Source of the DNA: Acidisarcina polymorpha
Lineage (GTDB): Bacteria > Acidobacteriota > Terriglobia > Terriglobales > Acidobacteriaceae
Direction of reading: 5' to 3'
NCBI RefSeq assembly: GCF_003330725.1
Contig: NZ_CP030840.1
Location: forward strand, 1,178,001-1,242,000
Length of the DNA: 64,000 nt
Notes under the pieces: model-generated
What the model was told of the DNA's origin: nothing
The model's input: the letters and a program-made list of their open reading frames with translations, nothing else
Database searches by the model: none
Shown: positions 1 to 64,000 of the stretch, in pieces
Numbering within the stretch: position 1 is the stretch's first letter
Layout: each line of letters opens with the position of its first letter
Made by a program: the position numbers and the translations under genes

Positions 1-2
1 GC

Positions 3-539
3 GCTTATCTCGCCGGATTGGCCGGATACGCGATTGTAGTGGCATTATCCTCGAAGGCCCTTCGATCCGAATCAATCCTCGATGCCTCGGTGTCGCCAAA
101 GGTCCTCTCCCTTACCAGTTGGAAATTTCTGGCTGGCGCATCCGTGATCGCGTTTAACGTTATCGCACTCGCCGCGGTGACTTTGCAGATCAACCTTTAC
201 TGGAAGCCAGAGTTGCGCTCGCTCCACCAGAGCGTACATTCCATACATCAGGCAGCCTATGTGGATTTCACCTATAGCGCATGGTTCATGTTCTACGGGG
301 CGGTGTTGATGGCCGCTGGCTTTCTACGACGCAGCGCCTTCTTACGCTGGCAAGCCCTGGTGCTGCTTATTTTCAGTATTGGAAAGGTCTTCCTGGTCGA
401 TACGAGCCATCTCAACGAGGGGTACCGGATCTTGAGCTACCTGGGCCTCGGGGTGCTGCTGCTTGCCGTAAGTTTCGTCTACCAGCGCGATCTGCTGGCT
501 CTACGCGGGGATGGAAGCTTACAAAAATCCCATATGTAG
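3..539 (+). CDS. DUF2339 family membrane protein, C-terminal part
   Basis: The frame is open to the left edge, so only the last ~178 residues are present. Several hydrophobic segments of membrane-helix length are visible. The C-terminus carries a stretch around KVFLVD and YRILSYLGLG that is typical of the end of DUF2339 proteins, large polytopic membrane proteins of unknown function. A TTG at 18 is an internal leucine codon and not a start, because the reading frame continues upstream of it without a stop. The gene faces ftsK convergently, with about 50 bases between the two stops. The family assignment rests on recognition of the C-terminal pattern only. Confidence 0.7.
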   Translation, partial: AYLAGLAGYAIVVALSSKALRSESILDASVSPKVLSLTSWKFLAGASVIAFNVIALAAVTLQINLYWKPELRSLHQSVHSIHQAAYVDFTYSAWFMFYGAVLMAAGFLRRSAFLRWQALVLLIFSIGKVFLVDTSHLNEGYRILSYLGLGVLLLAVSFVYQRDLLALRGDGSLQKSHM

Positions 540-591
540 ACTTTTCCCCGCGGAGCGGTTGCGGTTTCATCTTGCGCCGTCCCGTTGAGAC

Positions 592-3147
592 TTAGCGCAT
601 GGCTGCTTCGACTTGGCTCAGCCAATCTGGCGGTTTCAGAATTTCGCGCGGCTTCGAACCATCGGCTGGACCGACAATCCCATCCCGCTCCATCATGTCG
701 ATCAAGTGAGCAGCCCGCCCGTAGCCAATTCGTAACCGCCGCTGTAGCAGACTGGTCGAGGCCTTGCCGAATTCCAAGACCAGGCGCACACCGTCTTCGT
801 AGAGTTCATCGTTGCCATCGGCATCCTCTCCGCCAGCTTCGAGGTCACGGCCTTTGTCGTCCTTCGGCGCTTCGAGGAAACTCTCTACGTACTCAGCCTG
901 GCCTTGATTCTTCCAGAATTCGACCACCGCGGCAGTCTCTTTCTCGGTAACGAACGGGGCATGGACGCGCTGCACCCGCGAGGTTCCCGGAGGAAGAAAG
1001 AGCATGTCGCCGCGCCCCAACAGCGCTTCGGCGCCGTTCGAATCGAGGATCGTCCGCGAATCGACCTTGGTCGCCAAACGGAAGGACATGCGTGTGGGGA
1101 CGTTGGCCTTGATGAGTCCGGTAATCACATCCACGGATGGCCGCTGGGTGGCGAGGATCAGGTGAATGCCGACAGCGCGGGCCATCTGCGCGAGCCGGGT
1201 AATCGCCTCTTCGACATTTGCTTTGTCGAGCATCATCAGGTCGGCGAGTTCGTCGATGATGATGATGATGTAAGGAAGTGGTTCCTGCTCATCGGTATCT
1301 TCAAAGAGGCTCGGGGTTCCATTCTCAAAGAGCCGGTTGTATTGATCGATATTGCGGACGCTGCGCGAGGCAAGCAGCTTCAGCCGCCGCTCCATCTCGC
1401 GGACTGCATTCTTCAACGCATTGGCGGCCAGCTTCGGCTCGGTGATGATCGGGGTGAAGAGGTGGGGAATCCCTTCATACATTCCCAATTCCACTCGCTT
1501 CGGATCGACCAGAATCATGCGCACTTGTTCTGGAGTCGCCTTGTAAAGGATCGACATGATCATCGCGTTGATGGCCACCGACTTGCCACTGCCGGTCGAG
1601 CCGGCAATCAAGACGTGGGGCATCGTTGCCAGATCCGCGACCACAATGCGGCCATTGATGTCCTTGCCCATGGCGAGAGCGAGCTTCGATTTGGTATGCA
1701 GAAAGACTTCTGATTCGATCACGTCCCGCAGCCAGATGGTCTCCCGCTCCTGGTTTGGCACCTGGATGCCGACCGTGCTCTTGCCTGCCATGCGCTCGAT
1801 CAGAATGCTCTCGGCACGCATCGCGAGACAAAGATCTTCGGCCAGGCCGGTAACCCGGCTGTATTTGACTCCGGCTTCGGGGCGAAACTCAAACGTGGTC
1901 ACGACCGGTCCGGGATTGATCTGGACGACCTGCCCGCGCACATCGAATTCGCCGCACTTCTCGACCAGAACTTGCGCCTCCGTGCGCAACACGTCTTCGC
2001 GAACCACCTGCGACTCGTCGCTGCGGTGCAGGAGAGTACTTGGCGGCAGCTTGAAGCCGCTGACCGATTTCGGGGTCACTGTCACCGTGCGGGACTCGGC
2101 GTCGGCTCGTCCGCCAACTGCGATGTTGCGGGCTTCAAACCTCGGTTCGAGCCTTGGTGCAGGTGGGGGAGCAGCCGGGGCCGGAGGCGCTTCTACTCGC
2201 CGCGGCACGATGAGCTGCGGGCGCACCGGAGCGAGAGGTTCTGGCTCCGGGTCGAAGTCATCAACTGACGGTGGCGGCATCTCGTTCCATGCCTCGGCAA
2301 CCGGAGGCGGTTCAACATACATCTCTGCAAACCCTGCTTGGCGTGTGCCTGGCATTGGCTCCGCGGGTTCGACGATGCGAGCCGGAAGCGCCTCGGACGC
2401 TCGCTGCTCCTTTGGCGAAATCTTCCCGGCCTTAGCTGCCGACTTTTCCGCCCTGGCCATCTGCTTGGCGCGGATCGCGTCGGCCTTCACTGCCTCACGT
2501 AGTTCCCGCTTGCGTCCCCGCGCCACCTTCCAATTCGCCCAACGATCTCGCCATGCCTGCACAAAGGCGAGGCGTACGGCCAGCCATTCCCTGGCGGTGT
2601 TGAAGCTGAAGGTGGTGGAGAGATAGAGCGCAGCGGCAACCATGGCGAGGGCCACGATGCACGCGCCGGGAAAATTCAGGTACTTCACCAAGAGGTCGGC
2701 AACCAGGCGTCCGGTGAGACCCTCTATAGGCAGACCGTGCATCCAGTGCAAGTGGCCAGAGATGCGCGCCGCGCTGATTAATCCGAAGATCGCGGGACCG
2801 AAGACCAGGATCAGGCCAGCGCCGACCAATTTGGCGATCGGAGATCCAGCCGGCCGCGAGCGGACCCACGAGAGACCGAGCATCCCTAACAGAACAGGAA
2901 ACCAGAGGGCGGTGACGCCCTCTACCTGCAGCAGCAAGTCGCTGATCGTGGCTCCAACGATGCCGGCCCAGTTTTGGGCTGCATGCGCCCCGGCCGCGCC
3001 GGAGGCCGTGTTCAACGAGGGATCAGTCGGTGTATAGGAAAGGGTCGCGAGAAGAAGGAGGCCAGCAGCAACCAGCAACAGCAAGCCTAAAAGCTCGTTG
3101 AGCCGACGATTGCGAGTAGGGGCGACAACGAATCTAAGGGTCTTCAT
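592..3147 (-). CDS. ftsK: DNA translocase FtsK/SpoIIIE
   Basis: Membrane-anchored ATP-driven DNA pump that clears and aligns chromosome termini at the division septum. The protein is 851 residues from the ATG at 3147. Several hydrophobic segments fill roughly residues 15-190, followed by a Pro/Ala/Glu-rich linker, an FtsK alpha/beta motor domain with Walker A GSTGSGKS at about residues 515-523 and Walker B IIIIDELADL, and a C-terminal winged-helix gamma domain (STSLLQRRLRIGYGRAA) that in this family reads KOPS-type polar sequences. The frame extends to a TTG at 3201, but that extension (Cys/Trp/Arg-rich) has no family character, so the internal ATG is preferred. It is transcribed alone between convergent DUF2339 and upstream uppP. 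Confidence 0.95.
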   Translation of the reverse strand: MKTLRFVVAPTRNRRLNELLGLLLLVAAGLLLLATLSYTPTDPSLNTASGAAGAHAAQNWAGIVGATISDLLLQVEGVTALWFPVLLGMLGLSWVRSRPAGSPIAKLVGAGLILVFGPAIFGLISAARISGHLHWMHGLPIEGLTGRLVADLLVKYLNFPGACIVALAMVAAALYLSTTFSFNTAREWLAVRLAFVQAWRDRWANWKVARGRKRELREAVKADAIRAKQMARAEKSAAKAGKISPKEQRASEALPARIVEPAEPMPGTRQAGFAEMYVEPPPVAEAWNEMPPPSVDDFDPEPEPLAPVRPQLIVPRRVEAPPAPAAPPPAPRLEPRFEARNIAVGGRADAESRTVTVTPKSVSGFKLPPSTLLHRSDESQVVREDVLRTEAQVLVEKCGEFDVRGQVVQINPGPVVTTFEFRPEAGVKYSRVTGLAEDLCLAMRAESILIERMAGKSTVGIQVPNQERETIWLRDVIESEVFLHTKSKLALAMGKDINGRIVVADLATMPHVLIAGSTGSGKSVAINAMIMSILYKATPEQVRMILVDPKRVELGMYEGIPHLFTPIITEPKLAANALKNAVREMERRLKLLASRSVRNIDQYNRLFENGTPSLFEDTDEQEPLPYIIIIIDELADLMMLDKANVEEAITRLAQMARAVGIHLILATQRPSVDVITGLIKANVPTRMSFRLATKVDSRTILDSNGAEALLGRGDMLFLPPGTSRVQRVHAPFVTEKETAAVVEFWKNQGQAEYVESFLEAPKDDKGRDLEAGGEDADGNDELYEDGVRLVLEFGKASTSLLQRRLRIGYGRAAHLIDMMERDGIVGPADGSKPREILKPPDWLSQVEAAMR

Positions 3148-3314
3148 GGGAGACGCAACGACACGCTTACCGCAATGCCAGCAGCAGCCAGCGCGGCCCA
3201 ACGCATCCCGAACCTCCAGAGCAACTTCATTATTTCAGAACCGAAGCGAGTCTAGACGAGGGTTTCGAGATTTGTGGGGCCGGGGAACCGACTTCCAAAC
3301 TCCAGGGGAGGCGC

Positions 3315-4190
3315 TTATCCGCCAACTAAATCTGCTCCAAAGACCAGCAGAATGATTCCCAGGATGATCCGATAGATCGCAAACGGCACAAAGCCGTGCT
3401 TGCGCACCCAGATCAGAAACCATTCGACCACCCCTAATGCAACGATGAACGAAACGATGAGGCCGATGACAAGGATGATCCAGCCATGAGTCGTGATCAC
3501 CAGGGGGGCAATGGCGGGTTCACCGGCGATTTGTTTTGGATGAAGAGACTTCAGCAGGTCATAGCCGGTGGCCGCTACCATCACCGGAATGGATACCAGA
3601 AAGCTGAACTCGAGTGACGCACCGCGAGTGAGGCCGGCAAGCTGGCCGCTGCTGATCGTCGACATGGAGCGGGACGTGCCGGGAAAGACTGCGGAGAGAA
3701 CCTGGAAGGCGCCGATCCAGACCGCCTGCCATACGGACATCTGTTCGACGTCCTTCGTCGGAGACTCGCGTCGAGCGCTCCACCAATCGATGGCCCACAT
3801 GGCGACACCGCCTATCAGGAGCGCCCAGGCGATGACAGTGATACTTTCCAGGTGCTTGCCTATGGTTTTTGCCAGCAGGAATGAAGGGATAGCGGTCACC
3901 AGGAAGGCGATGGCAGTCAGCGAAATGGGATGGTTCCAGATTGTCCGGTCGCCGGTCTCGCCTTTAGGAAAGGTGCGGAAGAAATCAATAATCCGTCCTG
4001 TGAACAGCGACAAGAGCGCCAAGATCGCGCCTAATTGAATGACCACCGTATACATCTTCCAGTATGGATCGGCCAGGTCCAGATGCAGTAAAGCTTCGGC
4101 GATGCGGAGATGGGCTGTAGAACTGACGGGCAGAAATTCGGTTAAGCCTTCTACAGTGCCGAGCAAAACCGAAATCGGATAATCGTTCAA
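3315..4190 (-). CDS. uppP: Undecaprenyl-diphosphatase UppP (BacA)
   Basis: Integral membrane enzyme that dephosphorylates undecaprenyl diphosphate to recycle the lipid carrier for peptidoglycan and other surface polymers. At 291 residues it has the usual family length. The two signature motifs are present: EGLTEFLPVSSTAHL near the N-terminus (residues ~14-28) and FPGTSRS around residue 169, which together form the active site in UppP. Seven to eight hydrophobic segments are visible. It lies in the same direction as ftsK, about 170 bases upstream of it, and close behind the SH3/TPR-like protein gene (stop at 4228), so co-transcription with the latter is possible. Confidence 0.95.
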   Translation of the reverse strand: MNDYPISVLLGTVEGLTEFLPVSSTAHLRIAEALLHLDLADPYWKMYTVVIQLGAILALLSLFTGRIIDFFRTFPKGETGDRTIWNHPISLTAIAFLVTAIPSFLLAKTIGKHLESITVIAWALLIGGVAMWAIDWWSARRESPTKDVEQMSVWQAVWIGAFQVLSAVFPGTSRSMSTISSGQLAGLTRGASLEFSFLVSIPVMVAATGYDLLKSLHPKQIAGEPAIAPLVITTHGWIILVIGLIVSFIVALGVVEWFLIWVRKHGFVPFAIYRIILGIILLVFGADLVGG

Positions 4191-4227
4191 GAAGCCTCCG
4201 GAGGTTCCCTGGTCTCACGTCGCTGCG

Positions 4228-5235
4228 TCATTCGCGGTCGACGCCGTAAATGGGAATACCCTGCTCCAATTTGTATACCAGACCCGCTGCCCGCGGAACG
4301 TAATCCGTCTGCGGGTACTTGGTCTGCAACCGGGCTGCTAAGTCCTTCGCATGGACGCGCGCGCCGTCGGCTTTTTTATCCTCGTTGTCGGCGGAATACA
4401 TATCGGCGGCAGCGGCTTGCCGCCAAGCAGCCTTGTAGAGGGCCTCAGCAGCCTTGGGACTCTCCGGATGGTCATCGGCATATTTGATGTAGAGCTCCGA
4501 CTCCTTCTCCGGGCATTTCTCAGAGCCTTGCCAGTCGCCACATATCTTGTTGTCGATGAGGTCGTAGGCTGCGAAGTCGGCCCACTTCGTTCCCGGATAT
4601 TTTTTGATGATCTTTTTCATCTCATCTTCATCGAGTTGCTGGCGAAGGTAATTTTCCTTTTCGTGAGCGGAGGGTCTCGAGAAGGCGTCCTCCTTTTCCA
4701 ACTGCCAACGAATATCGGCCGAGCGCCAATCAGCCTCCGCCGCATACTTTGACTGTGGAAAAAGCTCGGCCATTCTCCGGTAGAGCAGCCGCGCGTCCTG
4801 CGCCGCGCGTTTGGGCGCATGGGCCTCACTGGCCAGCTCTTCCGTATTCGCGGCGATACCAAACAGCACCGCATCGCCGTTTGGAGTGTCGGCGGCGATG
4901 ACGCCCTTACTGGTTGTCCAGCCGGAGATCGGCGGCGGCGCCGCTTCGGCCCCGAAGACGGGAGCATCCTGGGCGTGCGATTCCTCAACATCGGTGTTCG
5001 CAAAGACCCGCAGCCATTGGCCGTTGCGCTCAACGATTACCATTTCGCGCCCCGGTGTAATTGTGGCCAATTTCTCTGAGGTGCTGTCCGCGGAAACGAA
5101 CAGCAGCGTCTCGCGGATGGCTGTCGCCAGGGTTCCTGCCGGAAGTGGCGGAGGTTTTTTCTCGCTCCACGACGGACTGGTGATTGCAATCATGGCGCAA
5201 AGGGTGGCTGCTGAGAATAAAGATCGGTTCTTCAT
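4228..5235 (-). CDS. Exported protein with SH3-like domain and TPR-like helical region
   Basis: A 335-residue protein with an N-terminal signal peptide (hydrophobic residues ~8-22, cleavage likely after SPSWS). It is followed by an SH3-like (bacterial SH3) segment at about residues 35-85 (RETLLFVSADSTSEKLATI then QWLRVF) and then helical repeats resembling the TPR-like units of BamD/YbgF-type periplasmic proteins (LLYRRMAELFPQSKYAAEA; ELYIKYADDHPESPKAAEAL). This suggests a periplasmic or envelope-associated scaffold, but no precise function can be assigned. The start could be a GTG at 5238 or the ATG at 5235; the ATG is chosen. Confidence 0.65.
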   Translation of the reverse strand: MKNRSLFSAATLCAMIAITSPSWSEKKPPPLPAGTLATAIRETLLFVSADSTSEKLATITPGREMVIVERNGQWLRVFANTDVEESHAQDAPVFGAEAAPPPISGWTTSKGVIAADTPNGDAVLFGIAANTEELASEAHAPKRAAQDARLLYRRMAELFPQSKYAAEADWRSADIRWQLEKEDAFSRPSAHEKENYLRQQLDEDEMKKIIKKYPGTKWADFAAYDLIDNKICGDWQGSEKCPEKESELYIKYADDHPESPKAAEALYKAAWRQAAAADMYSADNEDKKADGARVHAKDLAARLQTKYPQTDYVPRAAGLVYKLEQGIPIYGVDRE

Positions 5236-5325
5236 CACGCTCTTGAGACGATCAAGGAATGCCGTACGTTTCTAGCGCCGCACAGCAGGCCGACTCGGTG
5301 ACGAGCGTGACATACAATCAGAATC

Positions 5326-5640
5326 ATGTCCACTGCGGTACGAATCTCGATCGGTGAATACCTGCAGACGAACTATCGTCCGGATCGCGAGTATATCGAT
5401 GGCGAGTTCAGGAAGCGCCCGACGACAGCTACTCCGACACTCAGGAACGCGCAGAGGACTACTTCCGCTTGGGTGTATCCACAGTGTGGATCGTAGATCC
5501 CAGGACCCGTACTGGGCGGAAGCGCGATAGCCGGGCCTGGATATCTTCGCGGAAGCTTGAGGTCGCGAACAGCCCCATCCATGTCGATTTGGCGGAAATC
5601 TTCGCCTGCTTGGAGCAGAGCCAGAAGTTAGGGCAAACTG
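5326..5640 (+). pseudogene. Decayed Uma2 family endonuclease-like gene
   Basis: From the ATG at 5326 the frame reads MSTAVRISIGEYL ... DREYIDGEF, which matches the N-terminus of Uma2 (DUF820) proteins. The family C-terminus (DDSYSDTQERAEDYFRLGV, STVWIVDP, then IHVDLAEIFA) is found directly afterwards in another frame from about 5403. The ~90-100 central residues usual for the family, which hold the PD-(D/E)XK-type catalytic core, are absent. The N-terminal frame stops at about 5493. An internal deletion with loss of frame explains the arrangement. The remnant sits between the SH3/TPR-like protein and RNase J and has no sign of function. Confidence 0.75.
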
Positions 5641-5647
5641 AGGGAAC

Positions 5648-7309
5648 TCAGATCTCCAGAATCACCGGCATAATTAAAGGCCGCCTGCTGGTGTTCTTCT
5701 GGATGAATCGTTTCAGATCGACGCGAACCTTTTCCTTGATGACGCCGTAGTCCGCCTTCTCTTCGGAGCTCGACCCTTCGAGAGTCTTTGAGACAATCTG
5801 CCGGGCGTTTTCGATAAGCCCTGCGTCGACGGCAGCGAAGCCTCGAGTCACCACCTCGGGCTGGCTCTCGACCTTCCCGCTCAACTTGTTGATGGTGATG
5901 ATCGGCAGCACAATCCCGTCTTCGCTGATATGCCGGCGATCGCGGATCACGATGTCCTCGACGACATCGACGTTGGATCCGGAGTCGATGCAGACACGGC
6001 CAGCCGTAACTTTGCCGTTTTTGCGTGCTTCTTTGGGCGTGATTTCGAGAACATCGCCATCTTCAATCAGAATGGCCTGTCCGATCACCCCGGTCTCGAC
6101 GGCCACCTGCGCATGCTTCTTCAAGTGGCGATAATCCCCATGGACAGGAATGAAGAATTTGGGCCGCAGCAGGTTAATCAGCAGCCGCTGCTCCTCCTGG
6201 CTGGCGTGCCCGCTTACATGGATCAGCCCCGAAGCGCCGTCATCAAAGATCACATTGGCATCACGGCGGCATAAGTGGTCGATGACTCGATAAATACTTT
6301 TCTCGTTGCCGGGAATCACCCGCGAACTCAACACCACGGTGTCACCGGAGACGATGCGGGCGTGTTTGTGATTGTCGACGGCTGCGCGAGAGAGCGCACT
6401 CATCGGTTCGCCCTGGGTGCCGCTGATCAGGATCAGCACGTTTTCAGGCGCGTAATCATTGATCTGGCCGGGATTGATCATCAGACCCGGCGGTATATCC
6501 AGGTAGCCGAGGTCCTGCGCTATCTCGGAGGATTCAACGATCGATCGCCCGACGACGGCGACCTTGCGGTGGTGCGTCTGGGCCAGATCGAGGGCGATGC
6601 GAATGCGGTAAATTGAGGACGAAAAACAGCTAAAAAAGAGCTTTTTCTTCGTCCTGGAGAAGACTTCATCGAGTCGCGGCTTCACTGCCCATTCGCTCGG
6701 GGTGTACCCGGGACGATCGACATTGGTCGAGTCCTGAAGCAACGCCAGAACGCCACGTTTGCCATATTCGGCAAAGGTATGAAGGTCGAAGGCCTTGCCA
6801 TCTGGCGGGGAAAGATCAATCTTGAAATCGCCGGTGTGGACGATGACCCCGACCGGGGTCTCGATTGCCAATGCCACGCAATCGACGAGGCTGTGAGTGA
6901 CGCGGATCGGCTCTATGGTAAACGGGCCGATGGTGAACTTGGATTTCGGCGCGATCTCGATGAGCTCGGTGCTGTCCAGAAGCTTGTGTTCTTCGAGCTT
7001 GCCTTCGACATAGGCGAGAGTGAATTCGGTGCCGTAGACCGGCACGTTCAGTTCAGAGAGGATCCACGGAAGGCCGCCGATGTGGTCTTCATGGCCGTGG
7101 GTGAGGATGATTCCGCGGACGCACTGGCGGTTTTCCACCAGATAGGTGATGTCAGGGACGACGATGTCCACGCCGAGCAGCTCGGATTCCGGGAACATCA
7201 ATCCCGCGTCAATCACGATAATGTCGTCCTGCCAACGAATTGCAAGGCAGTTCATGCCAAATTCGCCCAGGCCGCCGAGCGGAATAATCTTAAGTTTATT
7301 TTCTGTCAT
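5648..7309 (-). CDS. rnj: Ribonuclease J
   Basis: Metallo-beta-lactamase/beta-CASP ribonuclease involved in mRNA decay and rRNA maturation (endonuclease and 5'-3' exonuclease activities in the family). The 553-residue length is typical. The zinc motif HGHEDHIGG is at residues 71-79, with further metal ligands HTGDFKID and a beta-CASP domain (VVGRS, then VHVSGHAS). The C-terminal RNase J-specific domain (GVIKEKVRVDLKRFIQK) is present. The ATG at 7309 precedes MTENKLKIIPLGGLGEFG, a classic RNase J start. It stands alone, downstream of dapD in the same direction with about 110 bases between them. Confidence 0.95.
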   Translation of the reverse strand: MTENKLKIIPLGGLGEFGMNCLAIRWQDDIIVIDAGLMFPESELLGVDIVVPDITYLVENRQCVRGIILTHGHEDHIGGLPWILSELNVPVYGTEFTLAYVEGKLEEHKLLDSTELIEIAPKSKFTIGPFTIEPIRVTHSLVDCVALAIETPVGVIVHTGDFKIDLSPPDGKAFDLHTFAEYGKRGVLALLQDSTNVDRPGYTPSEWAVKPRLDEVFSRTKKKLFFSCFSSSIYRIRIALDLAQTHHRKVAVVGRSIVESSEIAQDLGYLDIPPGLMINPGQINDYAPENVLILISGTQGEPMSALSRAAVDNHKHARIVSGDTVVLSSRVIPGNEKSIYRVIDHLCRRDANVIFDDGASGLIHVSGHASQEEQRLLINLLRPKFFIPVHGDYRHLKKHAQVAVETGVIGQAILIEDGDVLEITPKEARKNGKVTAGRVCIDSGSNVDVVEDIVIRDRRHISEDGIVLPIITINKLSGKVESQPEVVTRGFAAVDAGLIENARQIVSKTLEGSSSEEKADYGVIKEKVRVDLKRFIQKNTSRRPLIMPVILEI

Positions 7310-7422
7310 CGAATCTTCGATCCTAGCACAGCCGGGCGGGGTTCACTTGCTGCCCGGAGGGGACACTGGCTCCGATCAAAGTGCTTGTCCAGAAAGAGAA
7401 CGCTTTTTCAGGCTCGCCGGAT

Positions 7423-8277
7423 TCAGCGCAGCAAGTCTTCAAGAGCCGAACTCAGCTCGGTCTTCTGATCCCGGTATTTCACGATGACGGGAGTATAGAG
7501 GGAGACGCCCCAATCGAGTCCTTTGCCATGAGTTACGGCTCGCGAACCCGGCACCACGACGGCGCCTTCGGGAATGACCAGTGGCCAGTCTCCTTCGGCC
7601 CGCAGGACCTCGCCGCGGACGAGATCGTAGACCGGCGTTCCCCGGGTGAGAATCGTCCCGGCAGCGAGCACCGCGCGGCGGCGCACCAGGGTCCCCTCGT
7701 AGATGCCGCAGTTGCCGCCGACCAGCACATCCTCCTCAATGATGACCGGAGCGGCATTGATAGGTTCGAGAACACCTCCGACCTGTGCAGCGGCGCTCAG
7801 GTGAACTCGTTTGCCGATCTGGGCACAGGATCCGACCAGGGCATGGGAGTCGACCATGGTGCCCTCATCGACATAGGCGCCGGAGTTGACGAACATGGGC
7901 GGCATGCAGACGACCCCCGGGGAGACATAGGCGCCAGCTCTTACCGTCGAGCCTCCGGGAACAACGCGCACACCGTCCTCGGCGGCAAACCGGCGCGCCG
8001 GAAAGGTGTGCTTGTCCACAAAAGAGAGCGACTCGCAACCGGAGCCGACAAGCGCCCCCAGGCGAAAGCCCAACAGAATCCCCTGCTTGACCCAGCCATT
8101 GATTCGCCACCCGAGCGGCGCCTCGGCGTCCGGCTCGGCTGCCCGGACCAGGCCCTTCTCGAGAGCTTCGCGCAATGCCATGAAGGCGTCCATTGCGACC
8201 ACATCGCCGATCGCAGCGGGACCCAGGGCGAAATGGCGCTCAATCTCGGCTTTCAGAGAGAAGTCCTTCTCAGTCAT
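7423..8277 (-). CDS. dapD: 2,3,4,5-tetrahydropyridine-2,6-dicarboxylate N-succinyltransferase
   Basis: Succinylates tetrahydrodipicolinate in the succinylase branch of lysine/diaminopimelate synthesis. The 284-residue protein shows hexapeptide repeats of a left-handed beta helix (residues ~100-220, e.g. VRAGAYVSPGVVCMPPMFVN and GSCAQIGKRVHLSAAAQVGG) with the family motif VLEPINAAPVIIEEDVLVGG. dapA and dapB lie a few kb upstream in the same direction, supporting the pathway assignment. The divergent GNAT gene starts 60 bases away, so the two may share a promoter region. Confidence 0.95.
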   Translation of the reverse strand: MTEKDFSLKAEIERHFALGPAAIGDVVAMDAFMALREALEKGLVRAAEPDAEAPLGWRINGWVKQGILLGFRLGALVGSGCESLSFVDKHTFPARRFAAEDGVRVVPGGSTVRAGAYVSPGVVCMPPMFVNSGAYVDEGTMVDSHALVGSCAQIGKRVHLSAAAQVGGVLEPINAAPVIIEEDVLVGGNCGIYEGTLVRRRAVLAAGTILTRGTPVYDLVRGEVLRAEGDWPLVIPEGAVVVPGSRAVTHGKGLDWGVSLYTPVIVKYRDQKTELSSALEDLLR

Positions 8278-8336
8278 GCTTCCAAGATATCGCGTTCGGG
8301 ACGCCGTGGAAGCGCCTTGCTCTAAACTTAGGCTGC

Positions 8337-8870
8337 ATGGCCTCGTCCGTCACAGTTCGTGCCGTCTCAGCGATCGAGGACCTCGAGATTGCTCGCCTCT
8401 TGCTGCGGGAATACGCGGCTTATCTCAACCAATCTTTGGGCGAAGAGCACATCTGTCTCTCGAGCTATGAACAGGAACTGGTTGGCTTGCCGGGAGCTTA
8501 CGCCTCGCCGGCTGGTGTGATCCTGCTCGCCTTTCAAGATGACGAGCCGGCAGGCTGCGTCGCGTTGAAACCGCTCAAACCGGAGCGGGCAATCGAGCGG
8601 GAAGAGTCAGCATGCGAGATGAAACGGCTGTGGGTCCGCCCGCAGTTTCGTCGGTTGTCGATCGGGCTGGTGCTTGCGCAGGCGCTGATCCGCTATGCGC
8701 AGTCGCGGGGATATACGGCAATGTACCTGGATACCGTGCCGGCCGCGATGCGCTCGGCGAACCGGATGTATCAGGAACTGGGGTTCGTGCCGGTGGAGCG
8801 GTATACCACCAATCCTATTCTCGGAGCTCACCCGATGCTGCCGGTTGAGTTCTTTCGGCTGTCGCTTTAG
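8337..8870 (+). CDS. GNAT family N-acetyltransferase
   Basis: A 177-residue acetyl-CoA-dependent N-acyltransferase of unknown substrate. GNAT hallmarks are visible: a beta-strand with CVALKPL, the acetyl-CoA-binding region ranging from ACEMKRLWVRPQFRRLSIG to LAQALIRYAQSRGY, and a C-terminal AMYLDTVPAAMRSANRMYQELGF typical of small metabolite acetyltransferases. The frame extends upstream into dapD but the ATG at 8337 gives the normal domain length and is preferred. It is inserted in the opposite orientation between dapD and dapA; no functional link to lysine synthesis can be shown. Confidence 0.85.
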   Translation: MASSVTVRAVSAIEDLEIARLLLREYAAYLNQSLGEEHICLSSYEQELVGLPGAYASPAGVILLAFQDDEPAGCVALKPLKPERAIEREESACEMKRLWVRPQFRRLSIGLVLAQALIRYAQSRGYTAMYLDTVPAAMRSANRMYQELGFVPVERYTTNPILGAHPMLPVEFFRLSL

Positions 8871-8889
8871 CGGTCCGGTCGGACCTTCC

Positions 8890-9813
8890 CTAGAACGTCC
8901 TCTGGTCGGCTTCTTGCTGGGGAGCGTGGGTGCGCAATCCTAATTCCTCAACAAGACATTCGAGCTTGTGCCTGGTTGCTGGAGCGACGGGGACCATCGG
9001 CAAGCGGTACGCTTCGGAGAGACGACCCATCATGGCGAGAACCGCCTTGACCGGTCCTGGGCTGGTCTCCCAGAAGTTGGCCTGCATCAGACGGAAGTAT
9101 TTGCGGTTGATACTGCGCGCGGCGTCCCAGTCGTTGCTCAGCGCGGCCCGGACCATGGTGGCCATCTCGGCGGGAATTTCATTCGAAGCGACCGAGATCA
9201 GACCCGCTCCGCCGACCGAGATTACTGGCAAGGCCAGAGGGTCGTCCCCCGCAAAGACTTTGAAGCCTAACGGCAGCTGGTGGATCAACTCGGTAATCTG
9301 GCCAATTTGCCCGCTCGACTCCTTAACGGCCTCGATATTCGGCGCAGCCTCGGCAAGCCGGGCGATGGTGGCGGGTTCGAGGTTAGCGCCGGTGCGGCTC
9401 GGGATGTTGTAGAGCACCACCGGCAGCGGAACTGCGTCAGCGACCGCCTTGAAGTGCTGAAACTGACCCTCCTGAGTAGGCCGGTTGTAGTATGGATTCG
9501 CGGTCAGCACCGCGGTCACACCGGGAACTTCGGCGGCAGCTTTCGCCTTGGCTACGGCCTCGCGTGTAGCGTTGTGGGTGCAGCCTGCCCAAACCGGGAC
9601 GCGGCCGCCAGCAGCGCCGGCAACGATGCGGATGACTTTGAGCCATTCTTGATCGTTGAGGGTGGGGGTTTCGCCGGTGGTCCCGCAAGCGACGAGAAAA
9701 TCGATGCCGCTATCGATCTGCCAGTCCACCAGGGCGTTCAGGGACGATTCATCCAATTCGCCATCGGCGCGAAAGGGTGTTACCAGCGCCGTGCCACATC
9801 CAGTGAGTTCCAT
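8890..9813 (-). CDS. dapA: 4-hydroxy-tetrahydrodipicolinate synthase
   Basis: Condenses pyruvate with aspartate semialdehyde, the first committed step of diaminopimelate/lysine synthesis; a TIM-barrel cytosolic enzyme. 307 residues. GTTGE is at residues 44-48, the tyrosine of YNIPSRTG at about 135 and the Schiff-base lysine in AVKESSG at 164, all in family positions. The gene faces the GNAT gene convergently with about 20 bases between stops and runs in the same direction as dapB, which ends about 350 bases upstream of the dapA start. Confidence 0.95.
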   Translation of the reverse strand: MELTGCGTALVTPFRADGELDESSLNALVDWQIDSGIDFLVACGTTGETPTLNDQEWLKVIRIVAGAAGGRVPVWAGCTHNATREAVAKAKAAAEVPGVTAVLTANPYYNRPTQEGQFQHFKAVADAVPLPVVLYNIPSRTGANLEPATIARLAEAAPNIEAVKESSGQIGQITELIHQLPLGFKVFAGDDPLALPVISVGGAGLISVASNEIPAEMATMVRAALSNDWDAARSINRKYFRLMQANFWETSPGPVKAVLAMMGRLSEAYRLPMVPVAPATRHKLECLVEELGLRTHAPQQEADQRTF

Positions 9814-9929
9814 TGCTCTGTGAGTTTATCGCGAACGGGGGTGTGGGTGGGTCAGGCGGAGTTCATATCGGCTGCTGGCGTGCTTGGCAGCAGGGGCCGC
9901 CGCCGGGAAAAAAGCGTAGGCTCAATGGT

Positions 9930-10184
9930 ATGCAGCCCATCATACTGCCCCCAGAAAGCCCAGCAGCAGCCAAGAGGCCAACGCTGAAGTTACGGAATCT
10001 GCCATTGGTGATGGTGTGTCTGGGCGGATTTGCCGTTGTAGGCATCCTTCTTTGCGCGGCGGCGATTCTCGGGGCTATCGTTGCCCTTGGGTTCTTCGCG
10101 TTGATTGCGGTATTGATTCTGTGTGGACTCCCGGTGCTATTCCTAGCCGCTTATCGCAGGCAGTCTCAATCAAACTGTTCATAG
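9930..10184 (+). CDS. Small two-helix membrane protein
   Basis: An 84-residue product from the ATG at 9930: a Pro-rich cytoplasmic-looking N-terminus, then two closely spaced hydrophobic segments (VMVCLGGFAVVGILLCAAAI and a following LGFFALIAVLILCGLPVLFL region) and a short basic tail RRQSQ. No family is recognised. Its 3' end overlaps the 3' end of dapB on the other strand by 19 bases, which raises some doubt. The strongly membrane-like composition and clean ATG after a purine-rich stretch favour a real small gene. An upstream in-frame extension to 9813 exists but overlaps the dapA start and looks non-coding. Confidence 0.5.
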   Translation: MQPIILPPESPAAAKRPTLKLRNLPLVMVCLGGFAVVGILLCAAAILGAIVALGFFALIAVLILCGLPVLFLAAYRRQSQSNCS

Positions 10185-10849
10185 ACATCGCGGAACTCGA
10201 AGACGCCCTGGCGGGTAGAGATCCACTCGGCAGCGCGGACGGCTCCTTCGGCGAAGCCGCGCCGGGAGAAGGATTCGTGGCGGAGCTCGATGACTTCGCT
10301 GTCGGTCCTGGACTCGATGACGTGAATGCCGGGGGTGTCGCCTTCGCGCTTCGACTCGATCGGGACGTTCAGATGCGGATTTGCCGACTCCAGAGCAAGC
10401 TTCAACGTCAAAGCGGTCCCTGACGGGGAATCCTTTTTATCGACGTGATGGGTTTCGACGATCCTGAACTTGAAACCGGGCGCGGCCTGGGCCAACTCGT
10501 GCGCGACCTTGTAGAGGGCATGCACGCCGATCGAGAAGTTGCTGCCATAGACAAGTCCGGCATGGCGGCGTTCGGCGAGCGCGCGCAGGTCTTTGAGATG
10601 CTCGAGCCAGCCCGTTGTTCCCACCACCATGTGCGCTCCGGTGGCCAGACAAGCGCGCATGTTGGGGATGACTGCTTCCGGCGTGGTGAAGTCAATGACG
10701 GCGTCAAACTGCGCCAGGAAAGGGGCGGTGATGGCCGACCCATTTACATTTGCCTCTTCTCCGATGACCCTGACGCTGTGGCCTCGTTCCTTTGCCACCT
10801 CGGCCACCAGGCTACCCGTCTTGCCACGTCCCAACACTAAGAAGAGCAT
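10166..10849 (-). CDS. dapB: 4-hydroxy-tetrahydrodipicolinate reductase
   Basis: NAD(P)H-dependent reductase acting after DapA in lysine/diaminopimelate synthesis. The 227-residue protein is shorter than the 240-270 usual in proteobacteria but keeps the Rossmann motif GRGKTGS at residues 7-13 and the catalytic region ETHHVDKKDSPSGTAL with the conserved His-His and Lys. The short length fits the compact DapB forms seen in several phyla. It lies downstream of lysC with about 150 bases between and upstream of dapA, in the same orientation. Confidence 0.93.
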   Translation of the reverse strand: MLFLVLGRGKTGSLVAEVAKERGHSVRVIGEEANVNGSAITAPFLAQFDAVIDFTTPEAVIPNMRACLATGAHMVVGTTGWLEHLKDLRALAERRHAGLVYGSNFSIGVHALYKVAHELAQAAPGFKFRIVETHHVDKKDSPSGTALTLKLALESANPHLNVPIESKREGDTPGIHVIESRTDSEVIELRHESFSRRGFAEGAVRAAEWISTRQGVFEFRDVYEQFD

Positions 10850-11002
10850 CTCGCTTAGCTCTCACTTTCCTGGAGCAGTCTCGCAGTCACTATGTAGTCT
10901 CCGACGGTGATTCTGTTTCGCGTTCCGTTTCGGGCGAGCGCCAAGCCGGATTCCTTCCAAGCATTCCAACTATGGGGAGAATGCCCTGTAATATCCATCC
11001 TG

Positions 11003-12454
11003 CTACTTAACAGCGCCTTCTACGGTGACGGTGGACACTCTTGCTTCGACATCGAAGACGTCGGGGTCGGGATCCTGAAAGAACGCGGCATGGAGAGAGC
11101 GCACCGCTTCCTCGACATCGTCTTCTTCGATCATAAAGCTCATATTGATCTCCGACGCTCCTTGCGAGATCATCCTGACGTTGACGTGACGAATGGCTTG
11201 AAAAACCTGCGCGGCAATGCCATTCTGCCCGCGAATGTCTTCGCCAACCATGCAGATCAGCGCCTTACGACCCTCGTACTTCACATCAGCAACTTTACTC
11301 AAGTCGGCGGAGATCTCAGGCAGCCGTTCGTTGGAATCGACCGTGAGCGAGACGCTAACTTCGGAGGTGGAGACCATGTCCACGGCGCATTTGTGTTTAT
11401 CGAAGACGTCAAATATGGATTTGAGATATCCATGCGACATGAGCATCCGGCTGGCGACAACGTCAATGATGGTCAGCCGCTTTTTCACTGCGATCGACTT
11501 GAAGGGGCTGCGGCAGTGAGACGCCATGGCCGTAATGCGGGTACCTTCGTTGCCGGGGTTTCGCGAATTCAAGACGGCGACAGGGATATTTTTCTGCACC
11601 GCCGGCAGGATCGTGGCCGGATGGAGCACCTTGGCGCCGAAATAGGCGAGTTCCGCGGCCTCTTCGAAGCTGATCGTCTTAACTCGGAGGGCATCGGGGC
11701 AGATACGCGGATCGGCGGTCATGATGCCGTTGACATCGGTCCAGATCTCGATCACCGAAGCGTTGAGGCCGCCGCCGACCAGCGCGGCGGTGAAATCCGA
11801 TCCTCCGCGCCCGAGGGTGGTGGTGACGCCGTCTTCGGTCGCACCGATAAAGCCGCCCATCACCGGAAGCTTCTTCTCCTTCAGCAGCGGAAGCACGAAC
11901 TCTTCGAGCCGTTTCTCGATCAGGGCGTCGATCGGGATGGCCCGGCCATGCTGCGCGTCGGTGACGATGCATTGTTTCGCGTCGACGTGGACGGCGGCGA
12001 GACCGGTGGCGGCAAAGCCGGCTGCGACCATGCGGCTAGAGAGCTGCTCGCCGAAGCTGACCACCATGTCGCTGGTCCGGGCAGTGAGCTCGCCGACTGC
12101 CGAGAGGCCGCGGAATATCTCGTCGAGCGACTCAAATTTCTTGTCGATCCACTCGGAAAACTCAACAATGGAGGGCGTCGCCGTGGAGGACTGGCTGTCC
12201 GCTAAAAGCTTGCGCGCGGTATCGTGATGCCGGTGGCGAAGCCGTGCGCTGATGGCCAGGGCGCCTGCTCGATCGCCTCGTCCTGCCGCATGCGCCGCCG
12301 TAATCAGCTGATCGGTGACCTTCGCCATGGCGCTGACGACGACGATCGGCAGCACTCCCTGGGAGCGGCGGTGGGCGACGATGCGCGCGGTTCGGGCGAT
12401 GGCAACGGCGTCCTCGACCGAGGTCCCGCCAAACTTCATGACGACGAACTTCAT
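11003..12454 (-). CDS. lysC: Aspartate kinase (lysine-sensitive/monofunctional type)
   Basis: Phosphorylates aspartate at the head of the lysine/threonine/methionine pathway. 483 residues: an amino-acid kinase domain beginning KFGGTSVEDA, followed by GRGGSDFTAALVG and TDVNGIMTADPRI, then a tandem ACT regulatory region (about residues 320-475) with SEVSVSLTVD and MISQGASEINMSF motifs, which in the family bind effector amino acids. Its start codon overlaps the asd stop as ATGA, indicating translational coupling. No lysine riboswitch was recognised upstream of asd or in the ~150 bases between lysC and dapB. Confidence 0.95.
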   Translation of the reverse strand: MKFVVMKFGGTSVEDAVAIARTARIVAHRRSQGVLPIVVVSAMAKVTDQLITAAHAAGRGDRAGALAISARLRHRHHDTARKLLADSQSSTATPSIVEFSEWIDKKFESLDEIFRGLSAVGELTARTSDMVVSFGEQLSSRMVAAGFAATGLAAVHVDAKQCIVTDAQHGRAIPIDALIEKRLEEFVLPLLKEKKLPVMGGFIGATEDGVTTTLGRGGSDFTAALVGGGLNASVIEIWTDVNGIMTADPRICPDALRVKTISFEEAAELAYFGAKVLHPATILPAVQKNIPVAVLNSRNPGNEGTRITAMASHCRSPFKSIAVKKRLTIIDVVASRMLMSHGYLKSIFDVFDKHKCAVDMVSTSEVSVSLTVDSNERLPEISADLSKVADVKYEGRKALICMVGEDIRGQNGIAAQVFQAIRHVNVRMISQGASEINMSFMIEEDDVEEAVRSLHAAFFQDPDPDVFDVEARVSTVTVEGAVK

Positions 12455-13557
12455 GCCAGCGCCGCCACGGGATCGTTTGATTTTGCCGCGACGACTGAAT
12501 CGCTCCCCGGATCGAGCTTGCCGAGCTTCTCGAGGATTTCAGCGTTGAGGATTGCCGCACCGGCCGCACCGCGAATGGTGTTATGCGAGAGTACCGTGAA
12601 CTTCCAATCGAAGAGGCTGCAGGGGCGAAGCCGGCCGACGGTCGAGGCCATGCCGTTTCCACGCATCCGGTCCAGCCGGGGTTGCGGCCGATCCTCGGCA
12701 GAGACGAACTCGACCGGCTGCGCAGGCGCGCTTGGAAGAGCCTGGCCGGCGAGTGGAGAAAAGTCCCGCCAAGCCTCAATCAATTCTTCGCGAGAGGCTT
12801 TCTTGCTCAATTTGATGCTCACGCACTCCATATGGCCATCTTCGACGGGAACGCGATTGCAATGCGCGCTCAGCTTCGCAGCGAGCGGGTCAACTGCACG
12901 GCCATTCCACCGGCCAAGCAGCTTGAGTGTCTCTTCCTGCAGCTTTTCTTCTTCGTTCTTGATGAAGGGAACGACATTGCCGAGGATGTCGAGCGAGGCG
13001 ACTCCGGGATAGCCCGCACCGCTGACCGCCTGCATGGTGCTGACAAAGATGGCTTCGATGCCGAAGCGCTCGGCGATCGGCTTGAGCGCAAGCACCAAGC
13101 CGATTGCCGAACAGTTCGGGTTGGTCACGATGTAGCCGCCGGAAGCTTTGCGCCACTGCTGCTCTTCAATCAGCGGGAGGTGATCGGCGTTGACCTCGGG
13201 GATGACTAAAGGCACGTCTGGATGCATGCGGAAAGCACTGGAGTTGGAGATGACCGCGCAGCCGGCAGCGGCGAAGGCGGGCTCCATTTCGCGGGCGATA
13301 TCGGCGTCGAGGGCGGCAAAGATAATCTTTGGCGCCGCTTGCGGGATTGCCGGAGAGACCAGCATGTTCGCGATGTTATGGGGAAGCGGAGTGTCCAGCT
13401 TCCATTTCGCGGCCTCGCCATAGGGCTTGCCGCTCGAGCGGTCGCTGGCCGCCAGCCAAGTGACTTCGAACCAGGGATGGTTCTCTAAGAGCTGAATAAA
13501 CCGTTGGCCAACCATACCGGTTGCGCCCAGGATGCCTACTTTGCGCCGTTGCCGCAT
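12451..13557 (-). CDS. asd: Aspartate-semialdehyde dehydrogenase, archaeal/fungal-type
   Basis: Reduces aspartyl phosphate to aspartate semialdehyde, the precursor for DapA and homoserine. The 368-residue protein has the N-terminal NADP-binding GATGMVGQRF (residues 11-20) and the catalytic cysteine in VTNPNCSAIGLVLALKP at residue 149. The motif context (PEVNADH and a C-terminal HNTIRGAAGAAI) resembles the archaeal/fungal ASADH subclass and not the enterobacterial one; that subclass call is from motif recognition. It is first in an asd-lysC pair with a 4-base overlap. Confidence 0.93.
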   Translation of the reverse strand: MRQRRKVGILGATGMVGQRFIQLLENHPWFEVTWLAASDRSSGKPYGEAAKWKLDTPLPHNIANMLVSPAIPQAAPKIIFAALDADIAREMEPAFAAAGCAVISNSSAFRMHPDVPLVIPEVNADHLPLIEEQQWRKASGGYIVTNPNCSAIGLVLALKPIAERFGIEAIFVSTMQAVSGAGYPGVASLDILGNVVPFIKNEEEKLQEETLKLLGRWNGRAVDPLAAKLSAHCNRVPVEDGHMECVSIKLSKKASREELIEAWRDFSPLAGQALPSAPAQPVEFVSAEDRPQPRLDRMRGNGMASTVGRLRPCSLFDWKFTVLSHNTIRGAAGAAILNAEILEKLGKLDPGSDSVVAAKSNDPVAALA

Positions 13558-13665
13558 TCTCGCTAACTGCCGCCCAGAAAAGACTTGCCCCGCAACGACT
13601 CGGAGTTCAAGTCGGTCAGGCTGTGTCTTTCAGTGTACTTCGTCAAGGCAGAAATCTACCTCCAA

Positions 13666-14460
13666 TTAGCGCAGCTGGCCGTTCCCAGTACCATATGTGA
13701 AATCAACGGTAGCGGTTTGGTGCGAAGCGACGGTGACCTGGGCGGTCTGCTGCCCGAGCACTTCATGGACGGCGACAACGGTATAAGTTCCCGGTGGCAG
13801 TCCGCGAATGACGAAGCTCCCGTTCTGGTCCGAAACCGCGTAGAACGGGTTGGGGGACACGTTGATAAAGGCGTTCATCCAGGGATGGTTGTTGCAGCGC
13901 ACCGGGATCATCAACTCCGGCTTGGCGAAGACCCGCTGGGTCGTCCCACCCTTAGGAGGCTGCGAGATGTCGACTTCAGGATTCGTGGGAGTCTCGGCGG
14001 TGGTGTGGATGTTGTGCATGGTGGGATCGGAGTTGGTGAACTCCACCGGCTGGCCGACCATGACGCCAATCACGTGCGGTATGTACCGGCAGCCCTTCTG
14101 GTCGAGTTGCACTGGCGCTGACGGCGCGGGATAGATCTTGTTGCCCAATCCGTCTTTCACGTAGATAAAGACGTTCTGCAGCTTGCCGTCCTTGATCATG
14201 TATTGCTCGGAGTAGTTTGGATCGGAACTCAGCGAACAAGCCGGATCCTGCGCCATGTCAATCTCAATGCGCGGCGGCGCTTTTTTGGCGAAGTTGATGG
14301 TGCCGGAGATGGTGCCGGCGGTGTTGACATCGATCTGGGTGTAGGTGGCGGCCGGACCAGCGCCAGGCGCAACCTCGCTGCGATTCGCCGTCTTGTTGCA
14401 CCCGGCGCTCAACAGGACCACGGCTACCATCGAGATCGCGGAAGCGAACCACCTCGTCAT
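13666..14460 (-). CDS. Cupredoxin-like lipoprotein with C-terminal carboxypeptidase-regulatory-like domain
   Basis: A 264-residue lipoprotein: signal peptide ending in the lipobox LLSAGC with lipidated Cys21. It is followed by a plastocyanin-like beta fold containing FTNSDPTMHNIHTT and VRCNNHPWMNAF; the His/Cys/His/Met set is what a type 1 copper site needs. The last ~70 residues (YAVSDQNGSFVIRGLPPGTY) form a carboxypeptidase-regulatory-like/Ig-like domain. Likely role: envelope electron carrier or copper-binding protein, unproven. Its ATG overlaps the stop of the isocitrate dehydrogenase gene by 4 bases, suggesting coupled translation with a TCA-cycle enzyme. Confidence 0.8.
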   Translation of the reverse strand: MTRWFASAISMVAVVLLSAGCNKTANRSEVAPGAGPAATYTQIDVNTAGTISGTINFAKKAPPRIEIDMAQDPACSLSSDPNYSEQYMIKDGKLQNVFIYVKDGLGNKIYPAPSAPVQLDQKGCRYIPHVIGVMVGQPVEFTNSDPTMHNIHTTAETPTNPEVDISQPPKGGTTQRVFAKPELMIPVRCNNHPWMNAFINVSPNPFYAVSDQNGSFVIRGLPPGTYTVVAVHEVLGQQTAQVTVASHQTATVDFTYGTGNGQLR

Positions 14461-15497
14461 TTTGCTCCCTCCATGGCCGCCAAGACCGCATCTGCGAAGG
14501 CTTTCGTTCCCGCCGTGCCGTGCACGTCCCGGGTGAGGGTTTTGGCCTCGACGTAGACTTTCTCCAGCGCAGTTTGAATCCGGTCGGCGGTTGCGTCTTC
14601 TTCGAGATGCCGCAGCATCAGTACTGCCGATTGCAGCAGCGCGGTGGGGTTGGCGATGTCCTTGCCCGCAATGTCGGGGGCCGAACCGTGCACAGCTTCG
14701 AAGATCGCGGCGTGGTCGCCGATGTTCGCGCCAGGCACCAGTCCCAGGCCGCCAATCAACCCCGAGCAGAGGTCGCTCACGATGTCGCCGTAGAGGTTCT
14801 CCATCACCAGGGTGTCGTACTGGTACGGGTTCATCACCAGCTGCATGCAGGTGTTGTCGATGATGTGCTCGCCGTAGGTGATCTCCGGATACGATTTACT
14901 GACTTCCCGGGCGCACTTCAGGAAGAGGCCGTCGGAGAGCTTCATGATGTTGGCTTTATGGATCGCGTGGATCTTGCGCCGTTTTTGCTTGCGGGCATAC
15001 TCAAACGCCCACTTGGCGATGCGGGTCGAAGCCTTTGCGGTAATGACCTTGATGGACTCGACGACGCCGGGCACGACTTCGTGCTCGAGACCGACGTACA
15101 AGCCTTCGGTGTTCTCACGAACGATAACCAGGTCAACACCTGGATATTTTGTCTCGAGACCGGGAAGGTTCTTGATGGGGCGGAAGTTCGCATAGAGCTC
15201 GAACTGCTTGCGCAAGGTGACGTTGATCGAGGCGAATCCGCCCCCGATCGGGGTGGTCACCGGCCCTTTGAGACCGACCCGCGTCCGCTCAATCGATTCG
15301 GAGAGCTCATGGGGAATGTATTCGCCTTGTTTGGCGAAGGCCTCGGCGCCGGCGGCAAACCGCTCCCAGGCGAAGGTCACGCCGGTCGCTTTCCCGGCCG
15401 CTTCCAAGATGCGGACGACTGCATCGGTTACCTCCGGTCCGATGCCATCGCCGGGGATTAATGTCACTGCATGGATTCGTGCAACAGCCTCACTCAT
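14457..15497 (-). CDS. NAD-type isocitrate dehydrogenase (IDH/IMDH family)
   Basis: Beta-decarboxylating dehydrogenase; best call is NAD-dependent isocitrate dehydrogenase (isocitrate to 2-oxoglutarate), similar to mitochondrial IDH3. 346 residues from the ATG at 15497 (a GTG at 15503 is possible). Visible motifs: [15 protein letters not shown], the substrate-binding Ser-x-Asn-x-x-x-Arg in [31 protein letters not shown], and the NAD-site region [17 protein letters not shown]. The N-TLRK form argues for isocitrate and against 3-isopropylmalate as substrate. Homoisocitrate or other substrates cannot be excluded by sequence alone. Its stop overlaps the start of the cupredoxin lipoprotein. Confidence 0.88.
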
Positions 15498-15565
15498 TGA
15501 CACTCGCTTTCAAATTGCGCTTGATTATGCACTCGCCGCCCTTGTGGCGAAACTCAGGCAGCGTG

Positions 15566-16045
15566 CTATTCCTTGGCCGCCGCCGCGGCGCTCTTGTGGC
15601 TTAGCAACTGTTCCAACTCTTCCTTGAACTCGCGCACGTCTTTGAAGTCCCGGTAGACGCTCGCGAAACGTATATAGGCGACCGTATCCAGACCCTTCAA
15701 CCGGGACATGATGAGTTCGCCGATTTCGCTCGTGGTGCGCTCACGCTCGGGGGAATCCATTAGATAGGTCTCGGTCTCATCGACGATCGCTTCCAGCTTT
15801 CCTGCCGAGACCGGACGCTTTTGACAGGCCTGCAACAAGCCCGAGAGCACTTTTTGCCGCTCGAACCGCTCGCGGCGTCCATCTTTCTTGACTACCATGT
15901 AGGGAATTTCATCGATGCGCTCGTAGGTGGTGAATCGCTTCTGGCAACTCTCGCATTCGCGCCGCCGGCGAATGGAATCAGCCTCCTTGCTCTCCCGCGA
16001 GTCCACCACACGATCTTGCGCAAAGCCGCAATAAGGGCACTTCAT
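15566..16045 (-). CDS. nrdR: Transcriptional regulator NrdR
   Basis: Repressor of ribonucleotide reductase genes that senses (d)ATP. 159 residues: N-terminal zinc ribbon with C3, C6, C31 and C34 (CPYCG and CESCQKRF), followed by an ATP-cone domain (MVVKKDGRRERFERQKVLSG) covering about residues 48-138. The length is as expected. No ribonucleotide reductase gene is in this window. It is divergent from the DUF4097 protein with about 130 bases between starts. Confidence 0.96.
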   Translation of the reverse strand: MKCPYCGFAQDRVVDSRESKEADSIRRRRECESCQKRFTTYERIDEIPYMVVKKDGRRERFERQKVLSGLLQACQKRPVSAGKLEAIVDETETYLMDSPERERTTSEIGELIMSRLKGLDTVAYIRFASVYRDFKDVREFKEELEQLLSHKSAAAAAKE

Positions 16046-16174
16046 CTCGTCTGGTTGATTTTAACAGCCACGCAGGGGAAGCAATCAGGGTGCGGACCAA
16101 AGCAGGAATTCTCCCAGAATCGGGAACGAACTGGATTGCTTCCGCGTACCACGCTGCATAAAGGAGTGCTCTCC

Positions 16175-17050
16175 ATGAAAGCCCTGGTTCTGACTGTTTC
16201 ACTCGCCGCCATGACGTCGCTCGCGCTCTCCGCCTCCGCACAGAGTGAGGAGCATTGGGACAAGACCTATACGGTCGCCGGCCAACCGGACTTGACGCTC
16301 AAGACCGGGGACAGCAATTTAGCCATTAAGTCTTGTGGAGCATGCCAGACGGTACGCATTCACATCGACTCCCCGAAACGCAAGTTGAGCGACTATCGCA
16401 TCGAGGAAGAGCAGAGCGGAGACAGGATTCATTTCTCCCTGAAGGAGAAGCCGCATATCGGGGTTCGCGTTCGAGTGAGCTGGCATGGCGAGCCGGTCAG
16501 CGTCCAGGTTGAGACGCCGGCGAACCTGACGCTCCACGCCGAGACGGCAGATGGCAACCTCGATGCTTCCGGGCTCAACGGGACGATTAGTCTTCATTCG
16601 AGCGACGGCCGTCAGACGGTCGCGGATGTTTCCGGCAGCTTGCATATCCAATCAAGCGATGGAGGCGCCGAATTACGCAATATCTCAGGGACGGTCGACG
16701 CACACGCCTCCGATGGAGACCTGAATATTTCAGGCAAATTGGATGGACTGAACGTCAGCACCAGCGACGGAAAAGTCAGTCTCGAACTGGCCAGCGGCTC
16801 AACCCTGAAGAATGACTCAACCGTGCACAGCTCCGATGGAACGGTGACCGTTCGATTGCCCAAAGACTTCTCTATCAACCTGGACGTTTCGACGTCGGAC
16901 GGCAAGATCGATTGTAATTTGCCGCTGACGCTGGACGGGTTTCATAGCAATGGCGGATCAGACCACTCGGTGCGAGGAAAGCTGAACGGCGGCGGCTCGC
17001 TTTTGAGCATTCATACTTCCGACGGAACAGTCCATCTGTCTTCCTTGTGA
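16175..17050 (+). CDS. Exported DUF4097-type beta-helix protein
   Basis: A 291-residue exported protein starting at the ATG at 16175, preceded by a good ribosome binding site AAGGAG at 16161-16166. The signal peptide is residues 1-~23 (LSASAQS). The body is a right-handed beta-helix-like repeat with recurring Ser-(Asp/Ser)-Asp-Gly turns (LHSSDGRQTV, IQSSDGGAEL, HASDGDLNI, STSDGKVSL, HSSDGTVTV), the pattern of DUF4097 proteins. Function is unknown in the family. The frame is open far upstream across nrdR, but that part is antisense shadow. Confidence 0.75.
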   Translation: MKALVLTVSLAAMTSLALSASAQSEEHWDKTYTVAGQPDLTLKTGDSNLAIKSCGACQTVRIHIDSPKRKLSDYRIEEEQSGDRIHFSLKEKPHIGVRVRVSWHGEPVSVQVETPANLTLHAETADGNLDASGLNGTISLHSSDGRQTVADVSGSLHIQSSDGGAELRNISGTVDAHASDGDLNISGKLDGLNVSTSDGKVSLELASGSTLKNDSTVHSSDGTVTVRLPKDFSINLDVSTSDGKIDCNLPLTLDGFHSNGGSDHSVRGKLNGGGSLLSIHTSDGTVHLSSL

Positions 17051-17075
17051 AGCTCGGCTCTGACTGAAGACGCTT

Positions 17076-17552
17076 TTAAAGCCCTTTCCGCACCAGACGG
17101 CGGACGAGTTCGGTCGTTACGCCGTAGATGGCGTGAGTGACCCATTCACTCTGCCGCTCCTGGGTTTGCTGGCGGACGGGTGGATCGGAGAGGCCCATTT
17201 TCGGCAATAGGGACTGGTGGGCGAGGCGGTTCAGCGCCAGGCCGAATCCCGCGCCGCGCCAAGCGGCGGCTTTCGGCTCCATCTCGACTGCAACGCCGTA
17301 GACCGCTCCTGCGACCGCTCCAAAGGTCCAGTGAATACCTTGGGTCGCCAGCTGCCTCTGGCCCTCGGAGAGCGGGTGTCCGGCGACCTGTTCGGCCAGC
17401 ACTACCGGCGGAGGCGTTTGCCCCGCGGTTCGAGGCGGATAGATCTTCTCTGCCAGTGCCTTTGCCCCCGAACCGACGATGCCCCCAACCAAACCCGCCA
17501 AGGCTCCCTTGATGATGGAGCGCTTCCGCCCTTCTGCTGCTTCTTTCGCCAT
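17076..17552 (-). CDS. DUF1440/YagU-like membrane-associated protein
   Basis: A 158-residue protein with a basic N-terminus, a glycine-rich hydrophobic helix (SIIKGALAGLVGGIVGSGAK), a second hydrophobic stretch (HWTFGAVAGAVYGVAVEM) and a third (AWRGAGFGLALNRLAHQSL). This layout resembles YagU/DUF1440 inner-membrane proteins implicated in acid tolerance in enterobacteria; transfer of that role is inference. It is convergent with the DUF4097 gene with about 25 bases between stops, and stands alone on its strand. Confidence 0.6.
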   Translation of the reverse strand: MAKEAAEGRKRSIIKGALAGLVGGIVGSGAKALAEKIYPPRTAGQTPPPVVLAEQVAGHPLSEGQRQLATQGIHWTFGAVAGAVYGVAVEMEPKAAAWRGAGFGLALNRLAHQSLLPKMGLSDPPVRQQTQERQSEWVTHAIYGVTTELVRRLVRKGL

Positions 17553-17688
17553 TTTCTACCTTCTCCCGACTGGATGCTTTGCCAATGGACTTCAATTGAG
17601 TAGATGCAGAACCGGAGAGAATCCGCATTCAAGAAAAAGGCTCAAAGTTTGATTCGGGGACGGAACCTTGATCCCAAAGAGAAGGATC

Positions 17689-18798
17689 TCAGAGCGAAGG
17701 GGGAGGGGCAGACACTGAGGGATGTGCAGCCGTTGCCGCGGCAACAATCTCGGCTGGAATTTCTCGATCGCCAGCCTCTTCGCTTTCCTCGGTGACGCGC
17801 TTGAGCGAGACGTGTTCGAAGCGCGACCATATCAGTCCTACCGGAACGATCGAGAGGAAGCTGACAATCAGCAACATGGCGCCGGCGCCGAGGGCGGGTT
17901 CAGGAGCTACGCCTAGCCAGGCGTGCATGGTGGCCGAGGTAGCCAGGATGGTCGTGAACCAGCCAACAACCGGCAATTGGAAGATTGATCCGCCCATGCT
18001 GGCCGCCATCAAGACCATGCATCGGGCGAGCGTCATGTGATACAGCTCCGGCGAATTTGTGAAAGCCCAGAGGGTCTCCAGGTAGGCCAGGACGATGAGC
18101 GCCCACATGGCCAAGGAGACGCCAGCGGCGAGCAGGAAGTCGGTCACTGAATCGATCGTGTCGAGGCCATCGCGAAAGGCGCGGATTTTGTCAGCCACGG
18201 ATTTGCCGATGCCTGGGGAAAGCGCGCCTATCGTCTTTTCGGTGAAGGCCGCCAGAACCCCGCCGGAGACTCTGACGAAGACGGCAAAGATAGCTAACCC
18301 TATGGTTACGATGAAGCTGACCTTGGCTACCTTCACCATCAGTTCATGATGCGGCAGGGCGTTTCGATCAGGAGCGAAGAGCAGGGTGAGCGAGAAGATC
18401 AAGGCCATTGCGCCCAGATCGAACATGCGCTCGACGGTATATACGGCAACCTGCGAGCCAACGGTCAGGTTCACGCGGCGGGCGACGAGGTAGGGCCGAA
18501 CCAGATCGGCCAACCTTCCGAAGAGCGCTACGCCGGTGAAACCGATGACCTGAGAGCCGAGAATGCTGAAGGGCGAGACGCGCTTCACCGGCTTCAGAAA
18601 GATTGACCAGCGCACTGAGCGGAGAACGTAGCCGCCGTAGATCAACGCGACCGCGATGGCGAACCTTCGCCAGTCAGCCTGCTTCAACTGCTGGCCAAAG
18701 ACCGCCCAGCTGAACTGGACGCGGGCACGAATGAAGAGCGCAAGCACCACCAGAGCAATGGTGACCAGAATCCACAGGATCCAGCGCTTGTTCTTCAA
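17689..18798 (-). CDS. Lysylphosphatidylglycerol synthase-type (UPF0104) membrane protein
   Basis: A 369-residue polytopic membrane protein with about eight hydrophobic segments and the family motifs YGGYVLRSVRWSIFLKPV near residue 60, VIGFTGVALFGRLADLVRPY around residue 92 and a later SIFQLPVVGWF. These belong to the LPG-synthase TM/flippase-like (UPF0104, AglD-related) family, proteins thought to move or modify lipids. The start is a TTG at 18798 that overlaps the TGA of the upstream lytic transglycosylase gene (TTGA), so translation is probably coupled. The C-terminus is acidic and Ala/Pro-rich. Confidence 0.8.
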   Translation of the reverse strand: MKNKRWILWILVTIALVVLALFIRARVQFSWAVFGQQLKQADWRRFAIAVALIYGGYVLRSVRWSIFLKPVKRVSPFSILGSQVIGFTGVALFGRLADLVRPYLVARRVNLTVGSQVAVYTVERMFDLGAMALIFSLTLLFAPDRNALPHHELMVKVAKVSFIVTIGLAIFAVFVRVSGGVLAAFTEKTIGALSPGIGKSVADKIRAFRDGLDTIDSVTDFLLAAGVSLAMWALIVLAYLETLWAFTNSPELYHMTLARCMVLMAASMGGSIFQLPVVGWFTTILATSATMHAWLGVAPEPALGAGAMLLIVSFLSIVPVGLIWSRFEHVSLKRVTEESEEAGDREIPAEIVAAATAAHPSVSAPPPSL

Positions 18799-19592
18799 GG
18801 AGCGACGGCTCCGGAGAGAAGAGATGCAGATGTGGTCGCCGAGGCGAGGCTGCTCTTCGCATGAACCGCTCGGACGGAGGCGTTGAAATCGCGAATGATC
18901 CTCGCGATATAAAGACGGGTTTCCCGGTACGGCGGCACGCCATGCCAGCGGTCCACGGCGCCGGGGCCGGCGTTATACGCGGCCAGGGCGAGCGCGAGGT
19001 TGTCGTGGTAGCGGGTCAACAGAGCATCCAGATAGGCGGTGCCGCCAGCGATATTTTCCTCCGGCAGGAAGCTATCGTTGACGCCGAGCTGCGCGGCGGT
19101 CTTCGGCATGAGCTGCATCAAGCCTTGCGCGCCGGTCCGGCTCGATGCCCGGGTGTGGCCACCACTTTCGGCGCGGACAACGCTGGCCAGAAGATTCTCG
19201 TCCAGATTATGTTGTGCGCCGGCGGTAGCGAGCATCTCGTGAAGTTCTGCTTTGGTCAAGTCGGCCCTGACCTCCGTTTTGGCTGGGCTCGGATGGATCA
19301 GGGGACCCACGGTGGCGTCGACCGGACTGTGCAGAGTAACAGCCTCAATTGAAACCACTTCGCTGGCGCCGACTTCGACGAAATTGGAGGTTCCGGGTTC
19401 TGTATAAAGACGCATCCGGTTCCCGTCCTGTTCGCGGTGATCGCAGATCAGCTCAAAGCCGTTCTTGAGCGTGACTTGCTCGGCGATGCGATCGGCCGCA
19501 AGGGCGGGCATGGCGGTGGCGGCGAGAGCCGTCAACAGGAGAAACGAGGTGAGCCTGCCCGACTTCGGCTTGCATGGAAGAAAAGCCAGCAT
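18795..19592 (-). CDS. Lytic transglycosylase, SLT domain
   Basis: Exported muramidase-like enzyme that cleaves peptidoglycan glycan strands. 265 residues from the ATG at 19592, which overlaps the stop of the HAD gene as TGATG. Signal peptide: TSFLLLTALAATAMPALAAD. An N-terminal beta-rich segment (residues ~35-90) is followed by the SLT domain: catalytic glutamate in VVRAESGGH, then GAQGLMQLMPKTA and a final ALAAYNAGPGAVDRW, the signature set of the Slt/MltC-like fold. A longer frame to 19649 exists but runs into the HAD coding region; the coupled ATG is preferred. Confidence 0.92.
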   Translation of the reverse strand: MLAFLPCKPKSGRLTSFLLLTALAATAMPALAADRIAEQVTLKNGFELICDHREQDGNRMRLYTEPGTSNFVEVGASEVVSIEAVTLHSPVDATVGPLIHPSPAKTEVRADLTKAELHEMLATAGAQHNLDENLLASVVRAESGGHTRASSRTGAQGLMQLMPKTAAQLGVNDSFLPEENIAGGTAYLDALLTRYHDNLALALAAYNAGPGAVDRWHGVPPYRETRLYIARIIRDFNASVRAVHAKSSLASATTSASLLSGAVAP

Positions 19593-20530
19593 CACGGAAA
19601 CTCTACCACGGCAGGGCCAACCAGCACTCTTGCTTCTTCGTCGGCCCACTGGCGGTTGCGCTGCAGAGCTCCGATGATCGAGAGCGCCACGCCATCCTGG
19701 TCGTTGGTTGCGGTGATCGACCAGCCTGAACGCCTGGCCCGCTCCAGCAGCTCGGGAGGCGCATTTCCCATAAGCACCGGTTGACCTGCGTAGTCGAGCA
19801 TCTCGACATCGTTATAGTTGTCGCCGATGGCCATGATCTCTTCGCGGCGAACGCCCAACGTGGCTGCCAGTCTGCCGATGGCGGAGCCTTTCGAGCAGCC
19901 CGGCGGCAGGATGTCGAGGATCGAGAGATTGTTGCCGGGATATTCGGTGCGATGAGTCTCGATCAGGCCGACGAAGTCGCTGTGGTTCAGGCGGTGTTCG
20001 GCATTGCGCATCTGCTCGACAGTGCCGCAGACCATGCCCTGCACCGGTGCGAGACCGGTGTCGAAGGCCAGTTCCAGGGGATGGATTTCGCGAATGTAAG
20101 GGCGGTTCTGCTCCACCCATTTATCGACGCTTCGTTCCAGAGCCTGGAGTGAATCGACGACCAATTCGCCGGGTCCTTCATGGTCGAAGGTGAAGACAGT
20201 GGTGCCGCCGAACTGGCGCAACTCGGCGCACAGGGCGCGGGCGGTTTCGGTGGGAAGGAGCCAGCGATCGATGCGTCTCCCGCTGAAGGTGCGAGTGACT
20301 GTCCCGTTCGAGGAGATCATGACGGTCTCGGGGGAGAGCCCGGCGAGTTCGAGGACCGGAATCGCATAGGCCTGGCGCCGGCCGGTCGCCACCACAATAT
20401 GGACGCCTTCGGCCTCGGCCCGGCGAAGCGCCTCCTGATTGCGCGCGCTGATACGAAGGCCTGCGGAGGGGAGCAAGGTGCCGTCGATGTCGATAGCGAT
20501 TAAACGGGTAGGGCCGGAGAAAGAGGTCAT
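19592..20530 (-). CDS. HAD superfamily hydrolase, Cof type
   Basis: Cytosolic phosphatase of the Cof/YidA subclass (HAD IIB) acting on small phosphorylated metabolites; the substrate is unknown. 312 residues. Motif I IDIDGTLLP has nucleophile Asp14 and Asp16; motif II is MISSNGT; the conserved Lys lies near GCSKGSAI; motif IV is AIGDNYNDVEML. First of a three-gene run with overlapping codons (HAD, lytic transglycosylase, flippase-like protein), which hints at a shared cell-envelope context but does not define the substrate. Confidence 0.88.
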   Translation of the reverse strand: MTSFSGPTRLIAIDIDGTLLPSAGLRISARNQEALRRAEAEGVHIVVATGRRQAYAIPVLELAGLSPETVMISSNGTVTRTFSGRRIDRWLLPTETARALCAELRQFGGTTVFTFDHEGPGELVVDSLQALERSVDKWVEQNRPYIREIHPLELAFDTGLAPVQGMVCGTVEQMRNAEHRLNHSDFVGLIETHRTEYPGNNLSILDILPPGCSKGSAIGRLAATLGVRREEIMAIGDNYNDVEMLDYAGQPVLMGNAPPELLERARRSGWSITATNDQDGVALSIIGALQRNRQWADEEARVLVGPAVVEFP

Positions 20531-20681
20531 CTTCTCAAGTCTATCTGGAGCCGCGAGAAAGCACGATAAATCCTCGCATTCAAGCCCATGGCTTTCTCGC
20601 CGATAGAGCTCTCAGGACACATGCCCAACCCTCTCCCCATCCTCTCGAGCTCCTCCCTGGAAACCGCCCAGCCCGTTTCCA

Positions 20682-22109
20682 TTGAGGCCGGATTGGAAAC
20701 GTGACGCATTTGCCGGAACGCTCTCTGCCGGCACCATTTCCTTGTCGGATATCGTCTCTGCCCTGTCCTTTGCGCTCGATCTGACCGAGGATGCCCGGCC
20801 CGGCCATGCGGTGCGCAGCTGCCTGCTGGGCATGAGGATCGGCACCGAGCTGGGTCTGCCTGATCAACAGCTGTCGAGTCTCTATTACGCTCTATTACTC
20901 AAGGACATCGGGTGCAGCTGCAATGCCAATCTACTGTGCGAGATGGTTGGCGGAGATGATCGCCGGATCAAGCGCAGTGTCAAGCTTGAAGATTGGCGCT
21001 ACCCCTCCATTTCGGGCTTGAAGCTGCTATGGGAGCATGCCGGCGCGGGCGAAGCGATCTTGATGAAGTCGAAGCGGGTGCTCTCGCTGGCGATGCGGCG
21101 CCGGCGTTTCCGCAACGAACTGGTGCGGCTGCGCTGCGAGTGCGGGGTCAAGGTTGGCAGGAAGATCGGTCTTCCCGAGGCCAGCGTCGAGGCCATCAGC
21201 AGTCTCGACGAACATTGGGACGGGCGCGGCTATCCGGAGAGACTGCGCGGCGAGGCCATTCCGATCCTGGCGAGAATCATTAACCTCGCCCAGTGTCTCG
21301 ACCTTTTCAGCTCGGAGAACGGCACTGCGGCGGCGATGAGATCGATCTCCGCCCGCAGCGGGAGCTGGTTTGATCCAGAGCTGGTGCGGGTGGCGCGGGC
21401 GCTTTCCCAGCAGAATCGCCTCTGGGAATTTTATGGCTCGGGCATGGAGCGCAAGGTGGTTCTCGGATTGGAGCCGGGAATGATCGTTCGCGCCGACGAC
21501 GCTCAGATTGACAGGATTGCGGAAGCATTTGCCGACGTGGTTGATGCCAAATCACCCTTCACCTATGCTCATTTGCTCGGAGTGAGAGACGCGGCGATGC
21601 ATATTGCGCGCCAAATCGGGATGAGCGGCGAGCGTCTGAATCTAGTCTACCGGGCCTCCCTGTTGCACGATCTTGGCAAGCTGCGGGTGCCAAATTCCAT
21701 CCTGGACAAGCCTGGCAAGCTGGACTTCATGGAGTGGCAGGTGGTGAGGGAACACCCAGGACTGAGCGGCGAGATTCTGAGTCGCATTCGTCCATTTCAG
21801 GAGCTGGCGAGAGTGGTTGGCGAGCACCATGAGAAGCTCGATGGCAGCGGATACCCGGGTGGACTGAAGGGCGATCAGCTTTCGATCGAATCGCGAATCG
21901 TAGCCGTCGCCGACGTCTATGGGGCGCTGTTGGAAGACCGCTCCTACCGTCCCGGAAGAAGTCGGGCTGCGGCGCTGCTTAGCATGAAGGAATCGGTGCC
22001 CGGTAAGCTGGATGCTGAGTGCTATGAAGCCCTCGCTGCGTCGTCTGCCTCCGGTCTGCCTTTCGCGAGACGAGATTCTTCTCACGTTCATCGTGACATG
22101 TACGGATAA
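20682..22109 (+). CDS. Protein with two HD-GYP-like domains
   Basis: A 475-residue protein. The C-terminal half is a canonical HD-GYP domain: His329-Asp330 in LLHDLGKLRVP, EHPGLSGEIL, and GEHHEKLDGSGYPGGLKG with Gly390-Tyr391-Pro392. These residues are those used by cyclic-di-GMP phosphodiesterases. The N-terminal half repeats the fold in degenerate form: the first motif reads LLLKDIG, so the HD is Lys74-Asp75, while DEHWDGRGYPERLRG with Tyr184 is kept. The start is uncertain: the given TTG has no clear ribosome binding site and an ATG at 20621 lies in a different frame that stops at about 20704. Likely role: cyclic-dinucleotide hydrolysis or sensing. Confidence 0.8.
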   Translation: MRPDWKRDAFAGTLSAGTISLSDIVSALSFALDLTEDARPGHAVRSCLLGMRIGTELGLPDQQLSSLYYALLLKDIGCSCNANLLCEMVGGDDRRIKRSVKLEDWRYPSISGLKLLWEHAGAGEAILMKSKRVLSLAMRRRRFRNELVRLRCECGVKVGRKIGLPEASVEAISSLDEHWDGRGYPERLRGEAIPILARIINLAQCLDLFSSENGTAAAMRSISARSGSWFDPELVRVARALSQQNRLWEFYGSGMERKVVLGLEPGMIVRADDAQIDRIAEAFADVVDAKSPFTYAHLLGVRDAAMHIARQIGMSGERLNLVYRASLLHDLGKLRVPNSILDKPGKLDFMEWQVVREHPGLSGEILSRIRPFQELARVVGEHHEKLDGSGYPGGLKGDQLSIESRIVAVADVYGALLEDRSYRPGRSRAAALLSMKESVPGKLDAECYEALAASSASGLPFARRDSSHVHRDMYG

Positions 22110-22188
22110 TTGTGAGGTCGTTGGCAGATCGCAGTCGCGCTATCAGCAAAGGGAACAATGAAGTCCATCTGTTGATAGGCTAAGGTTT

Positions 22189-22380
22189 ATGGATGAACTC
22201 TGTTCCCGTTGCGGTGAAGCGATCCAGCCGGAGATCGCGCGCGGATCGTTGTGCGACGCGTGCAGGTCGCTTGCCGACGAACAATCGTCGGCTCCCATGA
22301 AGAGTCTCCCGGAGTACGATCATCGCGGAGTTCGGATGCCGGCCCGTACCCGGGTCGGCGGTATCATCATCCCTCAGTAG
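22189..22380 (+). CDS. Small zinc-ribbon-like protein
   Basis: A 63-residue product with two Cys pairs (ELCSRCGEAI and SLCDACRSL) that could hold one zinc ion, followed by a short tail ending RVGGIIIPQ. No family is recognised. It starts at an ATG about 80 bases after the HD-GYP stop with a weak AAGG upstream, and its stop abuts the recQ stop exactly on the other strand. The paired cysteines support a genuine coding gene, but the size limits certainty. Confidence 0.5.
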   Translation: MDELCSRCGEAIQPEIARGSLCDACRSLADEQSSAPMKSLPEYDHRGVRMPARTRVGGIIIPQ

Positions 22381-24447
<2,067 letters not shown>

Positions 24448-24622
24448 AAGGGACTGACCACCACTCGTTGTTCGGCCAGATCCAATCGGTGGATCGAACC
24501 GGCGTTGCGCGGGGACATTGCCCTATCATAACCGCCTTGATGGGTGAATAACTTGGGCCTAAATGTCGCGTCGCCGGTCATGATTTGCAGGCCGAGGGAT
24601 GTTGATTTCCCAGCGCGGAAGC

Positions 24623-25300
24623 TTAACTCTGGCTCTTCGACATGGCATCGACGCGCCCGCGCAGATCGAGGACCTCTTGCCGGAGAGCGGCCACCTGCTC
24701 TTCAAGGCTTTGGAGGCGGTGACTGCCGTCGATCTCTTCGGCTTTTGAAGGAGATCCGGCGCCGGAAGAAATGAAATCAGCGACATAGGTGTCGCCACAG
24801 AAGAGATGCATGGACCGCGCCTCTTTCGTGCCCGGCTGCCTGGGCAGTGTCCGAACCAGGGGAGGCTCGCGATCTATAAGCTTCTGGAGGGTCGCCTGGA
24901 CGTCGGAAAGTTCATCGAAGCTGTAGAGCCGGTCGCTTCGGCTGCGAAGTTCACCCGGTGTCTGCGGTCCCCGTAGTAGCAATACACAAAGGACGGCGAC
25001 TTCGCGACGCCCAAAGTTGAAGGCTTCGGAGAATCGATGTTCGTACTTGGTTACGCGGCTATCGAACCCGCGCACCGCTCCAGCCAGACCCTTATCATCC
25101 AGGCCGTGGAGGGCCTGCCGCACGGTATCTTCATCGAACTCCGTAACCGGGTCACGATTGGATTTCTGATTGCACGCGTTCAGCAGGGCGTTCATCGATA
25201 GAGGGTAGTAGTCAGGGGTCGTGATCTCTTTCTCAATCAACGCGCCGAGGACCCTGGCTTCTACGCCGGTCAACACGGGAACGGCTGAAGAGGAGGTCAC
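24623..25300 (-). CDS. yceH: YceH family protein (DUF480)
   Basis: A 225-residue protein with the YceH signature: an N-terminal winged-helix pair beginning LTGVEARVLGALIEKEITTPDYYPLS and a second RREVAVLCVLLLRGPQTPGELRSR, then a C-terminal coiled coil (LQSLEEQVAALRQEVLDLRG). The function of this family is not settled. The start is a GTG at 25300 overlapping the stop of the upstream gene (GTGA), suggesting translational coupling to the exported unknown protein. Confidence 0.9.
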   Translation of the reverse strand: MTSSSAVPVLTGVEARVLGALIEKEITTPDYYPLSMNALLNACNQKSNRDPVTEFDEDTVRQALHGLDDKGLAGAVRGFDSRVTKYEHRFSEAFNFGRREVAVLCVLLLRGPQTPGELRSRSDRLYSFDELSDVQATLQKLIDREPPLVRTLPRQPGTKEARSMHLFCGDTYVADFISSGAGSPSKAEEIDGSHRLQSLEEQVAALRQEVLDLRGRVDAMSKSQS

Positions 25301-26364
25301 TGCGGAGCCGTTCCCGAGGGATTGGCGTTCCGAGCGGCGGCAGCGGCCGCGTCTCGCTTAGCCTGGCGTTTCAGGTGATAGTGATGAGTCACGTCCGGCC
25401 AAAATTCGATTAGAGCAGCGCCGATCATTCCTTCCGCGGTCACAGTTGCGGCGCTCTGAAAGGTCTGACCGAGACCGCGGTCGGCTTCGGGGTAGTACAC
25501 ATTCGAAATGCCCCCTGCGATCAAGTTACCCATCACGTTTGCGTAGTTCGGGCCCCTCGTACCATCGTCTCGTCTGCAAACCACGGTCGTCGACATCGAG
25601 TACAGGAGGCGATGGGGGAACGAACCGTGTCCTAAGCGGAAATAGCGAGGGTCCTCATGCAGCACGACCGGGAGAACGGCGTTTCCCCAGAAGTTGCCAT
25701 CGGCAGTGTCGGCATAATTTGCCCCGAATCGCTTGGCATACCCCTGAATGCCTTGCCCGTAAGCCGCATGACTATCCTGAGCCTGTCCGATGCCCGCAGT
25801 GACGGCGGCAAACGCGAAGACATATGGGTCGGTCGTACTCTTAAACATGAGCTTGAATTTCTGACCAGGGGTAAGCGGAGGGACGCTGCCCTCGTAGACA
25901 GAATTAAAAGCCGGAATTACTCCCAGGATTCGCTGTTGCTCCTGCTTTTTCAGCTGCTCCTCTGCTTGTTTTTTTTGCTCTGGGGAGAGGGGCTCGGTTT
26001 GCACTGACGCCGCTGGCGCTGAAGACTGTGGGGGCGGCGGTGTGCTCGAGTTTGCATCTGGGGGAGCTTGCTGGCTGGCCGCCTGAGGCGAAATTCCGGA
26101 TAGGGAGAGATCCGCAAGCTGGATGCTTGCGGCCGGCTTAGGAGCGTCAGGCAGCGAGGAGTATTCCAGAGACGACTGAGCGAGCGCGATTGGAAGCGCC
26201 AGCCAGGCAGTCATAGCAAAAGCGGCTGAGCGCAACCACGCCGAGCGATAAAGATTCAGACTGCTTAAAAGTGCTAGAAGCGTAGTCAGCGGGCCGGAAT
26301 TGAGTTGTGGGATGCCGCGCGCGGTGCCCTCGTTCGAGAGCAGTGACCGCGAAGTAAATGACAA
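25297..26364 (-). CDS. Exported protein of unknown function
   Basis: A 355-residue protein that I cannot assign. A hydrophobic N-terminal region is followed at about residues 64-70 by a signal-like cleavage (PIALAQS), a Pro/Ser/Ala-rich stretch (residues ~75-120), a Lys/Gln/Glu-rich helix, and a compact C-terminal domain (QKFKLMFKSTTDPYVFAF, LPVVLHEDPRYFRLG, and TVTAEGMIGAALIEFWPD). The start is uncertain: a TTG at 26364 gives the longest form and an ATG at 26214 a shorter one with a minimal signal. Its 3' end overlaps yceH by 4 bases. Confidence 0.6.
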   Translation of the reverse strand: MSFTSRSLLSNEGTARGIPQLNSGPLTTLLALLSSLNLYRSAWLRSAAFAMTAWLALPIALAQSSLEYSSLPDAPKPAASIQLADLSLSGISPQAASQQAPPDANSSTPPPPQSSAPAASVQTEPLSPEQKKQAEEQLKKQEQQRILGVIPAFNSVYEGSVPPLTPGQKFKLMFKSTTDPYVFAFAAVTAGIGQAQDSHAAYGQGIQGYAKRFGANYADTADGNFWGNAVLPVVLHEDPRYFRLGHGSFPHRLLYSMSTTVVCRRDDGTRGPNYANVMGNLIAGGISNVYYPEADRGLGQTFQSAATVTAEGMIGAALIEFWPDVTHHYHLKRQAKRDAAAAAARNANPSGTAPQ

Positions 26365-26568
26365 ATTTGACCTTCCTCATTAACTGGCTGACCACCCCAT
26401 TAGACGAGAAATACGCCTTCGAAGTTGCGGTATTTTACTTTGGGGTCACCGAGCAGCATCTCGAAGGCCATCAACTTGGCTTTCCACGGAGACGGTGGCT
26501 TCGGCAGAAGATCTGGCCGCGTATTTAGTTTACCGGAAGTTTAACCGATTGACACAAACTGACAGCTG

Positions 26569-28455
26569 CTAGAGTTTCGGTTTGATTCCCATCAACGTCT
26601 CGGCACTCAACACTTTGCCACCCTCCTGAATAATGTAGAGCTTGTTGACCTCGAGGTTTTCAAGAGAGTCTACTTGTCCCGATGGCCAGCGGACTTCGAC
26701 CAGGTCAACCCGCTTCGCCTGCTCCAAACCGAAGTGGAGCCTGAGATCGTTCTGCGAGTAATAACTGCCGCCGCTGCGGACTTCATCGATCTGCGACAAT
26801 GGCGCTGCAGTTTTGGGATCAGTCTTGGCGACGACCTTGATCCGGGCGCCGATGCCGGTGCGATTCGATTTAACACCCACGACCTTGATCTTGATCCAGC
26901 TTCGATTCCATTCTGAATCGCAGCGTAACAACTGTGGCAGCGAATTCACGCAGTTCACTGCGATATCGATGTCGCCATCGTTATCGTAGTCGCCGAAAGC
27001 GCAGCCACGGGCGGGCGCAGCGGCGGTGATGCCGGGGCCGGCCTTCTCGGTAACTTCCTCAAAGCGGTCGTTGCGGAGATTGCGATACAGGTACTTGTGC
27101 TCGGCATAGGGAGCTTCCGTCTTGGAACTGGACACCTCCGGATAGACATGGCCATTTGCCACGAAAATATCCAGCCAGCCGTCATTGTCCATGTCAAAGA
27201 ACCCGACGCCCCAGCCGAGCAGACGCGTATTGACCCCAAGCCCGGAGACATAGGTGTGGTCCTCAAAGGTGCCGTCACCGAGGTTCTTGTAAAGCGAGTC
27301 GGTATCGCCGGCGAAGTTTGTCTTGACCAGATCGAGATTGCCATCCCGGTTGTAGTCGCCGACGGCAACTCCCATGCCGGCTTGTGGCTTACCATCGGGA
27401 GAAAACGCGGCGCCGGCTTCGATGGCGACGTCCTGGAACGTCCCGTCTTTTTGATTGCGATAGAGAGTCGCCGCAGTCGAGTCGTTGGCCACATAGATAT
27501 CGGGCCAGCCGTCATTGTCGAGGTCGGCGACGGCGACGCTCAGCGCATAATTGCCGGCGGTGTTCCACATGCCGGCTTTTTCGGAGACATCGGAGAAAGT
27601 ACCGTCGCCGTTGTTGCGGTATAACAGGTTTTTGCCGCCGGGCAAGCCTGGCGGTCCGCAAGCGACCATGAGGCCTTTGTAGGTGCAGGGGCCGGACTCC
27701 GGCAACGGTGCAGTCTTCAGATCGAGATCGATATAGTTGCCAACGAAGAGATCGAGATGGCCATCGCGGTCGTAGTCGAGGAAAGCGCAACCCGAATTCC
27801 ACCGCAACTTCGACTGCGAGAGACCCGCCTTGATGGTGGTGTCCGTGAAGGTGCCGTCACCGTTGTTATGAAAGAGAGCGTTCTGCCCGTAGTAACTGAC
27901 GAAGAGATCGTCATGTCCGTCATTGTCGTAGTCGCCTACGCAGCAGCCCTGGCCCCACCCGCTGCGTTCGAGCCCGGCCTTTTTCGTGACATCGGTGAAG
28001 GTTCCATCGCGATTGTTTTTGAAGAGATGGCAGGTTGGCTCATGCCCGGCGGGAAAGCCCTCGAGCCTCCAGCCGTTCACGAGAAAGAGATCGAGCCAGC
28101 CGTCTTGATCGTAGTCGTAGAAGGCAAGACCGCAGCCGGTGGTTTCGAGGAGGTACTTATTCTTTCCCTCCCCACCGAAGATGGTCTTTGCATGCAGCCC
28201 TGACTGCATGGCGACATCGACAAAGCTGATGCCTAACGGAGTTCCCTGGATCGGCGATCGTGCCCCTGGCGGTGGCGGCATCGGTGTGGCCTGGTAGGCA
28301 GGTTCGGTGCCCATCGTCTTTGGCGAGGGCGACTGTTGCCCGGCGCGCGCCCAGGGAGGCGTAGCCAGCATCAGCACTTCGGCGAATGGAAGGACAAGGG
28401 CGGTGCGGCTGAATGAAGCAAGGAAGCGGCGGCGGTTCCAGTCGGAGGAAGACAT
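26569..28455 (-). CDS. CRTAC1/ASPIC-UnbV family FG-GAP repeat protein
   Basis: A 628-residue exported protein. The N-terminus (RRRFLASFSRTALVL) resembles a twin-arginine signal. The body holds many FG-GAP/VCBS repeats with Asp-rich calcium loops (FYDYDQDGWLDLFLVNGW, VGDYDNDGHDDLFVS, FLDYDRDGHLDLFVGN, VADLDNDGWPDIYVAN and more), which fold as a beta propeller. The C-terminal ASPIC/UnbV domain (EVRSGGSYYSQNDLRLHFGL then VDLVEVRWPSGQ) marks the CRTAC1 family; the biochemical role is unknown. The ATG at 28455 is chosen over an upstream extension. It follows the TPR and TonB genes on the same strand. Confidence 0.88.
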   Translation of the reverse strand: MSSSDWNRRRFLASFSRTALVLPFAEVLMLATPPWARAGQQSPSPKTMGTEPAYQATPMPPPPGARSPIQGTPLGISFVDVAMQSGLHAKTIFGGEGKNKYLLETTGCGLAFYDYDQDGWLDLFLVNGWRLEGFPAGHEPTCHLFKNNRDGTFTDVTKKAGLERSGWGQGCCVGDYDNDGHDDLFVSYYGQNALFHNNGDGTFTDTTIKAGLSQSKLRWNSGCAFLDYDRDGHLDLFVGNYIDLDLKTAPLPESGPCTYKGLMVACGPPGLPGGKNLLYRNNGDGTFSDVSEKAGMWNTAGNYALSVAVADLDNDGWPDIYVANDSTAATLYRNQKDGTFQDVAIEAGAAFSPDGKPQAGMGVAVGDYNRDGNLDLVKTNFAGDTDSLYKNLGDGTFEDHTYVSGLGVNTRLLGWGVGFFDMDNDGWLDIFVANGHVYPEVSSSKTEAPYAEHKYLYRNLRNDRFEEVTEKAGPGITAAAPARGCAFGDYDNDGDIDIAVNCVNSLPQLLRCDSEWNRSWIKIKVVGVKSNRTGIGARIKVVAKTDPKTAAPLSQIDEVRSGGSYYSQNDLRLHFGLEQAKRVDLVEVRWPSGQVDSLENLEVNKLYIIQEGGKVLSAETLMGIKPKL

Positions 28456-28491
28456 CAGATATTCGGAGATGGGACTCGATCTAAGTGCCTT

Positions 28492-28505
28492 CCAAGTATA
28501 CTTGG
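28492..28505. promoter_or_regulatory. Perfect 14-bp palindrome upstream of the CRTAC1 gene
   Basis: CCAAGTATACTTGG reads identically on both strands and lies 37-50 bases before the CRTAC1 start. Its centre contains TATACT, which would serve as a -10 element on the minus strand, so a repressor or activator bound here could control the gene. No matching copy was noticed elsewhere in the window. Candidate operator only. Confidence 0.35.
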
Positions 28506-28627
28506 GCAATTTTGGCAAGAGGCGAACGCGGGCAAGATAGACGACGGCTCCAGGGAAGTGCGATGTACACACGTCCTTGAAACGAGATAATCCAGGATGC
28601 AAAACTTCGATCAACCTTCTCTCATTG

Positions 28628-29737
28628 TCAATGAATACCTTCGAGCTTGGGGCCGGTAAGTGAGGGGGCGCTCGTGGCAGGAACAGCCGTGGCGGCGCCG
28701 GGAGACGAGTTGGGGAGCTTACCGTTTTGTATCTGGTCTGCTAACTGGGACTCTTTGTTTGCTTCCGCGGTTCTTCCGGTCCGGCGATATGCCTGGCCGA
28801 GCAGGTTGTGGGCCAGGTAGTTGCCGGGATCCATGGCGCGCGCTCGTTCGAGATAGAGAATGGCGAGAAGATAGTTCTGCTGATTCAACATTACTTTTCC
28901 CAGCAGAATGTAGGGACCGGTGGCGTTCGGCTCGAGCACGACTGCTCGACTGAGCGCTTCTTTGGCTCTCGCATCGTCGCCGGAGCGAACATAGGCATCG
29001 CCCAGCCGGTCGTAGAGATTTCCGTTAAGCGGATTCAGGTCGCGTTCGCGATTGAACTCGGCGATAGCTTCGGGAAATTGAGCGCGGGCGAGGGCCACTT
29101 CTCCAAGAAGCAGGTGAGCCAGCGGCAGGTCTGGCTGCAGAGCGACCGCCTTGCGAGCAAAATCCTCGGCAACCTTGGGATTTTCCTGCCGCAGCAGCAA
29201 GCGGGCGGCCAGGAGGTAGGCGGCGGCGGAATCGGGAGGAAATCCGTATTGCGCGGCGATGGCATGGCGCGAATCATCATAGCGGCCGACGGCGATGTAG
29301 CAGACGCCCAGCACATAATTCGGATCGACGTTCTGCGAGGGTATGGCCACGTGAGCTTTCTCGAGCAGCGGAATGGCCTCGGCTGGTTTGCCAAGGCCAT
29401 AGAGTGTGACTCCCAGCATCTGCATCGACTCGTCGTCGGAGGGATCCTGGGCTATTGCTTTGGCGTAGGCCATCTGAGCGGAGGGCAAGTCTCGTTGCTG
29501 ATAGTCAATTAAGCCGCGGAGGCGCTCTACTCCGGATGGTTCCGGATTCAGCTTCGCGAGAGCATCCAACTGGCGAAGCGCGTCTGCAGAGTGCCCGGCG
29601 TTGAACGCCTTCGTAGCCTCTGCCAGCATTGCGGCGGGCGAGGAGGGGGCGCTTCCCGCAGGCGTGTCTTGCTGCCCGGGTACTGCAGGGACCCAAATGG
29701 AGAGCGCTAAGAGGACAACTGGGAATCTACGACGCAT
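28628..29737 (-). CDS. Exported TPR repeat protein
   Basis: A 369-residue exported protein with a signal peptide (RRRFPVVLLALSIWVPAVPG). About seven to eight tetratricopeptide repeats cover residues ~40-320, for example AEATKAFNAGHSADALRQLD, AYAKAIAQDPSDDESMQMLG and AIAEFNRERDLNPLNGNLYD. The C-terminus is Pro/Ser-rich. TPR proteins of this kind are protein-interaction scaffolds; the partner is inferred to be the flanking CRTAC1 protein or TonB receptor, 170 and 80 bases away on the same strand. A TTG at 29752 is an alternative start. Confidence 0.85.
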   Translation of the reverse strand: MRRRFPVVLLALSIWVPAVPGQQDTPAGSAPSSPAAMLAEATKAFNAGHSADALRQLDALAKLNPEPSGVERLRGLIDYQQRDLPSAQMAYAKAIAQDPSDDESMQMLGVTLYGLGKPAEAIPLLEKAHVAIPSQNVDPNYVLGVCYIAVGRYDDSRHAIAAQYGFPPDSAAAYLLAARLLLRQENPKVAEDFARKAVALQPDLPLAHLLLGEVALARAQFPEAIAEFNRERDLNPLNGNLYDRLGDAYVRSGDDARAKEALSRAVVLEPNATGPYILLGKVMLNQQNYLLAILYLERARAMDPGNYLAHNLLGQAYRRTGRTAEANKESQLADQIQNGKLPNSSPGAATAVPATSAPSLTGPKLEGIH

Positions 29738-29819
29738 GAGAGCGATGTTCAAAGTCTAGCTGAGAAACAAAGAGGGGAAGCACGATGGCTCCCCCTCTTG
29801 TGAAACTGAGTACGGTTAT

Positions 29820-32800
29820 TTAGAACTGCACCCGGACCGAGAACTGCAACAGACGTGGTCCTTGTCCGAAATTCGCAGTGCTGCTGGTGACATAGACGTT
29901 GCCGGTTCCGGTATCGCCGCCATCGATTGCCTGGGTTGCTCCACCGCCGCCAAAGTTGCCGTTGATGTGATTGAAGGCGTTATATCCGTCAACTCTAAAT
30001 TGGGCGACGAGGCTCTCGCGAATTGGGAAATTTTTCTGCAGCGAGATATCCGTGTTGAAGAAGTGCGGGCCAAAGGCGGTGTTGCGGCCCCCATTTCCGA
30101 TCTGATCCAAACCAGGAGCAGTAAACCCTAAGTAGGACGCCGTAGTTAACGGAGTCGAGGTACCGCGGAACAAAGTACGGCGGTGGTTGACTGGATCAAA
30201 GCTGCTGAGGTTGATGGGCAGCCAGTTGCCGTGCCCGTTGACATAGCAAGGTGCATCGCCGCCATTGTTAACGGGGATAGAGGCGCTGCATTCGTTATAA
30301 GTCAGGGTGAATGGCAGACCACTCGACCAATTCAACACCGGACTAACTTGCCATCCACCGATGATTTCATTGGCCCACCCCGGGATATTCGATGCAAACT
30401 TTTGGTTCCGACCTATAGGCAGCTCGTAGACGCCATAAGCAATGAGTTGCTGCTGGCGAATATCGTTGTTTCTCCCGCGGACGGCGCGGCGATCCCAAGT
30501 CGCGTAATTGCTGTTGAAATCGATACCCTGCTGCCAGGAGTAATTGCCGGTGAAAGAGAGGCCTTTGGTGAACTGCTTATCCATGTTGATCTGCAGGGCA
30601 TTGTAGTGGCTGTCCTGATCGTCGCCATAGTAGCTGATTCCGTTGCTCCAACCGCAGGATCCGGCGGGAACCCCGGGCTGAGGTGTGTAGAGAGGGTCCT
30701 GACAGGCCGCGACACTTCCGCCATAGAATCTTCTCAGCAGGAGCGCATTGCCGGTCCCGCCGTTCGCGGCGATGCCAGTCGTCACGCTCGGATCATAGTG
30801 GAGTGGCTGCCCGGTAATACTGTACTGCGCGGGAAGCGTGATGCCGGGTTCGTTCGGGTTAGTATTGTTGCCGTCGCCGGCGCTGAGAGTATGTGTCCCT
30901 TTATTGCCGACATAGGCCACAGTGATTGAAAGGGTCGGGGTGACGGCATGCTGAACACTGAGGTTCCATGCATCGATCGTGGGCAGACGCAGACCGCTTG
31001 GTCTCGCCTTGGCGCTCACCTGATATCCGGGTGAAGGCAAGAGGCCGTCAGCTGGCACAGTCGGGAAAGCATTGGCGATCGGGCCGCCACCGGCAGGCTG
31101 ATTGGCCGGTTGAGCGCAACCCGGGGTGTCGGGACCGAGACAAAATGCGTACCCGGTCGCTCCCGAGGTGGTGGTGATGTCCTGGGCCGCAAGGACTGGC
31201 AGGTTTTGAGTGACTACGTGTCCGAAGATTGAGCCGAAGACTCCGAGGTCGAAGCTACGCCCGTAGCCCGACCGGATCACGGTCTTTGGATCCAACTGAT
31301 AGGCAACGCCGATGCGCGGGTTGAACGGATACGATGCGCGGCTCCAGCCCAGATTGCTGCCAATCTTGCCATAACCGGCGACTCGCAGGTAACCATCGGT
31401 CGTGCCGTTGTTGAAATTCAACAGCGCGCCATTGCCTTTCCCGTTGACGGCTTCGGGGAAGTATTCTTCAAGGCGCAGGCCCAGGTTGAGGGTGAGGTTG
31501 TTGGTGACTCGCCAGGAGTCTTCCCCGTAGAAGAAGAACCTCTTCTGGAACTCCTTAGCGTTGGTCGATGTACTGACGTAGCGGGTGTATTCGGTAGCCT
31601 GCCCGAGAACCAGGGCGCCGAACCCTAAGCCGCCTTGGGTGGCTGCATTTGGGTCGGAAGTCGGCCCGGTGCCGAAGTTGATAAGTCCGGTGCGGTCCGA
31701 ATCGCTCGGCACCCTAAGGTTGCGGGCATAGCGGAGATCGGCTCCAAACTTGACGGTATGGTTCTTGATGATCTTGGTCCAGTTGTTGACTACCTGGAAC
31801 TGGTCTTCGCGTTCCTCAAGCGGGCAGTTGCAGCGGTTCACGTTGAGACCAGCGCCGTATTGCGGACCCTGGTCCTGGCTATTGTTCGGGCCACCGGAAG
31901 AACCTACTTCCGTCACATTGAACCCTGGTGCGCCGCTCGTGATCGGCTGACCAGCGATGTTCATTCCAGGGATGCCGAGGTTGTCGGCAAAGGGGACGCC
32001 CTGGTTGTACTTCGAGTCGATGATGTTGTAACGGTAGTAGCCGAGGCGTACATCGGTGAGCAGCGTCGAGCTGATGGCGAAATCTGCACCGGCCGCGACG
32101 CTGTCGTTGGCTCCCGTTGAATTGCCACCGTAGCCGCCGATACCAAAGCCCGCGCCTCCGGCTGCGCCGAAGATGGTGGTACCGCTCAACGTGTCGGTGA
32201 ATCGGCTGAAGCGCTCGAAGAGGTGGATCTTTTCAGACAGCGTGAAGTCAACGCGCTCGTCCCAAGCGTTGCTGTTGAAGATGCCGGTGCCGCTGGCAGA
32301 ATAGTTGTTCTTCAAGCCATTGAAGCTTCCGGCCGAGTTAGGCGCGTAGGGCTGCAGAAGCTTGAGCAGACCCTGCGTCTGGGGCGAGATGAGAGCGGCG
32401 GGAATGACGTTGCCCGGATAAGGCGTTGGCGCGGTCAGCCCATTGGTCGCATTCGGCTGCTGGTAGACAATGCCTGCGCCAGTTGGAGTTACATTGGCTG
32501 CGTATTCGCTGAAATCGCACCCAGGAATGCCGCTCGCGCCGATGGTCTGGCCAAGACAAGTGCTGACCAAGAGCGCCGAGGGCACAGTCACTGTGTTCGA
32601 TGTGCCTACCTTCTGGCGAAGGCCCTGATAATCGCCGAAGAAGAAGAGCCTGTCCTTGATAACCGGACCGCCGATTGAGCCTCCAAACTGATTTTTCAAG
32701 CCGGCAGGAATCAATCCATCTGTACCCGGATGGGCTGCAGTCGGGAATTGGCTGTAGGGGTCGCGCGCCAGATTGGCATTGCTCTCGCGGTAATCGAAGG

Positions 32801-33578
32801 CGCTGCCATGAAAGCTGTTGGTACCGGATTTGGTCTGGGCAGTAACGATCGAAGAGACTGCCTTGCCGAATTCGGCGTCGAAATTTTGAGTGGTGATCTT
32901 AGTATCGGAGATAGCTTCGATGGGCGGGTTGATGACGATAATTCCCAGGATCGGATCCTGGTTGTCGGTACCGTCCAACTCGTAAGCGACGCCGCCGAAT
33001 GCCTGCCCATCGACTTGGATCTGCCGGCTCGCCTGGGGATTTTCATCCGCAGCGTGGCTCCAGCCGAGTGGCTGAGCGCCGGGCAACAAAAGTTGGATAT
33101 TGGTGAAGTTTCTATCTCCGACGGGAAGATCGCTAATCGTCTTTGAAGTGAAGATGGTCGAAACGTCGGCCTTGTCAGTCTTAAGTACCGGCACCGAATC
33201 CGCATTGACTTCCACGGTCGTGCTTTCGCCGCCGACGGTCAGCTTCACATCAACTTTAGGAGAAGTGTCGGCAAAAACCTGGATGCCCTTTGTCTCCGAG
33301 GTTTGGAAGCCCTGGAAAGTAACCTTGACATCGTATGTATCGGGAATCAGGTGCTCAACAGAATATTCGCCTGAGGAGCCGGACTGGGTGGTCACCGCAG
33401 TGCCTTTGGCCTCATCGGTAACGGTCACGGTTGCGCCGGGAATGGCTGCCCCCGTGTTGTCAGTCACTGATCCAAAGATCGACCCGAAAACCGCTTGTGC
33501 ATGGGAAGCGGTGGGAAGGCAAAACATACACAGCATGCCCAGGCATACCGCCAGAGCAGCAGAAAGTTTCTTTCGCAT
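29820..33578 (-). CDS. Oar-like TonB-dependent receptor with carboxypeptidase-regulatory domain
   Basis: A 1252-residue outer-membrane protein. The signal peptide (LSAALAVCLGMLCMFCLP, cleavage near SHAQA) is followed by a carboxypeptidase-regulatory-like domain (GSVTDNTGAAIPGATVTVTD), a TonB plug (ISDLPVGDRNFTNIQLLLPG) and a long beta-barrel ending in an aromatic-terminated strand (LLQFSVRVQF). Such proteins are the large Oar-like receptors abundant in acidobacteria, presumed importers of oligosaccharides or peptides. The ATG at 33578 has a GGGAG ribosome binding site 9 bases upstream on the minus strand, supporting it over 33605. Terminal barrel and plug are intact. The substrate is unknown. 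Confidence 0.92.
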   Translation of the reverse strand: MRKKLSAALAVCLGMLCMFCLPTASHAQAVFGSIFGSVTDNTGAAIPGATVTVTDEAKGTAVTTQSGSSGEYSVEHLIPDTYDVKVTFQGFQTSETKGIQVFADTSPKVDVKLTVGGESTTVEVNADSVPVLKTDKADVSTIFTSKTISDLPVGDRNFTNIQLLLPGAQPLGWSHAADENPQASRQIQVDGQAFGGVAYELDGTDNQDPILGIIVINPPIEAISDTKITTQNFDAEFGKAVSSIVTAQTKSGTNSFHGSAFDYRESNANLARDPYSQFPTAAHPGTDGLIPAGLKNQFGGSIGGPVIKDRLFFFGDYQGLRQKVGTSNTVTVPSALLVSTCLGQTIGASGIPGCDFSEYAANVTPTGAGIVYQQPNATNGLTAPTPYPGNVIPAALISPQTQGLLKLLQPYAPNSAGSFNGLKNNYSASGTGIFNSNAWDERVDFTLSEKIHLFERFSRFTDTLSGTTIFGAAGGAGFGIGGYGGNSTGANDSVAAGADFAISSTLLTDVRLGYYRYNIIDSKYNQGVPFADNLGIPGMNIAGQPITSGAPGFNVTEVGSSGGPNNSQDQGPQYGAGLNVNRCNCPLEEREDQFQVVNNWTKIIKNHTVKFGADLRYARNLRVPSDSDRTGLINFGTGPTSDPNAATQGGLGFGALVLGQATEYTRYVSTSTNAKEFQKRFFFYGEDSWRVTNNLTLNLGLRLEEYFPEAVNGKGNGALLNFNNGTTDGYLRVAGYGKIGSNLGWSRASYPFNPRIGVAYQLDPKTVIRSGYGRSFDLGVFGSIFGHVVTQNLPVLAAQDITTTSGATGYAFCLGPDTPGCAQPANQPAGGGPIANAFPTVPADGLLPSPGYQVSAKARPSGLRLPTIDAWNLSVQHAVTPTLSITVAYVGNKGTHTLSAGDGNNTNPNEPGITLPAQYSITGQPLHYDPSVTTGIAANGGTGNALLLRRFYGGSVAACQDPLYTPQPGVPAGSCGWSNGISYYGDDQDSHYNALQINMDKQFTKGLSFTGNYSWQQGIDFNSNYATWDRRAVRGRNNDIRQQQLIAYGVYELPIGRNQKFASNIPGWANEIIGGWQVSPVLNWSSGLPFTLTYNECSASIPVNNGGDAPCYVNGHGNWLPINLSSFDPVNHRRTLFRGTSTPLTTASYLGFTAPGLDQIGNGGRNTAFGPHFFNTDISLQKNFPIRESLVAQFRVDGYNAFNHINGNFGGGGATQAIDGGDTGTGNVYVTSSTANFGQGPRLLQFSVRVQF

Positions 33579-34382
33579 TTCACTAGTCTCCCGAAGGTTG
33601 TGCAACGTTACTTAATCTCTCGGCGCCGTGTATCCGGCATGTCGCGTACGACTTTTCGAGAGTGTCAAGCGTGGTCCTAAAACGTATTTCAGAAAATCAT
33701 ATTCGCCAGACCATCCTGCAAGACAACGTTCGGTCCACGAACAGCCTTATAGCAGTACTTCTGAACTTATGACGATTCCGCTGCGAACTATATTGAACCA
33801 ATCATCTAGCTGTCAAGGTTTACTAATACTGCATCTTGTTAAAGCCACCAAAACGGAGCCTCGAAGCATCGCTCACTATCCTCTAATTGCACACCGCTAT
33901 GTTTAGGACTACCGTGCGCGGCTGTCAAGCTGAATTGTGTACTTTACCTGCAGCTGTCGCCATAAAGGCACAAGAGGAGACTGCACGCTTTCAGCCGCTT
34001 CGTAACTACTTGTTTACTAAATCCATTTATGCACTCTCCAGGCGAGGCAATCTGTATAAATCCAATTCAATACTGCTTTTCAGTTCGCCACCATTTTCGC
34101 CATAAGTATTTCATCGCTGCCAGACTGCTTATTCTCCTGAGCATCAGCACTTCGGCGTATTCTGACGCTCCGGACCAGAGTTCGGCGATGCACTTCGATC
34201 TAGCACCCCCCTCGAGCAAGCACAATCTTCGATTTAGGGCCATTACGGTATGGCATCAACTGACGATGCACTCGGCGGTGAATATAGGATCCTGACTTTA
34301 CTCCGTTTACGATGGCTCGGCGGCGAGAGGGTGTGCCGGCATAACGAAATACCAAAAGCACGTTATGCTGAGAGGCGCAACG
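33579..34382. other. Long intergenic region between TonB receptor and cytochrome genes
   Basis: About 800 bases, noticeably more AT-rich than the flanking genes, with no coding frame showing family character. It holds the divergent promoters of the receptor and the cytochrome. On the minus strand a perfect -35 TTGACA occurs at 33663-33668, but the -10 at 17-18 spacing (CGACAT) is weak. No tRNA, terminator or clear repeat was seen. Confidence 0.6.
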
Positions 34383-35576
34383 ATGAAGTCAGTCGCCAAC
34401 CAATCTCTGGTGCTCGTGCTGCTGGCCGCAGCAGGGGTGCTTGCAGCTGCGCCGGTCCTGACAGCGGGCGCGCGCCCGCCGAACACGATCTCAGGCGGGG
34501 AGTCAACGCCTTCCCATCTAAAAGAGCCGGGTTGGTGGCCAACTAAGACGGACTCCAACCCTAAGGATTACGCGGGCAGCGAAGCTTGCGCGGGATGCCA
34601 TGAGCGGGAGGCTGGCACTCAACGAAACACCTCGATGGCATTGGCGGCGTCCAGGGTCATGGACACACAGGTGCTTCGCGCCACCGCAAACATCGTCCTT
34701 GATACACCGCCCTTTGTAACGACTATCTCGAGGGACAAGAAGGGCAGCACCTATACAACCACTCGGGGAGGCGAAGCGGTTGCTGGACAGATCCTTTGGG
34801 CCCTGGGCAACGGCACAATGGGACGGACCTTCATTCTGGAGTCGGGCGGCAGCCTATTTGAGAGCCAGCTGAGTTATTACACAATGATTCACGGTCTCGA
34901 CATCACTCCCGGCCATGTCCGTGCCCTACCTGGCGATTTGAATGGAGCTTTCGGTTTGCGGGTGAGTGTCGAAACAGCCCAGAAGTGTTTTGGCTGCCAT
35001 ACGACGATGTCCTCGGTGCGAAGACAGTTCGAACCGGGACACGCCATCCCTGGCGTCACATGCGAAGCCTGTCATGGGCCCGGTGCAAAACACGTAGCCG
35101 CCATGCGGCTAGGCAGGGTCGAGGAGGGACGGGCGGCGATCCTTAACCCCAGCAGCTTCGACCCGCAGAAACTGGTCGACTATTGCGGAGCTTGCCATCG
35201 TACGACTTTAGATGTCGCGGCGGCTAAGGATTATGTTCCGATCAATGTTCGCTTTCAGCCATATCGTCTGGAGAAGAGCCGCTGCTGGCGCGCACCTGAC
35301 CCGCGGATCGCTTGCACGGGATGTCACGACCCTCATGAAGAGGTGGTGCATTCGGCCAATGCTTACGATTCCAAGTGTCTCGGCTGTCATGCATTGAAAG
35401 CTCCCGCAGCCGCACCATCCTTCGATCACGCTGCGGGCAAGGCTGCAGCATGCACGGTGGGCTCCTCGCAATGCCCATCCTGCCATATGCCCAAATACAG
35501 CGTTCCGGCGATGCATGGCTCCTTCACCGACCATGACATCCGCATCGTTCGTCCTGGCGACCCGTACCCTCTGTAA
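34383..35576 (+). CDS. Seven-haem c-type cytochrome
   Basis: A 397-residue exported protein with seven CxxCH haem-attachment motifs at residues 69 (CAGCH), 202 (CFGCH), 227 (CEACH), 268 (CGACH), 311 (CTGCH), 332 (CLGCH) and 364 (CPSCH). The signal peptide is hydrophobic residues ~8-28. The spacing and clustered C-terminal haems resemble cytochrome c554-like/NapC-associated multihaem proteins, which pass electrons in the periplasm or at the outer membrane; the exact electron donors and acceptors are unknown. The ATG at 34383 follows a GAGAGG stretch. It is divergent from the TonB/TPR/CRTAC1 genes. Confidence 0.85.
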   Translation: MKSVANQSLVLVLLAAAGVLAAAPVLTAGARPPNTISGGESTPSHLKEPGWWPTKTDSNPKDYAGSEACAGCHEREAGTQRNTSMALAASRVMDTQVLRATANIVLDTPPFVTTISRDKKGSTYTTTRGGEAVAGQILWALGNGTMGRTFILESGGSLFESQLSYYTMIHGLDITPGHVRALPGDLNGAFGLRVSVETAQKCFGCHTTMSSVRRQFEPGHAIPGVTCEACHGPGAKHVAAMRLGRVEEGRAAILNPSSFDPQKLVDYCGACHRTTLDVAAAKDYVPINVRFQPYRLEKSRCWRAPDPRIACTGCHDPHEEVVHSANAYDSKCLGCHALKAPAAAPSFDHAAGKAAACTVGSSQCPSCHMPKYSVPAMHGSFTDHDIRIVRPGDPYPL

Positions 35577-35624
35577 CTGCTACTGCCCGGCTGCTTCGCT
35601 GCCATGACGGGCACTCTGAGCACA

Positions 35625-35675
35625 AGGCGTTCAGAACCACCAGGCCTTCAGAGCCACTGGGCCTTCAGAAGTTCG
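35625..35675. repeat. Three tandem 17-bp repeats
   Basis: Three imperfect copies of a unit like AGGCCTTCAGAGCCACT with 17-base period fill the space between the stops of the cytochrome gene and the convergent YkgJ gene. Variation is concentrated at the 3' side of each unit. Confidence 0.7.
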
Positions 35676-35702
35676 TTTGGAACAGCATTCATTCCGCCGG
35701 AC

Positions 35703-36329
35703 TCAAGAGCACGACGGGCGCAACAAGGCGAAAGCCACTACCGTTTCGCCGCGCACTCCATTGTTGCGTTCAGCCTGATCGAGTAATTGCGATTCGAGGT
35801 CATCAGGATCGGGCACCATTTCACAAGCGGCGATTTCCTCAGGGGTCGCTCCGTGATAACAGAGTTCGCAAACACCGAGTCCGTCTTCGGAGCGGACGGG
35901 GGGCCCGAAGACCCGGCAAGTCATAGGCCGGGATGCATAGAGATCACAGCTTCCAGTCACGGGATCGAGGACGGGACATATCTCATCGTTCGCAAACGAT
36001 TCGAACTGCGCCTCGGCATCCGGAGTCTGGTTGAGCAGACCAGTAACTGGATCTCCGGGAAAGCCGGGACTGATTTTCTCTACAGACGCGACTGCTCGCT
36101 CGCGCACCCTTCGCGCGCGATCAGGATCGGTAGATTCAAGATCAAGCAAGCCTTTTCTCAATCGTTCAGCGTCAAGCTGGTTGATGGCAAAGACTCCAAT
36201 GCAGCACTGCCAGCATCCGGGTTTGCACACCAACCATGGACCGCTCTTTCGGGCAGCCGCTAACAGAGACGCATCGACGATTTGAAGTAACTGGGAATCG
36301 GAGGAAGTTGAATTCGGATTAAGCGACAT
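35703..36329 (-). CDS. YkgJ family cysteine-cluster protein
   Basis: A 208-residue cytosolic protein from the ATG at 36327-36329. The cysteine clusters CKPGCWQCC near residue 35, CPVLDPVTGSC, RPMTCRVFG and CELC are the YkgJ (zinc/iron-chelating, UPF0153) pattern. A metal-binding role is inferred from the family; the enzymatic function is unknown. An upstream extension to 36443 in the same frame is unlikely to be used. It is convergent with the cytochrome gene, with 17-bp tandem repeats between. Confidence 0.82.
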   Translation of the reverse strand: MSLNPNSTSSDSQLLQIVDASLLAAARKSGPWLVCKPGCWQCCIGVFAINQLDAERLRKGLLDLESTDPDRARRVRERAVASVEKISPGFPGDPVTGLLNQTPDAEAQFESFANDEICPVLDPVTGSCDLYASRPMTCRVFGPPVRSEDGLGVCELCYHGATPEEIAACEMVPDPDDLESQLLDQAERNNGVRGETVVAFALLRPSCS

Positions 36330-36459
36330 AGGGCCGAAGAACTCGCGGTTGGGGGCAGCATGATTCAAGAGAACAGCGTCGCAGTTATGCATTGCACGAT
36401 TGCATTTCTTGGGATCGGGCAAGCCGCCGACCTGCCCGTCCATCCCCTGCCGGGTACTT

Positions 36460-36702
36460 TTATTTTGCAGCCTTCGTTGCAGTTTGCTTCTTGCGCTCTG
36501 CCCAACGGCGCTTCATGGCATCAGCAATGCGTTTCCGTCCTTCGGGCGTCAGCTTTCGCTTCTTTGGTTCGACTTTCGCAACGACGGGCTTTCTTCGGGT
36601 TGACGCGGTTTTTTTGACGACATCACCCGCGAGCAGGGTACGGACATGTTGAAGGCGAGCAATTTCTTGATCAAGTTCTGCCAGAATTTCTTTAGTTTCC
36701 AC
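36460..36702 (-). CDS. Small basic protein with coiled-coil N-terminus
   Basis: An 80-residue protein, about one third Lys/Arg. The N-terminus (EILAELDQEIARLQHVRTLL) looks like a coiled coil, the middle and C-terminus are basic (KPVVAKVEPKKRK, then LTPEGRKRIADAMKRRWAER). The latter resembles a short nucleic-acid-binding helix seen in several small acidobacterial proteins. Start GTG at 36702 with a GAGGG ribosome binding site. A good candidate promoter on the minus strand lies at 36781-36809. A nucleoid-associated or DNA-binding role is a guess. Confidence 0.6.
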   Translation of the reverse strand: METKEILAELDQEIARLQHVRTLLAGDVVKKTASTRRKPVVAKVEPKKRKLTPEGRKRIADAMKRRWAERKKQTATKAAK

Positions 36703-37056
36703 AGTCTATCCCTCGTAGTCTTTTAAGTTGGTTCCAGGTATCAACGACCATTAAGTATTTGTTTTTAACTATTTTGTATAAGGATACGTATCGCCGAACA
36801 ACTTGACAAATACCGCTAGTACCGTTGACCTGCAGAATCGACCAAAGTAAAGTCAACGAGACTCCCCTTCATTACTCATCCATTCAGGAACTTAACAGTT
36901 TTGGCGTGGTGAGATAGGTTCAACAAGACGAGGCCGCGAATAGTTGCGGAGGGACGGCGCCACATGGGCGTCCCACTTCAATTGAATTAGCGTTGCAGAG
37001 GCGAGTGGACCGGACGCGAAGCTTCAAGAGATGATGCAAGGCTTCAAGAGGTACGT
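36703..37056. other. Intergenic region with promoter and short repeat
   Basis: About 350 bases without a gene. It contains the candidate promoter of the small basic protein and a short direct repeat of CTTCAAGAG with 20-base period at 37019-37050, next to the APC permease stop. Confidence 0.5.
36781..36809 (-). promoter_or_regulatory. Candidate sigma-70 promoter of the small basic protein
   Basis: On the minus strand TTGTCA (five of six to consensus) and TATCCT (four of six) are separated by 17 bases, ending about 80 bases before the GTG start. The region is AT-rich. Confidence 0.45.
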
Positions 37057-39474
37057 CTATAGCGGATCTTCGGGACCGTTGGGTGGTTTAGGCGCACGGA
37101 TTGCATAACCGGTCCGGGCCTCGGACGACGGTGCGGCCGTCAAGCTTGCAGGTTTACTGCCGTCAGTTGCGTAGCGGCGAAGATTCTTCAGCGTCTCCTG
37201 CTTATCGCGCGCATACTCTGTGGCCAGGCGGGTCAAGGCATAGGTCACGATGTCGCTGTGATGCAAGCCTTGCATATCTTGTTCGCGACGGAAGTTCAGC
37301 CACAACCTATGCACGAGCTGGACATCGTCTGTCTGTAAGGCCGGCGCGTGTGGCCCGATGTTAAAGGCTTCGGCGTCGCCGTTGGGCATCACGATGTAGA
37401 AGGTAAACTGCCGCTTGGGCTCGGGCAGCGCCTCCCATGCGTGGCCCATATGGAAGGCCTGCTCCTGTGCCGTCAATTTGCTCGACAGACCAGAAACGAC
37501 GGCGGAAGCTTCGAGCGAGTTAGCCGTCTGCACCAGGGCCGCAAAGACGTCGCCTGCGGGAACGACCAGCAGAGAAATGTGTTTGCCGAAGCTCTCTGCG
37601 ACAGAGACTGCTTTAGTAAACAACATTTGTTCGTGTTCACTGAAAGACTGGTCTGAGGCTTCTAGAAACTCAGGACCACCGGCGCCCATCATGCGCGCGG
37701 TAAGCACGACGATGTCCTGCTCATCGGTATTGGTTCGGGAGAGCGCCCACTTTAAAGCAAAAGGATTCACGGCATCGCGCATCGTGACCATGACGCTTCC
37801 GGGATTAATCTGGAGCGCTTCGCGGCTGATAGTGTCTTCGTGCTCGAGCTGAAAGTGCTCCTTCATCTGGCGCTCGGTCGAGGCGTGCTTCGCCTTGTTG
37901 CGGTGTTCCGATATCGAGAAGATCACGAAGAATGCTGCTGCGAATGCTATTCCGCTTTCCGTGGCGACACTCTTCGTAAACAAATTCACGATGGCGATGG
38001 AGAGCAGCACCATGAACACCGAGATCAGTCCGATGGGGACTTCATGCTTCCCTATGTGAATGTTGGGTGGCACCTTCCAACCGCGCTCTCCCTTGTACTT
38101 CCAGCGGAGCACTAACATGGCAAGGCTGTTAAAGGTGAAGCTCCAGATCACGCCAAAGGCATACGCCTCGCCCAGCGTAATGACGTTGCCGCGAGTCACG
38201 ATGATGGTGAAGAGCTGAAAGCCCGCCACCAGATTGACGATCCGGTAGCTGGTTCCGAACTTCGGGTGAGGGCGGCGAAACCAGTCAGTCAGCACACCGT
38301 CCTCGGCGACTCGCATCAAGACACCGGTAGATCCGATGATCGAGGTGTTAATGGCTCCGGACAGGATCAGGAAACCTACGATCACGACAAAGACCCGGAA
38401 GATAATGCGGAGCACCTCAGGGCCGACCATGTACATGGCAAGTCCGGCGATCAGATTATCTTGATAGACGTGGGTCCGCGGATAGTCCGGAATCAACATC
38501 ACGGCGAGCAGCGATGCCATACCAGTGAAGATGAAGCTGTAGATTGCAATGACAATCGCAGCTCGCTTGAGATTGCGAAGCTTCGGGTGTTCAATCTCGC
38601 GATTGACCTGAGCGAGCGATTCCTCGCCGCTCATGGCCAGCACGGAGTGGCCGAAGGCCATCAGGATACCGAAGAGTCCGAAGCCGGCAGTGAACTTGAT
38701 GTTCTTGAGGAAGCCAAGCGAGTCGGTCGAGAAATGTAGATTGGACGGAATCGGAGGCGGCGGCAGTGTGGCGCCATTATGAAGCGCGGAGAAACAGCCC
38801 CAGCCGAGGAGGATCACCACCATGACGGTGGTAATCTTCATGACGTCTAGCGCCTTGTCGCTGGACTCCTCGATTCCCTTGATGTTCAGCCACCAGTAGT
38901 AGAGGGTGACGACGATCGCGAAGACTGCCGAGGTCGCATTCATGGGCAGCTGCGGCGCCGCATGCCCGGCGGCCAACATGGCGTCAGGCAGCCAACGATG
39001 ATTTGCGGCAACCGTCATTAACTCGTTGAGCAGCCCGGTGATGTACTGGCCGGCGGAGACGCCCGAGATAGGACCGGTGAGGATGTAGTCGAACATCAAC
39101 GCCGAAACGCTCAACTTCGCGAAGGTGCCGCCGAGCGCTTCTTTGACCACGCGGTAAACGCCGCCCCGGGTGAACATCGAGCAACTCTCGACATACACGG
39201 CCCGCACCGCAAAGGAAAAAAGCATGACGCCCAGGATGAACCAGGGGGCGGCTTTGCCGACTGCCTGCTCGGCGATACCGCCGGCATAAAAAGCCGAAGA
39301 GCCAAGATCGTTGAGCACGATCGCGGCAGCCCGCCAGAAGGAGATAAAGGTAAGCATCACCGAGGAGGCCACGACCAGGCGGACTCGGTTGGATGGATTG
39401 GCTAAGGGTCGGTCTACCGGCATGGTTTGAGGTATGAAAACGTAATTCGAGGAGCTTCCTGGATTACGATCCAC
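37057..39474 (-). CDS. APC superfamily amino acid permease with USP-like cytoplasmic tail
   Basis: An 805-residue transporter with about twelve hydrophobic segments from residue ~35 to ~530 (SNRVRLVVASSVMLTFISF at the start and FSFAVRAVYVESCSMFTRGG typical of APC transporters) and a soluble C-terminal region of ~250 residues with a universal-stress-protein-like pattern (IVVLTARMMGAGGPEF, SLLVVPAGDVFAALVQTA). The substrate is unknown; the cytoplasmic USP-like domain may regulate transport. The start is a GTG at 39474 or an ATG at 39423; neither has a strong ribosome binding site. No operon partner. Confidence 0.82.
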   Translation of the reverse strand: MDRNPGSSSNYVFIPQTMPVDRPLANPSNRVRLVVASSVMLTFISFWRAAAIVLNDLGSSAFYAGGIAEQAVGKAAPWFILGVMLFSFAVRAVYVESCSMFTRGGVYRVVKEALGGTFAKLSVSALMFDYILTGPISGVSAGQYITGLLNELMTVAANHRWLPDAMLAAGHAAPQLPMNATSAVFAIVVTLYYWWLNIKGIEESSDKALDVMKITTVMVVILLGWGCFSALHNGATLPPPPIPSNLHFSTDSLGFLKNIKFTAGFGLFGILMAFGHSVLAMSGEESLAQVNREIEHPKLRNLKRAAIVIAIYSFIFTGMASLLAVMLIPDYPRTHVYQDNLIAGLAMYMVGPEVLRIIFRVFVVIVGFLILSGAINTSIIGSTGVLMRVAEDGVLTDWFRRPHPKFGTSYRIVNLVAGFQLFTIIVTRGNVITLGEAYAFGVIWSFTFNSLAMLVLRWKYKGERGWKVPPNIHIGKHEVPIGLISVFMVLLSIAIVNLFTKSVATESGIAFAAAFFVIFSISEHRNKAKHASTERQMKEHFQLEHEDTISREALQINPGSVMVTMRDAVNPFALKWALSRTNTDEQDIVVLTARMMGAGGPEFLEASDQSFSEHEQMLFTKAVSVAESFGKHISLLVVPAGDVFAALVQTANSLEASAVVSGLSSKLTAQEQAFHMGHAWEALPEPKRQFTFYIVMPNGDAEAFNIGPHAPALQTDDVQLVHRLWLNFRREQDMQGLHHSDIVTYALTRLATEYARDKQETLKNLRRYATDGSKPASLTAAPSSEARTGYAIRAPKPPNGPEDPL

Positions 39475-39535
39475 TGCCAGGACGCTCAGCGCTGAGTCTA
39501 TGTCCGATTGGCCGCAGCGTCAATCGTTAAAGCGT

Positions 39536-39597
39536 CAAACTACAAGCTGAAAAGCCTCAAACAAGAAGCTGAACAGCCTCAAACAACAAGCTGAAGC
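39536..39597. repeat. Three tandem ~22-bp repeats
   Basis: Three copies of a unit like CAAACAAGAAGCTGAACAGCCT with 22-base period (third copy truncated), lying between the stop of the small membrane gene (39607) and the APC permease start. Confidence 0.75.
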
Positions 39598-39606
39598 GAT
39601 AGCCGT

Positions 39607-39735
39607 TCACTCGCCAAAGAGCTCGTATAAATCTTCCACAAAGCTGATTGCCACGACGACGGCGGATCCGATCATTCCGATCAGAAACGTCGCGCTCAGC
39701 AGGTGCATGGCAAAGTCAATAATTGGATGATTCAT
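39607..39735 (-). CDS. Small membrane protein
   Basis: A 42-residue product: an N-terminal MNHPIIDFAM, a hydrophobic segment (LLSATFLIGMIGSAVVVAIS) that could span the membrane, and an acidic tail EDLYELFGE. No family recognised. The ATG at 39735 is the plausible start; a long upstream extension has no membrane character and is probably not translated. Divergent from lnt with about 90 bases between starts. Confidence 0.45.
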   Translation of the reverse strand: MNHPIIDFAMHLLSATFLIGMIGSAVVVAISFVEDLYELFGE

Positions 39736-39827
39736 CGAATTCCATTCTACAGCCCGGCGGGATTTGAAACCACATCCCGTTTTGCTTCGCGGTGAGAGCA
39801 AGGTTGAGATGGTAGACTCACGGCGGA

Positions 39828-41489
39828 ATGCCCAAGTTTTTTGCCCATCGTTTGTTGACGAATCCGTGGATCTGGGGACTTCTCTCCGCGATCCTCCTAG
39901 ACCTTCCCTTTCCGGTTGCCGGTCCGATGCCTCCATGGAGAGGGGCGATTTCCTGGTTTGCGTTAACGCCAGTGTTATGGGCGCTGCTGACTCCTGACAA
40001 TGTAGCGCGGAAGGATTACCTTCGGCGGAGCGCCCTGGGCGGCTATATCTGCGGGGTGGCCTGGTATTTGCTTAATTGCTACTGGATCTATGCCACCATG
40101 CATACCTATGGGGGAATAGGCCCGCTCGCCTCCGCTGGGATTCTGCTGCTTTACAGCCTGGTACTCGGACTCTACTTCGGAGTCTTTGGATTTCTGGTGG
40201 CTCTCGCGCGTCAAGCGTCCGGCAAGACGATATCAGTGTTGCTGCTCGCGCCGATTTTCTGGGTGGCTCTGGAGTTCGCTGCTTCCCGCATCACCCAGGT
40301 TCCGTGGGACCAGCTGGGCTACTCCCAGGTAGATAACTTTGTGCTGATCCGGCTCGCTCCGTTCACCGGAGTTTATGGCATTTCATTCATCCTGATGCTG
40401 GGCAACGCGATGATCACCATGGCATTGCTGGCCTGCCCGGCGGGCCGCCGGCTTCGACTCGGCCTGGCCGCGCTGCTCTTCGCCGGCGGTCTGCAGCTTG
40501 GCATCTTTTTGACGCCACCCCCTTCGCCGGTCGTCGCCACGGCGGTTCTGCTGCAGCAGAATCTTGACGTTACCTATAGCAATGATTGGTCGGGGCCGGA
40601 GTGGGACAGGCACACCGCTGAATTCGAAGCGATGAGCCTCAAGGCGTGCGGGCCCTACTTTGCCGGAATGCCGGAACCTCATCCGGTGCTCATCACTCCT
40701 GCTTGTCCGACGCCGTCTCCGCTCCCGGATCTGATTGCGTGGCCGGAGTCACCATCGCCCTTTCGCGAGGCCGATCCACGCTTCCAGAGATTGATGGCCG
40801 ATCTCTCCAATAAAGCAAAATCGCCGGCGGTGATCGGAAATATTGGCGTCTGGCAAAACGGCGCCAAAACTGAAATTTTCAACTCCGCGGAGTTTGTCGC
40901 GCCGGATGGCCGGTTTCTCGGCCGCTACGACAAGATTCATCTAGTACCGTTCGGTGAATATGTTCCTTACAAGGGCCTTATCTCATTTGCCGGCACTCTG
41001 ACGCAGGGAGTGAGCGATTTCTCGCGCGGCGGAGTGCGAAAAGTTTTTCGCTCAGACGGGCATACCTTTGGAGTGTTCATTTGCTATGAGGCTGTCTTTG
41101 CGGATGAAATCCGCCACTTCGCGAGGAACGGCGCGGAGGTCTTCGTCAACATCTCCGACGACGGATGGTACGGCGACACCAGCGCGCCGTGGCAGCATTT
41201 CAACATGGCGCGGATGCGGGCGATCGAGAATCATCGATGGATTTTGCGCGCCACCAACTCCGGCGTCACCGCCGCCGTCGATCCGTTGGGGCGAGTGACG
41301 CAAAGTGCGCCGCGTCATGTTCTTACCTCCCTGGCAGCCGGTTATGGCTATCGCAGCGATGTCACCTTCTACTCCCAGCATGGCGACGTCTTTGCGATCC
41401 TCTGTGCCATAATCGCAATAGCTGCTGCGGCGTGGTCGCTTCGTCATATCAACGTCGAGCGGCGGCAGGTTGTCCTTCATCCGAAGTAA
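39828..41489 (+). CDS. lnt: Apolipoprotein N-acyltransferase
   Basis: Inner-membrane enzyme that adds the third acyl chain to the N-terminal cysteine of lipoproteins. 553 residues: six to eight hydrophobic segments over residues ~10-235, then a periplasmic carbon-nitrogen hydrolase domain with the Glu-Lys-Cys triad visible in IAWPESPSPF, GRYDKIHLVPFGEYVP and FICYEAVFADEI. ATG at 39828 with GGCGGA upstream. The stop codon lies inside the first copy of a tandem repeat array that runs to the prfB leader. Several lipoproteins in the window are likely clients. Confidence 0.93.
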   Translation: MPKFFAHRLLTNPWIWGLLSAILLDLPFPVAGPMPPWRGAISWFALTPVLWALLTPDNVARKDYLRRSALGGYICGVAWYLLNCYWIYATMHTYGGIGPLASAGILLLYSLVLGLYFGVFGFLVALARQASGKTISVLLLAPIFWVALEFAASRITQVPWDQLGYSQVDNFVLIRLAPFTGVYGISFILMLGNAMITMALLACPAGRRLRLGLAALLFAGGLQLGIFLTPPPSPVVATAVLLQQNLDVTYSNDWSGPEWDRHTAEFEAMSLKACGPYFAGMPEPHPVLITPACPTPSPLPDLIAWPESPSPFREADPRFQRLMADLSNKAKSPAVIGNIGVWQNGAKTEIFNSAEFVAPDGRFLGRYDKIHLVPFGEYVPYKGLISFAGTLTQGVSDFSRGGVRKVFRSDGHTFGVFICYEAVFADEIRHFARNGAEVFVNISDDGWYGDTSAPWQHFNMARMRAIENHRWILRATNSGVTAAVDPLGRVTQSAPRHVLTSLAAGYGYRSDVTFYSQHGDVFAILCAIIAIAAAAWSLRHINVERRQVVLHPK

Positions 41490-41579
41490 CGATCTGGCAT
41501 GCGAAGTAACGATCTGGCAAGCGAAGTAACGATCTGGCAAGCGAAGTAACGATTGGCAAGAGAAGTAACGATCTGGATT
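41481..41579. repeat. Five tandem ~20-bp repeats spanning the lnt stop
   Basis: Five copies of a unit like GCGAAGTAACGATCTGGCAA (one copy 19 bases) at 41481-41500, 41501-41520, 41521-41540, 41541-41559 and 41560-41579. Copies two and three are identical. The first copy contains the lnt stop codon TAA. The array ends 20 bases before the prfB start. Confidence 0.9.
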
Positions 41580-41598
41580 TAAGACAGGCTATTTTCAT

Positions 41599-42730
41599 AT
41601 GTTGAACGAACTCGAATTCGCTTACGCTCCCATTCGCGAAAAAGTCGTTGGCCTGCGGGAGTATCTTTGACCCGGCCAAGCTACACCGCGATCTAGCGGC
41701 CCTCGAAGTCAAACTTTCTGACCCAAATCTCTGGTCGAATCCCGCACAATCGCAGCCGCTTATGCGCGAACGCAAGCGCCTCGAGGCAATGCTCGCCGAC
41801 GATGCCGAACTGGCGCGCCGCAGCGGCGATGTGGATGCCTATTTCGAGCTGGCACGGGAAGGCGAGAACGTCGAAGCCGATCTCGAGCGGGACATTACAT
41901 CACTGAGCGGGTTTGTCGAGGCGATGGAGACTCGCACCATGCTCTCCAGCGAGACCGACCCGCTCAATGCGATCCTTACCGTCCATCCGGGCGCGGGAGG
42001 AACTGAATCGCAGGACTGGGCGGACATGCTGTTGCGGATGTATCTTCGCTGGGCCGAGCGCCAGGGTTTTAAAACCGAGATCAACGACTATCAGGATGGC
42101 GAAGAAGCCGGCATCAAATCGGCGACGATCACCATCACGGGTGAATTTGCCTTCGGACAGCTTTCCGGAGAGACGGGGATTCACCGGCTCGTTCGCATCT
42201 CCCCATTCGATCAGGCAAAACGGCGCCATACCTCATTTGCGTCGGTCTTTGTCTCGCCGGAGATCGATGACTCGATCGAAATCGACATTAAGCCTGACGA
42301 CATCCGGATCGATACTTACCGTTCCGGGGGCAAGGGCGGCCAGCATGTGAATACGACCGACTCTGCGGTTCGTATCACCCATATTCCAACCAACATCGTG
42401 ACGCAATGCCAGAATGAGCGCTCGCAACACAAGAATAAAGAGAAGGCGATGAAGATGTTGCGTTCGCGACTCTATGAATTTGAGCTGGAGAAGAAGCGCG
42501 AGATCAGCCGCAAGCTGGAAGACTCCAAGCTGGACATTAAATTCGGGTCGCAAATCCGCTCTTACGTTCTCCAGCCGTACCGGATCGCCAAGGACCATCG
42601 CACGAAAGTTGAATTTGGTGATGTCGACAGAGTTCTGGATGGATATCTGGAGCCCTTCATCCGCGGTTATCTGCTCATGCGGCGGGATGGCGGCCCCTCG
42701 GGCGTGGATGCATCTGACGATCTGGAGTAG
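41599..42730 (+). CDS. prfB: Peptide chain release factor 2 (programmed +1 frameshift)
   Basis: Terminates translation at UGA and UAA. The gene is read as 41599-41667 joined to 41669-42730, giving 376 residues: 23 codons from ATG to TATCTT, an in-frame UGA at 41668, then a +1 shift into DPAKLHRDL. Domain motifs are intact: SPF tripeptide in ISPFDQAKRRHTSF and the GGQ motif in SGGKGGQHVNTTDSAV, where Gln reaches the ribosomal peptidyl-transferase centre. The upstream frame MLNELEFAYAPIREKV is a typical RF2 N-terminus. Directly followed by the CoA-binding gene, whose ATG touches the stop. Confidence 0.95.
41662..41671 (+). promoter_or_regulatory. RF2 autoregulatory frameshift site
   Basis: TATCTTTGAC: the slippery CTT before a UGA followed by C is the conserved RF2 feedback signal. 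Low RF2 levels favour the +1 shift that makes full-length protein. A purine-rich GCGGGAG lies a few bases upstream, where a Shine-Dalgarno-like element is expected. Confidence 0.9.
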
Positions 42731-43156
42731 ATGCTCATGAATGAACCGGAAACCATACGCGAGATTCTCGAAAATACCAAAACCATTGCCGTCATCGGAC
42801 TCTCCGATAAGCCTGAGCGCGCCAGCTATGGAGTATCGAAATTTATGCAACAACAGGGTTATCGGATTGTACCCGTCAATCCTCAGGCGACCTCGGTGCT
42901 TGGCGAACCAGCCTACTCGACGCTGGAAGAGGCATTTACCGCAAATGACGGCCAGATCGACCTGGTGAATGTCTTTCGCGCATCGATGTTTGTGCCGGAG
43001 ATTGTGAAAGACGTCATGCGCTTGAAGATACCGCGGCTGTGGCTGCAGGAAGGCGTCTGCCACGAAGAAGCGGCCGGCTGGGCTGAACATGCGGGAATCA
43101 AGGTGGTGATGGACCGCTGCATTCTGAAAGATCGCATGGCTGCCGGCTGGCGCTGA
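42731..43156 (+). CDS. CoA-binding domain protein
   Basis: A 141-residue Rossmann-fold protein (CoA_binding_2 family) with KTIAVIGLSDKPERASYGVS at the N-terminus, YRIVPVNPQ at ~43 and a final RLWLQEGVCHEEAAGWAEHA. The role of this stand-alone family is unknown. Its ATG directly follows the prfB stop, so it is very likely co-transcribed. MNEPET at 42737 is an alternative start. Confidence 0.85.
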   Translation: MLMNEPETIREILENTKTIAVIGLSDKPERASYGVSKFMQQQGYRIVPVNPQATSVLGEPAYSTLEEAFTANDGQIDLVNVFRASMFVPEIVKDVMRLKIPRLWLQEGVCHEEAAGWAEHAGIKVVMDRCILKDRMAAGWR

Positions 43157-43233
43157 CTGCGACGCAAGGTAGGAGTTGAGACATCCCCACAAGCCCCGTG
43201 GCTTGATGGGGACTCTGCATTCTCCTTCGGATC

Positions 43234-43731
43234 TTAGGGAGCGGTGACGGTCTCGTACTCGAGCGCCGACTGGGACGGGAGTAAGACCCATAACGTGTAG
43301 ATGCCGAGGGCTGTCCCGAATGGGGGCTTGATCAGGGTCAGGATGCTGACGACCAGCGCCAGAGTGCGCGCCCAGCGCTCACGGCGCAACAAGCCGATCC
43401 CTACGAGAATCCCGAACCCTGACCGCAGATACACGAGGATTGTGGCAAAAGGCAGAATCCAGCTCATCGACAGGGGTAAGGGAAAGTCGCGATGATTGAA
43501 GTTGTGCAAGCTATGCCCAAAGAAATGGCTGAGGAACGGCATCGCCACCAACCAGGCAAGCAGGCCGAAGAGGGAGTAGAGCAGCCATAGAATACCGAGC
43601 GTCTGAATGTGCCGGTGGACCCGGGTGTAAAGGCCGAAGACCTGGGGGGCTGTCTGCATGGCAGGCCTGCCGCATTGGGCACAAACCGGCTCATTTGGGG
43701 CGATCGGTTGACCACATCCGCTGCAATACAT
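43234..43731 (-). CDS. Zinc-ribbon membrane protein
   Basis: A 165-residue protein: an N-terminal zinc ribbon (YCSGCGQPI and VCAQCGRPA) and then about four hydrophobic segments (LWLLYSLFGLLAWLVAMPFL, LPFATILVYLRSGFGILVGI and others). A sensor or assembly factor is imaginable but no function is recognised. The ATG at 43731 is preferred over the preceding TTG. It is divergent from mutS2, with a tandem repeat array in the shared upstream region. Confidence 0.7.
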   Translation of the reverse strand: MYCSGCGQPIAPNEPVCAQCGRPAMQTAPQVFGLYTRVHRHIQTLGILWLLYSLFGLLAWLVAMPFLSHFFGHSLHNFNHRDFPLPLSMSWILPFATILVYLRSGFGILVGIGLLRRERWARTLALVVSILTLIKPPFGTALGIYTLWVLLPSQSALEYETVTAP

Positions 43732-43769
43732 CAAGCACCTCCGACTGCCGTCCGCCGCTGCTTGCTTCG

Positions 43770-43875
43770 ACGCGAGTAACTAGGGACGCGAGTAACTGGG
43801 ACGAGTAACTGGGACGCGAGTGATTTGGCCAGCGAGTGTCTGTGATGCGAGTGACTGTGACGCGAGTGACTGGCC
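43770..43875. repeat. Seven tandem 13-17-bp repeats in a divergent promoter region
   Basis: Seven imperfect copies of ACGCGAGTAACTGGG-like units at 43770-43785, 43786-43800, 43801-43813, 43814-43830, 43831-43844, 43845-43859 and 43860-43875. The right-hand units read GCGAGTGACTG. Lies between the zinc-ribbon gene and mutS2, 40 and 70 bases from their starts. Confidence 0.85.
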
Positions 43876-43947
43876 CATCAATAGAATCTACGCTTGGATG
43901 AGTCGGCCGGTTCCCTTCCGGCATGCTCGCCACAGTACCATAGACGA

Positions 43948-46425
43948 GTGCCCTTCTTGAATCCCATCCCGTCGCCGGTTGGCGATTGCAGCGCTGCCAC
44001 TCTGGAGTGGCCACGCTTTCTTGAACTGCTGGCTGGTTATTCCCACTCCCTGGTAGGGCGCCAATGGGCAGTCGCTCTGCAGCCCTCCACCGATGTCGAG
44101 TGGCTGCGCCGCGAGCATGCGCTGGTGGGCGAGATGCGCCGGCTGCTGGCGCAGCACCTGTCGATCGCGCTTGGTTCCCTCTTCGATCCGACCACCCTCC
44201 TGGACAAATCGCGCATCGAGGGCGCAGCCCTGGAGCCGGAGGAGATTCGCGACGTACTGAACCTGGTGGACGATGTCACTGCCTGGCAGGCAGTCATGGA
44301 AACTCCACCGGTTGCGCTCGATGGAGAACTTCCGGAGTTGACCTCGCTGAGTGCTCCGTTGATGGACTCGGATTTGCGGCCACTGGTCCAGTCATTGCGT
44401 TCACGCATGCTGCCGGATGGCTCGCTGGCTGACAACGCTTCTCCTAACCTGAACCGCATTCGGCGAGAGATCGAGCGGCAACAGCGGCAGATTGAGCAGA
44501 GCCTCCGGCAGACGATGCGGCGGTTATCGGAGGGCGGCGGTGTTCAAGACGAGCTGATCACGATTCGCGGCGAACGCTTTGTCATCCCCATTAAGACCGA
44601 GTCGAAGCGGCGCATTCCCGGGGTCGTTCATGGGGCGAGCTCGAGCGGACAGACGGTATACATCGAGCCATTGGAAACGATTGAGCAGAATAATGAACTC
44701 GTTCGCCTGTACGAGGAGGAACAAGCCGAGATCCATCGTATCTTTCTGGCGATGACCCGGCAGATCGGCTTGCAATCTCGAGTGATCGGGGAAGGCGCTG
44801 CGATCCTGACGGTAGTGGAGTCGCTGGTGATTCGGGGGCGATTTGCGGACGATTTTCAGTGCATCCGCCCGCGCTTTGGCGACCCTGCCGAGCTGCTGGA
44901 GTTGCGACTGGTGCAGGCACGGCACCCCTTGCTTGAAACTCGATTGCGCAAAGCGGGTGGCAGCATCGTTCCCATCTCCATTCAGCTCACCAGCGACGAA
45001 CGGCAGTTAATTATCAGTGGACCAAATACCGGCGGCAAGACGGTCGGGCTGAAGACGACGGGACTCCTAGGAATCATGGCGCAGGCCGGCATTCCAGTTC
45101 CTGCTGAAGAGGCGGTCTTCCCGCTCTTTCACGAGTTTCTTGCAGACATTGGCGATTCGCAGTCGATTGAGCAAAACCTCTCGACCTTCTCCGCCCATAT
45201 TGTCAACTTGAACCGCATCGCCGGACTGGCGGGGCCTGATTCGCTGGTTCTGCTGGACGAACTCGGTTCGGCAACCGATCCTGAGGAGGGTGCGGCGCTG
45301 GCGGTCGCGATCGCCGAGCACTTTCTTCATACTCGTGCCTGGTGCCTGATTTCAACCCACCATACTTCGCTAAAGGTCTATGCCGCGAACACCCCGGGGG
45401 TGATCAATGCGGCGGTAGGGTTCAACGAACAGACATTGGCTCCGACCTATGAACTGCGCCAGGGGGTTCCGGGTGCTTCCGCCGGCATCAATATCGCTGG
45501 GCGGCTGGGATTGAATTCGGAGATCATCGACTCTGCCCGTTCGCGGCTGAACACCCAGACCCAGGACATCGGGCGCTTTCTGGATCAACTGCATGCCCAA
45601 CTCGAGTCGATCACCAGCGAACGGGCAGCCCTGCGCATCCGCGAGCAGGAAGTTGCACGGGAAAAAAACCGGCTCGAGGTCGAAGGCCTGAAGGAATGGC
45701 GAACCAAGGTCCGCGACATGGAAGTCAAGCTACAGTCGCTGCTGAAAGACTTCGAGTACCAGATGCGGGAGACGGTGCGCGCGGTCGATGACCGGGCAGC
45801 GCAACAGAAACTTTCGAAGGATGCGGAGCGACGCATCGCCAAGCTGCGGCGCGAGTTCAGCGAACAGTTTAATTCTTCAGTGGTCGCCGCCCACACCGGT
45901 GCCGACCGCGGCGATTCCCATGCCCAGCCGCACATTGTGAAACACGTAGCCGCGGGTGATTCGGTCAAATTGAAGTCCCTGGGAAAGACCGCGGTCGTCC
46001 AGCGGCAGGTGGATGACAACATCTTCGAAGTAGCCATAGGACTGATGAAGATGCGGGTGAATCGCGAAGACATCGCCGAGGTGGTGCGCAATCCGCAGAC
46101 CAGTCAGCCGACGATGTCGCCGCTGCAGGCTGCCCGCAAGCGCGGCGTTTCGATCTCGGTCGCCGAGCCGGACGAGAACATGAACTGGGAGTTGAACGTC
46201 ATCGGCCGGAATGTGGACGAGGCCACCGACGAGGTTCAGAAGTTCCTCGACCGGGCATTCCTGGCGGGCTTGCCGCGGGTCCGCATCGTGCATGGGACGG
46301 GCATGGGGATCTTGCGTAAGGCGCTTCGCGCTTACCTGCAGAGACATCCCCAGGTGGCTACCGTCTCTGAGCCTCCGCACAACGAAGGCGGAGCAGGGGC
46401 CACCGTTGCAGAACTAAAGTTGTAG
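43948..46425 (+). CDS. mutS2: Endonuclease MutS2
   Basis: DNA- and ribosome-associated ATPase that suppresses recombination or rescues collided ribosomes, depending on species. 825 residues from a GTG at 43948 (a TTG at 43894 is possible). Features: MutS core with ATPase Walker A GPNTGGKTVGLKT, signature DELGSATDPEEGAALAVA, a coiled coil from about residue 530 (RAALRIREQEVAREKNRLEV) and a C-terminal Smr endonuclease domain (NVIGRNVDEATDEVQKFLDR then VRIVHGTGMGILRKAL). All parts are present. Confidence 0.95.
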   Translation: MPFLNPIPSPVGDCSAATLEWPRFLELLAGYSHSLVGRQWAVALQPSTDVEWLRREHALVGEMRRLLAQHLSIALGSLFDPTTLLDKSRIEGAALEPEEIRDVLNLVDDVTAWQAVMETPPVALDGELPELTSLSAPLMDSDLRPLVQSLRSRMLPDGSLADNASPNLNRIRREIERQQRQIEQSLRQTMRRLSEGGGVQDELITIRGERFVIPIKTESKRRIPGVVHGASSSGQTVYIEPLETIEQNNELVRLYEEEQAEIHRIFLAMTRQIGLQSRVIGEGAAILTVVESLVIRGRFADDFQCIRPRFGDPAELLELRLVQARHPLLETRLRKAGGSIVPISIQLTSDERQLIISGPNTGGKTVGLKTTGLLGIMAQAGIPVPAEEAVFPLFHEFLADIGDSQSIEQNLSTFSAHIVNLNRIAGLAGPDSLVLLDELGSATDPEEGAALAVAIAEHFLHTRAWCLISTHHTSLKVYAANTPGVINAAVGFNEQTLAPTYELRQGVPGASAGINIAGRLGLNSEIIDSARSRLNTQTQDIGRFLDQLHAQLESITSERAALRIREQEVAREKNRLEVEGLKEWRTKVRDMEVKLQSLLKDFEYQMRETVRAVDDRAAQQKLSKDAERRIAKLRREFSEQFNSSVVAAHTGADRGDSHAQPHIVKHVAAGDSVKLKSLGKTAVVQRQVDDNIFEVAIGLMKMRVNREDIAEVVRNPQTSQPTMSPLQAARKRGVSISVAEPDENMNWELNVIGRNVDEATDEVQKFLDRAFLAGLPRVRIVHGTGMGILRKALRAYLQRHPQVATVSEPPHNEGGAGATVAELKL

Positions 46426-46462
46426 ACCGGAGCGCAATATTCTGTCTGGATTTCAGCGCGAC

Positions 46463-46478
46463 CTGATGCTAGCATCAG
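46463..46478. promoter_or_regulatory. Perfect 16-bp palindrome upstream of the cytidylate-kinase-like gene
   Basis: CTGATGCTAGCATCAG, inverted without a spacer, lies between mutS2 and the next gene, about 45 bases before its ATG. Candidate operator; its lack of a loop argues against a terminator. Confidence 0.35.
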
Positions 46479-46523
46479 CGGCATCGGAGTAACTTCCGTA
46501 GATATCCCATCGGCGGGGCTTTT

Positions 46524-47171
46524 ATGATTAAGGTCATCACCGTTGAACGCGAATATGGAAGTCAGGGCGCCGCGTTCGCGCACCGTTTGTCGGACGCGCT
46601 GGGCTGGAAGCTCATCGACAGCTGCTTGATCGACGAGATTGCCCAACAAGCTGGAGTTGCCAAGGCTTCAGTCAGGAAATGCGACGAACAATTGGATCCC
46701 TGGTATTACCGGCTGGGCAAAGCATTCTGGCACGGCAGCATCGATCGAATGCCGGCGCCGTCGGAGAACGGCATCTTCGACAGCGAGCGAATGAACCAGC
46801 TGGTTCGCGAATATCTTCATAAGGCCGCCGATCAGGGTCACTGCGTGATCGTTGGACGAGGGGCGGCGTGTGTGCTGACGAACTATCCGGGCGCCTTCCA
46901 TATGTATGTTTACGCCTCCAAGAAGCGCAAGCTACAGTGGTTTCAGAGCCAGTTTCCCGACCGGATGCACGACGCCGAGCGCGAAATGGAGGAGACCGAT
47001 AATCGACGGGCTGAGTACGTACAGCGTTTCTACGACCAGGACTGGCAGAACCATCGGCTGTACCATTTAATGATGAATTCCTGCATGGGCTTCGACGCGA
47101 TGTTGAAGGCGACGATGGAAGCCACCGGGCTAGCGGCCTCGTATGCCTCTGAAGCTATGACGGCGAGGTAG
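46524..47171 (+). CDS. Cytidylate-kinase-like family protein
   Basis: A 215-residue P-loop kinase-like protein of the cytidylate kinase 2 (PF13189) type. The P-loop is replaced by the family's REYGSQGAAFAHRLSDAL around residues 9-26, followed by WKLIDSCLIDEIAQ and HCVIVGRGAACVL. Such proteins are widespread but not proven to phosphorylate CMP. The ATG at 46524 lies about 100 bases after mutS2, with a palindrome between. No functional partner in the neighbourhood. Confidence 0.85.
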   Translation: MIKVITVEREYGSQGAAFAHRLSDALGWKLIDSCLIDEIAQQAGVAKASVRKCDEQLDPWYYRLGKAFWHGSIDRMPAPSENGIFDSERMNQLVREYLHKAADQGHCVIVGRGAACVLTNYPGAFHMYVYASKKRKLQWFQSQFPDRMHDAEREMEETDNRRAEYVQRFYDQDWQNHRLYHLMMNSCMGFDAMLKATMEATGLAASYASEAMTAR

Positions 47172-47179
47172 AAAGCCTT

Positions 47180-48412
47180 CTACTCGGCCTTGACCCTGGC
47201 TGAAGGACGGGAGCTTTCTCCGGGAAAGGAATCGACGTCGGTCATCACCCGGGTCATTTTTCCGCCTCGGATCACGAACTCCTGTCCACGCCACTCGACC
47301 GTATTTCCAGCATAGCTCCAAGCCCAGACTGCAAGCGCCACCAAATCCCTGGCTGGGAGCAGCCAAAGATCCCGGACCACCTGGCGATCTTGAAGAAGCT
47401 CGCCACCGATCAACAGGGCAACGGACACGCGTGCGGCCAGTGCGATGCTCAGAAGAGCGAAGCTCTCCACGCTGGCTCCGGACGTGGCCACATTCAATAT
47501 CGCCCAGGCCAGGCCGAAGGTAAAAACTGTCCCAAAATAGCCTCCCGGGCGAGCATCGCGCACGGTGCGCGACCACCGCATCTGGTGTGCCCAGAATTCT
47601 CGAAAGCGATACGCGGGCACCGAGGTTTCGACAGTCTCGCGGCTGAGCTTGATCTCGAATCCCTGAGTGGCGATTCGTGCGCCAAGCTGATAATCGTCAG
47701 CCACACAGTCTGCTAAAGGCAGGAGCCCGCCCACGGCATTGAGCGCCTCACGGGAGACAGCGAGTGTGGACCCCAGTCCAAATCGAATCCCTTTCTCGAG
47801 ATAGCGGGCAGTCAGGACGTTCGGCGCGAAATCGGTAGCGATCCCGAGGGCCTCCATGCGGGAGCCCAGGGTTCGGTGGGCCTTGCCGCGATAGAGCGCT
47901 GTCACCATTCCCACCGGTCTGCCATTTTGGCTCGGGTCCTTGAAGTTTGCCATGATATTTCGCAAGTAGTTTGGGGAGACGAGAATGTCGCTGTCGCTGA
48001 TCAAGATGTGACCGAAACGGGCTTCCGGTAGGGTCTGCACCAGGCTGCTGACTTTGCCGTTGGTTCCCAGGGTCTCAGGGCAGAAGACCAGGCGGATGGA
48101 GCGGTCCGGGAAGTCTCGCTGCAACTGTTCGACCGCGGCAATGGCTGGATCATCCGAACTCCCGATGGCAAAGAGGAGCTCGTATTGGCCGGGATAATTC
48201 TGATGACAATGACTGGCGAAGCTGGCGTACATCTCCGGATCGAGGCCCTTGACCGGTTTGAGAATGCTCACTGGCGGATAGAAGTCCGGCAGCGGCTTCC
48301 GGGCGGCCCTGACGAAGGCGCGCGCGCTCCAGATTGCAAGCACGGAGAATCCGCAGCCTGCAAAGGCAAGCAGGGTGGTCAAGAAGGAAACAAGCGTGGA
48401 GAGCGCAGGCAT
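47180..48412 (-). CDS. hpnI: Ceramide-glucosyltransferase-like/HpnI-type glycosyltransferase
   Basis: A 410-residue membrane-anchored GT-A glycosyltransferase of family GT21. N-terminal helix, PPVSILKPVKGLDPEMYASF, YELLFAIGSSDDPAI, the metal/sugar motif ISDSDILVSPNYLR, and the (Q/R)xxRW motif HQMRWSRTVRD, followed by C-terminal hydrophobic segments. In hopanoid-producing bacteria HpnI adds N-acetylglucosamine to bacteriohopanetetrol; the HpnI call is a best match and ceramide-type glucosylation is the alternative. No hpn cluster partners are in the window. Confidence 0.78.
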   Translation of the reverse strand: MPALSTLVSFLTTLLAFAGCGFSVLAIWSARAFVRAARKPLPDFYPPVSILKPVKGLDPEMYASFASHCHQNYPGQYELLFAIGSSDDPAIAAVEQLQRDFPDRSIRLVFCPETLGTNGKVSSLVQTLPEARFGHILISDSDILVSPNYLRNIMANFKDPSQNGRPVGMVTALYRGKAHRTLGSRMEALGIATDFAPNVLTARYLEKGIRFGLGSTLAVSREALNAVGGLLPLADCVADDYQLGARIATQGFEIKLSRETVETSVPAYRFREFWAHQMRWSRTVRDARPGGYFGTVFTFGLAWAILNVATSGASVESFALLSIALAARVSVALLIGGELLQDRQVVRDLWLLPARDLVALAVWAWSYAGNTVEWRGQEFVIRGGKMTRVMTDVDSFPGESSRPSARVKAE

Positions 48413-48477
48413 GAGCTAGATCGATTCTAGGTCATCCTCACTGGAAGCTTCGGCGATGAGAAAGTCCGGGTGGGACG

Positions 48478-49734
48478 CTACTCGTAACGCAGGGCTTCGA
48501 TGGGATTCAAGTTGGCAGCCTTCCATGCCGGATAAATCCCGAAGATAAGTCCGATGGCGCACGAGACGATGAAAGAGACGACCACCCAGGTCGAGGAGAG
48601 GGCGGCGTGCAAAAAGCCGACTGCAAAATGCAAGGCCACGGTGAACAGGGCCCCCGCCAGAATCCCAATCAAGCCTCCCACTGCGCAGAGAGTCATCGCC
48701 TCGATGGTGAACTGAAGCAGGATGTTGGCCTTGGTGGCTCCGATCGCTTTGCGTACCCCGATTTCGCGCGTGCGCTCAGTCACCGAAACCAGCATGATAT
48801 TCATCACGCCGACGCCGCCGACCATGAGACCAACCGAGGAGACCGCGACCATAAACAGGAAGAGCCCCCCGGTCAACGAGTTCCAGAGACGCCCAAGCGA
48901 GTCAGGCCCGAAGATGGCGAAGTTATCGGCGTCCTCGACATGCACCTTGCGCCGGCGCCGCAGCAATTCGCGTATCTCGTCCTGAACGAGGGCTTTATTC
49001 TTGGGGTCGTCATATTTGACCGTGATCCAGAAGTCTTTGATCTCCGGATGAATCTTGCGGAAGGTTTCCAAGGGGAAATAGGCGGAATTGTCCTGGGTAT
49101 TGCGGCCGCCTCCAAAGGGTTGGGGCTGGGTGTCAAAGACCCCAATGACGGTGAAGACGTCGCCCTCGCACTGGATTTCCTTGCCGATCGGCGACTCGTT
49201 CTGGAATAGATCTTCAGCGGCATCGTGGCCGAGAACTACGACGTTCGCCCGCCGGTTCTCTTCGTCTTCTGTCCAGAGCCGACCTTCCTTGAGGGTGAAT
49301 CCTCCTGTCTTTTCAAGATCAGTGGTATCGCCACCCAGGATCGTGTTCTGGATCTTGCGATTGCCATATTTGAGCGAGACGGAGCCGATCCCGAGTTGGA
49401 AATTCTGGTATTGCAGGCTAGGATCGACGGCCGCCACGTGCGGCATGGTCCGCATCGCCAAACCATCTTCGTAGGTCAGCTGCTTGCGATTGAGTTCCTC
49501 GGTTGTGGGGCGTTTCCCGAAGGGCTCGAAGCGAAAGACCCAGATGCTGTTGGTGCCGAGCGAGCGAATAAAACCGTCGATGTTGCTGTTAAGACCGTTG
49601 ATCGCCGAGGAGATCAGGATGACGGTGGAGATGCCGATGGAGATGCCGAGGACGGTAAGTCCGGAACGCAGCTTATTGGTCCGCAGCGTCTCGAACGCCA
49701 TTCGTACTGCTTCCTGAGAGTCACGAATCCGCAT
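48478..49734 (-). CDS. MacB-like ABC transporter permease (first of two)
   Basis: A 418-residue permease: an N-terminal helix (LRTNKLRSGLTVLGISIGIS), a ~230-residue periplasmic MacB-like core domain, then three C-terminal helices with LVSVTERTREIGVRKAIGA and the final IYPAWKAANLNPIEALRYE. This is the FtsX/MacB fold that couples to a separate ATPase to transmit force and does not translocate through a channel. Its start directly abuts the stop of the second permease. Neither an ATPase nor a periplasmic adaptor gene is adjacent. Confidence 0.85.
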   Translation of the reverse strand: MRIRDSQEAVRMAFETLRTNKLRSGLTVLGISIGISTVILISSAINGLNSNIDGFIRSLGTNSIWVFRFEPFGKRPTTEELNRKQLTYEDGLAMRTMPHVAAVDPSLQYQNFQLGIGSVSLKYGNRKIQNTILGGDTTDLEKTGGFTLKEGRLWTEDEENRRANVVVLGHDAAEDLFQNESPIGKEIQCEGDVFTVIGVFDTQPQPFGGGRNTQDNSAYFPLETFRKIHPEIKDFWITVKYDDPKNKALVQDEIRELLRRRRKVHVEDADNFAIFGPDSLGRLWNSLTGGLFLFMVAVSSVGLMVGGVGVMNIMLVSVTERTREIGVRKAIGATKANILLQFTIEAMTLCAVGGLIGILAGALFTVALHFAVGFLHAALSSTWVVVSFIVSCAIGLIFGIYPAWKAANLNPIEALRYE

Positions 49735-50961
49735 CTACAACTCCGATCTGAGGGCCACGATGGGGTCCAATTGAGCGGCTTTGCGCGCCGGATAGACGCC
49801 AAAGAATACTCCGACGCCAGTCGCCACAAAGAGTCCGACGAGAACCGACCAAAGCTGAACCTCGGAGGGGAAACTTACCAGGAGGGTGATCACTTTGGCG
49901 ACGGTGATGCCGCCGATGACCCCGATCATTCCTCCGAAGAGAGACATGGTGGCCGACTCCACGATGAACTGGACCATGATGTCGTGGCGTCGCGCTCCTA
50001 ATGCTTTTCGGATGCCGATCTCGCGAGTGCGCTCGGTCACCGAGACCAGCATGATGTTCATGATGACGATGCCCCCTACGACCAGAGAAATGGCGGCAAT
50101 CGCCACCACCACGGCACCGAAGCTGTTCAAGATCTGTCCAAGAAGATTCTGGAAGGTGGCACTCGTATCGATCGAAAAAGTATCAGGCGCCCCGGGCGCG
50201 AGATGGCGCCGTCCGCGCATGATGGTGCGAAGGTCATCGGAGACGCGGTCAATTACCGGGCCGCCGCCCCCCGCATTGACATAGATGACCAGGCTTTTAT
50301 TGGAACCATAGGACTGGAGGAATGCGGTCAACGGTACGGCCACCCAGTTGTCCTGGCTGGCGCCGAGGGTTTTGCCTTGACGCTCCCCGACGCCTATGAC
50401 CGTGTAGGGCTCGCCGTCGACCCGGATTTCCTTGCCGAGCGGATCTCCCTGCCCGAGGAGATTATCTGCGACATCGTAGCCGACGATGGCGACATGGGAG
50501 CTATGCACATCTTCCGCTTCGGTGAACGAACGGCCCTGGGCGATATTGAGATTCGACATGGGCGGCATCGTCCAGGTCCAGCCGCGAATATCCGTATCGG
50601 TGCTGGATTTCGTTCCGTAGACGACCTTGCCGGTTGTGTTCCGAAGAGCGCCTACGGAGAGGCAGGACTTGCACTCGTCGCGGATCGCTTCGTAGTCCTC
50701 CATCTTGACGTCCTTCCGCTTTTGGAAGGCGAGATATTCCTCAATCGTAATGAAGGTCTGAGGCATCTTGCTGACGGTGACGACTTCTGCTCCGTAGCTG
50801 TTCAGCTTGGTCGTAACGAATTGCTTGGCGCCATTCACGAGGGTCACAACGGTGATCACCGACGCGACCCCGATCACCACCCCGAGCAAGGTGAGGATCG
50901 AGCGAAGTTTGTTCGCCCAGAGCGACTGGAGCGCTATCTTGAAGCCCTCAATCAGTTCCAT
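49735..50961 (-). CDS. MacB-like ABC transporter permease (second of two)
   Basis: A 408-residue paralogue of its downstream neighbour with the same topology: N-terminal helix (WANKLRSILTLLGVVIGVAS), periplasmic MacB_PCD domain and C-terminal FtsX helices (VTERTREIGIRKALGARRHD, FFGVYPARKAAQLDPIVALR). The stop codon of this gene is immediately followed by the start of the next, showing an operon. The pair probably forms a heterodimer; substrate and ATPase are not visible here. fdhA lies divergent upstream. Confidence 0.85.
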   Translation of the reverse strand: MELIEGFKIALQSLWANKLRSILTLLGVVIGVASVITVVTLVNGAKQFVTTKLNSYGAEVVTVSKMPQTFITIEEYLAFQKRKDVKMEDYEAIRDECKSCLSVGALRNTTGKVVYGTKSSTDTDIRGWTWTMPPMSNLNIAQGRSFTEAEDVHSSHVAIVGYDVADNLLGQGDPLGKEIRVDGEPYTVIGVGERQGKTLGASQDNWVAVPLTAFLQSYGSNKSLVIYVNAGGGGPVIDRVSDDLRTIMRGRRHLAPGAPDTFSIDTSATFQNLLGQILNSFGAVVVAIAAISLVVGGIVIMNIMLVSVTERTREIGIRKALGARRHDIMVQFIVESATMSLFGGMIGVIGGITVAKVITLLVSFPSEVQLWSVLVGLFVATGVGVFFGVYPARKAAQLDPIVALRSEL

Positions 50962-51098
50962 GGAAGAATCCCCGCCGCCGGACTGGCAAGTGAAGCTCGG
51001 GCTGCTTGGCCAGTCTACGAGGCTTGCCTTGCATCATTTTACGCATCCTATGAACAGATAGTTCCCTGCTCGCGTTAGTAGGAACAAAGGAGTTTCAG

Positions 51099-52289
51099 AT
51101 GGCATCGAATCGTGGAGTCGTTTACCTCGGACCGCATAAGGTCGAGGTGCAGAATATTGATTACCCCAAGTTTGAAACCCCCCAAGGCAAGAAGATTGAG
51201 CATGGAGTCATCCTCAAGATTGTCTCCACCAATATATGCGGTTCGGACCAGCACATGGTTCGCGGCCGCACTACCGCCCCGAAAGGGATTGTTCTCGGCC
51301 ATGAGATCACCGGCGAAATCGTTGAAAAAGGCAAGGACGTCGAGTTTCTCGACATTGGCGACTGGGTCACGGTTCCATTCAACATCGCCTGCGGGCGTTG
51401 CCGCTCCTGCCGGGAACGGAATACCGGCGTGTGTTTGAACGTCAACGACAAGCAGCCTGGCGGAGCCTACGGCTATGTGGACATGGGCGGCTGGGTGGGC
51501 GGTCAGGCGGAATATGTCCTGGTGCCCTATGCAGATTTTAACTTGATCAAGTTCCCGGACAAGGACCGCGCCAAGGAGAAGATCCTTGACCTTACTATGC
51601 TCTCGGACATCTTCCCGACCGGTTTTCACGGTGCTGTCACTGCGGGCGTGGGCGTGGGATCGGTCGTCTACATTGCCGGGGCCGGCCCGGTGGGACTGGC
51701 GGCTGCCGCCTCCGCACAACTGCTGGGCGCAGCGGTCATTATGGTGGGCGACTATAACCAGGACCGTCTGGCGCATGTGAAGAAGGTCGGTTTCGAGCCG
51801 GTCGATCTCAACAAGAGCGACAAGCTTGGCGATCTCATCGCTCAGATCGTTGGGATTCCCGAAGTCGACGCCGCGGTGGACGCGGTCGGCTTCGAGGCGA
51901 GCGGTCACGGAAACGAGCCCAAACCTGCTGGGGTGCTGAATTCTCTGATGGAAGTCACCCACGTCGCTGGAAGCATTGGAATACCCGGCCTCTATGTCGT
52001 GGCGGATCCGGGCGCTCAGGACGAAGACTCAAAGAAAGGCATGTTGAAGATGAGCTTCGGTCAGGGTTGGGCCCGTTCGCTAGGCTTCCACACGGGCCAG
52101 GCGCCGGTGCTTCGCTATAACCGCCAACTGATGCAGGCGATCCTCTATGACAAGATTGCCATCGGCAAGATCGTCAACGCGACCATCATCAAGCTTGACG
52201 ATGCTCCGCAAGGCTACAAGGATTTTGACAGCGGTGTTGCCAAGAAGTTCGTTCTCGATCCGAATGGCTATCTGGGCAAAGCCGCTTAA
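51099..52289 (+). CDS. fdhA: Glutathione-independent formaldehyde dehydrogenase
   Basis: Zinc-dependent medium-chain dehydrogenase; like Pseudomonas putida FdhA it should oxidise formaldehyde to formate with tightly bound NAD. 396 residues with the family N-terminus RGVVYLGPHKVEVQNIDYP, zinc ligands in NICGSDQHMVRG and LGHEITGE, the structural zinc loop CGRCRSCRERNTGVC, and a nucleotide-binding VYIAGAGPVGLAAAASAQLL. The ribosome binding site AAGGAG is 7 bases before the ATG. The downstream hairpin at 52319-52351 belongs to the RNase P gene on the other strand but may stop both transcripts. Confidence 0.93.
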   Translation: MASNRGVVYLGPHKVEVQNIDYPKFETPQGKKIEHGVILKIVSTNICGSDQHMVRGRTTAPKGIVLGHEITGEIVEKGKDVEFLDIGDWVTVPFNIACGRCRSCRERNTGVCLNVNDKQPGGAYGYVDMGGWVGGQAEYVLVPYADFNLIKFPDKDRAKEKILDLTMLSDIFPTGFHGAVTAGVGVGSVVYIAGAGPVGLAAAASAQLLGAAVIMVGDYNQDRLAHVKKVGFEPVDLNKSDKLGDLIAQIVGIPEVDAAVDAVGFEASGHGNEPKPAGVLNSLMEVTHVAGSIGIPGLYVVADPGAQDEDSKKGMLKMSFGQGWARSLGFHTGQAPVLRYNRQLMQAILYDKIAIGKIVNATIIKLDDAPQGYKDFDSGVAKKFVLDPNGYLGKAA

Positions 52290-52318
52290 GCCAGGCTTGC
52301 AGCTTAACTAAAAATGAT

Positions 52319-52351
52319 GGCCTCGCCGCTCTTGTTCAGAGCGGCGAGGCC
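52319..52351 (-). terminator. Intrinsic terminator of the RNase P RNA gene
   Basis: A 14-bp perfect stem (GGCCTCGCCGCTCT with its complement) around a 5-base loop, GC-rich, followed on the minus strand by a T run (complement of AAAAA at 52310-52314). It lies about 30 bases after fdhA stops and immediately after the RNase P 3' end, so it could end transcription on both strands. Confidence 0.8.
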
Positions 52352-52355
52352 ACGT

Positions 52356-52800
52356 TTGCAAGCTGCCGATAAGCCGAATTTTGTTCGAGTCCGGAGACTC
52401 GCGACGATCATTCCTCTAGGCGCGGCATTACTGACGCGCTCGAGCGACCTACCCGGAGGTTACGGCTCCACTTATTGGATAAATGGCGACCCGCCTTAGC
52501 GCACCGGACCGGCACGCAACCGCAGCCTGGGCCTGGCGGCGGATTTCCTCCCTATTTGGTCTTGCTCCGTGTGGGGTTTACCCTGCCCCCGACTTTACAG
52601 CCGGAGCGGTGCGCTCTTACCGCACCTTTTCACCCTTACCCCTGCGAACAAGGGCGGTATCTTCTCTGTGGCACTGGCCGTCTTCAGGCCTTGACGCCTG
52701 AATCCCGGACGTTATCCGGCACACTGTCCTGCGGAGTTCGGACTTTCCTCCCCCGGAATGCTAAGCGCATTCCAGCAGCGATCGTCTGGCACACCTGCTG
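52356..52800 (-). ncRNA. rnpB: RNase P RNA, bacterial class A
   Basis: The RNA component of ribonuclease P, which trims tRNA 5' leaders. Read on the minus strand, the 5' side has GAGGAAAGTCCGAACTCCG (the universal P4 region), the middle has the GGGTAAACCCCAC-type segment and the 3' side ends near ACAAAATTCGGCTTAT (P4 3' strand). The terminal sequences GCAGGTGTGCC and GGCAGCTTGC can form the P1 stem. Size about 445 nt fits class A. A -10-like TAGAAT (complement at 52805-52810) sits just upstream of the 5' end. The exact ends are estimated. Confidence 0.93.
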
Positions 52801-53122
52801 ATTCATTCTAACTGACGTTTGTCGCCCGGCGGCTACCGCCATGTCCTCGTCTGAGTGCTGCACAGGGCTGTGTAGTCAATCGGAGGCAAAGCCGAATGGA
52901 GAGCGGGAGGCGCTTCGTTTTCCGGTTTCGGAGTCGTCGAGCGCTGGCAACGGCCGGAAATTACCATTCTCTAACTGGTCTTGAATAGGGTATTCTCTAG
53001 CCAATCGAGTCCGGAATGCGGCTTAGCCGATCAAGTCAAGTCATTTCGCCAGTCGTTATCACTGTTGAACTGACGGTGAATCAGAGTAGTCCGTGAGCTT
53101 CGCGCGCCAAAGGTAAAGCACG
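52801..53122. other. Intergenic region between rnpB and the lipoprotein gene
   Basis: About 320 bases with no gene. It must hold the rnpB promoter (near 52805) and that of the GH16-like lipoprotein. No further repeat or RNA structure was recognised. Confidence 0.5.
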
Positions 53123-54268
53123 ATGGTTCGGTTTTCCTCGAACGGTTCCACATCCGCTTTCGTCCGCCGAATTCACCCCACCTGGCGAGGTGTTCGCCTT
53201 GTCGGTTCCCAACGACCGACCGTCTTCTTAGGCCTTCTGCTTCTTCTGGGCGGGGGCTGCCAATCGCACCGCGATAGCGCGCCGCCTTCGATCGAGTTCA
53301 GTAAAGTCCCTCCAGCAGCGCAGGGCGGCCGGGAAAGAGTGGACACGATCTCTGGCCGGGTGGCTAACGCACGGCCAGGACAGAAGATTCTGGTGTATGC
53401 GAGAAGCGGACCCTGGTGGATCCAGCCATGGCCCGAGCAGCCGTTCGTCACCATTCAACCCGACTCAACGTGGAGTACTTCGACCCATCTTGGCTTCGAG
53501 TACGCGGCATTACTGGTGAACCCGGACTATCATCCGGCGCCGACCCTGGATACCGCCCCCACCGCAGGCGGACCAGTGGCTGCCGTATCAACGGTTAAGG
53601 GCACTGGCGAGATTCAAGTTGCGCCTACGGTGCCAATCAAGTTCAGCGGCTACGATTGGACGGTCAGAACCATATCGAGCGATCGCGGCGGCCTGAACAA
53701 CCTGTACGATGGCGACAATGCATGGACAGACGCCAACGGAGCGATCCATCTTCGCATCAAGAGGCGTGAGGGCCGCTGGTCCTGCGCCGAAGTGGTGCTC
53801 AAGCGAAGCCTTGGTTATGGCACCTACATTGTGACCGTGCATGATGTATCCCACCTGGAATCGGCGGCTGTCCTCAGCCTGAATACCTTCGACGACTGGG
53901 GCGGAGACCAGCACTACCGCGAGTTCGATGTTGAAGCGAGCCGTTGGGGCGACGCGTCCAGCAAGAACAACGCGCAGTACGGGATTCAGCCCTTTTATAT
54001 TCCCGGCAACGTTGCGCCCTTTGTAGCGCCTGCAGGCACACTTACGCATTCTGTCCATTGGGAGCCAGGCCGCGCCAGCTTCAAGACGGTCCGCGGACCA
54101 TCGACCCGTGCCGAAGGGCCTGTGGTTGCAGAGCACGTCTTCACCTCCGGGGTGCCGACCCCGGGCACCGAGCGCTTCCAGTTCCTGTTCTATGTGGTTG
54201 CAAGTGAGAAGAGCCCGATGCAACACGACAGCGAAGTGATCATCGACAAGTTCGAATACCTCCCATAG
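53123..54268 (+). CDS. GH16-like (concanavalin-fold) lipoprotein
   Basis: A 381-residue lipoprotein: hydrophobic signal with the lipobox-like LLGGGC, an Ig-like segment (residues ~60-140), then a jelly-roll domain. In it, YREFDVEASRW at about residues 265-275 contains E267-x-D269-x-E271, matching the catalytic E-x-D-x-E of family 16 glycoside hydrolases; SLGYGTYIVTVHDVSHLE and VHWEPGRASFKTV fit the same fold. A surface beta-glucan or laminarin hydrolase is possible but the substrate is unknown. It precedes the propeller kinase by 8 bases, so they are co-transcribed. Confidence 0.7.
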   Translation: MVRFSSNGSTSAFVRRIHPTWRGVRLVGSQRPTVFLGLLLLLGGGCQSHRDSAPPSIEFSKVPPAAQGGRERVDTISGRVANARPGQKILVYARSGPWWIQPWPEQPFVTIQPDSTWSTSTHLGFEYAALLVNPDYHPAPTLDTAPTAGGPVAAVSTVKGTGEIQVAPTVPIKFSGYDWTVRTISSDRGGLNNLYDGDNAWTDANGAIHLRIKRREGRWSCAEVVLKRSLGYGTYIVTVHDVSHLESAAVLSLNTFDDWGGDQHYREFDVEASRWGDASSKNNAQYGIQPFYIPGNVAPFVAPAGTLTHSVHWEPGRASFKTVRGPSTRAEGPVVAEHVFTSGVPTPGTERFQFLFYVVASEKSPMQHDSEVIIDKFEYLP

Positions 54269-54276
54269 ACGAGCCT

Positions 54277-57200
54277 ATGAAGACATCTTGCCTCGGAGCG
54301 GTTGTGCTCGTCGCGATTTCGGGCTTGTTCACCGTGGTCGAGGGACGGGCGCTTGACCAGAACCGATCGATCGCGCAGTACTCACGCGAATCCTGGGGCA
54401 GCGATCGAGGGTTCAACCCCGGGGCGGTGACTGGCATCAGCCAGAGTGCGGATGGCTATCTCTGGGTGGGGACGGAGAAGGGTCTCTACCGGTTCGATGG
54501 ATTGTCCTTCCGCGCGCCATCTGCAGCAAGCTCTTCGGCCGGCGCGGTCACTGCGTTAACGGCGGATTCCCAGGGAAACCTGTGGATACTTCTGGGCAAC
54601 ACCAAGATCCTTCGCTATCACGACGGCAAGATCGACGCTGGCCGGGAAGAAGCGGAGGTGGGCATTACCGCCTTGGGCAATCGTCGCGACGGGACGATCC
54701 TTCTGTCTTCTCTGGCGCTTGGCACCCTCAGTTATCGAGCAGACAAATTCGAGGCCGTCGGAGCTAAGTCCGACGCTCAGCCACTGAGCAGCAGGAAGGA
54801 AGCCATCGATGACCTTTCCAGTCGGATGAGCTGGGCGACGGGAGTCGCACCTCATCGCTTCGCAGAACCGGAATCCGCGGTCATTTCGATGGTTGAATCG
54901 GGAGACGGCACCATTTGGCTTGGAACCCGCGACCGAGGACTTTTCTTCTCGAAAGCGGGTAAGGTTTCAGCGGTTGCAGACAGCGCAAGGTACGGGAAGA
55001 TCAACTGCATCCTGCTCCAGGAAAATGGCGATCTATGGGTGGGGACCGACGAAGGCGTTCTTCGTTGGGACGGTTCGAAGCTTACCCGCGATGGCGCGCC
55101 TTCTGCTTTGAACCGGCTCGGGGTCTTATCGGCGGTGAGAGATCATGACGGGAACATCTGGTTTGGGACCTCCGAAGGCCTCTTTCGATGCAGCGCCGGA
55201 GGAAGCTGCATCGCCGATTCCTCCAACGACGCAGAGCCAGGCGTCGCGGTCACGGCTCTGTTCGAAGATCGTGAAGGGGACTTGTGGGTTGGGACCGCTT
55301 CAGGCATCAGCTGTCTGCGAGACAGTCCGTTTGTCACCTACCCGCTGATCGGTCTGCGGGGCTCGGAGAGTAGTGGGCCTATTTACGTCGACCAGCAGGA
55401 CAGAGCCTGGTTCGGGCCTGGAGATGGAGGGCTCTACTGGATGCAATCCGGTCGCACTCACAAGGTGACCCAGGCCGGCCTCGACCGGGATGTGGTTTAC
55501 TCGATCGCCGGCGCCGGCGGCGAGATGTGGGTGGGCAGACAACAGGGAGGTTTGACTGAACTGAGCTTGCCTGGCGGAACAGTAGCAAGCAAGACCTACA
55601 CCCAGTCAAATGGACTCGCCCAGGACGGAGTTTACGCAGTGCACGTAAATCGAGATGGGAGCGTCTGGGCGGGCACACTCAATGGCGGCGTCAGTCAATG
55701 GAAAGACCAGAAGTTCACTTCCTTCACAACCGCAAATGGCCTGGCGTCGAATACCGTGACGTCGATCGTTGAAGGCTCCGACGGAACGATGTGGTTCGCT
55801 ACGCCCAACGGACTGAGCGCACTCTCACGAGATCAATGGCGCTCCTACGGGACGCGCGAGGGGTTGCCGTCCGCCGATCTGAATTGCCTCTTCGAGGATT
55901 CGGCCCATGTGCTCTGGGTCGGGGGCGCGGCTGGTATTTCCTGGATGGATGCTGGTCGCATCCGAAACCCGGCGAATATGCCTGAAGTGCTCAACGAACC
56001 GGTTCTCGGCATCGCCGAGGATAGAAGCGGATCGCTTTGGATGTCGACAGCAGGCCATGTGTTGAGGGTGAAACGAACGGCCCTACTTGGCGGCAAATTC
56101 GAGCAGGGCGATGTCCGCGAGTATGGACCGGGCGACGGGCTCCGGGGGACAGAAGGGATAAAGCGGGAACGGTCAGTAGTTGCCGATGATCGGGGACGCA
56201 TATGGTTCTCGACCAGTCGCGGTCTTTCGACGATCGATCCGAACCGGTCGAAGGGTGAGCTGGCGCCAGCGATCGTCCACGTCGAGACGATTTTGGCCAA
56301 TTCAAACCCCGTCCAGCAAGAATTGCCGATTCGTATCTCGATCCCTCACGAACGGATCGTATTCGCCTATTCGGGGCTGAGCTTCGGTCTACCGGACCGC
56401 GTCCGCTTTCGCTATCGCCTGGATGGTTTCGATCGGAACTGGAGCGAACCGGTAGCAAATCGAGAGGCAGTTTACACGAATCTTGGTCCTGGCGCCTACC
56501 GGTTCAGAGTGATGGCTTCGAATAGCGAAGGTCTGTGGAACGGGCCGGAGGCAACGGTCCAATTCAACATTGAGCCAGCCTACTGGCAGACATGGTGGTT
56601 TCGGCTATCCTGTCTGCTCGCAGCCGTACTTACGGCAGTGCTGATCTATCTGCTTCGCATGCGCCAGATCAAGCATCAATTGAGCCTTCGCTTTGAAGAG
56701 CGGCTTGGGGAACGGATGCGAATCGCGCATGAGTTGCACGACACGCTGTTGCAGGGCTTCCTCAGCGCCTCGATGCAATTAAATATCGCGACCGACTATG
56801 TGCCCGAGAACTCGCCGGCAAAGCCTATCCTCAGCCGAGTGCTCGAACTGGTTGGACAAGTGACCGAAGAGAGTAGAAATACACTGCGAGGACTACGTGC
56901 CTCGGTGCGGGATTCTCCTAACCTCGCCCAGGCTCTGTCCGCTGTCCCACAAGAGCTGTCTCTCAAGGATGACGTAGCCTTTCGGGTGGTCGTAGACGGC
57001 ACGGTGCGGCTGCTTCATCCAGCCGTGCGCGACGAACTCTATCGAATCGGCCGTGAAGCGATTGTGAATGCCTTCCGCCACTCCCGGGCAACCAGCATCG
57101 AGGTCCATTTGCTGTATTCGGCGAGCCATCTGCAGATCATCGTCCGCGACAATGGCTGCGGCATCGAAGCGCAGGTGCTTGACTTCGGCCGAGAAGGACA

Positions 57201-57474
57201 TTGGGGTCTTCCGGGGATGCGCGAGCGGACCGAAAAGATCGGCGGCAAGCTGGAGGTATGGAGCCGAGCTGCAGCTGGAACAGAGGTTCGAGTGAGGTTG
57301 CCGGGGCAGCTGGCATATCGACCTGCGATCGGAAGCGGCTGGCTGCAGCGGCTTTTGAGCTATCGCCGGCACCCCGGCGGAAGTCGCGGCAATGATGTTG
57401 CCCCCGTCGAGGCCTCAGAAGCTGACCGCAAGGAAGCGGTCGTTGACACAGAGTCGTCCCCCCTTCAAAAATGA
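54277..57474 (+). CDS. Propeller-type sensor histidine kinase (Reg_prop, Y_Y_Y, HisKA_3, HATPase)
   Basis: A 1065-residue membrane kinase: signal peptide, a periplasmic double propeller of Reg_prop repeats (SADGYLWVGTEKGLYRFDG, ENGDLWVGTDEGVLRWDG, RDGSVWAGTLNGGVSQW and others) over about residues 40-680, a Y_Y_Y domain (~690-765), one transmembrane helix near residues 775-795, a HisKA_3 domain with the phospho-accepting His821 in HELHDTLLQGF, and a HATPase domain (INAF-type VNAFRHSRATSIEV, DNGCGIEAQ). No receiver domain and no response regulator gene adjoin. It is coupled to the GH16-like lipoprotein, suggesting it senses a polysaccharide-derived signal. Confidence 0.9.
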   Translation: MKTSCLGAVVLVAISGLFTVVEGRALDQNRSIAQYSRESWGSDRGFNPGAVTGISQSADGYLWVGTEKGLYRFDGLSFRAPSAASSSAGAVTALTADSQGNLWILLGNTKILRYHDGKIDAGREEAEVGITALGNRRDGTILLSSLALGTLSYRADKFEAVGAKSDAQPLSSRKEAIDDLSSRMSWATGVAPHRFAEPESAVISMVESGDGTIWLGTRDRGLFFSKAGKVSAVADSARYGKINCILLQENGDLWVGTDEGVLRWDGSKLTRDGAPSALNRLGVLSAVRDHDGNIWFGTSEGLFRCSAGGSCIADSSNDAEPGVAVTALFEDREGDLWVGTASGISCLRDSPFVTYPLIGLRGSESSGPIYVDQQDRAWFGPGDGGLYWMQSGRTHKVTQAGLDRDVVYSIAGAGGEMWVGRQQGGLTELSLPGGTVASKTYTQSNGLAQDGVYAVHVNRDGSVWAGTLNGGVSQWKDQKFTSFTTANGLASNTVTSIVEGSDGTMWFATPNGLSALSRDQWRSYGTREGLPSADLNCLFEDSAHVLWVGGAAGISWMDAGRIRNPANMPEVLNEPVLGIAEDRSGSLWMSTAGHVLRVKRTALLGGKFEQGDVREYGPGDGLRGTEGIKRERSVVADDRGRIWFSTSRGLSTIDPNRSKGELAPAIVHVETILANSNPVQQELPIRISIPHERIVFAYSGLSFGLPDRVRFRYRLDGFDRNWSEPVANREAVYTNLGPGAYRFRVMASNSEGLWNGPEATVQFNIEPAYWQTWWFRLSCLLAAVLTAVLIYLLRMRQIKHQLSLRFEERLGERMRIAHELHDTLLQGFLSASMQLNIATDYVPENSPAKPILSRVLELVGQVTEESRNTLRGLRASVRDSPNLAQALSAVPQELSLKDDVAFRVVVDGTVRLLHPAVRDELYRIGREAIVNAFRHSRATSIEVHLLYSASHLQIIVRDNGCGIEAQVLDFGREGHWGLPGMRERTEKIGGKLEVWSRAAAGTEVRVRLPGQLAYRPAIGSGWLQRLLSYRRHPGGSRGNDVAPVEASEADRKEAVVDTESSPLQK

Positions 57475-57529
57475 TTCGCTCCAGGCAAGCCGCACGGTTC
57501 GCCGTTTATTCGCTTAGAATTGGGAGTGC

Positions 57530-58684
57530 ATGGTCACCGTAGAGACATTGGCGGAAGCGGCTTTCGGAACCCGTAAGATTGTCCACGTCGATATGGATGC
57601 GTTCTACGCCTCCGTCGAACAGCGGGATGACCCTACGCTTCGCGGCAAGCCCGTGGTCGTGGCATGGAGAGGCAAACGATCGGTGGTTTGCGCAGCCTCT
57701 TATGAGGCCAGGCGATTCGGCGTTCGTTCCGCGATGGCTGCTGTTCATGCGGAGCGCCTGTGCCCCGATGCAATTTTTGTTCCTCCTGACTTCGTCCGCT
57801 ATAAGGCCGCGTCGCACGCAGCGCGGAGGATCTTTGAACGCCACACGGATTCGATTGAACCTCTGTCTTTAGACGAAGCCTATCTCGATGTCACGACGAA
57901 TAAGACTGGCCTCCCTACTGCAACCAAGGTTGCTAAGGCGATTCGAGAGCAGATTCGAGAAGAACTCTCGCTCACCGCCTCCGCGGGGGTCGCTCCGAAC
58001 AAATTTCTCGCGAAGATTGCCTCCGACTGGCGAAAACCGGATGGACTTTTCGTGATTCGCCCGGAAGACCTAGCGGCCTTCTTGCCGCCCCTGCCGGTGG
58101 GGCGCATCCCCGGAGTAGGCAAGGTGACCGAGGCCAAACTCAGACAGATCGGGATTCAGACTGTCGGGGATCTGCAGGCATTTACTCTTGCTGACCTCGA
58201 GTCTCGATTCGGCCGCTATGGTTGCCGTCTCTATGAACTCGCTCGTGGAATCGATCGTAGCGCGGTCCTGTCCGACCGGCAGGTAAAATCGATCTCGGCC
58301 GAAGATACCTTCGAGCGGGATATCCCGCTCTCGCAGACCGCGGAATTGATCGAGCGTCTGGCGGAGAAAGTCTGGTCTGCTTCTCGCCGAGAATCGCGGA
58401 TTGCGCGAACGGTTGTCCTCAAGTTAAAGACGAGCGAGTTCAACCTCCTCACTCGCAGCTATACGCCGATCGTTCCGCCTGCCTCTTGCGATGAGGTGAA
58501 GACGATCGCCCTCTCGTTGCGGGACCGGATCGATCTTGGGCCTACCCGGCTCTTTCGTCTAGTGGGAGTTGGATTGAGCAACTTCCGGGAACTGGAAGAC
58601 CATTCTCCTTCGCTCTTCAACGACAGCGCCGATGGTGAAGGCGCGGATTCCTTGGTTCGCCATGGCATTGGCGCCTCTACTTAG
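57530..58684 (+). CDS. dinB: DNA polymerase IV (Y-family)
   Basis: Error-prone translesion DNA polymerase. 384 residues; the palm motif VDMDAFYASVEQRDD and catalytic SLDEAYLDVT are present with the steric region VVCAASYEARRFGVRS and the thumb helix-hairpin-helix RIPGVGKVTEAKLRQ. The little-finger domain follows. ATG at 57530 preceded by GGGAG. The 3' end overlaps the convergent NUDIX gene by 8 bases. Confidence 0.95.
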   Translation: MVTVETLAEAAFGTRKIVHVDMDAFYASVEQRDDPTLRGKPVVVAWRGKRSVVCAASYEARRFGVRSAMAAVHAERLCPDAIFVPPDFVRYKAASHAARRIFERHTDSIEPLSLDEAYLDVTTNKTGLPTATKVAKAIREQIREELSLTASAGVAPNKFLAKIASDWRKPDGLFVIRPEDLAAFLPPLPVGRIPGVGKVTEAKLRQIGIQTVGDLQAFTLADLESRFGRYGCRLYELARGIDRSAVLSDRQVKSISAEDTFERDIPLSQTAELIERLAEKVWSASRRESRIARTVVLKLKTSEFNLLTRSYTPIVPPASCDEVKTIALSLRDRIDLGPTRLFRLVGVGLSNFRELEDHSPSLFNDSADGEGADSLVRHGIGAST

Positions 58685-59147
58685 GAGAGACAGTTAAGAT
58701 CGCGCAGAGCCTATCAAGAAATGGCTCCTGGCTGCTCTTGATGCGTTTCCTAGCCTCGGAGATCAAAAACCAGCTGCCTCTGTCGACTTCCGGTATTTCG
58801 AGGAGGCGATGAGAACGGGGAGGCCATTCTATCTGGCAGGTATTGCTGACCAGCTTCGATGGGTCACAGTCGCCCTCGAAGGCCCACGCAGTAACGATCT
58901 TGCCGCTAGCCTGTGTCACTTTGCCCAAGTCCTGGAAAGGGCCTTCGGCGGTGAAGCCGGTCTCCTCAAGAAACTCGCGCCTGGCAGCTTCCAACGGCTG
59001 TTCGTCTTCGCCATATTCACCCTTCGGAACCGACCATGCTCCGAGGTCCTTGTTCGCCCAGAATGGGCCGCCGGGATGAACGAGGAAGACTTCTGTATGG
59101 TCTCCACGCCGACGGTACATCAGCAGACCGGCGCTCAGTCTCGGCAT
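58677..59147 (-). CDS. NUDIX hydrolase
   Basis: A 156-residue pyrophosphohydrolase with the complete Nudix box GEYGEDEQPLEAARREFLEE followed by TGF (G-x5-E-x7-REUxEExGU), so the metal-binding Glu residues are kept. The N-terminus (RLSAGLLMYRRRGDHTEVFL) is typical of the MutT/diadenosine-type subgroup; the substrate is unknown. Convergent with dinB, 8-base overlap at the 3' ends. Confidence 0.9.
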   Translation of the reverse strand: MPRLSAGLLMYRRRGDHTEVFLVHPGGPFWANKDLGAWSVPKGEYGEDEQPLEAARREFLEETGFTAEGPFQDLGKVTQASGKIVTAWAFEGDCDPSKLVSNTCQIEWPPRSHRLLEIPEVDRGSWFLISEARKRIKSSQEPFLDRLCAILTVSPK

Positions 59148-59163
59148 TGATCCACTCGTAGAT

Positions 59164-59592
59164 TCACGAATTCTTTACGGGCATGAATTCCCGCCGCTCA
59201 CGAATTTCCATCCGCAACTCCGCTCGCAGCGCTTTACTCTTTTTGAATCGCTTGAAGAACGTTTCCAGTACGCTGACGACAATGGCATTCACGCTGACGC
59301 CCTCCTCTTCGGCCCAGGCCTTCAGCTCCAGTCGCGCCTCTGAACCCACGTGCAGAAGTTGAGGATTGGTGAGCGGCAGGCCAGCTTTACGGGTCTGCTT
59401 GATCTTTACCTCCTGCTTCTCGACGCGGTCCAGAGCAAAAAGGACGATCTTCGCCAGATCGCCCTTGACGCGAGACTCTTCTGTGACGGCTTCACGAAGA
59501 TCAAGCGGGAGGCGGAGGGTCATTCCGGGGCGATCTTCGGTCCACCGCTGCCCCTCGCGATTGACTCTCCGGGTTTTCTTCTTGACTGGCAA
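59164..59592 (-). CDS. Protein with two ribbon-helix-helix-like segments
   Basis: A 142-residue basic protein. Two segments look like ribbon-helix-helix DNA-binding units: MTLRLPLDLREAVTEESRVK (residues ~24-43) and SEARLELKAWAEEEGVSVNA (residues ~84-103), each with a short beta strand followed by helices. The N-terminus is very basic (KKKTRRVNREG). The TTG start at 59592 has a strong AAGGGGAG just upstream. A transcriptional regulator or antitoxin is possible; no toxin partner was found beside it. Confidence 0.55.
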   Translation of the reverse strand: MPVKKKTRRVNREGQRWTEDRPGMTLRLPLDLREAVTEESRVKGDLAKIVLFALDRVEKQEVKIKQTRKAGLPLTNPQLLHVGSEARLELKAWAEEEGVSVNAIVVSVLETFFKRFKKSKALRAELRMEIRERREFMPVKNS

Positions 59593-59853
59593 TCGCTCCC
59601 CTTACGTCCATATGGGATCAGGTTGTTGATGGAATGTCCATCTCACATCGGGAAGAACCTGCCGCATTGCTTTATCAATTTTATCGATGCCTGCGCAACA
59701 TTTGTAAATAGCGGCCAGGATGGATCTATCCTGCTTCGGCGACGGCGTTCGGGTCTGAATAGCATCGCGAGAAACTACTTTACAGCTGCTTCGAAAGGCC
59801 ATATTCCAACGTAAATGCCTGAAGCGCTCCGAACCTGGTAAGTTGGACTTTCC

Positions 59854-60543
59854 TTAAGCGAGCATGCTTTTGATAGGCCCTTGAACTTCGAGAGGGGCGG
59901 CGGTTAGGCGCTGCACCTCTTCTACGCTGGTGGCCGACGAAATTTCTTCGAGCACGAGCCCGGAAGGGGTAACGCGGATGACTGCCAGTTCGGTGATGAT
60001 GGTGTCGACGACCTTCATGCCTGTCAAAGGCAGGGTGCAGGCTTCGAGTATCTTGGGCTCGCCGCGCCGGGTGGTATGTTCCATGGCGACGATTACCCGG
60101 CGAGCGTTGGCGACAAGATCCATTGCGCCGCCCATGCCCTTGACCATTTTCCCGGGAACCATCCAATTGGCCAGGTTGCCGTGCCTGTCTACCTCGAGCG
60201 CTCCCAGGATGCTCAGATCGATGTGTCCGCCGCGGATCATCGCGAATGAATCGGCGCTCGAGAAGTAGGAGCTGCCGGGCAGCTCCGAGATGGTTTCCTT
60301 GCCAGCGTTGATCAGGTCGGCGTCTTCCTCGCCGGCAATAGGATAAGGCCCGACACCCAACATGCCATTTTCCGACTGCAGGATGACTTCAATTCCGGAT
60401 GCGACATAGTTGGCGACCATCGTCGGAATGCCGATGCCGAGGTTCACATAGAAGCCATCGCGCAACTCCCTGGCTGCGCGGCGAGCAATGATCTCACGAG
60501 GATCGGCCTTCGCCGGTGCTGGGATTTCGGTGGCGGCGCTCAT
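59854..60543 (-). CDS. scoB: 3-oxoacid CoA-transferase subunit B
   Basis: Beta subunit of a succinyl-CoA:3-ketoacid-type CoA-transferase. 229 residues; the catalytic Glu lies in the [10 protein letters not shown] motif (VILQSENGM), with [10 protein letters not shown] and [19 protein letters not shown] also characteristic. Follows scoA with 2 bases between stop and start, so both are made from one transcript. It should activate acetoacetate or a related 3-oxoacid; the exact acyl acceptor is not deducible. Confidence 0.92.
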
Positions 60544-60545
60544 CT

Positions 60546-61256
60546 TTACACCCTTACCGCGTTAAGGCGCGTGGTTCGACGCTCGATTCGCTTTTTGTAA
60601 TTTTCACCCTGCAGGATTCGGTGGACATACACTCCCGGAGTGACAATCACGTCCGGATCCAGGACGCCGGGCTCGACAAGTTCCTCAACCTCGGCGATGG
60701 TGCAGCGGGCGGCGGCCGCCATTACGGGATTGAAGTTTCGCGCGGTTTTGCGATAGACGAGATTGCCCAAACGATCTCCCCGCCAGGCTTTGATAAGCGC
60801 AAAATCGGCAGTCAGCGCATGCTCCATGAGGTAATGCCGCCCGTTGAACTCGCGTACTTCCTTGCCTTCGGCGACCGGGGTGCCGACACCAGCCGGAGTA
60901 TAGAACGCGGGAATTCCCGCCCCGCCCGCCCGAATGCGTTCCGCCAGCGTCCCCTGAGGTATCAGCTTCAGGTCGAGTTTGCCGGCGATGACCATCTCTT
61001 CGAGCAGCTTGTTCTCGCCGACATAGCTGCCGATGTGCGTGGCGATCATGCCCGCTTCCAGCATAAGCCCCATTCCGAAGCCATCCACTCCCATGTTGTT
61101 GCTGATGGTATGCAGGTTGCGCACATTCTTCCTGACCAGTGCTGCAATCAGGTTTTCGGGGATGCCGCATAGTCCAAACCCGCCGAGCATGATTGTCGCT
61201 CCATCCGCAATATCTTCTACTGCTGCGTCGAAGCTTGTGAGTACCTTGTTCATCAT
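60546..61256 (-). CDS. scoA: 3-oxoacid CoA-transferase subunit A
   Basis: Alpha subunit of the same CoA-transferase. 236 residues; [15 protein letters not shown] near the N-terminus and [26 protein letters not shown] are family motifs. It is upstream of scoB in a two-gene operon. MMNK start at 61256. Confidence 0.92.
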
Positions 61257-61640
61257 CGCTTCCTGCGTTGGTTCGATGATGTCACGAACTTTCGTTCACG
61301 CCCTGCCTTTTCTTTCCATTTGTCCTTGGTGCTTCCCCACTCTTTCCATTGCCCGAACTTTTGAAAGCAGAGAGTTCGAAGCCATATCGCCAACGGTTTG
61401 TACGGGCATATAGAATACGATCGGTCTGACCGGAGTGCCCTCCGCCGCCCTTGACAACTCAATCATCGGTGGAGTTAACTTGCTGTTGGATTTTGGTAAA
61501 GCGATTAGCTAGCGATAAAAACGGTTTAGAGCGTCACAGCTTTGATAAGACTCGCTCGCCTTCCTGTTCCGTACGAACAAGCAAGGGTTGTTTGGCGGAG
61601 CCTGATCTTAACGTTGAAACACTTTATGGAGAGCCACAAA
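61257..61640. other. Intergenic region upstream of the second TonB receptor
   Basis: About 380 bases with no gene. It separates the scoA start from the second TonB receptor and contains a candidate promoter at 61451-61480, which would leave a leader of about 160 bases. Confidence 0.55.
61451..61480 (+). promoter_or_regulatory. Candidate sigma-70 promoter of the second TonB receptor
   Basis: A perfect TTGACA (61451-61456) is followed after 18 bases by TTAACT (four of six to consensus). A leader of about 160 bases would precede the ATG at 61641. Confidence 0.4.
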
Positions 61641-64000
61641 ATGTTACGAAAGCAGCGGTTGTTTTTTGTTGTGTTCGCTGTTCTGTTTTCGACAGGAATT
61701 GTGTTAGCTCAGGAAAACGCTGAGATAACTGGAACAGTGACTGATAGTTCAGGCGCAGTGGTACCCGGCGCGACGGTCACCCTCACCTCCCCGCAAACCG
61801 GAGCGAATCATACCGGCACTTCGAACACCAGCGGCCTGTTCGATTTTCCCGGACTCGCGATCGGTACCTACACCCTCAATGTGACCGCATCTGGGTTTGA
61901 AGCCTACTCCAGACAAGGAATTGTGCTGAACGTCGGACAGACGCTGCGAGAGAATGTCAACCTTTCCGTCGGCGGCAGCAGCCAGACGGTGACCGTCCAG
62001 GCGAATGCGCTTCAAGTGCAGTCGGAAACGAACGAAGTGAGCACCGTAATCACCGGCAGGCAGATCGAGCAGCTCTCGACCAATGGCCGTAACGTGATCG
62101 CGCTGACTACCCTCGGAACCGGCGTGTCAAACACCAACCCGTCCTTCAATGGAGTCTCGGCTCAGGGCAGCACCTTTAACCTGAGCTTCAACGGATTGCG
62201 GCCAGACCATAACAATTGGTTGATCGATGGCGGCGAAGTCTATGATCGCGGCAGCGGCGGCAAGCTGGATGTCATGCCCTCTCCCGACATCATCGCTGAA
62301 TTCAACGTACTCTCCAGCAACTATGCTCCGGACTACGGAATCTCCTCGGGTGGCACCATCAGCATGGCGATCAAGTCAGGCACCCATGACTTCCACGGCG
62401 GTCTGTGGGAGTTCAACCGCAACGACGCCTACGACGCCGGTTACTACTTTTTTAAGCAGAACAACCAGCCCAGCCCTGAGCTGCGCCTAAACATCTATGG
62501 CGGCGACATCAATGGACCGGTCTGGATTCCGGGCCTCTACAACCGGGACCGCAAGAAGACCTTCTTCTTCTGGAGCGAGGAGTGGCGCAAGTTTATTCAG
62601 GGCGCAAATCCGGCGCTGACCAACACTGTGCCGACCAACGACTTTCCCACAGCTGGACAGAATCTTGTATATACGCCAATCGGCGGAGGCGCCGCGCCGG
62701 TCGTCCCGACGACCACCGATCCAGCGAAGCTGGCCCAATATGCGCTGTATGGGCTAACTCCAGGCCAGCCGTTTCCAAACAACACGATTCCGGCAGGCTT
62801 GCTTGACGCCAATGCGGTCTTGTTTATGGGAACCGGAGCGATTCCTCAGCCAAACGCTCCGAACAGCCAGTTCATTTCTTCACCGAAGCAGCCGACCGAT
62901 GTTCGCGAGGACGTGGTTCGCATCGACCACAACATCAACGACAAGTACCACCTGATGGGCCACTGGATCCACGATCAGATGTCACAGACGATCTTCCCGA
63001 CCCAGTGGAGCGGAGACAGCTACACGACCGTTGGAAACGTTTTTGCCAATCCCTCCTGGGCAGCGGTGGTCAATCTCAGCCAGACGCTTTCGCCGAGCCT
63101 GTTGAACGAGACAGCGTTCAATGTAAACGGCAATACCATCGACATCACACCGGCCGGCATCTATCAGCAGCCAGCAGGCTGGAACGCGACCGGCTTCTTC
63201 TCCGGAAACAATGCGCTGAACCGTCTTCCCCAGATTGCATTCTCGGGCGGCGCGCTCGGCACGACGTACACCACCAACTACTGGCCGTGGCACAACTCCT
63301 TCGTGGATTATCAGATTCGTGACGACCTATCCTTGAACAAGGGCCGCCATGGCATGAAGTTCGGATTCTCGTACATGCTCATGCAGAAGAATCAGCAGCA
63401 ACAGGCTGATACGCAAGGCGACTATACCTTCAGCAATTCGGCCTTCTCTGGCGACGCCTACGTTAACTTCCTCTTGGGTTTTGCGAGCAGCTTCCAACAG
63501 CTTCAGTCGTTGCAGACAGCGCACTGGATCAACAACACCTATTCTGGCTACGCTCTAGACAACTGGCATATCATGCCAAGGCTTACCCTCAACCTGGGCA
63601 TCCGCTACGATGCGCTGCCGCATACCTTTGAGAAGAACAACCGGACGGCAAACTTCGTCCCCGGCGACTTCAACCCAGCCAACGCTCAAATTCCTGATGT
63701 GAATACTGGATCCTTAAATCCAGCAGGACCAGGCTTCGCCCAACCGGCAGGCGCACCCGTGCCCTTCTATCTGAATGGCGTGGAACTGCCTGGCGTTAAC
63801 GGATTCCCAAGAGGCATCGTGCAGAGCTTCTGGGGCACAGTACAACCCCGTGTAGGCTTTGCCTATGATCTCTTCGGAACCGGAAAGACGGTTCTTCGGA
63901 GTGGCTTCGGGATGTTCTTCGAGCGCGTCCAAGGCAACGATATCTACGGCACCGACGTCAATCCGCCCTGGGCATACCAGCCACAAGCGAGCAACGTCTA
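61641..64000 (+). CDS. Oar-like TonB-dependent receptor, N-terminal part (cut by window edge)
   Basis: The frame is open from the ATG at 61641 to the right edge, about 786 codons. GGAG is 9 bases before the ATG. Signal peptide: LFFVVFAVLFSTGIVLAQ. A carboxypeptidase-regulatory-like domain (GTVTDSSGAVVPGATVTLTS) is followed by a TonB plug (IEQLSTNGRNVIALTTLGTG) and the start of a large barrel. Another acidobacterial Oar-like receptor, not the same locus as the one at 29.8-33.6 kb; only about 30-40% of the barrel can be judged. Confidence 0.9.
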   Translation, partial: MLRKQRLFFVVFAVLFSTGIVLAQENAEITGTVTDSSGAVVPGATVTLTSPQTGANHTGTSNTSGLFDFPGLAIGTYTLNVTASGFEAYSRQGIVLNVGQTLRENVNLSVGGSSQTVTVQANALQVQSETNEVSTVITGRQIEQLSTNGRNVIALTTLGTGVSNTNPSFNGVSAQGSTFNLSFNGLRPDHNNWLIDGGEVYDRGSGGKLDVMPSPDIIAEFNVLSSNYAPDYGISSGGTISMAIKSGTHDFHGGLWEFNRNDAYDAGYYFFKQNNQPSPELRLNIYGGDINGPVWIPGLYNRDRKKTFFFWSEEWRKFIQGANPALTNTVPTNDFPTAGQNLVYTPIGGGAAPVVPTTTDPAKLAQYALYGLTPGQPFPNNTIPAGLLDANAVLFMGTGAIPQPNAPNSQFISSPKQPTDVREDVVRIDHNINDKYHLMGHWIHDQMSQTIFPTQWSGDSYTTVGNVFANPSWAAVVNLSQTLSPSLLNETAFNVNGNTIDITPAGIYQQPAGWNATGFFSGNNALNRLPQIAFSGGALGTTYTTNYWPWHNSFVDYQIRDDLSLNKGRHGMKFGFSYMLMQKNQQQQADTQGDYTFSNSAFSGDAYVNFLLGFASSFQQLQSLQTAHWINNTYSGYALDNWHIMPRLTLNLGIRYDALPHTFEKNNRTANFVPGDFNPANAQIPDVNTGSLNPAGPGFAQPAGAPVPFYLNGVELPGVNGFPRGIVQSFWGTVQPRVGFAYDLFGTGKTVLRSGFGMFFERVQGNDIYGTDVNPPWAYQPQASNV

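Follow-up and report, generated by a model that had tools for sequence, protein, structure and literature searches.

A conserved set of TonB-type barrel, TPR and CRTAC1 genes adjoins a seven-haem cytochrome gene in Acidisarcina polymorpha

In a 64,000-nucleotide stretch of the genome of the soil acidobacterium Acidisarcina polymorpha SBC82 (the window), the genes for an Oar-like TonB-type barrel (TBDT), an exported TPR protein and a CRTAC1-type protein are co-directional, and a gene for a seven-haem cytochrome c (c7) is divergent from them. The triplet is conserved in relatives, and by gene kind, the association of c7 with TBDT, TPR and CRTAC1 is no accident. We suggest, with not quite even confidence, that the triplet captures and takes up a ligand as a TonB-type module of the outer membrane and that c7 has a redox role. 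The barrel would import the ligand, and two exported proteins would bind or present it: the TPR protein and the CRTAC1 propeller, which probably binds Ca2+. The ligand would most likely be a carbohydrate or glycoconjugate, c7 would most likely supply or remove the electrons of a redox step that involves the ligand or a partner enzyme, and the genes may be co-expressed. Such a module would work like the SusC/SusD loci of Bacteroidota, from unrelated parts. More doubtful is a single redox-coupled TonB-dependent uptake complex of c7 (in some loci, a haem-TPR fusion), barrel, TPR adaptor and Tat-exported CRTAC1 propeller, in which electron transfer at the surface or in the periplasm would be part of the uptake or breakdown of a complex carbohydrate or glycoconjugate.

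All four genes lie where the initial annotation had placed them, and family matches agree with the kinds of protein that it named. Some corrections are needed. The frame of the CRTAC1 gene (26569..28455, minus strand), which is open to 28614, had been over-extended, and the likely start is Met54 (base 28455), which opens a twin-arginine pattern. This Tat-like signal (MSSSDWNRRRFLASFSRTALVLPF...; 28332..28455, minus strand, end approximate) was recognized with a loose pattern and by eye, not with a trained predictor; the pattern was found in 34 of 86 CRTAC1 proteins, and the signal is also present in close orthologues. The protein has FG-GAP repeats (FG-GAP_3 in Pfam, E = 2.9e-58), seven motifs of the DxDxDG type, and a C-terminal ASPIC/UnbV domain (UnbV_ASPIC, 1e-20; ORF residues 587-660; 26635..26856, minus strand). 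Its sole match among PDB sequences at E = 0.01 was human CRTAC1 (9etn, 3.7e-21). The TPR gene (28628..29752, minus strand, likely start 29737) encodes about nine 34-residue repeats (top TPR family, 1e-28) behind what looks by eye like a Sec-type signal. The barrel (29820..33605, minus strand, likely start 33578; domains CarboxypepD_reg and OMP_b-brl_4) belongs to the Oar-like family PF25183 (4.3e-170; 568.4 bits, with a cut-off of 30) and has an N-terminal CarboxypepD_reg domain (2.8e-19; 69.7 bits, with a cut-off of 32.3). One stretch looks by eye like a plug, but no match to a Pfam plug family reached E = 0.01. The c7 gene (34365..35576, plus strand), also with a Sec-type signal by eye, is separated from the barrel by a divergent region (33606..34364; 0.76-0.79 kb) that is richer in AT (about 49% GC versus 58% in the window). 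A search of this region for operator-like palindromes gave no inverted repeat at the chosen settings, and there was no sign of a decayed LacI gene (best tblastn E = 0.27).

As in SusC/SusD loci, a TonB-type barrel with a carboxypeptidase-regulatory N-terminal domain adjoins an exported helical-repeat protein and another exported, putative binding protein, and relatives of the window's locus have sugar-type regulators and some glycoside hydrolases nearby. SusD itself has a TPR-like fold. However, no NCBIfam family, SusC included, matched the barrel at E = 0.01; the helical protein matched no SusD family, only TPR and other repeat models, and by eye it lacks a lipobox. Further additions at the window's locus are a CRTAC1 propeller of the Tat type and a multihaem cytochrome. 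Parts of this arrangement are known elsewhere, as far as excerpts of the papers describe it. In freshwater Verrucomicrobia, an outer-membrane barrel also adjoins a multihaem cytochrome, but these are a predicted porin and an eight-haem cytochrome (PMC5615132), whereas the barrel of the window is of the TonB type (PF25183) and is accompanied by TPR and CRTAC1. CRTAC1 genes lie beside multihaem genes, some with c554-type domains, in clusters of hydrazine synthase (HZS) homologues, but these clusters have HZS-type subunits and the word TonB is absent from the main text (PMC12758564). In "Ca. Solibacter", the ASPIC/UnbV and TonB families each form groups of paralogues, but the excerpts give them as separate groups, without linking the families (PMC3174227). 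Among open-licence papers in PubMed Central, we found no assigned role for this gene combination and no coupling of uptake to electron transfer.

A close orthologue of the TBDT is present in 10 of 40 relatives. A TPR relative lies within 2.2 kb of it in all 10, and a CRTAC1 gene lies within 4 kb in 8. Because this co-occurrence is real, the main objection foreseen by the initial annotation, that the neighbourhood might not be conserved outside this strain, fails for the triplet. A whole-genome search found c7 near the orthologous TBDT in none of the 10 relatives, most of whose genomes are drafts; thus, the exact set of four genes was seen only in this strain. (The absence of c7 rests on this whole-genome search: the neighbourhoods at L102, L104, L105, L108 and L109 extend less than 3 kb past the TBDT on one side.) In nine relatives, the contig with the TBDT holds no c7 homologue, and the single-contig genome, G017, has a weak one, far away. 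G017 keeps the TBDT-TPR pair, with its CRTAC1 orthologue at another place in the genome. The CRTAC1 gene nearest to the TBDT is, in most relatives, a paralogue (51-55% identity), with the closest orthologue just past it, and the order of the genes, which had been taken as a sign of one system, is not conserved. CRTAC1 and TPR are in one ORF at L002, L015 and, weakly, L013 (by profile).

We then considered c7 loci across Acidobacteriota, taking the best 80 profile matches (79 usable), which do not thereby show that c7 is confined to this phylum. Full 8-kb flanks were available for only 32 of the 79 loci, including near-copies (L173 and L178) and two loci on a shared contig (L131 and L144). Among these 32 loci from the best 80 matches, 18 have both TBDT and TPR within 8 kb, versus 1 of 37 random regions, and 11 have CRTAC1 as well, versus 0 of 37. 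The random regions (40, some overlapping: L223 with L224, and L229-L231) came from the genomes of 10 relatives, not from most genomes of the 80 c7 loci; three that held c7 were dropped, and with them the counts are 3 of 40 for TBDT with TPR and 0 of 40 for all three. The TPR counts are lower bounds because our profile, made from the window's own repeats, misses TPRs: for example, 14 of 105 unlabelled c7 neighbours match TPR families in Pfam. A TBDT is absent within 5 kb at 42 of the 79 loci from the best 80 matches, some of them on short contigs. Haem and TPR families occur in one protein at L001, L010, L087 and, weakly, L243. The initial annotation gave the co-occurrence as common in acidobacteria, and both the triplet in relatives and this statistical association of all four gene kinds show that it is real.

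The genome of A. polymorpha itself gives a similar picture. On the chromosome, which has 62 PF25183 barrels, 6 of 13 CRTAC1 clusters (16 genes of at least 300 bits) lie within 8 kb of a barrel (expected 2.1, p = 0.006-0.011), as do all 5 of the stronger c7-like cytochromes (against 0.8 expected; circular shift gave p = 0.00135 and independent placement 5e-5). Two very weak c7 hits (24.4 and 21.4 bits), outside this test, lie by position roughly 42 and 30 kb away from any barrel. CRTAC1 lies within 3.5 kb of 7 of the genome's 65 barrels, and TPR accompanies 6 of these 7, versus 11 of the other 58 (Fisher p = 9e-4; this tally omits a TPR match found at L007). CRTAC1 has 31 matches in the genome, of which 18 span most of the query's length. 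With Oar-like barrels and CRTAC1-type proteins so numerous, the role of one module would inform many genes of a widespread soil phylum, and if c7 takes part, nutrient uptake at the outer membrane would be tied to electron transfer.

In this strain, could c7 be a mere neighbour, a separate exported electron carrier that came to lie next to an uptake triplet? We consider this unlikely, though it deserves to be taken seriously. Consistent with it, orthologous TBDTs lack a nearby c7 in all 10 relatives, and c7 and the triplet are transcribed separately, in divergent directions. Also, the window's TBDT groups with TBDTs that lack c7 (the nearest, at L102, is 67% identical); the 14 TBDTs from c7 loci that match it best share only 24-28% identity with it. 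Against it are the association by gene kind among the best 80 c7 matches, the five c7-like genes close to barrels, and a FastTree tree of 57 barrels (37 adjacent to c7 and 20 not), on which adjacency to c7 requires 11 changes by gain or loss, of which starred branches force at least 8; the program flagged meeting long branches. The label also clusters on this tree (16.7 changes on average when shuffled, and 0 of 500 shuffles were as low). Given these changes, the pairing of barrel and c7 has changed repeatedly, and we rejected a single barrel lineage paired with c7. The best reading is that acidobacteria repeatedly added multihaem proteins to such modules, c7 being one of several.

The seven CxxCH motifs of c7 are at residues 75, 208, 233, 274, 317, 338 and 370, and its family matches are of the c3/c554 type (best 3.1e-8). 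As to an open distal haem site, the residues outside the motifs that are conserved at 90% or more are H243, H324, H384, H390, M91 and M375, so that for seven haems there are only four such histidines; the model is haem-free and does not show the ligands. A first AF2 model from 12 sequences was poor (pLDDT 57) and was discarded; the model from 76 sequences has a pLDDT of 87.3. By VIA, it aligns with OcwA (Z = 14.1 over 273 residues), the S-layer undecahaem cytochrome OmhA (6qvm; Z = 13.0 over 252 residues), and MccA (Z = 10.1), over 252-274 residues in all at 18-22% identity, which points to a shared fold. Foldseek gave E = 2e-4, yet a TM score of only about 0.3. These proteins have nine (OcwA), eleven (OmhA) and eight (MccA) haems, unlike c7, which also has a beta-rich insert (residues 95-200; 34647..34964, plus strand) between haems 1 and 2. 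We take c7 to be a probably exported multihaem protein of the OcwA/MccA/c554 superfamily.

This likeness speaks for a respiratory explanation, in which c7 would be a surface terminal reductase for extracellular or humic acceptors and the other proteins would dock c7 or the acceptor: OcwA has been proposed, in the excerpts available, as a cell-surface terminal reductase (PMC6703420). The strain also has three molybdopterin oxidoreductases of unknown specificity that, its describers proposed, might serve anaerobic respiration. However, in the available parts of that description, they saw no strictly anaerobic growth and found no pathways for reducing Fe(III), nitrate or nitrite (PMC6252331). Decahaem MtrA-like models score far under their cut-offs (38.5 versus 325 bits and 34.8 versus 192.2 bits), and none of the eight proteins scanned from the window is an MtrB-type porin. 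Thus, we think respiration improbable, and the electron transfer to an extracellular acceptor that the initial annotation raised is unproven. Its suggestions of TPR as an assembly factor and of the propeller as a binder are likewise guesses.

Regulators bear on the ligand class in the uptake reading. We scanned the 105 unlabelled proteins nearest to c7 (66 loci, within 1.2 kb; the pool was 258 within 4.5 kb, counted before dropping those cut by contig ends) and, as a control, 105 of 394 random proteins. Among the neighbours from the best 80 c7 matches, 8 of 105 have a LacI-type sugar-binding domain and 14 are the further TPR proteins. The 25 commonest families of the random 105 include neither. 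Because the lists give 25 families only, single random LacI cases may be hidden, and p is 0.003-0.018 for 0 or 1 such case. In 6 of 13 divergent loci from the best 80 matches, LacI separates TBDT from c7, and LacI-type genes lie within 3.5 kb of 12 of the 65 barrels in this genome. Hydrolases are less telling: near c7, among the best 80 matches, there are three GH31 and two GH29, and since the random set also holds three (one each of GH92, GH35 and glucoamylase), we dropped a claim of enrichment. No glycoside hydrolase, other carbohydrate enzyme or sugar regulator is among the eight window proteins scanned.

The regulators also bear on whether c7 reduces a chelated metal that the TBDT imports, alone or as the chelate. 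Metal chelates are classic imports of TonB-type receptors and a redox protein beside one is suggestive, but the regulators that recur near c7 are LacI-type and the 25 most frequent Pfam families among the c7 neighbours include no metal regulator (both for the best 80 matches), which leaves this explanation a small chance. Import itself is an assumption because the Oar protein of Myxococcus is tied to protease secretion, and assembly roles are frequent for TPR and propeller proteins, but with sugar-type regulators near barrels and c7, it is very improbable that the barrel serves to export or display proteins together with partners of the TPR and propeller kinds.

The closest paralogue of the window's CRTAC1 in its own genome (74%), at L001, is in line with a TPR gene and a haem-TPR fusion. 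At six related CRTAC1 loci from six genera (L104-L109), a homologous protein of about 890 residues adjoins a Tat-type CRTAC1, and the two that we scanned singly both match the glycoside hydrolase family PF22422. A separate scan of 86 of 87 proteins (without the one at 20682-22109 of the window) gave six PF22422 matches, which are probably copies of one orthologous gene. L108 also has a GH13 enzyme, and the GntR regulator found at L109 contains a sugar-binding domain of the LacI type.

All four genes named in the initial annotation are real, and their coordinates hold. On the minus strand, and in the order of transcription, they are an Oar-like TonB-type barrel (PF25183, hereafter TBDT; 29820-33605), an exported TPR protein (28628-29752), and CRTAC1, an FG-GAP and ASPIC/UnbV propeller protein (26569-28614, with a likely start at 28455). 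A cytochrome with seven CxxCH motifs (c7) is divergent from them, on the plus strand (34365-35576). The barrel and TPR genes are 67 bases apart, and the TPR gene is 13 bases from the longest frame of CRTAC1, or 172 bases from its likely start. CRTAC1 begins with a twin-arginine pattern, MSSSDWNRRRFLASFSRTALVLPF, which is also present in the close orthologues at L101-L109 and in the gene at L001 (L-numbers denote single loci from this genome or others). The surrounding proteins comprise DUF480, CxxCxxCC, an amino-acid permease, and one protein without an assignment, and RecQ was recognized by eye. Downstream of the triplet and on the same strand is a 355-residue ORF (25297-26364); searches of Pfam and NCBIfam at E 0.01 gave no matches for it.

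The initial annotation described co-occurrence of the three genes as common in acidobacteria and read their order as a sign of one surface system. The co-occurrence is maintained among relatives, but order and strand differ between loci. Ten of 40 related genomes (G002, G004, G005, G011, G013, G014, G016, G017, G019, and G028) contain a match to the TBDT with an E value no higher than 1e-190. All 10 also carry a match to the TPR protein (E no higher than 1e-40) no more than about 2.2 kb from the TBDT, and in 8 of them a CRTAC1 match is found at a distance of at most 4 kb. The CRTAC1 near the TBDT is a close orthologue in G019 (72%) and G028 (63%); in G004, G005, G011, G013, and G014, the nearer copy is a 51-55% paralogue and the close orthologue (63-67%) adjoins; in G016, it is at 51%. 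The orthologue in G017 (a single contig) is located away from the TBDT, and none was found near the TBDT of G002 in the 9 of 11.5 kb that were fetched. By whole-genome search, c7 homologues are absent from the TBDT's contig in nine of the 10 relatives; those of G017 are weak only and far from the TBDT.

Matches to c7 (E 1e-3) occur in 23 of 41 genomes, A. polymorpha included, and many are weak. In a separate scan, the best 80 c7 loci among the matches listed are all from Acidobacteriota, judged by record title. We compared the 32 loci that have full 8-kb flanks to 37 random c7-free regions. Within 8 kb, a TBDT was present at 21 c7 loci versus 8 random regions, TPR at 22 versus 5, CRTAC1 at 15 versus 4, TBDT with TPR at 18 versus 1 (Fisher 4e-7), and all three at 11 versus 0 (Fisher 7e-5). 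The core association of these kinds of genes is statistically real across Acidobacteriota. In 37 of 79 loci (from the best 80 listed), a TBDT lies within 5 kb of c7: 13 are divergent, as in the window (6 of these with a LacI-type gene in between), 13 are codirectional with the TBDT upstream, 7 have the TBDT downstream, and 4 are convergent. The c7-adjacent TBDTs are clustered on the tree, yet they represent more than one lineage, so the pairing has changed repeatedly; in A. polymorpha, it looks local. At L131, L133, L161, L166, and L168, a LacI-type gene is directly upstream of c7 and both are divergent from the TBDT; at the first four, TPR and CRTAC1 also lie behind the TBDT, so the arrangement is that of the window with a sugar-type regulator added.

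Fusions also tie these families together. L001 (3995-10188) encodes the closest paralogue of the window's CRTAC1 in the A. polymorpha genome (74%). In line with it are a TPR gene and a fusion gene, whose product combines five CxxCH motifs and c554/MtrC-like domains with an array of TPR repeats at the C terminus. At L010 (6843-12911), a similar five-haem-TPR gene adjoins CRTAC1, and a divergent TPR gene has 53% identity to its counterpart in the window. At L087 and, weakly, at L243, seven-haem genes show TPR matches. By profile label only, CRTAC1 and TPR share an ORF at L002, L015, (weakly) L013, L195, and L230, as do c7 and TPR at L164.

The A. polymorpha genome contains 65 PF25183 barrels (66 rows, as one is split in two) and 31 matches to CRTAC1, of which 18, including itself, cover most of its length. 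Within 3.5 kb of the barrels, we found TPR at 17, a LacI-type gene at 12, CRTAC1 at 7, TPR with CRTAC1 at 6, a multihaem gene at 3, and none of these kinds at 39. TPR accompanies CRTAC1: it is present at 6 of the 7 barrels with CRTAC1 versus 11 of the 58 others (Fisher P = 9e-4). Only the window's barrel has TPR, CRTAC1, and a multihaem gene all within that distance. TBDT-TPR pairs also occur at L244 and L246; the latter continues the window's end (62370-64000 of the window, 4543-9462 of L246) and has another PF25183 barrel that is followed immediately by a TPR gene of 401 residues.

What might be taken up? Of the unlabelled proteins, we took the 105 closest to c7: a LacI-type sugar-binding domain is found in 8 (in 6 together with the HTH), and another 14 are additional TPR proteins; neither family is among the 25 commonest in 105 random proteins. 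The 105 neighbors also include GH31 (three) and GH29 (two), and GH16, GH27-type, and GH31 genes near c7 were confirmed one by one, but GH92, GH35, and glucoamylase each occur once in the random set, and clear enrichment of hydrolases is thus not seen. Of 86 proteins near CRTAC1 loci, 6 match PF22422 and 3 match the alpha-amylase family. At L104-L109, from six genera, a homologous protein of ~890 residues adjoins the Tat-type CRTAC1, and both copies scanned singly match PF22422. L108 also has GH13, and L109 has a GntR regulator whose sugar-binding domain is of the LacI type. Among the proteins scanned around the window's locus, there was neither the ~890-residue protein nor any other of these sugar-related genes. 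Our best reading, offered tentatively, is that these genes form an uptake module akin to SusCD but built of unrelated parts; its substrates would probably be carbohydrates, and multihaem cytochromes would have been coupled to such modules repeatedly. When tested, the window's locus lacked defining features of SusC/SusD, the polysaccharide utilization loci of Bacteroidota, and c7 lacked defining features of the OcwA family; therefore, we do not claim membership in either.

The initial annotation had also suggested electron transfer. The structural argument for this, from the fold of c7, stays, but the idea is without physiological support in A. polymorpha, an aerobe. A c7 model from 76 sequences (pLDDT 87.3, pTM 0.83) resembles three multihaem cytochromes in VIA comparisons: OcwA (Z 14.1, 273 residues), the S-layer undecahaem cytochrome 6qvm (Z 13.0, 252 residues), and MccA (Z 10.1, 274 residues); further, unrelated structures reached Z 7 or lower. 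Sequence-profile matches in PDB included 6i5b (OcwA, 3.3e-10), 6r2q (an MtrCAB complex, 4.5e-10), and c554 (3.9e-5). Since the Foldseek TM is only about 0.3, c7 has a common core with OcwA/MccA-type proteins and is not the same protein. Outside the motifs, four histidines and two methionines are at least 90% conserved, against seven haems; this number would permit an open or Met-bound haem, as described for OcwA (PMC6703420).

L088 (9167-10420) has a second c7-type gene of its genome, beside TPR and with a TBDT nearby; it has six in-frame CxxCH motifs, and its C-terminal part matches in a different frame, so a frameshift is possible. VWFA-type proteins recur near c7 (for instance at L133, L163, L169, and L187): VWFA profiles match at 17 of the best 80 c7 loci listed versus 3 of 40 regions chosen at random, and c7 is present in one of these 3. 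TIGR03436 matches 5 of the 105 nearest neighbors of c7.
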